A stretch of DNA of 33,761 nt from Nitrospirota bacterium. GTDB taxonomy: Bacteria; Nitrospirota; Thermodesulfovibrionia; Thermodesulfovibrionales; JdFR-86. How positions within the stretch are numbered: the stretch's first letter is position 1; each line of letters starts with the position of its first letter. Location: assembly GCA_030638335.1 (NCBI GenBank), contig DAOWET010000283.1:1-33761 (forward strand). The letters run 5' to 3'. Below, in pieces: positions 1 through 33,761 of the stretch. Under the pieces are notes generated by a model. It did no database searches, was not told where the DNA came from, and saw nothing but the letters and a program-made list of their open reading frames with translations. The position numbers and the translations under genes are program-made.

Positions 1-2
1 GC

Positions 3-509
3 TCTGGCAAGTCCACGCTCATGAGGCTCATTATGGGGTTGAGAGTTCCAAAGGCCGGGGAGGTCTTCATATTCGGGAATCATTGCAGGACAGAGAATGA
101 CTTCGCTCAGGCCCGCAGGCGGATGGGTTTTTTGTTTCAGGACTCTGACGACCAGCTATTCAGCCCCACTGTGGAGGAAGACATTGCCTTCGGGCCTCTG
201 AATTTGGGGCGCACGCACGTGGAGGCCAGAGAGGACGTGGTCGAGGTATGCCACAGGCTGGGCATAAGCAGCCTCAGGAAAAAGGTCACGCACAAACTCT
301 CGGGCGGACAGAAAAGGCTGGTGGCGCTTGCCACTGCCGCGGCCATGCGCCCGGAGGTCTATATACTTGACGAGCCCACCGCGGGCATAGACGAGGAGGG
401 CATGCGTACCCTCCTTCGTTTTCTTGACGAGCACGTGCGCACATGCCTGATAGCAAGCCACGACAGGGAGTTTTTAAAGAAGGTCACAGACCGCGAGTTT
501 GGATTGTAA
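3..509 (+). CDS. ABC transporter ATP-binding protein, ECF/CbiO-like (5' truncated by window edge)
   Basis: Frame open from base 3 (SGKSTLM = end of Walker A); FQDSDDQLFSPTVEEDIAFGPLNLG, LSGGQKRLVALA signature, VYILDEPTAGID Walker B, SHD H-loop. Confidence 0.9.
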   Translation, partial: SGKSTLMRLIMGLRVPKAGEVFIFGNHCRTENDFAQARRRMGFLFQDSDDQLFSPTVEEDIAFGPLNLGRTHVEAREDVVEVCHRLGISSLRKKVTHKLSGGQKRLVALATAAAMRPEVYILDEPTAGIDEEGMRTLLRFLDEHVRTCLIASHDREFLKKVTDREFGL

Positions 510-582
510 GGGGTCATGGATCCCCTTGTGGACTTTTTCATGTATTACTTATAGAATGGAATTATATTTATGGAGGGGATAG

Positions 583-963
583 ATGAGAAATAGATTTGCT
601 ATTTACCTAATCATCTTCTTTATTACCATTCCAATGTTTGGATGTGCTGGAAGCCCATTAATGACGGGATGGGAAGCGAAAGAAAATAGAGCTAACATGC
701 TTAAGCTAAAAATTGGAATGAATAAAGAAAAGGTGCTCTCCATTATGGGTACACCATATAAGACAGAATCCTATTCAATAAAAGATAAGTACACCGAATT
801 TTGGTTATATATGACAAAGGGGGTAGATAATGAGAATCCTACACCTCAAGATTCTAATTTTACTCCTTTTGCTTTTGAAAATGATGTTTTATCTGGATGG
901 GGACGAAATTATTATGATAATGCTTTGCGAATAGAGCAGGACATTAAAATTGAGATAAAGTAG
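583..963 (+). CDS. Small lipoprotein, SmpA/OmlA/DUF3192-like
   Basis: Signal peptide with lipobox (PMFGC), KLKIGMNKEKVLSIMGTPYKTE motif, ggagggg RBS just upstream. Confidence 0.7.
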   Translation: MRNRFAIYLIIFFITIPMFGCAGSPLMTGWEAKENRANMLKLKIGMNKEKVLSIMGTPYKTESYSIKDKYTEFWLYMTKGVDNENPTPQDSNFTPFAFENDVLSGWGRNYYDNALRIEQDIKIEIK

Positions 964-994
964 AAAAAACTAGAAAGGTTGATTGATTTGATAA

Positions 995-1240
995 GTGGCA
1001 TTTGTTAGATATCATAGTGAACTCAAATGCATGATTAACGAACAAAATCTTAATGGCAAAATATTATCAACCTCTGAACTCAACTTACTCTTTAGACAGT
1101 TTTACCCAGAAAAAGATATAAGTTTTATGCAACCATCTGACCATTGTATCAATAAGACAAATAAAGAAGCGTGTTGCTGTGCAGAAACTAAGGGTGCCTT
1201 ATTCGTATATATTAAGAGAGCTACATACAAAGTAAGATAG
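995..1240 (+). CDS. Hypothetical small protein with PSDHCIN-TNK-CCC motif
   Basis: 81-aa ORF from GTG; Cys/His-rich QPSDHCINKTNKEACCCAETKGALFVYIKRATYKVR tail resembles a domain I associate with DUF7225-type proteins; not verified. Confidence 0.45.
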   Translation: MAFVRYHSELKCMINEQNLNGKILSTSELNLLFRQFYPEKDISFMQPSDHCINKTNKEACCCAETKGALFVYIKRATYKVR

Positions 1241-1342
1241 CTTTATTCCCTGTAAGATTATGTGCGTGTATATATTTACCCCTTTAGATCAAGCGAAAGC
1301 ACCACGGATGTCTCCACCTGAAGCTCAGGGATGCACAGGCGG

Positions 1343-2707
1343 TCAACTCAATCTGGATATCCGGGTATGCGTTTCCTTCAAGGGGAAGGTGATCGAAAAC
1401 TCGGCTCCCTCGTTGTTCCTGACTTTCATATCCCCTTCAAGCTGGCCCACCAGCTGGTTGACGATATTCATTCCGAGGCCTTTGTTCTCCGAAAAAGGGT
1501 CCAGGCCCTCGGGCAGGCCAGGCCCGTTGTCACCCATAATAAGGTTGACGAGGCCGTCTCCGCTCTGGTGGAGTGCAATGCTTATTCGCAGGCCTCCGGT
1601 GTCCGTGAGCGCATGTTTCAGGGAGTTCGTGATCAACTCGTTCAGGATGAGCCCGCAGGGTATAAGGATGTTAAGGCCAAGCGTGATGGACTCTATGTCT
1701 GTTGAGAGACTTACATCATTTTCGCTAAGTCTGTATGTGTGCCGAAGATAATATGCCAGCCCTTCTGCATAGGATTCGAAGTTGACCGTCTCCATGTCGT
1801 CTTGCATGTAGAGCTGCTCGTGTACATAAGCCATTGCGTGGATGCGGCTTTGGCTCTCTGTGCAGAGTTCCTTGAGCTTCTGGTCGCCAGTTTGCCTGAC
1901 CTGCAGGGAAAGCAGCGCCGAGATAATGGCAAGGTTATTCTTTACGCGGTGGTGGACTTCATGAAGGAGTATATTCTTTTGCCCGAGAGAGGCCCGGAGT
2001 TGCTCCTCGCTGTTTTTGAGTTGTTCCTCGGCAAGCTTTCGCTCATGAATGTTGCGGGTAATCCCGAGAAAGCCTGTGAGCCGTCCCTCGCTGTCCCTCA
2101 TGGGAGAAGAGGTGACCTCGGCCCAGAAGGTGGAGCCGTCCTTTCTGCGAGCCATCAGTTCGTACCGATGCTCTGAATTATCAGGGTCCCCGGTCTCTTC
2201 TCTCCGGAGCCGCTCCTTAAAGGCGCGCAATGCAATTTCCAATGACTCGGGCCTGAGTAATTCGCCCAGAGTCTTCCCGTCTGCCTCCTCCGGAGTATAT
2301 CCGAACATGCGCTGAACGGAAGGGCTTACGTATATTAACGCGCCTGAGCGGTCCATGGTCCAGAAGACGTCTGACACCTTGTCAGTGACAAGCTGAAGCT
2401 GCCTGATCGAATGCTGGAGGCCCTCCTCCACACGTATCCGCTCGCCCACCTCTGTTTCGAGGACTTCCTTCTCCAGATGGGTCCGGGCAGAGAACCTGAC
2501 GATCAGTATCATCGCGTAAGAAAGGGGCAAGGCGACTAAAAAAGCGTCAACAGCCCCCATAAAAACAATGTGTTTTGGGATATGGCCCCACAACAGCAGA
2601 CTTTGTATGCTGCTGAATGTAAGAGTCAGTATTTCCGCCAGAAAGACAGTCAGCAGAACCAGTGTCCAGTCACTGAGCTGCGCTATTTTAAGTATGATTT
2701 TGTGCAT
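1343..2707 (-). CDS. Membrane PAS-domain sensor histidine kinase (HisKA_2 type)
   Basis: Two N-terminal hydrophobic segments; PAS (DVFWTMDRSGALIYVSPSVQRMFGYTPEEADGKT) with PAC; LLHEVHHRVKNNLAIISALLSLQ; N box (LILNELITNSLKHA) and G box (GDNGPGLP...GLGMNIV). Confidence 0.9.
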   Translation of the reverse strand: MHKIILKIAQLSDWTLVLLTVFLAEILTLTFSSIQSLLLWGHIPKHIVFMGAVDAFLVALPLSYAMILIVRFSARTHLEKEVLETEVGERIRVEEGLQHSIRQLQLVTDKVSDVFWTMDRSGALIYVSPSVQRMFGYTPEEADGKTLGELLRPESLEIALRAFKERLRREETGDPDNSEHRYELMARRKDGSTFWAEVTSSPMRDSEGRLTGFLGITRNIHERKLAEEQLKNSEEQLRASLGQKNILLHEVHHRVKNNLAIISALLSLQVRQTGDQKLKELCTESQSRIHAMAYVHEQLYMQDDMETVNFESYAEGLAYYLRHTYRLSENDVSLSTDIESITLGLNILIPCGLILNELITNSLKHALTDTGGLRISIALHQSGDGLVNLIMGDNGPGLPEGLDPFSENKGLGMNIVNQLVGQLEGDMKVRNNEGAEFSITFPLKETHTRISRLS

Positions 2708-2925
2708 TCGTTGTTATTCCTGTTTCAATTAATTCATCAGGTAATGCATCAGGCCTGTTACATTTATGTTATGCCAGAAAAGGAGCAGAAAGCAACATGA
2801 ATTTATATTTACAAGCTGACAGAATATTTACTGATTTCCCGGATGCTCCTGTGTGTGGCTTGCCTCTGCCTGTTTAACTCAGGGCGTGGCATCCCCTTGG
2901 CGTAATTGTTCGGTATAATATTATT

Positions 2926-3306
2926 ATGGATGAACGGGTTCTGGATGAGGATGAACTTTCTGAGGAGGAGAGGCAGCGGCTCCAGTCGGCTGTGCGCGCG
3001 ATGGTGGAGCTTGGCATGGGAGCCGCGTATGGGGTGGAGGAGCCGGGAGAACCGGATGCGGACGTGGATTGCAGCGCAAGGTTGAGTAAGTGCCGGGCAG
3101 TGTGTTGCACAATGCATTTTGCGCTTACAAAGCAGGAGGTCGCAGACGGGCGTATTCTTCATAACACCCAGCGGCCCTATTTCATAGCGCGCGACCCGGA
3201 CGGGTACTGCCCGCACCTTCTGCGCGATACAATGAGTTGCAGTGTATGGGAGAGGCGCCCCACACGATGCAGGCGGTACGATTGCGCTATTGAGAGCAAG
3301 GGGTGA
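2926..3306 (+). CDS. YkgJ-family Cys-cluster protein
   Basis: CxxxCxxVCC...C...C....RPTRCRRYDC pattern; TATAAT 6 nt before ATG. Confidence 0.75.
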   Translation: MDERVLDEDELSEEERQRLQSAVRAMVELGMGAAYGVEEPGEPDADVDCSARLSKCRAVCCTMHFALTKQEVADGRILHNTQRPYFIARDPDGYCPHLLRDTMSCSVWERRPTRCRRYDCAIESKG

Positions 3307-3355
3307 ATCCAGAGGTGAGGCCGAAAGGCCATAAAACATAATGGAGGATGTTTAT

Positions 3356-3535
3356 ATGAAAAGGTTTTCGTTCATTATTATTACCGCAGTATTTGCCGCA
3401 GGGCTGTTACTCTCAGGGTGCGAGTCCACGAAGGGAGCTGGCAAGAGGGTCGGCGACGACCTGAAGAAGACTTCAGAGAGGTTCGAGAAGAGCGTATCCG
3501 ACGCTACAAAGGATTTCAGGGAGAGAAACCAGTAA
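3356..3535 (+). CDS. Entericidin-like small lipoprotein
   Basis: MKRFSFIIITAVFAAGLLLSGCESTKGAGKRVGDDLKKTSERF; lipobox LSGC; ggagg RBS overlaps the ORF-track start at 3341, so start placed at 3356. Confidence 0.75.
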   Translation: MKRFSFIIITAVFAAGLLLSGCESTKGAGKRVGDDLKKTSERFEKSVSDATKDFRERNQ

Positions 3536-3557
3536 ATAAAGGAAGGGCAGGGATAAG

Positions 3558-3797
3558 ATGCTGAAAAGGATATTCATGCTGGCAGGGTGCGCGGCACTGC
3601 TGATGGCAGTTGGATGCTCGAAGCTCGAGGAGGCCTCGGAGAAGGGCACAAAAGCGGTTGACAAGGTGATCATGGACCCACAGAGGAAGGCCGAGGATGC
3701 CAAGGACGCGATGAACGCGGCCATAAAGAATATGGACAAGAGCATCAAGCGCGCAACCGAGGATGTAAAGGACAAAGCAGAGGATTTGTCAAAGTAG
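3558..3797 (+). CDS. Small helical lipoprotein
   Basis: MLKRIFMLAGCAALLMAVGCSKLEEASEKG; lipobox; charged amphipathic helical C-terminus; upstream ggaagggcaggg. Confidence 0.7.
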   Translation: MLKRIFMLAGCAALLMAVGCSKLEEASEKGTKAVDKVIMDPQRKAEDAKDAMNAAIKNMDKSIKRATEDVKDKAEDLSK

Positions 3798-3811
3798 CAG
3801 GCAAGGACCGG

Positions 3812-4295
3812 CCAGCCACGGGCTGGCCTTAAGCAGGTCGCGACAACCCGGTCTCACGGACCAGCCACGGGCTGGCCTTAATAGGTCGAGTCGACCCGTA
3901 ATGATTCCTTTGAAGGATAAACAGAAACGCTTTAAAGACGAGATGCTCTCGTTACATCTTCTGAAAACGGTCGGGGCTGACGGCCTCCAGTATAAACGAG
4001 CCCGTGGCTCGGTCGGGGCGAAAGCCACCAGTTGAAGGGGGCCCATGGCCCCGTGACCCCCTCCATAAATGGAGCGCATAAGCAGCCTCATAAAGTGATC
4101 AGACTAAATACAAAAAGCCGATCTGGCAATTAAAGGCTTAAATAGGGATTCTTCGTTACATCTTCTGAAACGACCGAAGCTGGACGCTCCAGTTTAAAAG
4201 GGGTCAGTACATCTTCTGAAAACGGTCGGGGCTGACGGCCTCCAGTTAAAACGAGCCCGTGGCTCGCTCCAGCTTAAAAGGGGTCAGTGACCCCC
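3812..4295. repeat. Cluster of dispersed intergenic repeat units with short GC-rich hairpins
   Basis: ccagccacgggctggcctta at 3812 and 3861; tacatcttctgaaaacggtcggggctgacggcctccag..aaacgagcccgtggctcg at 3952-4011 and 4208-4266; ggggtcagtgacccc at 4280-4294. Confidence 0.85.
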
Positions 4296-5840
4296 TCCAC
4301 AGTTTCCTTCGAGGTTATCGATAAGCACGATGATATTCTTTGAGACCTCTTCCATCTCAAGAAACATCCCGTTTGCGCGCTCGTGCTCGCCCCTGTCGTA
4401 GGCCTGGATGATCTCCTTGCCGATCTGATGCACGCGCTTATGCGGGTCTTCAAGCTTTACAAAGGCATCGCTGGTCCCGCAGGCCTCCATGCCCTCGCCG
4501 TAGTACCATTTGCCAAGGCGGCATTTGGTGTGGTCGTTGAGCTTGTCCGCCTCCAGGCGGGCCTGTCCGTTCAAGTGCGCTGCAACGCGGTTGACCCAGA
4601 GGCGGTGGTCGCCCTTTGAGAGCTCAAGCACCATCTCCTTCCTTCCGGGGGTCTTGTATTTGGCGATGGCAGTGCGTATCGTGTCCACGATGTTGGTGAC
4701 CCCGTCCACCTCTGTAAGCACCGTGGCGCTCTTGGCGTGGATGGTGCTTGATATGCTTGATGTCTCCCCTATGGTTTCGGATATCTGCCTTGTGGCCGAT
4801 GCCTGCTGCTCCACGGCAACAGAGATCTGGGAGAAAAGTTCATTGGCCTTTGTAGTGGACTCCACTATGGAGTTGAAAGAGTCCTTGACGTTCTTCATGG
4901 AGGTGTTGGCCTTCTGAACAAGTTTGGAGGAATCGTCCATGTGCTGGCGTGTCTCGTCAGAGCCCTCCTGCACGGCTGTGATCTTCTCGGATATGGCGGC
5001 AGTGGCCTTGATGGTGCGCTCGGCCAGTTTCCTTACCTCATCGGCGACCACTGCAAAACCCCTGCCCTGCTCTCCGGCGCGCGCCGCCTCTATGGCGGCG
5101 TTCAGGGCAAGCAGGTTCGTCTGGTCAGCTATACCGTGTATGACCGTGATTATATCGCTTATCTCGGTGACCTTTATGTTGAGGTCGTCTATCATGTACT
5201 TAAGCTCCAGGATGGAGGACGAATAACTGTCAACTGCCTCCACCGCAAGGTTGGACACGAATTTTCCGCCGTCAGCCACCTCCATGCTCTCAAGAGAGCT
5301 CACGGCAGCGGAAGACGTCTTTCCGGCTATCTCAGATATGGTCTGGCTCAACTGCTCAGCGTTGATGGCGATGGTTTCGGCCTGTTTTGCCTGCTCTGAT
5401 GAGCCCTGGTTGTTCTCGGCCGCATTGTGCCGGAGTTCGTCCACTTTCTTTATCACGCTGGTCACGGCGCGGATGGTCTGGTCAAAGTTATCGCCAAGGT
5501 TACGGGCGAAATCGTCGAGATCCTCGCCAAGCCGCCCGATCTCGTCATTGCTGAGCTTGCCGTGTCTTGCCGTGAGGTCGCCCTCGGAAAGATTAAGCAC
5601 CTGTTGTTCGAGCCTGCCAAGGGGGGTGGTGATGGTGCGTGAGAGCACCAGGGCCAGAACCACCGCGGCAACAGACCCTGCAAGAAGGCCTGTAACATAT
5701 ATGGCGCGGAGGGCCTCCGCGGACCCGGCCCCGAGGGCTTTTAAGAACAATAAAGTAAAAAACCCTGCAAAGACCAGGAAAAGCACAAGCAGGGTGAATA
5801 CGATCTTGATGCGAATACTGTGCTCGCCTCTTTCAGACAT
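4284..5840 (-). CDS. Methyl-accepting chemotaxis protein with C-terminal CZB zinc-binding domain
   Basis: Two TM segments, HAMP, signalling tip ([40 protein letters not shown]), CZB motif ([14 protein letters not shown]...[15 protein letters not shown]...PHKRVHQIG). Confidence 0.92.
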
Positions 5841-6028
5841 ATTACTCCCCCGGAACCAAACACCATAGTTTCAAACAGGAAGTGCCCTCCCCCGTGCATG
5901 TCCCTCAAACAGAAAACATAACAAAAAGAATAACAAAAACATAAGGAATATGTCACATGATATTACTTAATAGGCACATATGGGGCTTTTAGTCCCGAAG
6001 CTTCATTTGATATGATATTTGAGAAGCC

Positions 6029-6916
6029 ATGAAAAACCGCTTTAAGGACATACAGATGGGTGTGGCACCTGAGTGCTATCCGTGTTTTTTGCGACAGGCA
6101 AATATCGCGATGGAGATGGCGGGTGTTGACCGGGATACCATGCATCGCGTCATGCTCAGCGTACTAAGGGCGATAGGGCAGGCGGACCCGTCCAAAAAGA
6201 CACCAGCGCACATCACAAGCCCCATGCACAGGCGCATCCGCCGCCTGCTCAAGCTGGACCCGTTCCGCGGGGTGAAGGCACGATACAACAAGATAGCGCT
6301 TAAGATGTACCCCGAACTCAAAGAGATGGTTGCGTTGAGCCCCGAGCCACTTGTCATGGCCGCGAGGCTCGCCATAGCCGGCAACGTGATCGATTTTGGC
6401 ATATACAGTTCCGTGGACATCAGGGGCACGGTGGAGCGGGCTGTGGGCGAACCGGTGGCAGTGGACGACTCCGGGGAGTTCATCAAGGAGCTTAAGGGTG
6501 TGGACAAGGTGCTATATCTCCTTGATAACGCGGGCGAGGTCGTATTTGACCGTTTACTTATAGAGGAACTTCTTGCGCTTGGCAAGCAGGTGACCGTGGC
6601 AGTGAAGGCCGGCCCTGTGATAAACGACTGCACGGCCGAGGACGCCACAAGCGCGGGCCTTGATGATATCTGCCGGGTTATTGATAACGGTTCTGACCAT
6701 GTGGGCACTATCCTTGAGCAGACCTCGCGGAGTTTCCGCGAACACTTCGGGAGGGAAGGCCAGCTTATCATAAGCAAGGGCCAGGCCAACTTCGAGACCC
6801 TGATGCACGAGGATCGGAGGATATACTTCCTGCTCCAGTCCAAATGCGAAGTGGTCTCAGGAAGGCTCGGCCTTGAGCTGGGCGCGATGCTGTTTGCGCG
6901 CGGCGGGGGCAGGTAG
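6029..6916 (+). CDS. DUF89/ARMT1-like family protein
   Basis: PECYPCFLRQANIAMEMAG N-terminus; VLYLLDNAGEVVFDRLLIEEL; VTVAVKAGPVINDCTAEDA; LIISKGQANFETL. Confidence 0.85.
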   Translation: MKNRFKDIQMGVAPECYPCFLRQANIAMEMAGVDRDTMHRVMLSVLRAIGQADPSKKTPAHITSPMHRRIRRLLKLDPFRGVKARYNKIALKMYPELKEMVALSPEPLVMAARLAIAGNVIDFGIYSSVDIRGTVERAVGEPVAVDDSGEFIKELKGVDKVLYLLDNAGEVVFDRLLIEELLALGKQVTVAVKAGPVINDCTAEDATSAGLDDICRVIDNGSDHVGTILEQTSRSFREHFGREGQLIISKGQANFETLMHEDRRIYFLLQSKCEVVSGRLGLELGAMLFARGGGR

Positions 6917-6918
6917 CA

Positions 6919-7548
6919 GTGGACATACTTCGAGCTTTGGGCGCGCAGGATGCCAACTCTCTAATGGAGGCCGTGCGTGTGCTCAAAGAGGGAGGCATTG
7001 TCGCCTATCCCACCGAGACCTTCTATGGGTTAGGCGTGAAATACGATAACGAGCAGGCCCTTCGGAGCCTCTTTGAGCTTAAGGGCCGCCCCGAGGGCAA
7101 ACCCTTCTCTTTGATCATCGCTGACAAAGAACAATTGAAAGATATTGCCGGGCCGCTTCCGGGTGCTGCGCACGAACTGATCAGGCAGCATTGGCCGGGA
7201 CCCCTTACGCTTGTGCTTGAAGCGCTTCCGGGGTTGTCTCCATACATAGCGTCTTATATAGCACCTGGCGGCACCGTGGCAGTGCGTGTGCCTGGCGAGT
7301 CCATGGCCCTGGAGCTTGCGCGCAAGTGCGGGTTCGCTATCACTGCAACAAGCGCCAACCCCTCGGGCCAAGCCCCCGCGAGCACGGCACGAATGGTATC
7401 GGAATACTTCCCTGAAGGCATTGACCTTTTGCTTGACAGCGGGGCCACCCCAGGCGAGCTGGCCTCGACGATAGTTGACCTTACAGGCCAAGTGCCAAGG
7501 GTATTGCGTGAGGGCGCGTGCAGGGTATCGCTTCCGGGGCCGAGATGA
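6919..7548 (+). CDS. L-threonylcarbamoyladenylate synthase family (YrdC/Sua5/TsaC)
   Basis: GTG start; GGIVAYPTETFYGLGVKYDNEQAL, KGRPEGKPFSLIIAD, WPGPLTLVL, TSANPSG. Confidence 0.9.
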   Translation: MDILRALGAQDANSLMEAVRVLKEGGIVAYPTETFYGLGVKYDNEQALRSLFELKGRPEGKPFSLIIADKEQLKDIAGPLPGAAHELIRQHWPGPLTLVLEALPGLSPYIASYIAPGGTVAVRVPGESMALELARKCGFAITATSANPSGQAPASTARMVSEYFPEGIDLLLDSGATPGELASTIVDLTGQVPRVLREGACRVSLPGPR

Positions 7549-7943
7549 GCCAGAGGCGCCTTGCCCATGAGATCAGGGAGGCTTACGAAGCCCTGAGCCC
7601 CATGATCGAGAGCTACACTTCCAGTCTATGCCCGGGCTGTAAACAGGTCTGCTGCATAGACCGTCATGGCACACACGAGCAGGCTGACCTTGAGTTCATA
7701 AGGCTTCTGGACAGTGATGCGATTCCCGTGGAGCCCCCGCTCTTTGATGACAAAAAGCCCTGCCGATATCTTGGAGAGCGCGGATGCGTGCTTGTGCGTT
7801 GGCAGCGCCCCTACCGGTGTACCTGGTACTTCTGTGAGCCTCTGCTTGAGCGGATGCGCCAGGCCGACTCGCGCATGTACAGGCGGGTGCTTGAGGCCCT
7901 CCAGAGGTTGGGCCTGCTGCGGGGCAGCATGATTGGCGTGTGA
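7545..7943 (+). CDS. YkgJ-like Cys-rich protein
   Basis: ATGA overlap with upstream CDS; CPGCKQVCCIDRHG...PCRYLGERGCVLVRWQRPYRCTWYFC. Confidence 0.75.
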   Translation: MSQRRLAHEIREAYEALSPMIESYTSSLCPGCKQVCCIDRHGTHEQADLEFIRLLDSDAIPVEPPLFDDKKPCRYLGERGCVLVRWQRPYRCTWYFCEPLLERMRQADSRMYRRVLEALQRLGLLRGSMIGV

Positions 7944-8078
7944 TCCCCCCTCCAAAAACCCAATATGGGAGTGCTTGCCATATGGATAAACACAAGGTAT
8001 TGTGGTTTGACCCCTTGACAAGCCCCCCTCACATACAATAATGTAGACGGAACAGGATAAACAAATTGTGAGGAGGGG

Positions 8079-8432
8079 TTGATGATAAAGAAAACGCTTG
8101 TAATCATGGTAATAATTCTTCTCGCTTTCAATGGCGTGGCGTTTGCTGCCTCTGGCGAGGTGGTAATGGAGAACACGATCTACGGTGGTATCATCGGCGG
8201 CATGCTTGGCGGGGCCTGGTATCTGCTTGACCAGGACGATGCAGGCAAGAAGCTCGGCACCGGCGTAGGCGTGGGCCTCATCGCGGGCTTTCTTCTTGGG
8301 CTTACCGATGTGGGGAGCTTTGTGGAGGTGGAAGACGGCAAGATGCACGCCGGAGTTCCGGCCCTCTACGTGGTGGAGACCGAAAGCAAGGGAACGTTCT
8401 ACTACACAAGCCTGCTTGGCATGAAGTTCTAG
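8079..8432 (+). CDS. Conserved hypothetical exported/membrane protein, Gly-rich
   Basis: Signal peptide, GGIIGGMLGGAWYLL and GVGVGLIAGFLLGL segments; gaggaggggt RBS. Confidence 0.65.
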   Translation: MMIKKTLVIMVIILLAFNGVAFAASGEVVMENTIYGGIIGGMLGGAWYLLDQDDAGKKLGTGVGVGLIAGFLLGLTDVGSFVEVEDGKMHAGVPALYVVETESKGTFYYTSLLGMKF

Positions 8433-8433
8433 G

Positions 8434-8538
8434 TATCATGTCCAATGCACCGCATCTGCGGTGTTGCGCGGCACTCGCAGTAGCTAAAGTACAGCTTCGT
8501 GCCACGCGCCTAGCATCTGCAGCACCTTGAACATGATA
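8434..8538. repeat. ~105-bp imperfect palindrome
   Basis: Left end tatcatgtccaa, right end ttgaacatgata; inner arms gcgcggcac / gtgccacgcgc; starts one base after a stop codon. Confidence 0.75.
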
Positions 8539-8562
8539 TTGTTTTACTAAGAATTGAACCGG

Positions 8563-8606
8563 GGCGGGGTCGTGGGCAATGGAAAGCCGCGACCCCGTTT
8601 TTATTT
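8563..8606 (+). terminator. Rho-independent terminator
   Basis: cggggtcg...cgaccccg stem followed by tttttattt. Confidence 0.65.
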
Positions 8607-9242
8607 GCGGGTTAGCGCCTCGCGCATGGCCTCCATCACCAGGGTCGGCACCTCCTGCTTGCTCCCGCTTGCGTCAACGAGCTTGACGCGTTCCGGTTCC
8701 GCCTTTGCGATAGCTAAAAAACCCTCGCGCACGCGCTTGTGGAACTCCACCTGCTCCATCTCCAGCCGGTCCTGCTTGCCCGCGCCACGGTTGCGCTCAA
8801 GCCCCAGCTCCACGTCCATATCCAGCAGTACGGTGAGCTCCGGCTTGATCCCTCCGGTAACTATGCGGTCAAGCTCCTCAATGAGCCGCATGTCCAGTCC
8901 CCGCCCGGTGCCCTGGTACGCGGCGGTGGAGTCAGAGAACCGGTCCGTGATAACGACCTTCCCCTCCTCAAGCGCTGGCAGTATAAGCTCCTGCAGGTGC
9001 TGCCTCCGGGCCGCGGCATAAAGCAGCAGCTCGGTAACAGGCTCCATGGCCTGATGCGCCGTGTCCAGCAGAACACCGCGTATGCACTGGCTTATGGGAG
9101 TGCCCCCGGGCTCGGCCGTCATAATAACCTCATGCCCTTCGGCCTCAAGCGCCTCGGCCGCCATCCGCACGTGCGTGGACTTGCCCGCGCCCTCCCCGCC
9201 CTCAAAGGAGATGAACATGCCCTTTGAAGCCCTGGGGCCCAT
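8601..9242 (-). CDS. tmk: Thymidylate kinase
   Basis: MFISFEGGEGAGKSTHVRM P-loop; DRFSDSTAAYQGTGRGLD; LID-like region. Confidence 0.93.
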   Translation of the reverse strand: MGPRASKGMFISFEGGEGAGKSTHVRMAAEALEAEGHEVIMTAEPGGTPISQCIRGVLLDTAHQAMEPVTELLLYAAARRQHLQELILPALEEGKVVITDRFSDSTAAYQGTGRGLDMRLIEELDRIVTGGIKPELTVLLDMDVELGLERNRGAGKQDRLEMEQVEFHKRVREGFLAIAKAEPERVKLVDASGSKQEVPTLVMEAMREALTRK

Positions 9243-10252
9243 CAGGCAAGCTCCTCCTTCAGGCGCATCAGCAGCTGGAATATCTTCATGGTCTCCTCGA
9301 CTGTACGAGAGCCTGTGCCGCAGGATGGCGTGAGCATGATGTTGCTCATCAGCAACTCCTCGGGTATCACCTTCCCAAGATGCTGCCTGCGCTCGTCAAA
9401 GAGCCTAAGCAGGCTCGTCTCGTCCTCGTGCTCTATCTCTTCTCCCAGTGTGGGCACGATGCCCCAGGCGATGATCCCTCCGCGCTCAAGGAAATCCGTG
9501 GTCTCCTCCGGGTATATGGCAAGTGTCTCGCCGTAGCCGTACACATCGAAGTTCAGAATGCGTATCGATGTGCCCATCACCAGCGGCCAATCCGCCCGGC
9601 CGCAGCAGTGGATGCCCGGTATGCCCCCGGCGTGCGTGATGGCCTCCGAGATGTCATCAAGCAGTCTTACTGTCTCCTCCTGGCTCACCCCGAGGTACGC
9701 GCTTGTGCCGATGGCCGAGAGTATGGGCTCGTCGATGAACACTATCACCTCGTCCGCGAACTGCCTGAGCTGCTGTACCTGCCACCGGGCCTTGCCCTTT
9801 AGCAGCATGAGCGCAAGCTCTCTCAGCTCCTCGTCAAAGAATATGGGCCTGTCAGCCGAATCCTTGAGCCCCAGCGTGAAGGTCAGGGGGCCTGTGACGT
9901 GTCCCTTGAGCATCGGAAAACGCTTGCCCTTGATGCGGCTGGTGAAGGCATGCATTCCGTGGGCAAAGTCATGGCTTACAGCGATTGAAGGAAGCTCCGC
10001 GCATGTCTCGTAGAACCTGGCTATCTCCTCCTCGTCGCGCTCCACCCAGATGCGTTCCTTCTCCATGTCCATGCGCACCCCGGGCATGCCCTCGGAGTAC
10101 TGGGGTATCATCTGCTCCTGGAATCCCAGGGCGGGCAGCTGTGGCCAGAAGGGGATGTCCACGCTCTGCATTGCCAGCTCCACAGCTTCCAGTGCCGAGC
10201 GGTGCGGCAGGGTTCCGATGCCTGTGGTCGTAAATGGTTTTATCTCTACCAA
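9242..10252 (-). CDS. Cobalamin-independent methionine synthase/UROD-like superfamily protein
   Basis: TTG start; GIGTLPHRSALEAVELAMQS, GPLTFTLGL, FIDEPIL, GIHCCGRADW, IMLTPSCGTGSRTVEETMKIFQLL. Confidence 0.8.
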   Translation of the reverse strand: MVEIKPFTTTGIGTLPHRSALEAVELAMQSVDIPFWPQLPALGFQEQMIPQYSEGMPGVRMDMEKERIWVERDEEEIARFYETCAELPSIAVSHDFAHGMHAFTSRIKGKRFPMLKGHVTGPLTFTLGLKDSADRPIFFDEELRELALMLLKGKARWQVQQLRQFADEVIVFIDEPILSAIGTSAYLGVSQEETVRLLDDISEAITHAGGIPGIHCCGRADWPLVMGTSIRILNFDVYGYGETLAIYPEETTDFLERGGIIAWGIVPTLGEEIEHEDETSLLRLFDERRQHLGKVIPEELLMSNIMLTPSCGTGSRTVEETMKIFQLLMRLKEELA

Positions 10253-10503
10253 TTCAGTGTCCTTTCATCAGGTGATAAGCAATTTTACCAGAATATGAGC
10301 ATGCCTTGCCCGGCTGATATTGTTTTTCTTTCTATGGAGCCTCCAATCGCCCGCTTCAAGCGCGATTGAGGGTATTAAGGTTGACAAGAAGACCATTTAA
10401 AAGTTCTTGAATGATTTAGACAAGCGCAAAAAAGATAGCTCTACAGACTGATATTTTCTATAATTATTTATCATCAACTAAAATTATTACCGGGGGTGAT
10501 TGA

Positions 10504-10917
10504 ATGATAAATAAAATACTGATTCTCTGTACTGTTCTTCTTCTTGGTTTATCTTCATTCGCGTTCTCGGGTGAGGCGGACGTGATAAACGTGGTTATGA
10601 GCGAGAGTATGGACGGCACGTTCAACCTTGACGTCACTGTAAAGCACGCTGACACCGGTTGGGAACACTATGCCAACTGGTGGCGGGTGACTACAGTGGA
10701 CGGCAAAGAGCTTGGCCGCAGGGTGCTTGCCCATCCACATGTGAACGAACAGCCCTTCACTCGCGAGCTCTATGACCTGAAAGTCCCGGAAGGCGTGAGC
10801 GTTGTGATAGTCGAGGCGCATGACAAGGTCCACGAGTACGGGGGCAAGACAGTGCGAGTGGACATGACCAAAGAGCAGGGCGAGGGCTACAGGGTCATCA
10901 TGCGAAAGAAAAAATAA
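10504..10917 (+). CDS. Conserved hypothetical exported protein
   Basis: Signal peptide then EADVINVVMSESMDGTFNLDVTVKHADTGWEHYANWWRV; followed by a terminator. Confidence 0.7.
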   Translation: MINKILILCTVLLLGLSSFAFSGEADVINVVMSESMDGTFNLDVTVKHADTGWEHYANWWRVTTVDGKELGRRVLAHPHVNEQPFTRELYDLKVPEGVSVVIVEAHDKVHEYGGKTVRVDMTKEQGEGYRVIMRKKK

Positions 10918-10990
10918 AAGGATGTTTGCCTTTCAGGTTTCTCCAATTAGATTTTTCCAACAAGGCCGCCTGTCGTAGGCCGTCTGAAAC

Positions 10991-11045
10991 AAAAAAGGCC
11001 GCCCGGTGTAGGTCGATAGACTCGATCCGAGGGCGGCCTTTTTTG
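10991..11045. terminator. Bidirectional terminator between convergent genes
   Basis: aaaaaaggccgccc ... gggcggcctttttt stem with A-tract and T-tract. Confidence 0.85.
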
Positions 11046-11059
11046 TTGTACTGAATTTA

Positions 11060-11389
11060 TTAGTTGGTAGAAGTCTGCTTTGCTTCCTCAAGCTCGGTGC
11101 TCTCGCTGGTCACGATCTCAAGTGCGGTGCCCGCTGCCCAGCCTGCCAAAGATGAGCCGACCACAAAGAAGGCCGCTGAGCAGATCACGCCTGCCACCAT
11201 GGACAGTGCGGTTATTATCCTGGGCAGGATGGATATGTCAACAACGCCCCCCATGATCAGGTTCGAGATGTAGAGGCCTGCGGCCCCGCCGATCAGTGAG
11301 CCCGGGAACATTCCAACCAGAAGGAAAAGTACCAGCCCAACTCCTGTGCCTGCGTATAAGCCTTTGTTTGCCATTTCTCCGTGTTTCAT
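11060..11389 (-). CDS. Small multi-TM membrane protein (paralogue of 11454..11816)
   Basis: aaaggag RBS before MKHGEMANKG (start set at 11389); SLIGGAAGLYISNLIMGG...LSMVAGVICSAAFFVVGSSLAGWAAGTALEI. Confidence 0.7.
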   Translation of the reverse strand: MKHGEMANKGLYAGTGVGLVLFLLVGMFPGSLIGGAAGLYISNLIMGGVVDISILPRIITALSMVAGVICSAAFFVVGSSLAGWAAGTALEIVTSESTELEEAKQTSTN

Positions 11390-11453
11390 TTTGTGTACTC
11401 CTTTCGTATTATGTTTTTGCCTATCCATAAAAACCATAACCATATGTTCCTGT

Positions 11454-11816
11454 TTAGTGCCTTACATGGGCATGAGGCAGATGGTCGTGCACCCAGTGGG
11501 CGCTTCTGCCAGGGTGAGTTGCGATCTCAGCGGTCTTTCCCGCGACCCATCCAAGGGTTGTTCCGGCAATTGCAAAGGTAAGCGCTGCGACCGTCACGCC
11601 CGCCAGCATGCTAAGCGAGACGATGACCTTTGCCACCAGGGTGGACTCAACCGGGTATCCCATTATTGCGCCGGTTATATTGAGGCCCACGAGCCCGCCG
11701 ATGAGCGATGCGTTCAGAAGTCCGTATATGGCGAATACTGTGAGGGCCGCGCCGCATCCTGCTATTGCTATGTGCGAGGCCATCCTGCCTTTGTTTTTCT
11801 CAGTGAGTGCTTTCAT
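11454..11816 (-). CDS. Small multi-TM membrane protein with His-rich C-terminus
   Basis: aaaggagg RBS; SLIGGLVGLNITGAIMG...LSMLAGVTVAALTFAIAGTTLGWVAGKTAEI; tail HPGRSAHWVHDHLPHAHVRH. Confidence 0.7.
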   Translation of the reverse strand: MKALTEKNKGRMASHIAIAGCGAALTVFAIYGLLNASLIGGLVGLNITGAIMGYPVESTLVAKVIVSLSMLAGVTVAALTFAIAGTTLGWVAGKTAEIATHPGRSAHWVHDHLPHAHVRH

Positions 11817-11855
11817 CGTCTTTTCCTCCTTTTTTTCGTCTTCTGCCTTTAGAAA

Positions 11856-11871
11856 AGCATTTTCCGTGCCA
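11856..11871 (-). promoter_or_regulatory. Candidate sigma-54 (-24/-12) promoter
   Basis: TGGCACGGAAAATGCT on minus strand; 15/16 to TGGCACRNNNNTTGCW with correct GG/GC spacing; ~40 nt upstream of the CDS starting at 11816. Confidence 0.55.
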
Positions 11872-12022
11872 AGTCTTAAGTGACTGAATAAAAATCAAAA
11901 TCCGGCATATTCCTTTGCGAAACAGCAAAAACGTCCGCGTTTATGAGAAAGCTGCAAGGGGCCACAGGCCCCATATGCATGCATACTGCAAGCGGCTCAA
12001 GGCTCATGGCGCGGTAGAGGTG

Positions 12023-12127
12023 TTTCCTTTAAAGGATAAACAAGAGCACTTTAAAGATGAGATGCTACGATACATTTGCTGAGTACGTCTGAGGCGGCTG
12101 CCGCCGGTCAAAAGGGGCCCGTGGCCC
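12023..12127 (+). repeat. Dispersed repeat unit, copy of the 3902-4011 type
   Basis: ttcctttaaaggataaacaagagcactttaaagatgagatgct...ggggcccgtggcccc aligns along its length with 3905-4011. Confidence 0.8.
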
Positions 12128-12191
12128 CGGCTAGCTGAAGGCCCTCTTCATATTAGGTATGTCTGTGGCAAGGTGTGTGAGCACCCCAGGT

Positions 12192-12434
12192 TCAATTGCT
12201 TCCCCACCTCTCCCTTATCACGCGCTCCATCCTGGGGGCGATAACAAGGTCAAAGACATCCCCCTTGCCAGGGAAGAGCCTGAGCGCGGTCTGCCTGAGC
12301 CCTGCCACGGCCTCCCGCGCTTCCTTGAGGCTCATGCGCTCCACCGCAAGCCTCTGACTAGTCAGGTCCGTGAGGAACCGCAGCACCCGGGCCCTCTTGT
12401 CCTCCTCAGCAACTGCCGCATCAAGATCGTCCAT
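12192..12434 (-). CDS. Conserved hypothetical small protein
   Basis: MDDLDAAVAEEDKRARVLRFLTDLTSQRLAVERMSLKEAREAV; TACAAT 5 nt before the ATG at 12434. Confidence 0.6.
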   Translation of the reverse strand: MDDLDAAVAEEDKRARVLRFLTDLTSQRLAVERMSLKEAREAVAGLRQTALRLFPGKGDVFDLVIAPRMERVIRERWGSN

Positions 12435-12706
12435 AACATATTGTATCAAACTCCGCCTGACACCCCCTTACAATACCTGCCCAACAGGACTACAATATGT
12501 ATAGAGGGGATACAAGGCTTGCGGATGTTCCGGACGGGTTGCTTTAGAGGACAAGTTACGTGAGCAGGGACGCGGGTGTCGGGCGTGGTGTGCGGGTCCA
12601 GAGAGAAGGGGGATCTGCCTTAAGCGTCTGCCGAAGCGCAAAATTGTAAGATGCTCAAAAGCGCCCGCCTGGGACATTCCGTTTAAACTTTGTTTAAGCT
12701 TCAGGC

Positions 12707-12801
12707 AATGGAGCCGTACCTGGCAAAGGACGACCACGTTGACCACGTCAGGTCTTGGTAACCGGGTCGCCAGTGGAGACAGGCCAGAGGGCGGCTCCAT
12801 T
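12707..12801. other. Structured element closed by a 10-bp inverted repeat
   Basis: aatggagccg / cggctccatt with nested ctggc / gccag and inner gacc-tgacgt-ggtc. Confidence 0.45.
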
Positions 12802-12847
12802 TGTGTGCCCGCGTCTGATAGCTTCCGTATTTTGCGGAGTCATATAC

Positions 12848-12886
12848 AAGGCCCCGCCGGAACACTATGGTTCCAGCGGGGCCTTG
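12848..12886. terminator. Terminator hairpin downstream of minus-strand lipoprotein gene
   Basis: aaggccccgccggaac actatg gttccagcggggcctt. Confidence 0.8.
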
Positions 12887-12917
12887 GGTCAAGCCATTTA
12901 TTTATGATTGCTTCGGG

Positions 12918-13775
12918 CTACCTCTTGCCTGCGAGCGCTTCCTTCAGGAATTTCGCGAACACTATGGCGGTCTTCCTTCCGTGCTCCCTGTAGAGGTCGT
13001 TCTGCTCAAGGGGGTTGACGACCCCGGCCACAAGGGCTGCCTGCTCGTCAGTGGTGAGGAACCATTCCTTGATCTCAAGTATGACCTCCCCGTTGCGCCC
13101 CACCATCGCCACTATGTAGGCGCTCCCTGTGGATGCCGCCCCTGTGCCGGCCACACAGAACTCGCAGCTGAAGGAGAAACCCGGGTCGTTTACAACGATG
13201 ACAGCGTCAACGCCCAGGGCCTTGATGGAGTCCAGGAGATACTTGGTCTCCACGCCCTTGCCGTTTAGAGCGGTGCCGCTTGCCCAGTTTACGGCCAGCC
13301 CGTAGCTGTTCAGCATTTTAGGGGATTTGCCCGGATCGGCTGACATCTGCTGCTTGATCATGGAGCCGAACTTGCCCATCATCGAGCTGTCGCTTTCAGG
13401 CATTGCCACGGCTGCCGGTTTATGCAGCGCAGTGAAGTCGGGGTTGCCATACATCTCCTCCGGGGAGATGGCCACGAATGAGAGCCCCTGCTGGTTAAGG
13501 GTCTCGATAAAGCTCTTGTGCGCCTCGGTGGAGGCCTTTGTGCCGTCTCCACTGAGCATCTTCAGAGCGGCCTTGGCCACGTCAGCCAGGGTTATCTTGC
13601 CGCCGGCCTTTTGGGGGTCATCCCTGAACTCGATCTTGCTTGGCACCGTGTACTCGACCACGGCAACTTTCTTGATGTTCTCATACTGTGGCTTGTTGAG
13701 GGTGAATTTTGGAGCGCATCCGCCTGCCGCCAGTGCGAATGCGAGCACGATACAAAGTACGATTGTCTTTCTCAT
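12918..13775 (-). CDS. Lipoprotein of unknown function
   Basis: MRKTIVLCIVLAFALAAGGCAPKF lipobox; IKKVAVVEYTVPSKIEF; ggggaggt RBS. Confidence 0.75.
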   Translation of the reverse strand: MRKTIVLCIVLAFALAAGGCAPKFTLNKPQYENIKKVAVVEYTVPSKIEFRDDPQKAGGKITLADVAKAALKMLSGDGTKASTEAHKSFIETLNQQGLSFVAISPEEMYGNPDFTALHKPAAVAMPESDSSMMGKFGSMIKQQMSADPGKSPKMLNSYGLAVNWASGTALNGKGVETKYLLDSIKALGVDAVIVVNDPGFSFSCEFCVAGTGAASTGSAYIVAMVGRNGEVILEIKEWFLTTDEQAALVAGVVNPLEQNDLYREHGRKTAIVFAKFLKEALAGKR

Positions 13776-13912
13776 TAAAGATACCTCCCCTCGAAATAAA
13801 TACGCCCTGAACGGGCCATATGAGTCTCATAATAGCAGGAGACAAGGCATTTGGCAAGGATATAAACAGAATATTTCAGAGAAATGTTTCCAGCGCGGAA
13901 AGCGATTCAGCC

Positions 13913-15592
13913 CTAGAGCCTGAACCACTGCACCAGGGAGTTGGTCTCGACGGCTATCTTCGTAAGGTGCTCCACGCTCTGCTCCAACTGCTCTGTGGAC
14001 CGCTTTGAGTGCTGTGTCACGCTTGCTATCTCGTCTATGGTCACCGAGACCTCCTCCACGGCGGAGGACTGCTGCTCGGTAGCCGCGGCAATTCTTCGCA
14101 CCATGTCCGCGCTCTGGTTGGCGGCCTCTACTATATGGTTAAGCGATACCATGGCCTCTTCCGCAAGAGTGATGCCCTGGTCCACCTCTTCCTTTCCGCT
14201 TTTCATGCTACTTACGGAGTCAGAGGCGTTGTTCTGGATATGCGTGATCATGGCCGCTATCTCTCCGGTGGCCTTTGTGGTACGCTCCGCGAGCTTTCTG
14301 ACCTCGTCCGCCACAACAGCGAACCCCCTGCCCTGGTCCCCGGCGCGCGCGGCCTCGATGGCTGCGTTCAGGGCCAGCAGGTTGGTCTGGTCAGCTATCT
14401 CTTTTATGGTATTGATGATGTCGCCTATCTCCTGGCTTGATCCGCCGAGCTGCTCTATGGTCTCAGATGCCCTGTGCACGGTTTCCGCGATATGCCGGAT
14501 GCCCTCCACGGTCTGCGTGACCTTTGCGCTGCCCTCCTCGGCGGTCCTTTTCGTGTCCTCGGCAGTGGTGGCCACGTCCCCGGCGTTCCTGGCCACCTCC
14601 ATGATGGTCTGGGCCATCTCGGTCATGCTCGTTGCGGACTGTTCGGTCTGCCTGGCCTGCATGGAGGAGCCGCTTACAAGTTCCTTTATGGTGGCCGCAA
14701 GTTCCTCGGAGCTTGAGGCAAGCACGTCGGTGGAGTGCGCAAGGCCCTCCACTATCTCCTTGAGGTTCTCGGCCATCAGGTTAAGCATTTCCGAGAGCAT
14801 GCCCACCTCGTCCTTGCGGTCGATGTCGAGCCTTTGAGTAAGGTCCCCGTCCGCGATGGCGCGTGCAAACTCAACGCACTTCGTGAGCGGGCGGGTGAAG
14901 TCCCTGTTTATAATGAAAGCGATGCCAGCAGCTATAAGGAGCGAAAACAGCACACCCGCTGCCGCGTTGGCCCCTGTATTGTCAGCCTTGTCCAGGCTTT
15001 TCCGCTCCGCGGCCATGATCTCGTCCTTCACAAGGCGCTCTATCTTCTCAAGCCCCTCAAGCAGGGCCTTTGAGGACATATTCATCTCAGCCTTTATCTT
15101 CTCAAAGCCGTCCAGGGCTATGGCCAGCGAAAGGATGTTTCCGTCAGCGCTTTCGAGTTTCATTGCATGGACCTTCTCCACCCTGGGCGCAAGCGTTGTC
15201 TTGTAGAACTCACGGGATTTTGCGACCTGCGCGCGCATCTGCTCGTTGTCAGTGGCGTAGATAGTGTAGCCGTTCTTGTCCGAACCGCTTAAGAGCGCGT
15301 TGGCGTAGAAATCGAACTGGCGGTACAGAACCTTTGCGCGGGAGTTTGCGGCCTCGATGGTCTCGGGGTCGCTTGCCACGATCATGTCCTTGACCGCCTC
15401 AAGGTTGCCGACCACAGCGAATTTCATCTCCATCACGGCCTTGAGGTAAGTGGATGCGTGGACGATGTCCTCTGTCTGGCCGCGCATGCTGTTGATGGTG
15501 AAGAACTGCATGCCGCCCACGGCAACAAGCAAAAGCGAGACAACACCAAAGCCCAGAAACAGCTTTACCTTGATCTTAAGGTCCTTCAGCAT
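13913..15592 (-). CDS. Methyl-accepting chemotaxis protein
   Basis: ggaggagttgc RBS before [18 protein letters not shown]; periplasmic helical domain, [44 protein letters not shown]. Confidence 0.92.
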
Positions 15593-15815
15593 GCAACTCC
15601 TCCATCTTTGTTTTGTCAACTATAGTCAATTCACTTTTCTTTCTCACTGATATAGATCATGCGTTTAAAACACAGGGATCCATTTGCAATTGCTTGGAAG
15701 AACTAAACTCCATATATAAGCAATTATATCACAGAAAAATTATATCACAGGGTCTCTGGAACAGAAGCAATATTTTTTTATGAGTGTATAAAAAGGCCCC
15801 CTTTAAACTGGAGGC

Positions 15816-15933
15816 GAGCCACGGGCTCGTATTAACTGGAGCGCACAGCTTCCAGCGTCTCCAAGAAAAGCAACGTAGCATCTCTCCCTTGGAACGTATT
15901 GCCCACAGGAATAAATAGAAGTCTCCGTGAGAC
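15816..15933 (-). repeat. Dispersed repeat unit, tandem copy 1 (inverted relative to the 3.9 kb copies)
   Basis: gagccacgggctcgtattaactggagcgcacagcttc...ataaatagaagtctccgtgagac. Confidence 0.8.
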
Positions 15934-15971
15934 CGGGTCGACTCGACCTATTAAATCCAGCCCGTGGCTGG
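15930..15971 (-). repeat. Inverted copy of the element at 3861-3899
   Basis: gaccgggtcgactcgacctattaaatccagcccgtggctgg is close to the reverse complement of ccagccacgggctggccttaataggtcgagtcgacccgt. Confidence 0.8.
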
Positions 15972-16093
15972 GAGCCACTGGCTCGTATTAACTGGAGCGC
16001 ACAGCTTCAATCGTTTTCAGGAGAAGTAGCGCAGCATTTCTCCCCTGAAACGTTCCTATTGCCCACCGGAATAAATAGAAGTCTCCGTGAGAC
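15972..16093 (-). repeat. Dispersed repeat unit, tandem copy 2
   Basis: gagccactggctcgtattaactggagcgcacagcttc...ggaataaatagaagtctccgtgagac, direct repeat of 15816-15933. Confidence 0.8.
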
Positions 16094-16287
16094 TGGCCCC
16101 AAAAGATTTTCCTTGCTATAGTTTCTTTTATTAGATACTATAAATCTACAGATTTAGGGAGGGGCAGGGCTCAAGTACCTTTATATATCAACCAGCGCAT
16201 ATTCCGTTGTCATATCCATGTGCAGGCTGTCTCATATAATTGGCCGTGCATGGCGGGCCGGGATTGCGCAATAACTAAGGAGGAGGG

Positions 16288-17061
16288 ATGATGGAACAAA
16301 AGGGCACTACAAAGGACCAGGGAAGTATCAGCAGGAGGGACCTTCTAAGGGGCGCAGGCGCCATCGCAGCTGGTGGAGCCTTTGCGGCAGCCGGGGGTAC
16401 CACGCTTGTGGGCATGGCAGAGGCTTCCAAGCAGGCCGGGGGGGCCATATACCCATGGAAGTACGCGAAGATAGACCCCGACAAGGCAGCAATGGTCGCC
16501 TATAACAACTGGTACAGGAACTTCTGCAGCTATGGCGCTGCAAGCGGCATCATCGTTCCCCAGCGCGAACTGGTTGGCGGGCCATGGAACAGCTTTCCCC
16601 TGATGGCGCTGAAGTTCGGCGAGGGCGGCGTGGAGGGCTGGGGCACGCTCTGCGGGTGCCTGCTTGGCGGAAGCGTTGCAATATCCCTTGCCGCGGGCCA
16701 CGATGGCAAGCCCATGATAAACGACCTCATGCAGTGGTACTCTGAGACCATGCAGCCGGTGTTCAAGCCCAAAAAGCCAAGGGCCAGGTTCAAGAGCAAA
16801 ACAGTGAGCGGCTCCCCGCTCTGTCATATCTCCGTTGGCAAGTGGATGAAGGCAGAGGGCAAGTCCCTTGGCTCAGCCGAGCGCAGGGACCGTTGCGCGC
16901 GCCTTACCGCAAGTGTTTCATACAAGATCGCTACAATGCTCAACGACTGGGCAGACGGCAAGTACAAGCCCTCCTATACCAACAAGCAGTCCGCCGTCGG
17001 CATCACTACGCAGAACAACTGCACTGGCTGCCACGGCTCGGACGTGCCGTCACCCATCTAG
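16288..17061 (+). CDS. Split-Soret-type cytochrome c / C_GCAxxG_C_C-like Tat-exported redox protein
   Basis: Tat signal SRRDLLRGAGAIAAGGAF; CSYGAASGI, TLCGCLLGG, SPLCHISVGKW, C-terminal heme motif CTGCH. Confidence 0.75.
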   Translation: MMEQKGTTKDQGSISRRDLLRGAGAIAAGGAFAAAGGTTLVGMAEASKQAGGAIYPWKYAKIDPDKAAMVAYNNWYRNFCSYGAASGIIVPQRELVGGPWNSFPLMALKFGEGGVEGWGTLCGCLLGGSVAISLAAGHDGKPMINDLMQWYSETMQPVFKPKKPRARFKSKTVSGSPLCHISVGKWMKAEGKSLGSAERRDRCARLTASVSYKIATMLNDWADGKYKPSYTNKQSAVGITTQNNCTGCHGSDVPSPI

Positions 17062-17096
17062 GGCTGACAGCAAAGTCAACAATTTCAGCAACCCTT

Positions 17097-17131
17097 AAGG
17101 GCCATCCCAGCAACCGGGATGGCCCTTTTTT
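17097..17131 (+). terminator. Rho-independent terminator
   Basis: aagggccatccc agcaacc gggatggccctttttt. Confidence 0.85.
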
Positions 17132-17159
17132 GTGCCATTTTCCCGAGAACAAAAAACCC

Positions 17160-17189
17160 TTGACCTATAAGCCCCACTTATGCTTTAAT
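17160..17189 (+). promoter_or_regulatory. Candidate sigma-70-type promoter
   Basis: ttgacc, 18-bp spacer, tttaat, upstream of the CDS at 17236. Confidence 0.4.
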
Positions 17190-17235
17190 AAGAACGTCTA
17201 AGGGCAAAGTGGGAAATTTCAAGGAGGTTATTGGT

Positions 17236-17610
17236 ATGGATTATCAGGATTTCAAGCTATACGGTCTTTGCGTCATGAGGCTCAAGCATCAGATCGCTCT
17301 TGCCAGGGAGCGGGGCCGAATGTGCAATGGCAGGGCGGTGCTTGAGTCCTTCTGTACCGGCGAGGTGGAGGAGATAGTCGATCTCCTCGAACTCTACGAC
17401 CTCAAGGACAACTCCCGCCAAGGGCTTTCCGCAATGCTTGAAGAACTGGCAGGGGATGCCTCGCTGTTCGTGCGCGAGCCCCTTGCCTTTGATTATGACG
17501 AAAGCGGAGAACTCTGCCTCTATCTGCTTGAGGAAGCTCAGGTAAAGGCCGATCCGGCAGAGGTCAAAACGGAACTGGAAACAGCAGGAGTATTAACCAC
17601 GGAAATATAA
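17236..17610 (+). CDS. Conserved hypothetical protein
   Basis: aaggagg RBS then MDYQDFKLYGLCVMRLKHQIALARERGRMCNGRAVLESF; flanked by terminators. Confidence 0.7.
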   Translation: MDYQDFKLYGLCVMRLKHQIALARERGRMCNGRAVLESFCTGEVEEIVDLLELYDLKDNSRQGLSAMLEELAGDASLFVREPLAFDYDESGELCLYLLEEAQVKADPAEVKTELETAGVLTTEI

Positions 17611-17634
17611 ATAGCATCTCCCACACACCCCGAA

Positions 17635-17670
17635 AGGCCCCGGCACCTTCCCAAATTTGCCGGGGCTTTT
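17635..17670 (+). terminator. Rho-independent terminator
   Basis: aggccccggca ... tgccggggctttt. Confidence 0.75.
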
Positions 17671-17678
17671 CATTTTCT

Positions 17679-18113
17679 CTATCCAGCTTTCGTCCCGGCC
17701 CTCTCAAGCGCCTTGCCAGAGCCGCATACGGTTAAACCTGCCCCGGGCGCGGCCTCTTTTAAATGTATATCGCTTGAGACGATTATCTCCGCCCCATGCG
17801 CCAGAGCGCATGCGATGAACTTGTCGTCTTCAGGGTCGTCTTTAACCCACCGCCCATCAGGCGGGTTTTCATCCAACAAAATATTTTTGCCATCACGAAT
17901 ATCATTAAGAAGGTTTTTCAACTTTTCACCTCTGAAGGAGAACCTTGTAAGGATATTCTCATACTCCCTGAGCACGGCAGGGGTGACGCAGAGAAATATT
18001 ATTCTCTCCGGATAGAAGGGCCCGTGGCCCCGCCAGGCCTCCACAAGCCTGCCAGCGTTTCCCCCAAAGAGCGAGGCAACAAGCACGTTGGTATCAATTA
18101 CGAGTTTTAGCAT
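17679..18113 (-). CDS. PIN-domain protein (COG1569/PIN_3-like)
   Basis: MLKLVIDTNVLVASLFGGNAGRLVEAW; VLREYENIL; DDPEDDKFIACALAHGAEIIVSSDIHL; ggaggt RBS upstream of 18113. Confidence 0.85.
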   Translation of the reverse strand: MLKLVIDTNVLVASLFGGNAGRLVEAWRGHGPFYPERIIFLCVTPAVLREYENILTRFSFRGEKLKNLLNDIRDGKNILLDENPPDGRWVKDDPEDDKFIACALAHGAEIIVSSDIHLKEAAPGAGLTVCGSGKALERAGTKAG

Positions 18114-18181
18114 GCTCTCAGAAACCTCCAACCAGACACTTCCAAAAGGATAACCTGAGTAACAGAGAGAGGGGGGGACAT

Positions 18182-19747
18182 CTAGAGATTGGGCATGAAT
18201 CTCGCGACAAGCGGCAGGGCCCACTCAAGCCCTATGGCCTTTTGCGTCACCTTCGGCCCGGGGGGAGACTGCCTTCTCAGGGCCTCGGCCCCCTGTATGC
18301 GGGCAAGAAGCTCCTCAAGCCCCGCAGGGCCGATCTCCCCTACCTTCATGGCCTCCTCAAACCCCAGATCGTCCTCAATAAGCACCTTCAACGCGGCCTC
18401 CTCGGGGTTTGGCTTCGAGGCCACCTCGATCGCCTCCCTGGGGATGACCTCACCCATGGAGTTCCGCCACGCGGAGAGCCTCAGCACATCAGGCCCCCAG
18501 AGGTCTTTAAGTGGGGCAAACAGTCCTGCTGTCTCAGCATATAAAGTGATCCCGCCCGAGGCAAGGTCGGACTTTGATATTGAGGATATTGGAAGCAGGC
18601 CAAGGGCTACCGATTCATCCATCAACGCAGCGCCAAGCTCCCGCATGCCCGCGCTCATGGACGGGGCCTCCACAGTATTGATCCCAAGCAGCTCCGCGCA
18701 CCCTTTGGCAGAAGGTGCCCACCTGCCATCGGCGATAAGGGCATGCACAGAGGCGCTGCCGATGGAGTCAGCAGCCATGCAGGCCGCAAGGTCGGATGCG
18801 AGCCCCCCGCTCATAACGAGCATCACGCCCTTGTACCCGCCTTTTTCCACAAGGTCGACCAGCGCTGTTGCAAGCGCGGAATAAAGGGCATGCTCAGGCG
18901 CCATCGGCTCTGGTATCTCTCGTTCAGGGATAGTTGGCAGGGGCTTGTCATTAGCAGGCTCTGTCAACTGTATAACGCGGACATCGTCCTTTATCTGCCC
19001 GGCCTCCGCAGAGGTCTCAAGCGGCACGTCCACCACGAGCAGGTCCTCCACGAAGTTCCTTGCGCGCGCGATGGTTTTCCCGTCAGCACCCACAACAAGG
19101 CTTGCGCCCTCGAAGATCAGCTCGTCGCTGGCACCTGCCATGTTCACAAACGCCACAGGCGTGGAGCACCGCGAGGCAAAGCTTGACGCCAGGTGCTCTG
19201 TGTGTCCGGACCGGCCGGAGACATATGGCCAGGCGCTCATATTTATAATTAGCGAGGCCCCGGCGCTGCACTGCCTTTCGGCCGGGCCTTCTAGATACCA
19301 GAGGTCCTCGCGCAGGTTCACGCCGATCAGTTTGTCAGCGAACTTAATAAGACCGAGTTCCGATGCGGTTTGAAAATACCTTGACTCATCAAGTGTGCCA
19401 AGACCTGGCATATGCTTTTTGTGGAAGGCCCCCCTCATCAGCCCGCCGGAGCAGACAGCAGCGGCGTTCGTGGCGGAGCTCTCAAGCAGGGGCAGGCCCA
19501 CAAGCATGGTGATCTCGGGCACGCTCTCCCATACCCGTTTCAGTTCAAGGGAACATGCGTTGAGAAACCCCCTGCTTGCGAGCAGGTCCCTTGGGTGGTA
19601 TCCCGAGAGCGCCAGCTCGGGAAACGCGACAATGCCAGCGCCAAGCGCAGCCGCGTTTCGTGCATAGGCAATAATGCGGTCAGCGTTGCCCCTGACGTCT
19701 CCCACTGTGGGGTTTATCTGCGCAAGCGCTATCCTGATGGAATCCAT
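18182..19747 (-). CDS. nadE: Glutamine-dependent NAD+ synthetase family protein, probable pseudoenzyme
   Basis: Nitrilase domain FPELALSGYHPRDLL, HKKHMPGLGTLDESRYF, but GVNLREDLWYLEGP; synthetase domain VMSGGLASDLAACMA, SKSDLASGGITLYAETAGLFAPLKDL, RRQSPPGPKVTQKAIG. Confidence 0.85.
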   Translation of the reverse strand: MDSIRIALAQINPTVGDVRGNADRIIAYARNAAALGAGIVAFPELALSGYHPRDLLASRGFLNACSLELKRVWESVPEITMLVGLPLLESSATNAAAVCSGGLMRGAFHKKHMPGLGTLDESRYFQTASELGLIKFADKLIGVNLREDLWYLEGPAERQCSAGASLIINMSAWPYVSGRSGHTEHLASSFASRCSTPVAFVNMAGASDELIFEGASLVVGADGKTIARARNFVEDLLVVDVPLETSAEAGQIKDDVRVIQLTEPANDKPLPTIPEREIPEPMAPEHALYSALATALVDLVEKGGYKGVMLVMSGGLASDLAACMAADSIGSASVHALIADGRWAPSAKGCAELLGINTVEAPSMSAGMRELGAALMDESVALGLLPISSISKSDLASGGITLYAETAGLFAPLKDLWGPDVLRLSAWRNSMGEVIPREAIEVASKPNPEEAALKVLIEDDLGFEEAMKVGEIGPAGLEELLARIQGAEALRRQSPPGPKVTQKAIGLEWALPLVARFMPNL

Positions 19748-19844
19748 GGTGGGGATATCATACCATGCCGCGCAAAGCTTAAAGCCGCACGCTTTGGCGT
19801 ACGCGCATCTATGCTCTGCGCCCTTTAAGGGCTATAATATATAT

Positions 19845-20630
19845 ATGCTTCTGGTGATGGACATAGGCAACTCGGCCATGAAGGCCGGGCTCTTTGGCGC
19901 GGGGGTCTCAGGCAGGGAGCGTGTCCTTGCAAGGACGCGGAGGTTCGACCTCTCCCCCTCCCACCTCCCTCACGAATACGCGGACATGCTAAAGGATTTC
20001 ATTGGGGCTGACAGGCCCGCAAGCGCGGCCATTGCAAGCGTGGTGCCTGAGGCAACCGCAGCCGTGGCAGAGGCGGCAGAGGCCCTTACGGGGACACCGC
20101 CCCTGGTGCTTGACCACGAGACAGACAGCGGGCTTATACTGGACATAGCGCTTCCCGCCTCTGTGGGCGCTGACCGCATAGCAGGTGCGGTGGGAGCTGT
20201 GGAGGCAGTGGGCGCGCCGGTTGCGGTAGTGGATTTCGGTACTGCCACGACAGTGGGCTTTGTGTTCGAGTCAGACGCGCCGGACCAGGCGGTATTCAAG
20301 GGCGGGGCGATAATGCCAGGGCTCTCTCTTATGGGAAGCTCGCTTGCCTCAGGCACTGCAAAGTTGCCTGAGGTGGATTTCCTTGGCACCTTTGACGCCC
20401 TTGGCAGGGATACGGAACAGAACATATTGTCCGGTGTGGTGCTTGGCACGGCCGGCGCGGTGGAGCGAATAGTTGCGGAGGTGGAGCGCGCAGAGGGCGT
20501 CGGGTTTCAGGTAGTGCTCACCGGCGGCATGGCACTGGCGGTGCAGGGCCATATGAGCAGGCCCCCGGCCCTTGTGGAACCCAACCTCACCCTTATTGGC
20601 CTGCGTGCGGTATATGAGAGGAATAATTAA
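19845..20630 (+). CDS. coaX: Type III pantothenate kinase
   Basis: MLLVMDIGNSAMKAGLF; GADRIAGAVGA; VDFGTATTVGFV; GGAIMPGLSLMGSSLASGTAKLP. Confidence 0.92.
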   Translation: MLLVMDIGNSAMKAGLFGAGVSGRERVLARTRRFDLSPSHLPHEYADMLKDFIGADRPASAAIASVVPEATAAVAEAAEALTGTPPLVLDHETDSGLILDIALPASVGADRIAGAVGAVEAVGAPVAVVDFGTATTVGFVFESDAPDQAVFKGGAIMPGLSLMGSSLASGTAKLPEVDFLGTFDALGRDTEQNILSGVVLGTAGAVERIVAEVERAEGVGFQVVLTGGMALAVQGHMSRPPALVEPNLTLIGLRAVYERNN

Positions 20631-20716
20631 AGAACAGGGGTCGGGCCTGAGCCGGGCTGGTTCATCTGGATTTAAGAGGCGCCATGTGAATGTGAAAACC
20701 GAGGAGGTCTAGAGAG

Positions 20717-21181
20717 ATGGAAATAAAGAAGATACTCTTTCCAACGGACTTTGGTGTGGGGGTGGATGAGGCAGCCCCTTATGTGGCTGACCTGGCAAAA
20801 CGCTATGGAGCGAAGGTATACGTGATGCACGTGCTCTACGACCTCACCTCGGACGCGTGGGGCTATGGCACGCACTTTGACACCGAGGCCATGTACTCGG
20901 AGATGAAGGCCGGCGCTCACACAGAGCTTGAGGCCCTGGTGGACAAGTACTTCAGCGCTCTGGACACAGAGACCATTCTTGAGCTTGGCACCCCGTTTGA
21001 GGACATCATATGGTTTGCCGATGAGAAGAAGGTGGACCTGATAGTGATAGGTTCGCACGGACGGAAGGGCCTTGGCCGGGTGTTGTTTGGGAGCACTGCG
21101 ATGCGCGTTGTGAAGAACGCCCACTGCCCGGTGCTCACCGTGCGCGCGCATGCCGCTGGCCGCCAGAAGGGAATGGCCTAG
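20717..21181 (+). CDS. Universal stress protein family
   Basis: IKKILFPTDFGVGVDEAAPYVADLAKRYGAKVYVMHV; GSHGRKGLGRVLFGSTAMRVVKNAHCPVLTV. Confidence 0.93.
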   Translation: MEIKKILFPTDFGVGVDEAAPYVADLAKRYGAKVYVMHVLYDLTSDAWGYGTHFDTEAMYSEMKAGAHTELEALVDKYFSALDTETILELGTPFEDIIWFADEKKVDLIVIGSHGRKGLGRVLFGSTAMRVVKNAHCPVLTVRAHAAGRQKGMA

Positions 21182-21286
21182 CCAGAAGCGTAATGCACGA
21201 TCGCGATCATTGCTCAGACCTCCCGGGTACACCTCTGCCAAACGCCGGGCCAGAGGCCCGGCGCTGCCATCATATGGGCCAGAGGC

Positions 21287-22057
21287 ATGGATAGGGCTGT
21301 GGCTCAGGAGACTTTTGGAGCAGGGTGGGCACCCGGCCTCTGGGGCTATGTCCTTTTCTCAATGCTCATGCATGTGGTCCTGTTCGCCGCGGCCTCACAG
21401 TATCGCGCGGCACCGGATACGATACAGACCGCACCCGTGCTTGTACGCCTTATAACCCTGCCTCTTCCATCGCCGCCGGCCCCAGTGCCTGCGCGTGCTC
21501 CGGAGACCATGGACGCCTTGCCGGATTTTTCAACAGGGACCGAGAGCGCGATCGACAGGATATCCGTGGAATCGGCTGAGCCTGCGGCCCCTGTTCCTGA
21601 TGAACAGGAGAGGCCTGATGCAATGGAAGGGGATGTGGGGAGGCCGGGCCGGGACGCCCTGTTCGATCCCGATATAATCGCCCAGCGCGCGGTGGAGCCG
21701 GCAGAGACTGCCAAGGAGAAGACAGGAATAACCTTTGACACCGGCGACGTGGTCATCTCCGGCTACATGGGGCGCCTGAAGCGCAAGGTGGAAGACGCCT
21801 GGCACTACCCTTATTCCGCGATAAAGGAAGGCATATCAGGCGATCTCAAGATAAGCTTCGTGGTCCGTCGCGACGGCACGCTCGGGGCCGTGCGCGTGGT
21901 GCGCACAAGCGGGCATCCGGAGCTTGACAAGGCCGCGATGCAGGCCCTCAGGGACGCAGAGCCCTTCTGGCCCCTGCCGGAGCTATTTGAGAAGGAAGCG
22001 CTTACTGTTGACGGGCGGTTCATCTACACACTCAAGGGCAGCAGGCATATCCGCTGA
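21287..22057 (+). CDS. TonB-family energy transducer protein
   Basis: N-terminal TM; Pro-rich linker; C-terminal GYMGRLKRKVEDAWHYPYSAIKEGISGDLKISFVVRRDGTLGAVRVVRTSGHPELDKAAMQAL. Confidence 0.85.
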   Translation: MDRAVAQETFGAGWAPGLWGYVLFSMLMHVVLFAAASQYRAAPDTIQTAPVLVRLITLPLPSPPAPVPARAPETMDALPDFSTGTESAIDRISVESAEPAAPVPDEQERPDAMEGDVGRPGRDALFDPDIIAQRAVEPAETAKEKTGITFDTGDVVISGYMGRLKRKVEDAWHYPYSAIKEGISGDLKISFVVRRDGTLGAVRVVRTSGHPELDKAAMQALRDAEPFWPLPELFEKEALTVDGRFIYTLKGSRHIR

Positions 22058-22174
22058 TCCCGCGCAGGCCGGAGTGTTCGTGCCGGACTGTTTGCAAAAA
22101 TTAAACACCAGAGGCACCTCAAACAAAAAGAACCCGCATCGCCAGCCCCCCGGGCCCTGTGATAAAATAATGGT

Positions 22175-23062
22175 ATGAACCGGATCATTGTTCTGGACAA
22201 GCCACAGGGCCTGACCTCGCAGCAGGCAGTGACACAGGTGAAGCGCGCCCTGGGGGTCAGAAAGGCCGGGCATGCAGGCACGCTTGACCCCATGGCCACC
22301 GGCGTTCTGCTGGTCTGTGCAGGGGAGGCCACGAAGGTCAGCAGGTTTCTTATGGACCTTCGAAAGGAGTACCTTGCCACGGTGAGGCTTGGCAGGCGCA
22401 CCGACACCTTTGACGCTGAGGGCAAGGTGGTGGAGAGCGTTGAGGATGTAGTGCCCACAAGGGCCCAGGTGGAAGAGGCCCTTGGCCGGTTCAGGGGCGA
22501 GATAATGCAGCAGCCCCCCATGTACTCGGCGCTCAAGCGCGATGGCACGCCTCTTTACAAGCTGGCGCGCAAAGGCATCGAGGTGGAGCGCCCGGAGCGC
22601 CCTGTGACCATATACTCCCTGACACTTGAGGACTACCGGTTCCCGCTCATCACAATACGTCTCACCTGCTCAAAAGGCACGTATGTACGCACACTTGCGG
22701 ACGACCTTGGCCGCGCCCTCGGGACGGTTGCGCACCTGAGTGCTCTGAGGCGCACAGCGATAGGTGCGCACAGGGTTGAGGACGCTGTAAAGCTTGAGGA
22801 CCTGCCCAGATCGACCAGGGGTTTTGTGGAGGTGGAGGAGGCCCTGTCTCATCTTATGGTTGTGTTGCTCAAGGAACCGGATTTTCAGATGGCGCGCCAC
22901 GGAAGGCCGGTCCCGGCAGGGGCATACGATCTGGCCGACGGGGCTGAGTCCCTGCTCCTTAAGGACCATGAAGGGGCCCCCTTTGCGTTGGGAGAGGTAA
23001 AGGACGGCTATCTCAAGGTCGGGCGTATTTTGCACCTTAGCGGGGAAAGCTTAAACCAATGA
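22175..23062 (+). CDS. truB: tRNA pseudouridine(55) synthase
   Basis: VLDKPQGLTSQQAV, GHAGTLDPMATGVLLVC, QQPPMYSALKRDGTPLYKLARKGIEVER, CSKGTYVRTLADDLG. Confidence 0.95.
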   Translation: MNRIIVLDKPQGLTSQQAVTQVKRALGVRKAGHAGTLDPMATGVLLVCAGEATKVSRFLMDLRKEYLATVRLGRRTDTFDAEGKVVESVEDVVPTRAQVEEALGRFRGEIMQQPPMYSALKRDGTPLYKLARKGIEVERPERPVTIYSLTLEDYRFPLITIRLTCSKGTYVRTLADDLGRALGTVAHLSALRRTAIGAHRVEDAVKLEDLPRSTRGFVEVEEALSHLMVVLLKEPDFQMARHGRPVPAGAYDLADGAESLLLKDHEGAPFALGEVKDGYLKVGRILHLSGESLNQ

Positions 23063-23146
23063 ATGAGGTTTCGAGGCGAACTATTTGGATTTTTTGGAAA
23101 AAATGCTTGACAACGGCCTTTGTTTTCTGGTTAATTACATATAGAT

Positions 23147-24202
23147 ATGATTTTTGGTAAAAAAGATACGATAGGGCTTGATATAGGCTCGAGCTACCTT
23201 AAGGTTGTGCAACTTAAGGAGAAGAAGGGGGCCTATGAGCTGGAGGCATTTGACCTCCTGCAGCTGCCGCCGGAGCTTGTGGTGGAGGGCTCCATTATCG
23301 ACTCCCTCCGCCTTGTGGAGAGCATCCGCGAGCTCGTGAAGCTTGCCAAGATCAAGAGCAGGAACTGTGTGCTCGGCATCGCGGGCCACGCCTCTGTCAT
23401 CATCCGCCGCATATCGCTTCCCGAGCTGAGCGAGGAGGAGCTTGCCGAGTCCATCAAGTTCGAGGCCGAGCAGCACATCCCCTTTGACATCGACGACGTG
23501 AACATCGACTTCCAGATCCTGGGGCCGATGGAAGACGAGCCCGGGCAGATGGACGTTATGCTCGTTGCGTGCAAGAAGGACATAATCAACGAATACACCT
23601 CGGTGGTGCGCGAGGCCGGGCTCAAGCCCCTGGTGGTGGACGTAAACGCCTTCTGCATCGGAAATGCATACGAGATAAACAGCGAGATCGAACTGGACCG
23701 CACCGTGGCCCTTGTAAACATCGGCGCGTCCACGTTGAACCTCAATATCCTGAAGGGCGGCCTTACTGTCTTTACGCGCGACAGCGCCATCGGGAGCAAC
23801 CTCCATACCGAGGCCCTGCAGAAGGAGTTCGGCCTTGAGTACGAGACAGCGGAGATGCTCAAGAAGGGCGAGGCCGTGGACGGCGTTGGCCCGGAGGACG
23901 CCCAGCCGGTGCTGGAGCAGGCATCGGAGGAGATAGTGGCCGAGATCTCCCGCTCTATCGAGTATTACCAGAGCACGGGCTACATGGAGGAGATACACGA
24001 GGTCGTCCTCTCCGGCGGCGGGGCGCTGATCCCCGGGTTCCTGGAGCTCCTGGCCCAGGCCGTGGGCCTGGAGGTCACCATGAGCGACCCATTCCGCAAC
24101 ATAGTGATACCGGCCAAGTTCGACGTTACGTACCTGGAAGAGATGGGGCCCATAGCCACGGTGGCCATGGGGCTTGCCATAAGAAAGCTTGGTGACAGAT
24201 GA
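23147..24202 (+). CDS. pilM: Type IV pilus assembly ATPase-like protein PilM
   Basis: IGLDIGSSYLKVVQLKEKKGAYELEAF; actin-fold motifs; head of pilMNOPQ operon; ATGA overlap with next CDS. Confidence 0.95.
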   Translation: MIFGKKDTIGLDIGSSYLKVVQLKEKKGAYELEAFDLLQLPPELVVEGSIIDSLRLVESIRELVKLAKIKSRNCVLGIAGHASVIIRRISLPELSEEELAESIKFEAEQHIPFDIDDVNIDFQILGPMEDEPGQMDVMLVACKKDIINEYTSVVREAGLKPLVVDVNAFCIGNAYEINSEIELDRTVALVNIGASTLNLNILKGGLTVFTRDSAIGSNLHTEALQKEFGLEYETAEMLKKGEAVDGVGPEDAQPVLEQASEEIVAEISRSIEYYQSTGYMEEIHEVVLSGGGALIPGFLELLAQAVGLEVTMSDPFRNIVIPAKFDVTYLEEMGPIATVAMGLAIRKLGDR

Positions 24203-24738
24203 TACGGATAAACTTACTGCCCACCAAGCGAAAGAAGAAAACCCAGCCGGTTGCCACGTATCTGGTCACCGCCGGCGTGGTGACACTTGTGTTCATAGCC
24301 CTGGCGTTCTTTGCCAATTCATACATGGGCTCGAGGATAGACGACCTTGAGGCCACGAGCGCTCAGAACAAGAGGCTGCTAGTTGAACTTGACAAGAAGA
24401 TCAAGGAGGTCAAGGACTTCGAGGCGATCAACAAGAAGTTCATGGACCGCAAGAAGGTCATAGAGGAACTGACCGCCGGCCAGAGCCTTCCGGTGCGGAT
24501 ACTTGACGAGCTGAGCATGAAGCTGACGGACGGCGTTTGGCTGAAGACCCTCAGTATCAAGAACGAGAAGGTCTCTTTGGCCGCGATGGGCTTTAACAAC
24601 AGCGAGATAGTGGATTTCGTACAGGACCTCAAGGGCTCGGAACTTTTCAAGGAAGTTGTTCTGCTTGGGACCACCAAGGCCGTGATCGACGACGTTGAGG
24701 TCTTTAACTTCAATATATCCTTTGTGGTGGGGAGCTAG
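24199..24738 (+). CDS. pilN: Type IV pilus assembly protein PilN
   Basis: MIRINLLPTKRKKKTQP N-terminus, single TM, coiled coil; operon position. Confidence 0.93.
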   Translation: MIRINLLPTKRKKKTQPVATYLVTAGVVTLVFIALAFFANSYMGSRIDDLEATSAQNKRLLVELDKKIKEVKDFEAINKKFMDRKKVIEELTAGQSLPVRILDELSMKLTDGVWLKTLSIKNEKVSLAAMGFNNSEIVDFVQDLKGSELFKEVVLLGTTKAVIDDVEVFNFNISFVVGS

Positions 24739-24740
24739 CC

Positions 24741-25355
24741 ATGGCACTTGATCTTGGGTTTGATCCAAAGGTCCTGAAGCAGAAGCTCAGGAACCCGCCC
24801 AAGCCCGTAAAGATAGCGGTCAACGTGGTTCCCGCGGTCATTGTTGTGGCCCTGTGCGTGGTCCTTGTCATCCTTCCCAAGAACAAAACGATCAATGAAC
24901 TCGGGGACGCCATATCCAAGCAGGAAAAGGACATAGCGGCCAAGCAGTCCAAGGTGGCCAACCTCGATAAGCTGAAGGCGCAGACGGAACTTCTGAAGAA
25001 GGAGCTTCGTGAGTTTGATGAGGCGCTGCCTAAGGAAGGCGAGATCTCCACCCTTTTAAAGCAGGTGAACTCGCTTACTAAAGAGGCGGACCTCGATATC
25101 ATCTCATGGAAGCCCTCCACCCGCAAGCAGATGCACAAGAGCAAGATAGTGTATTCCATCCCCGTGCAGGTGGTGCTCAAGGGCAGCTACCACAAGCTCG
25201 GGGTATTCTTCAGCAGCCTCACCCAACTGAAGCAGATAGTGAACATTACGAGCATCTCGCTTGGAAGCCCGACGGTTACGGGCGACGAGGTGATCCTTAG
25301 CGTTAACTTTACGGCCGTGACCTTTGTGGCCGTGCCGGAGGCGAAGATAAAGTGA
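24741..25355 (+). CDS. pilO: Type IV pilus assembly protein PilO
   Basis: Single TM, coiled coil, FDEALPKEGEISTLLKQVNSLTKEADLDI; operon position. Confidence 0.92.
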   Translation: MALDLGFDPKVLKQKLRNPPKPVKIAVNVVPAVIVVALCVVLVILPKNKTINELGDAISKQEKDIAAKQSKVANLDKLKAQTELLKKELREFDEALPKEGEISTLLKQVNSLTKEADLDIISWKPSTRKQMHKSKIVYSIPVQVVLKGSYHKLGVFFSSLTQLKQIVNITSISLGSPTVTGDEVILSVNFTAVTFVAVPEAKIK

Positions 25356-25858
25356 TGGGCGCGCGCCAGGAAAAAGCGATAATGTTCCTCACACTGCTCA
25401 TGCTTTTAGTGTGGGCGGGCCCGGGCGCGGCACAGGAACAGGAGGCGGCCGCGGTCGGCGCGGATGGTGACGAGTCCGGGTTGGTCAAGTACCGCGAGCC
25501 TACATATATTTACAGCTCCATCGGCATGCGCGACCCCTTCCGCTCTCTCATACAGAAGGTGGAACTGAGCGATGAGGGGGATATGGAGAGGCCAAGGACC
25601 CCTCTTGAGAGTTACAACGTGAGCCAGCTCAATCTCATTGCAATAGTTAGCGCGGGCGACAAGGCGTATGCCCTTGTGGTATTGCCTGACGGCAAGTCAT
25701 ATACGGTTCACGAGGGCATGAACATCGGGTTGCATGACGGGATAGTCAAGGAAATTCGTTCGGACCAGGTTGTGGTCGAGGTGGAAACCAAGGACCACAA
25801 GGGAAATAAGAAGCTGGAAGAGGTATTCCTCAAGCTCCGCCAGGAGGATGATAAATGA
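25352..25858 (+). CDS. pilP: Type IV pilus assembly protein PilP
   Basis: Hydrophobic N-terminus; GMRDPFRSL; LESYNVSQLNLIAIV; DGKSYTVHEGMNIGLHDGIVKEIRSDQVVVE. Confidence 0.92.
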   Translation: MMGARQEKAIMFLTLLMLLVWAGPGAAQEQEAAAVGADGDESGLVKYREPTYIYSSIGMRDPFRSLIQKVELSDEGDMERPRTPLESYNVSQLNLIAIVSAGDKAYALVVLPDGKSYTVHEGMNIGLHDGIVKEIRSDQVVVEVETKDHKGNKKLEEVFLKLRQEDDK

Positions 25859-28170
25859 TGAGAAGAAGAGTTGCACTTATATTTCTATTGATGGCAGTAC
25901 TGGCTGTTGCCGGCTGCTTCGGAAAATCTCCTGGAGCGGTCCAGCAGGACCTCGGGATGACAGTGGTGGACTCTGTGGTCGTCTCGGACCGAAGGGTGGA
26001 GATGCAGATGGACGGAGAGTTCAGCTCATCGTATTCGGTGCGGAAATCCTCTGACCCTTATGTGGCGATAGTTGAGCTTCCTGGTGTGGCTGTGGGAGAT
26101 TTTGCGGGCTCCATCCCCTCTGACAAGGAAGGCATCTCCGAGGTGAGGCTTGTGATGGTACAGACCCCGGTTTTGCTTACGAGGGTTGAGATAGTTTTCA
26201 GCGAGCCCCTGGAGCTCATTGCCTCAAAGCACGGGCAGACACTCGTGCTTGACGCGCTGGAAGGCGGCGCTGCAGTGCAGGAGGAGGTGGCCAGGCCTTT
26301 GCCTATCGCCTCCACGATGACCGCTGAGGGGCTTGAGGTTATCGAACTCTTGCCAGCAACAGAGATAACGGCCCTTGCAATTGTGACCACCGGAGGCCAG
26401 ACAAAGCTTGTGATCTATGGCGATGGTTCAATGGAGCCTGATATTTTCACCCTGCCCGGAAGGATAGTCATCGATGTGCCAGGGGTTTCCATAAAGGCCC
26501 CCATGCCCTCCAAGCTTGAGAGGCCGATGCGTGATATCAGGTTCGGCTCCTATGACGATAAGGTAAGGCTTGTGCTTGATATGGAGCATGAGGGTGAGTT
26601 CCTGGCGATCACAAAGGACAACATCATAGAGCTAAGCGTGTCAGTGGAAGAGGCGCGCGCGACCATGTTCGGCGCTGGAGAGTCCGCGGCGGTGCCAATC
26701 AGCGCACAGGTAGAGACGCTTGAGGCCCCTGAAGGCGAAGAGGTGGAGGCGCTTGAAGTGCCTGAGGACCAGGAGATGGCCGGGATGGAGCCTGCGGAGG
26801 ACTTTGCCGAGGCACCTGAGATCTATGATGAGGATGTGGAAGCCCTTGACGAGACCGGTGTCGAAGAAGAGCCGGTAAAGGGCGGGATAGCAGGCTATTT
26901 GGGAGACCCCAGTGCTGTTTATGGCCAGCAGTATACGGGCAAGACCATCTCGCTTGATTTCCAGGACGCGGACGTGGTTCCCATATACAGGTTCCTGGCC
27001 GATATCGGCGGGTATAACATTGTGGTGCACCCATCGGTCGCCGGCCGGGTTACGCTAAAGCTCACGGATGTTCCCTGGGACCATGCCCTTGACATAATCC
27101 TGGAACTCTCAGGCAACGGCAAGCAGCTTCAGGGCAACATACTGCGCATAGCCCCGGCAAGTGTTTTTGTGCAGCAGACCGAGGCCAAGGCCAGGCTGAA
27201 GGCCTCGGAGAAAAAGGCCGCAGACCTGCAGCAGGTGGCAATACCTCTTAAATACATCGCGGCCATTGACATGAAGGCCCGGATTGACGAGCGCAAGTCG
27301 GTCCAGGTCAAGGAAAGCAGCGGACAGGTGGCGGACCGCGGAACTATAAGGGTAGACGAGCGGACCAATACGATAATAGTCAGCGACACCGCTGACAACA
27401 TCAAATGGATGCTGGATGAGGAGATCCCTTACTGGGACACGCCTGAGCATACAACACTGCAGGTGCTTATCGAGGCCAAGATCGTGAGCGTCAGGACGGA
27501 CTACGCGCATATCCTCGGCATCCGCTGGGGAGGCAGCGCCAATAGCGACAACTTCTCTTTCATAGACGACGACATGTCATTGGATTTCTCGGTGAACACT
27601 CCCACATCGGGGGCCGGCGCAGATGCCTCGGCAGCGGGTGGTCTGTTGAACATCGGCTATGCGGAGACGTTTAACCTGAACCTGTCCCTGAGCGCGCTTG
27701 AGACGGTGAAGAAGGCAAAGAGCCTTGCCAACCCGCGAGTGATAACCATTGACAAGATGCAGGCGATGATCACCCAGGGCACGGCCATACCGTACGCAAC
27801 GAGCGCCGAAGGCGGCGGAACGACCATCGAGACCAAGGACGCGTCCCTTACCCTGACCGTGACGCCCGAGATACAGCCAAACGGGATAATCAAGCTTGTT
27901 GTGGATGTTAAAAACGACTCGCCCACTACCATAGCTGGCGCGGATGCCCCGGGCATTGACAAGCAGCAGGTAAAGACACAGGCCCTTGTGAAGAACGGCG
28001 AGACCCTGGTGCTTGGCGGCATATTCACGAACACAGAGCAGGAGAGCGAGGTCCGCGTGCCGGTGCTCAGCAGGATACCGGTGCTTGGCTGGCTCTTCAA
28101 GACCCGGACGGTGTCGAGGTTCCCAAACGAGCTTCTTATCTTCATAACCCCGAGGATAATAGGCAATTGA
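25855..28170 (+). CDS. pilQ: Type IV pilus secretin PilQ with N-terminal AMIN-like repeats and lipobox
   Basis: AVAGC lipobox; AMIN-like domains; ISLDFQDADVVPIYRFLADIGGYNIVVHPSVAGRVTLKLTDVPWDHALDIIL; secretin core ending VPVLSRIPVLGWLFKTRTVSRFPNELLIFITPRII. Confidence 0.96.
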   Translation: MMRRRVALIFLLMAVLAVAGCFGKSPGAVQQDLGMTVVDSVVVSDRRVEMQMDGEFSSSYSVRKSSDPYVAIVELPGVAVGDFAGSIPSDKEGISEVRLVMVQTPVLLTRVEIVFSEPLELIASKHGQTLVLDALEGGAAVQEEVARPLPIASTMTAEGLEVIELLPATEITALAIVTTGGQTKLVIYGDGSMEPDIFTLPGRIVIDVPGVSIKAPMPSKLERPMRDIRFGSYDDKVRLVLDMEHEGEFLAITKDNIIELSVSVEEARATMFGAGESAAVPISAQVETLEAPEGEEVEALEVPEDQEMAGMEPAEDFAEAPEIYDEDVEALDETGVEEEPVKGGIAGYLGDPSAVYGQQYTGKTISLDFQDADVVPIYRFLADIGGYNIVVHPSVAGRVTLKLTDVPWDHALDIILELSGNGKQLQGNILRIAPASVFVQQTEAKARLKASEKKAADLQQVAIPLKYIAAIDMKARIDERKSVQVKESSGQVADRGTIRVDERTNTIIVSDTADNIKWMLDEEIPYWDTPEHTTLQVLIEAKIVSVRTDYAHILGIRWGGSANSDNFSFIDDDMSLDFSVNTPTSGAGADASAAGGLLNIGYAETFNLNLSLSALETVKKAKSLANPRVITIDKMQAMITQGTAIPYATSAEGGGTTIETKDASLTLTVTPEIQPNGIIKLVVDVKNDSPTTIAGADAPGIDKQQVKTQALVKNGETLVLGGIFTNTEQESEVRVPVLSRIPVLGWLFKTRTVSRFPNELLIFITPRIIGN

Positions 28171-28384
28171 GACATGGGAGTCCACATATAATGGTGCCCT
28201 CCGGAGGCTTGGGGACAGATAAGGGGCATCCCGGCCATTGGGCAGGCAATGCCATGCATGTGTGTAGAGCGCTTCATATCTCAGGGGAAAGTATCCCTTG
28301 TGAATTTGAGAAGGATGAAGTATATGTTTGATAAATCAAGGGGTTGCAGGTTTTTTCCTGTTGCCGGCCCCAAGGAGCAGGTTC

Positions 28385-28400
28385 TGGCATGCAGTTTGCT
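28385..28400 (+). promoter_or_regulatory. Candidate sigma-54 (-24/-12) promoter
   Basis: TGGCATGCAGTTTGCT, 15/16 to TGGCACRNNNNTTGCW, GG/GC separated by 10 bp; ~112 nt upstream of the 28512 ORF. Confidence 0.5.
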
Positions 28401-28511
28401 TCATTTAATGAAGAGGAGTTCTGTGTATATAGGGATGAAATTGATAGGCAGCACTCATATATATCCCCCCGGGGGGTCGGGGGGCACATCTGAAAGCGGA
28501 GGTCATCTGAT

Positions 28512-31500
28512 ATGAGACGGAAGGCGTTTCCATATTATGTCCTGACAGGCATTGCACTCATTTTGTTATTTATTGTTTCCTGCGGTAACCAAGACGGAGG
28601 ATCGCCCGTGGTAGATTCCGGCGACCCCGCCGGCAACAGCGCCGGTATGCGGGACGCCATGGGCGGGTTCATCGATGATGCATTTAATTTAACCAATGCT
28701 ATCGATGATGACCAGTCAAACCCTTCCTCAGCCTATGATATTGGGCAGAATGTATTTTTTACTGTCTGGGCTGATGCGCGTCACCAAGACCCCTATGGTA
28801 AAGACATATATGGTGCATTTATTAATGCCTTTGATGGTGCTATCATGAGTGAGATCGTTATCGCCAACTCAACGGGCAACGAGATCCAGCCTTCTGTCGC
28901 CTTTGATTGGCGGAACAAACGTCATCTGGTGGCATTTACAAACAGTGCGGACAAACATATTTGGGGCCGTTTTGTAAACGCCACAACCTATAACTTTGCT
29001 GGCATGGGCGATAATTTCCCTATTGCGATGTTAAACTCAACCGTTGACAGAACCGTGCCATATGGTTCTGGGCAGATAGCTGTAGCCGGAACAGTCACAA
29101 ATACTGTTGGTACTGCTGATGGAACTAATGGCACTTTTTCCATCGATCTTTTATCAAACCCTCCAGTTCCAAATCCTGCATTTATAAATATGCCATATGG
29201 CTCAGGGGTCGCGAATATTACTGCTGCCACCTCTGTGTCTTTTGGTACGTTAGGGATATTTGAGGATGGAGTTCAGGTCGGATGGGAAGACGCCTTCAAC
29301 GGCATTATAAGTGGTTCACGTACAGGTGGGCCTAATGCTACACAAACATCGTCTGGCGTTGCGGATACTTATACCTATCCATTTACACTTACAAATACCC
29401 CTGTGGCAACAGGTACTGTGGATATTGTTTATGATGATGGTTCTACAACTGACAGGATAGCCTATGATGATGGCTTCGGGACATTTATTTTAAATACTCC
29501 TAATCCTTCAGGCTTCCCAACTCTTGATATAGTTCAGTCAGCTGTTGATTACAACACAGGTGTAGTGTCTCTTGTTTTTGAGAACGATGTAACCAGTTAT
29601 AAATTCTCTGCTGGAGCTGGAGTGGAAGGCCCATATGATGCGACCCTTATTAATTCACCTATAAAACCAGGCTCTTTGTATCTTTATTCTGGCGCAACAA
29701 GTATAGGTTCTGACCTTAGCGGTTCGGGAACTTTTGACTCCCCTGGCGGGGAGCTGGATGTTATCAATAACACACCGACCATAGACTACTGGACAGGTGT
29801 GCTTAATGATATATATTTCTCAACAGGAAATTATCCTGCCATAGGTGTTGACCTTACTGCCACGTACACGATAAATTCCCCGCAGGCTGGCGACACTGTT
29901 TCCCTTGATTATATAACTGGTAGTGCTTCAAATCTTTTTAATACAGCGGCCTCATATGTTGATTACAGCGATGGGATGCTGTATCTTGATTACACCGCAG
30001 GGCTGGAGCCGTTACTTAATGTTGAGATCACATCCGAGTATCAGTATAGCCAGAATAGTGAACTGGTTCATGATATCTCATATTATACAGCTTATCAGGA
30101 GAGTCCTCATGTGGTTTATAATGAGGTTGATGATCTGTTCCATGTGACCTGGCTTTCCACCACCAATAAGTCCAATAACGTGCATTATCAATGGACAGAC
30201 CCTAATTATGTCTGTTCAAATGGCTACAATGATGGTAATGGCTGGAATGATACCTCAGGCGATACCAATATATTCGACTTCACCTATGTATTGGAGCCAG
30301 GTGTGGACAGCAAGATGGTTCGCTACCGTAATGTTTCCTTTGATGATTACTTAAAAGGCGATGGTGATGATGGCTCTGGTAGTACTGATGATTATATAGA
30401 CGAGATATACAATTATGGTTACGATCTGGATGGTGATGGCACGCCTGATGATATGGACGGCGATGGCATTGCGGATCTGGACTTCTCGCCCATTGACAGT
30501 GAGATCATTGATGCCAGCAAGTTCAGGTACAATACGTTCAAAGAAGAGTTTGTATGTGAAGAGTTAAGCGAGACACTGACAGTTACGCTTGCGCTTACAG
30601 AGTACAATTTTGAGAGTGACCCGCATATTTCCTATAATCCTGTTAACGGTAATCCAGTTGCCTTATGGTCAGGTCAGGACAAGACTATTGATCTCGTATA
30701 TGTGTGGAACAGGACGGGAGAGAAGAAGACTATAGATGGCGTTGAATATATTTTCTGGAAAGGCTGGAAGGAGACCAAGACAGGACCAGGTTTTAGTGCT
30801 AATTCAGCTCAGCGCATCGTGGCCGTGACAAATGATTTCAACACATGGTACGACAACTACCTTGAGGTGGCCGGTTCTTCTGCCGACAGGAGGCCCTGGG
30901 CTGCAACGGACATCTACACGGAAAACATGCTCGTGGTCTGGGAGAGCCAGAACGCCACTGACAAGGACATATACGGGCAGTTCATTGAGATGCAGAACTT
31001 CCAGACGGACGTGGGAGATCAGATCGAGATATCCACGGAACAGTTTGACCAGTCAGTCCCTCGCGTGAGCTTTGATTCCGTGAACGAGCGTTTCATGGTC
31101 ATCTGGGAGGATGCCAGGAACACCGCAGTGAACCTCTCCAACATGGATATATTCGGGCAGTTTGTTGATGGTGCAAACGGACAGCTCTCAGGTTCCAACT
31201 TCTCCATTACCGTAAATACGGGCAACCAGCAACAGCCATCGGTGGCTTTTGGCGATTTCGACCGCAGGAATTTCCTCATAACATGGAAGGACGGACGCGA
31301 CCCCGGTAACGCGGACGTATGGGGGCAGCTCTGGGAGTTCTCAGAGGCCCCACAGCTCCTGATCACGGACGACCTTGGAGACCCCATTTATGACCAGACA
31401 CTGAGGTTTGGCGGGGTACCGGTATACTCAAGCGAAGAGATCATCTTCCGCATCCAGAACAACGGTAATGCCCCGCTGGTCATAAACTCCATCACAGCCG

Positions 31501-33761
31501 AATCGGACGTGAGCCTTGTCTCCGACCCGGACATCCCGTTCAACATGACCACATCGCCTCCAAGCAGCATCAACCCGGGCAGCTACCACTCCATGACCGT
31601 GAAGTTCGCCCCCAAGATAGCCAACACCTACAGCGGTATTGACAGCTCCATACTCATCACCTCTAACGGCGGCATCACGCGCCTTTACTTCAGCGGCTAT
31701 GGCATTGGCGAGGACCCGTTCATAACAACCGAAGCCCTTCCCGACGCCGCGCTCTCAAACACCTACACCGCTACACTTGAGGGCTCGGGCGGCACAGTTC
31801 CCTACAGCTGGGCGGTAACGAGCGGCGTTATAACAAACGGCCTTTCCCTTGACGGAGACCTTGGCACTATCACAGGCACCCCAAACGCGTCAGGCCCCAT
31901 GTACTTCACCATCCAACTCATAGACAATGCCAACAAGACCACCTCAAAGAGCCTCTCGATCACCGTACTGGAAATGGCCATTACCACCTCCACTCTGTCC
32001 GACGCGGCGGAGGGAGTGCTTTATTCGGACACTATAGATGTGGCTGGTGGCACCGGGCCTTATACATGGGAAAGGCTCTCAGGAGCCCTGCCTGCAGGTA
32101 TTCCTGATATAGACGATACACCAATAGCAGGCACAAGCTACACGCTCACAGGCACGCCCACGGACCTCGGAAGCTTTACCTTCACGGTTCAGGTCACTGA
32201 CTCGAGCGGCGTCCCGAAGACCGCTACCAAGAGCCTCACACTGACCGTCTCATCCGAGGTGCGTATCACCTCCACCTCACCGCTACCAAGCGCGGTCCTG
32301 GGTGAGTACTATACACATACCATGCAGGGCGAGGGAGGAACCCCTCCATATGTATGGGAGGTTGACAGCGGCCAGCTCCCGGACGGACTGGACATACACA
32401 AGAACTCGGGGATTGTCTATGGCACCCCAGGCCTGGAAGGCACGTTTACAGCTGACATACGTCTCACTGACAATAACTTCGTAAACACGGTATCTACTTT
32501 CGAACTTTCAGTCGGCGATCTCAGCATTGTCACGGACTCTGTCTCTGACGGTTCTCTGGATACTTATTATTCGGCCACGATACAGGCCTCTGGCGGGACC
32601 AGCCCCTACACCTGGACGCTGGACCCCAATGACCTTCCCGATGGGCTGTTGCTTAACACTACCGATTCTCCTCCAAACGCGATCATCAACGGCACCCCAA
32701 CGTTGATCGGTTCATTTTCATTCCTTGTAAACGCCACTGACACCAGCTCTCCCTCGGCGCTTACCGTCCAGAAGATATTCAATATAGACATCACCTCGCT
32801 TGTAATAAATACCATCTCGCTCTCTGACGGCGCACAGGACATCGCCTATGCCCAGCTTATTGAGGCGGGCGGGGGAACCGATATCCATACATGGCGCGTT
32901 ATAGCGGGTGTGCTGCCCACAGGCCTTGCCCTTGATGCCAATACCGGCTATATCAGCGGTATGCCTGCCTCTGTCGGGACGAGCTGGTTCATCGTGGAGG
33001 TGGAGGACAGCGATGGTGCTGTGGCCACCCAGAAGCTCAATATAACGATCAGCGATCTGAACATTACCACAGAGGACCCGTTGACACCTGCCTCGGAAAG
33101 CGAATACTACGCGGAATTCCTTGCGGTGGAAGGCGGCACCTCGCCCTACACCTGGTCATACACGGGCACGCTTCCAGCCACCATGGCCTTCAACTCCAAC
33201 GGCCTTATAAACGGCACCCCATCTGTTGGGGACAAGGGTAACTACAAGATAACGGCCTTTGTCAACGACACCACGGGCCTCAGGGTGAGCAAGGAGTTCT
33301 CCTTCACGGTCTATGATATAAGGATAACGACCATATCGCTCTCCGCAGGCGTTGTTGACCTGGCCTATTCCCAGATACTGGAGGCCTCCGGTGGAGACGA
33401 GATCTACACCTGGAGCATTGACGCGGGAGTGCTTCCCACCGGGCTTACGCTTGATGACTCTTCCGGCTACATAAGCGGCACGCCCACGACACAGGGCACG
33501 ACCACCTTCAGGATAAAGGTGGAGGACTCAACCGGAGACGTGGCTACGCAGGTCTTCTCAATCACGATCTCCGACCTGAACATAACCACGGAGGACCCGC
33601 TTAACCCGGCCTCCGAGGGAGTGTACTACAGCGAGTTCCTGGCGGTTGAGGGCGGTGCATCCCCATATTCCTGGTGGTACACGGGTACGCTTCCAGCCAC
33701 CATGAGCTTTGCCTCAAACGGCCTGATAAACGGCTCCCCAGCGATCGGAGACAAGGGTAAC
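28512..33761 (+). CDS. Giant multidomain surface lipoprotein/adhesin (3' truncated by window edge)
   Basis: Open frame of 1750 codons from ATG to last base, GGAGG RBS at 28498-28502; lipobox LLFIVSC; propeller-like motifs, DLDGDGTPDDMDGDGIADLD, HYDIN-like and Ig-like repeats. Absent from ORF track because no stop lies in the window. Confidence 0.93.
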   Translation, partial: MRRKAFPYYVLTGIALILLFIVSCGNQDGGSPVVDSGDPAGNSAGMRDAMGGFIDDAFNLTNAIDDDQSNPSSAYDIGQNVFFTVWADARHQDPYGKDIYGAFINAFDGAIMSEIVIANSTGNEIQPSVAFDWRNKRHLVAFTNSADKHIWGRFVNATTYNFAGMGDNFPIAMLNSTVDRTVPYGSGQIAVAGTVTNTVGTADGTNGTFSIDLLSNPPVPNPAFINMPYGSGVANITAATSVSFGTLGIFEDGVQVGWEDAFNGIISGSRTGGPNATQTSSGVADTYTYPFTLTNTPVATGTVDIVYDDGSTTDRIAYDDGFGTFILNTPNPSGFPTLDIVQSAVDYNTGVVSLVFENDVTSYKFSAGAGVEGPYDATLINSPIKPGSLYLYSGATSIGSDLSGSGTFDSPGGELDVINNTPTIDYWTGVLNDIYFSTGNYPAIGVDLTATYTINSPQAGDTVSLDYITGSASNLFNTAASYVDYSDGMLYLDYTAGLEPLLNVEITSEYQYSQNSELVHDISYYTAYQESPHVVYNEVDDLFHVTWLSTTNKSNNVHYQWTDPNYVCSNGYNDGNGWNDTSGDTNIFDFTYVLEPGVDSKMVRYRNVSFDDYLKGDGDDGSGSTDDYIDEIYNYGYDLDGDGTPDDMDGDGIADLDFSPIDSEIIDASKFRYNTFKEEFVCEELSETLTVTLALTEYNFESDPHISYNPVNGNPVALWSGQDKTIDLVYVWNRTGEKKTIDGVEYIFWKGWKETKTGPGFSANSAQRIVAVTNDFNTWYDNYLEVAGSSADRRPWAATDIYTENMLVVWESQNATDKDIYGQFIEMQNFQTDVGDQIEISTEQFDQSVPRVSFDSVNERFMVIWEDARNTAVNLSNMDIFGQFVDGANGQLSGSNFSITVNTGNQQQPSVAFGDFDRRNFLITWKDGRDPGNADVWGQLWEFSEAPQLLITDDLGDPIYDQTLRFGGVPVYSSEEIIFRIQNNGNAPLVINSITAESDVSLVSDPDIPFNMTTSPPSSINPGSYHSMTVKFAPKIANTYSGIDSSILITSNGGITRLYFSGYGIGEDPFITTEALPDAALSNTYTATLEGSGGTVPYSWAVTSGVITNGLSLDGDLGTITGTPNASGPMYFTIQLIDNANKTTSKSLSITVLEMAITTSTLSDAAEGVLYSDTIDVAGGTGPYTWERLSGALPAGIPDIDDTPIAGTSYTLTGTPTDLGSFTFTVQVTDSSGVPKTATKSLTLTVSSEVRITSTSPLPSAVLGEYYTHTMQGEGGTPPYVWEVDSGQLPDGLDIHKNSGIVYGTPGLEGTFTADIRLTDNNFVNTVSTFELSVGDLSIVTDSVSDGSLDTYYSATIQASGGTSPYTWTLDPNDLPDGLLLNTTDSPPNAIINGTPTLIGSFSFLVNATDTSSPSALTVQKIFNIDITSLVINTISLSDGAQDIAYAQLIEAGGGTDIHTWRVIAGVLPTGLALDANTGYISGMPASVGTSWFIVEVEDSDGAVATQKLNITISDLNITTEDPLTPASESEYYAEFLAVEGGTSPYTWSYTGTLPATMAFNSNGLINGTPSVGDKGNYKITAFVNDTTGLRVSKEFSFTVYDIRITTISLSAGVVDLAYSQILEASGGDEIYTWSIDAGVLPTGLTLDDSSGYISGTPTTQGTTTFRIKVEDSTGDVATQVFSITISDLNITTEDPLNPASEGVYYSEFLAVEGGASPYSWWYTGTLPATMSFASNGLINGSPAIGDKGN
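32799..33761 (+). repeat. 519-bp (173-aa) higher-order tandem repeat of paired Ig-like domains inside the giant CDS
   Basis: gcctat..cag at 32841/33360, ctgaacat(t/a)accac at 33057/33576, ggcct(t/g)ataaacggc at 33201/33720, each offset exactly 519 bp. Confidence 0.85.

Follow-up and report, generated by a model that had tools for sequence, protein, structure and literature searches.

The window, a 33,761-nucleotide stretch of DNA from a Nitrospirota bacterium (GCA_030638335.1, contig DAOWET010000283.1), contains a minus-strand gene of 521 codons that runs from an ATG at 19747 to a stop at 18182 with no internal stop or frameshift, and that is known from this one metagenome-assembled genome (92.28% complete). 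Its product is a homologue of the fused, glutamine-dependent NAD synthetase NadE. The gene, its two domains and its neighbours are as follows:

18182..19747, minus strand: putative NadE-derived pseudoenzyme gene, a fused glutaminase and synthetase homologue (open frame; PF00795 and PF02540; AlphaFold2; 3n05)
18998..19747, minus strand: glutaminase (nitrilase-fold) domain, residues about 1-250 (PF00795 match to residues 5-249)
18197..18898, minus strand: synthetase (N-type ATP pyrophosphatase) domain, residues about 284-517 (PF02540 match)
17679..18113, minus strand: PIN-domain gene (TIGR00305-like), downstream of the 521-aa gene (synteny with relative G002; TIGR00305)
19845..20630, plus strand: coaX (type III pantothenate kinase), divergent from the 521-aa gene (TIGR00671, 124.8 bits, above the cut-off of 58.2)

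The 521-aa protein has the domain order of a type F NadE, an N-terminal nitrilase-type glutaminase fused to a C-terminal synthetase. Domain E-values of 1.6e-19 for CN_hydrolase (PF00795) and 2.3e-9 for NAD_synthase (PF02540, from residue 290) show that the match to the NadE family is not due to chance, and a preliminary description of this DNA, which held the frame to be intact and family membership clear, is borne out by the open ATG-to-stop reading and the matches to both Pfam domains. Against the NCBIfam fused NAD synthetase model NF010588 the protein scores 306.1 bits, under the curated equivalog cut-off of 479, and its nearest homologues are about 40% identical, with synonymous sites saturated.

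Conservation was assessed in an alignment with 47 other NadE proteins from several phyla (alignment A3), counting a column as highly conserved at 95% or more. The 521-aa protein keeps 87 of the 150 highly conserved cross-phylum columns, against an average of 99% in the other NadE proteins; by domain, the count is 44 of 62 for the glutaminase and 43 of 88 for the synthetase. Likewise, an alignment of 41 NadE proteins of its own order, Thermodesulfovibrionales, has 180 columns conserved at 95% or more, and the protein keeps 93 of these versus 177-180 in intact relatives (two sequences, L029 and L030, are incomplete reads and thus keep fewer). Four motifs carry the following changes:

19310..19312, minus strand: codon 146, nucleophile Cys to Arg (NLREDLW, C146R); Cys in 47/47 relatives
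18797..18799, minus strand: codon 317, PP-loop Asp to Ala (SGGLAS, D317A); Asp in 47/47 relatives
18533..18544, minus strand: codons 402-405, LYGD to LYAE (G404A, D405E); Gly and Asp in 47/47 relatives
18218..18226, minus strand: codons 508-510, C-terminal DRR to EWA (D508E, R510A); Asp and the last Arg in 47/47 relatives

These are the motifs (NLREDLW, SGGLAS, TLYAE and IGLEWALP) that had already been reported as altered, and all four are present as described, with canonical residues in all 47 other proteins. The triad Glu and Lys, said to be retained, are found as Glu44 and Lys110, so that the Cys-Glu-Lys catalytic triad is broken at one position, where Arg replaces Cys146; Glu147 also remains, as do some PP-loop residues (SGG..S). 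Further losses lie outside the motifs listed earlier: Y116L in the YRE loop, S173W, TTGNKSE changed to SSISKSD, and K490L. The glutamine pocket has lost its Tyr and Ser. Five in-frame deletions of about 12, 5, 26, 4 and 11 residues (alignment A3) account for the loss of the P1 region (ESRED), the TEEN helix (a 26-residue stretch ending TEE) and the P2 loop (SAEL...DTDTLPPY), and the synthetase site has neither the PP-loop SGGxDS nor the P1/P2 loops. For the enzymes of M. tuberculosis and human, PMC6946656 describes the catalytic triad (Cys, Glu, Lys), the YRE loop and both the P1 and the P2 loop; we located these elements in the 521-aa protein through our own alignment.

With the nucleophile, glutamine pocket, PP-loop Asp and P1/P2 loops lost, neither reaction can run by the family's known mechanism, and the sequence indicates that the protein has very probably lost NAD synthetase activity. 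The residues lost are essential to catalysis in the family, as expected of a pseudoenzyme, and the earlier view of a pseudoenzyme with both active sites degraded is well supported, the motif loss being even larger than was noted. Sequencing error as a cause was rejected, as about sixty conserved residues are lost and several deletions are in frame within an open frame. It is very improbable that the organism still uses this protein as its NAD synthetase, with a modified active site: although the rest of the assembly yielded no canonical NadE, the genome has nadA and nadD, and the ammonia-type NadE found on contig C90 (described below) may serve sugar synthesis, residues invariant in all 47 relatives have been lost together with the P1/P2 loops. 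Neofunctionalisation, in which new catalytic residues would let the two domains act on, or simply bind, another substrate, would agree with the fold kept in the AlphaFold2 model and with the kept Glu44, Lys110, Glu147 and SGG..S; it is unlikely, since the protein has neither the nucleophile Cys nor the PP-loop Asp nor either of the substrate loops, which makes nitrilase or N-type pyrophosphatase chemistry impossible by the family's known mechanism.

The 521-aa protein is probably still under selection, as judged from its codons, residue composition and predicted fold. Neutral decay of three relatives' genes to 60% identity produced at least one stop in 600 of 600 simulations, and decay until core change equalled that of the 521-aa protein produced 12-14 stops on average. 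Among changed core positions, 54 of 88 (0.61) stay VILMFWC in the 521-aa protein versus 0.41-0.43 under neutral decay, with 0.534 in the highest single neutral run. The synonymous codon score of the gene is 0.141, compared with a genome mean of 0.128 (sd 0.091); neutral synonymous sites would be expected to score -0.113 (sd 0.024). The AlphaFold2 model, built from an input alignment of intact homologues, shows a two-domain fold with high confidence (pLDDT 89.5, pTM 0.90), and since these homologues helped the prediction its confidence is no proof of stability. Among solved structures the closest are glutamine-dependent NAD synthetases, with 3n05 as the best match (TM 0.87). Selection on frame and fold, as expected of a pseudoenzyme, is thereby indicated indirectly, by codon usage, neutral simulations, core hydrophobicity and predicted fold.

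A search of 177 Thermodesulfovibrionales genomes turned up no orthologue carrying these lesions, and searches of genome contigs and viral contigs with peptide patterns found no close relatives. In the tree, the branch of the 521-aa protein is saturated, at about 10 versus a median of 0.28, and its placement within the order is not fixed by the tree; rare shared residues favour no family within the order. This extremely long branch, the several deletions within conserved loops and the lack of a same-lesion orthologue would all fit a decaying pseudogene, in which a redundant nadE is drifting and either chance or the recency of the loss has left its frame open. Such decay is improbable here, as about 60% amino-acid change has left no stop or frameshift, whereas every neutral simulation gave stops, and as codon usage is normal and core hydrophobicity is retained beyond neutral expectation. 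The non-catalytic role suggested in the preliminary description draws indirect support from the signs of selection on frame and fold, and is weakened by the lack of an orthologue with the same lesions. Second copies and short frames in four genomes (G058, G126, G166 and G168) were considered as parallel dead NadE proteins and set aside, all motifs that they cover being canonical. One of these genomes, G058, carries beside its usual copy a second full-length NadE (L207, G058:C45) with canonical glutaminase and PP-loop motifs.

Gene order ties the locus to one relative. In the same-family genome G002, a PIN gene comes after a canonical nadE in the same order and orientation, and the two PIN proteins are 44.5% identical; TIGR00305 scores 25.3 bits on the PIN protein of the window, under the cut-off of 29.15, and 38.2 bits on its G002 counterpart. 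This common nadE-PIN order suggests that the 521-aa gene is the family's nadE in place. The PIN neighbour is common to the 521-aa gene and one of five relatives compared, G002. Divergent coaX was correctly recognised earlier, at a distance given as 98 bp; the measured gap is 97 bp (coaX start at 19845). No coaX was seen beside nadE in the surroundings of the five relatives, so its closeness says little. Elsewhere in the window, 16288-17061 encodes a Split-Soret cytochrome c-like protein whose N-terminus is of the TAT type (170.7 bits with NF047622, under the cut-off of 400).

The same genome carries nadA on contig C211 and nadD on contig C187; it therefore makes deamido-NAD and needs a working synthetase. 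A search for a second canonical NadE, proposed earlier as a check, detected no fused, glutamine-dependent copy elsewhere in the 92.28% complete assembly and did find a divergent ammonia-type one, a 327-aa single-domain protein on contig C90 that is the only candidate synthetase found. It scores 126.6 bits with the equivalog-domain model TIGR00552 (cut-off 63.65). Contamination as the source of C90 is not supported, its tetranucleotide usage fitting this genome. C90-type NadE was absent from the 60 order relatives searched, in which only canonical NadE gave weak matches, and was found in one other of 396 genomes of the phylum, G422, at 64% identity. Both proteins have SEGLDS in place of the canonical PP-loop SGGxDS, and in both genomes a nucleotide-sugar dehydrogenase gene follows, the G422 copy lying within a polysaccharide cluster. 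A literature search on NadE in polysaccharide clusters found nothing. The ammonia-type NadE variant with SEGLDS lies at L034:1414-2397 and L170:9237-10217, in two distant Nitrospirota genomes and each time ahead of a nucleotide-sugar dehydrogenase.

The evidence on the activity of the C90 protein points both ways. The dehydrogenase neighbour and the SEGLDS motif suggest that it may amidate sugars (uronic acids) rather than make NAD. G422 has nadA and nadD with no detected canonical NadE, a pattern that favours the C90 type as a NAD synthetase. The link to NAD synthesis is weak, since it involves two genomes only and since three order members without the C90 type, G001, G044 and G056 (96-99% complete), also have nadA and nadD and no detected NadE of either type. 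Whether the C90 protein is the working NAD synthetase is, on balance, an even call. A canonical nadE may instead lie in the unassembled part of the genome (the missing 8%), with the 521-aa gene as an old paralogue, a reading that leaves room for the 521-aa protein being a pseudoenzyme and competes only with replacement by C90. The assembly is incomplete, the near-complete assemblies of G001, G044 and G056 show that such gaps happen, and one relative, G058, carries two NadE copies. We nonetheless regard an unassembled nadE as rather unlikely, given that searches found one NadE in each of G002-G005, of the same family, and that the 521-aa gene has the nadE-PIN order of the canonical nadE in G002.

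Given the homology of the 521-aa protein, its lost motifs, open frame, ordinary codon usage and predicted fold, and given nadA and nadD elsewhere in the genome, the explanation that we favour, with some reserve, is a folded NadE pseudoenzyme that selection has kept in a binding or regulatory capacity since another synthetase took over the making of NAD. Its origin would be the glutamine-dependent nadE that nearly every member of Thermodesulfovibrionales (Nitrospirota) carries. Both catalyses would have been lost in this lineage, the glutaminase with its nucleophile and glutamine pocket and the synthetase with its PP-loop Asp and P1/P2 loops, while selection would have maintained the open frame and the two-domain fold. 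Its present action would most likely be binding, as a scaffold or regulatory subunit acting through the oligomeric and partner-binding surfaces inherited from NadE. NAD would be made by another synthetase, for which the ammonia-type NadE on C90 is the only candidate seen. The fuller scenario, in which a NAD synthetase turned non-catalytic is still selected (for example as a regulator of nitrogen or NAD state, or as a scaffold) and an ammonia-type NadE from a surface-sugar cluster took over, is put forward tentatively and is doubtful as a whole.

Like type F NadE-Gln enzymes (NF010588/PRK13981; 3n05, 5kha, 4f4h), the 521-aa protein has their domain order, fold, overall sequence and triad Glu and Lys; unlike them, it is without the nucleophile Cys, glutamine pocket, PP-loop Asp and P1/P2 loops. 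Our literature search, with many subscription journals outside its coverage, found no description of a NAD synthetase pseudoenzyme. Pseudoenzymes as a kind are already known, and what would be new here is one from the NadE family, seen in a single genome. Francisella NMN synthetase (NadE*) is a single-domain NadE homologue that shifted from NAD synthetase activity and is active on a changed substrate (PMC3376133); the 521-aa protein resembles it as a NadE homologue that would have left NAD synthetase activity and differs in having lost the catalytic apparatus. If the proposed explanation is true, a core cofactor enzyme has been replaced by a non-orthologous relative, and the existence of a dead but folded fused NadE would mean that the protein can be worth keeping for non-catalytic reasons. 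In other bacteria, PII-regulated NadE-Gln is an active fused enzyme that binds PII (PMC7196632), which shows that regulatory protein-protein contacts are possible for a fused NadE; the 521-aa protein, if dead but still folded, would direct attention to surfaces of the active enzyme that serve purposes other than catalysis, for instance its oligomer or PII contacts.

Follow-up and report, generated by a model that had tools for sequence, protein, structure and literature searches.

The stretch of DNA analysed here (hereafter the window) is 33,761 bases long and corresponds exactly to one entire contig, C199, of a Nitrospirota bacterium assembly of 300 contigs (92% complete). Its distal part holds the type IV pilus genes pilM, pilN, pilO, pilP and pilQ, located immediately upstream of, and on the same strand as, a long open frame that reaches the last base of the contig (Table 1). 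Re-translation of this frame gives zero stops in 1,750 codons; the remaining five frames across the same interval contain 46–120 stops each, and at the local base composition a run of 1,750 codons would stay open with a probability of ∼10^-35. The closest upstream in-frame stop is at 28491, which fixes the start of the gene at 28512, and the frame is truncated because the contig ends there. The product opens with MRRKAFPYYVLTGIALILLFIVSC followed by GNQDGG. An earlier note, made from the sequence of the window, had described a lipoprotein gene directly downstream of pilQ and on its strand, overlooked by ORF callers that require a stop codon. The frame, its start, the lipobox and the position behind pilQ all stand on re-examination, and the ORF list indeed carries the gene solely as an open-ended frame.

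Table 1. Features of the pilus locus at the end of the window, with the basis of each assignment.
Feature	Coordinates	Strand	Basis or remark
pilM	23147–24202	+	TIGR01175 above cut-off
pilN	24199–24738	+	PF05137
pilO	24741–25355	+	PF04350
pilP	25352–25858	+	PF04351
pilQ, type IV pilus secretin	25855–28170	+	TIGR02515 above cut-off
pilQ–giant gene gap, 341 bp	28171–28511	+	No Rfam match; promoter or terminator not evident
Giant lipoprotein gene, 5' part, 1,750 codons	28512–33761	+	Truncated by contig end; probably continues on C77 and ends on C167
Signal peptide and lipobox (FIVSC, Cys24)	28512–28583	+	Translation and alignment of four orthologues
Beta-propeller region, WxDxRxxxxDI(Y/F)GQ repeats	28689–31361	+	Alignment; AlphaFold2 model of the L124 orthologue
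HYDIN/ASH Ig-like domain	31392–31694	+	Pfam PF15780 (over cut-off) and PF22544 (under cut-off); sequence-profile matches to HYDIN/FAP65 chains
Eight He_PIG Ig-like domains, last one partial	31722–33755	+	Pfam and profile built from the repeats

A riboswitch or other RNA in the leader between pilQ and the giant gene was considered and rejected, with no Rfam match at E ≤ 1 and a folding z-score of -1.5, and a search of the same gap for a promoter or terminator gave nothing clearly above shuffled sequences. Elsewhere in the window, a NAD synthetase-like gene (18182–19747, minus strand) matches the synthetase domain over ∼50 residues only, and has SGGLAS in place of the expected SGGxDS; a fuller nadE match is found on contig C90. 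A short ORF at 17679–18224 (minus strand) has a PIN-domain-like start (VIDTNVLVASLFG), and is possibly the toxin of a toxin-antitoxin pair. Interspersed direct repeats of 18–89 nt occur in the intergenic gaps at 3807–4288 and 15809–16096, several of them containing a palindromic core that resembles GAGCCACGGGCTCG, and look like REP-type elements.

The N-terminus of the giant protein (MRRK...LLFIVSC, followed by GNQ) reads as an n-region and h-region ending in the lipobox cysteine, which is invariant among the four orthologues aligned. WxDxRxxxxDIYGQ repeats span the N-terminal 900 residues, with a window-specific insertion at residues ∼160–530. I employed AlphaFold2 to model the matching region of the closest complete orthologue (L124), using 18 sequences. 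The model is nearly all beta (pLDDT 75, pTM 0.71), and its Foldseek matches are sialidase-type propellers, with a TM-score to the query of at most 0.35 and ∼6–11% identity, so that the region is assigned as a beta-propeller with moderate confidence. At these values the likeness is one of fold only, and no weight was given to sialidase activity. Further downstream, He_PIG (PF05345) scores 195 bits over seven stretches (Pfam cut-off 24 bits), where the repeat-derived profile counts eight domains. The last of these belong to a repeat unit, 519 bp long and covering two domains, which another contig, C77, also carries.

Within the same genome, the Ig repeats of the giant gene were found only on C199, C77 and C167. 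C77 (3,196 bp) has one frame open from end to end and contains only Ig repeats (He_PIG, 389 bits), and C167 begins inside an open frame (He_PIG, 331 bits) that stops at base 3540. This frame ends with a Gly/Asp linker and then CYIATAAYGS..., a terminus scoring 99 bits against the CFI-box-CTERM model NF041770 (cut-off 40), and matching this model rather than those of MYXO-CTERM or JDVT-CTERM. C77 ends with 122 bases that recur at the very start of C167 with a single mismatch. No exact overlap was found between C199 and C77: the final 519 bases of C199 are at most 82% identical to C77, and the two ends are different copies of the 519-bp repeat, in the same phase and differing at several bases. 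This would fit an origin of C77 and C167 in another gene, with the window gene stopping shortly past the contig end. Such an origin is very unlikely, as the repeats are on no other contig, the frame of C77 runs off both ends and that of C167 is already open where the contig begins, and C167 has both the expected C-terminus and a neighbouring gene of a pilQ-linked family. That neighbour, together with the identical order of parts and the CFI-box end of the complete L124 orthologue, supports the chain independently of the repeats. Downstream of the giant gene, a comparison of the C167 genes to the corresponding regions of two relatives (G001 and G003) gave no match; relatives of the neighbouring gene are found downstream in two others (G002 and G046), the sole informative comparison on this side.

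The missing part of the gene is thus very probably located on C77 and C167. With the order C199-C77-C167 and both joins inferred, the protein would be at least ∼3,930 amino acids long, or ∼4,100 if one repeat unit bridges the C199-C77 gap, and the window would perhaps hold its N-terminal 40–45%. The rebuilt order would be a lipoprotein signal, a WxDxR-type beta-propeller, a HYDIN/ASH domain, ∼30 He_PIG Ig-like domains, the Gly/Asp linker and CFI-box-CTERM. CFI-box-CTERM matches in the window genome number ten (nine besides the giant gene; on contigs C158, C43, C245, C167, C119, C260 and C225), against 0–3 in each of 60 relatives. One of these, at 4589–7054 of the C119 locus L020, is an 821-residue protein combining WxDxR repeats and CFI-box-CTERM; its signal peptide is of the ordinary type, and the gene is not linked to pil genes. 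Three CPBP (PF02517) genes are also present in this genome, and could include a processing enzyme.

In order to identify orthologues, homologues were gathered from one genome per species, and each locus was tested for pilQ, pilM and pilO. The resulting set holds 19 loci (L124–L139, L141, L142 and L151), most of them from metagenome-assembled genomes (MAGs), in Nitrospirota, Geobacterales/Desulfuromonadales, Syntrophorhabdaceae and one Aquificota MAG. In 16 of the 19, the gene follows pilQ on the same strand, separated from it by no more than a few small genes (15 of 18 without L151, the weakest N-terminal match, which was counted partly on context). The contigs of L127 and L137 begin too close to the gene to judge, and L133 is unlinked, so that 16 of the 17 assessable orthologues are pilQ-linked, across three phyla. 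By comparison, pilQ was found at none of 47 loci that share mainly the propeller repeat, some of which are on short contigs. The synteny of homologues with pil genes, proposed as a check in the earlier note, is therefore borne out. The lipobox, propeller and HYDIN region can be aligned across orthologues, and the window gene fits this pilQ-linked family. Its closest complete member, L124, is from a Thermodesulfovibrionales MAG of the same family (G001), starts 41 bp after pilQ, and encodes 1,483 amino acids with the architecture of the rebuilt protein, including CFI-box-CTERM at the end; the window protein is 43% identical to it.

The gene is nonetheless patchy. The cassette genes of Geomonas diazotrophica and Geotalea sp. 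are located between pilQ and aroC, and many Thermodesulfovibrionales that lack the giant gene have aroC directly after pilQ. Among 56 relatives, the site behind pilQ is occupied by a small lipoprotein gene in 17, the giant gene in four and aroC in 22. Since most Thermodesulfovibrionales relatives have the pil operon and lack the giant gene, it does not belong to the core pilus machine. In one relative (G046; L073, 8991–11597), the pilQ-linked site holds a subtilase-like lipoprotein that is interrupted by a stretch resembling metal-dependent hydrolases and has a Cys tail similar to JDVT.

The small lipoprotein, an Ig-like protein of ∼200–270 amino acids, accompanies most giant orthologues. In the window genome a member follows the probable end of the giant gene rather than preceding the gene, as the next same-strand gene on C167 (4074–4880, L019), with an E-value of 5.9e-11 to a profile built from the mature parts of 16 Nitrospirota members, the C167 gene itself excluded. 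The small protein is predicted to form an Ig-like beta-sandwich (pLDDT 88). No convincing sequence relative was found in Pfam, NCBIfam or the PDB, and a fold search gave weak matches to Ig/FnIII-type sandwiches, none of them informative on function. Many Nitrospirota and Geobacterales have a gene of this family behind pilQ, in many cases with no giant gene (for example L103, 6135–6752, and L129, 9308–9901), and it may be the more basic pilus partner of the two. At L133, where the giant gene is away from pilQ, it is still beside its small partner.

Complete giant proteins range from 1,254 to 3,203 amino acids, with variable numbers of Ig and HYDIN domains. Most end with the CFI-box tail; L126 and L141 have MYXO/JDVT-like Cys tails instead, the match to JDVT-CTERM being sub-threshold and confined to L141. 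In a tree of the N-terminal region, the Syntrophorhabdaceae copy (L125) groups with the window and L124, and a Geobacteraceae copy (L142) with that of Aquificota, both with support of 100/100. In the pilQ tree, L142 is located inside Geobacteraceae, and L125 stands apart on a long branch. This conflict suggests that the giant gene has been exchanged between lineages while staying at the pilQ site, although long branches, above all that of L125, call for caution. Over its first 3 kb (28501–31500), the giant gene has a G+C content of 45–48%, compared to 55–60% in the pil operon; the Ig repeats are back at 56%, a pattern such as a mosaic or acquired gene would show.

These observations suggest that 28512–33761 begins a gene of the type IV pilus locus whose product is a giant lipoprotein at the cell surface, most likely involved in adhesion or scaffolding around the pilus or secretin, a reading that I consider rather probable. 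The conserved linkage points to a partner of the pilus, and joined to the lipobox, the variable Ig stalk and the C-terminal Cys-helix-Arg tag, it argues for a surface protein whose production goes with that of the pilus machine. The protein would be produced together with PilMNOPQ, leave the cytoplasm through Sec, receive its lipid at Cys24 and reside in the outer membrane, where the Ig array may form a length-variable stalk and the propeller may act in binding, as a head, or in docking. The C-terminal tag (Cys motif, hydrophobic stretch, Arg-rich tail) would act as a sorting or membrane-retention signal, and it is possible that one protein carries membrane anchors at both ends. It would thus function at the cell surface, near the secretin or pilus, as an outer-membrane-anchored adhesin or scaffold. 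Against this stand the lack of the gene beside most Thermodesulfovibrionales pil operons, the 341-bp gap, which bears no sign of co-transcription with pilQ, the L133 pair away from pilQ, and the moderate confidence of the propeller model. A broader proposal, possible but distinctly tentative, is that of a two-lipoprotein accessory module of type IV pili, comprising the small Ig-like protein and the giant propeller-HYDIN-Ig protein with its CFI-box, exchanged between phyla and kept at pilQ; it would build a surface structure of tunable length that is attached at the secretin, and the CFI-box would be a sorting signal of a myxosortase-like kind.

The giant gene could instead encode a repetitive surface protein of an ordinary kind, functionally unconnected with the pilus, for which the position behind pilQ is simply a tolerant or co-transcribed one. 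The patchy occurrence of the gene within the order, its fast evolution, and the presence of unrelated lipoproteins at this site in relatives are all compatible with this, but a linkage across three phyla, kept where the trees suggest exchange, and a pairing with the small lipoprotein that persists even at the unlinked L133, make it unlikely. Known type IV pilus machines employ accessory outer-membrane lipoproteins, and the small lipoprotein is found behind pilQ mostly without the giant gene; the pair could accordingly be structural partners of PilQ in the periplasm or outer membrane, serving in its assembly, anchoring or gating, with the small lipoprotein as the secretin-proximal part and no role in adhesion. 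However, lengths of 1,254 to more than 3,900 amino acids and variable Ig arrays fit surface stalks and not ring partners, and the small protein has no sequence match to solved structures and weak fold matches, so that I regard this as quite unlikely. Finally, the absence of detectable PF05567 in the four closest Nitrospirota carriers (the window genome G000 together with G001, G012 and G056) could hint at a pilus-tip adhesin taking the place of PilY1. This domain is over cut-off in nine of the 14 other cassette-bearing genomes, which largely rules out replacement as a general explanation; its absence is in any case common in the order (28 of 81 genomes over cut-off), and a lipobox is unlike a pilus-tip protein, leaving very little credit for this idea. 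A pilus-associated surface protein probably remains the best description of the product.

Interest in the type IV pili of Geobacterales and Thermodesulfovibrionales concerns attachment, syntrophy and electron transfer, and little is known of the surface partners of these pili. The lipoprotein pair beside pilQ in three phyla is a concrete candidate for such a partner, and as some carriers of the giant gene are isolates (Geomonas diazotrophica Red69, and apparently Geotalea sp. SG265), its deletion should be possible there. The locus also illustrates that the largest surface genes can be hidden by stop-requiring ORF calling and by contigs broken at repeats.

A search of the open-licence literature found no description of the giant gene, no paper with CFI-box-CTERM or CFIATAAYG, and none joining pilQ, aroC and Geobacter; the present analysis supplies a locus context for this domain. 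The end of C167 and those complete orthologues that were scored reach 99–106 bits against NF041770, which names a terminal domain and not a protein family, and to which the giant gene would add an N-terminal lipobox and a pil locus. MYXO-CTERM and JDVT-CTERM, targets of myxosortase, have a similar tripartite C-terminus of Cys motif, hydrophobic helix and Arg-rich tail; the MYXO-CTERM tail is cleaved by myxosortase, after which the protein is at the surface, and lipidation of the Cys has been proposed (PMC11980579). MYXO-CTERM is, however, described with ordinary signal peptides and not lipoboxes, and the CFI-box is longer. PilY1 (PF05567), the pilus-tip adhesin, similarly combines type IV pilus association with a beta-propeller, but differs in architecture and locus. 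PF05567 has no match in the window protein, nor on C77 or C167, and both proteins occur in many of the same genomes. Large type 1-secreted adhesins of the Bap/RTX type resemble the giant protein in size, Ig-like repeats and contig breaks at repeats (compare PMC7762298), whereas the giant protein carries a Sec/lipoprotein signal and a CTERM tail. Finally, He_PIG and choice-of-anchor adhesin-like proteins (PF05345, NF012200) share the long tandem Ig-like arrays and expanding repeats, from which the giant protein is set apart by its conserved propeller-HYDIN N-terminus, its lipobox and its linkage to pilQ.
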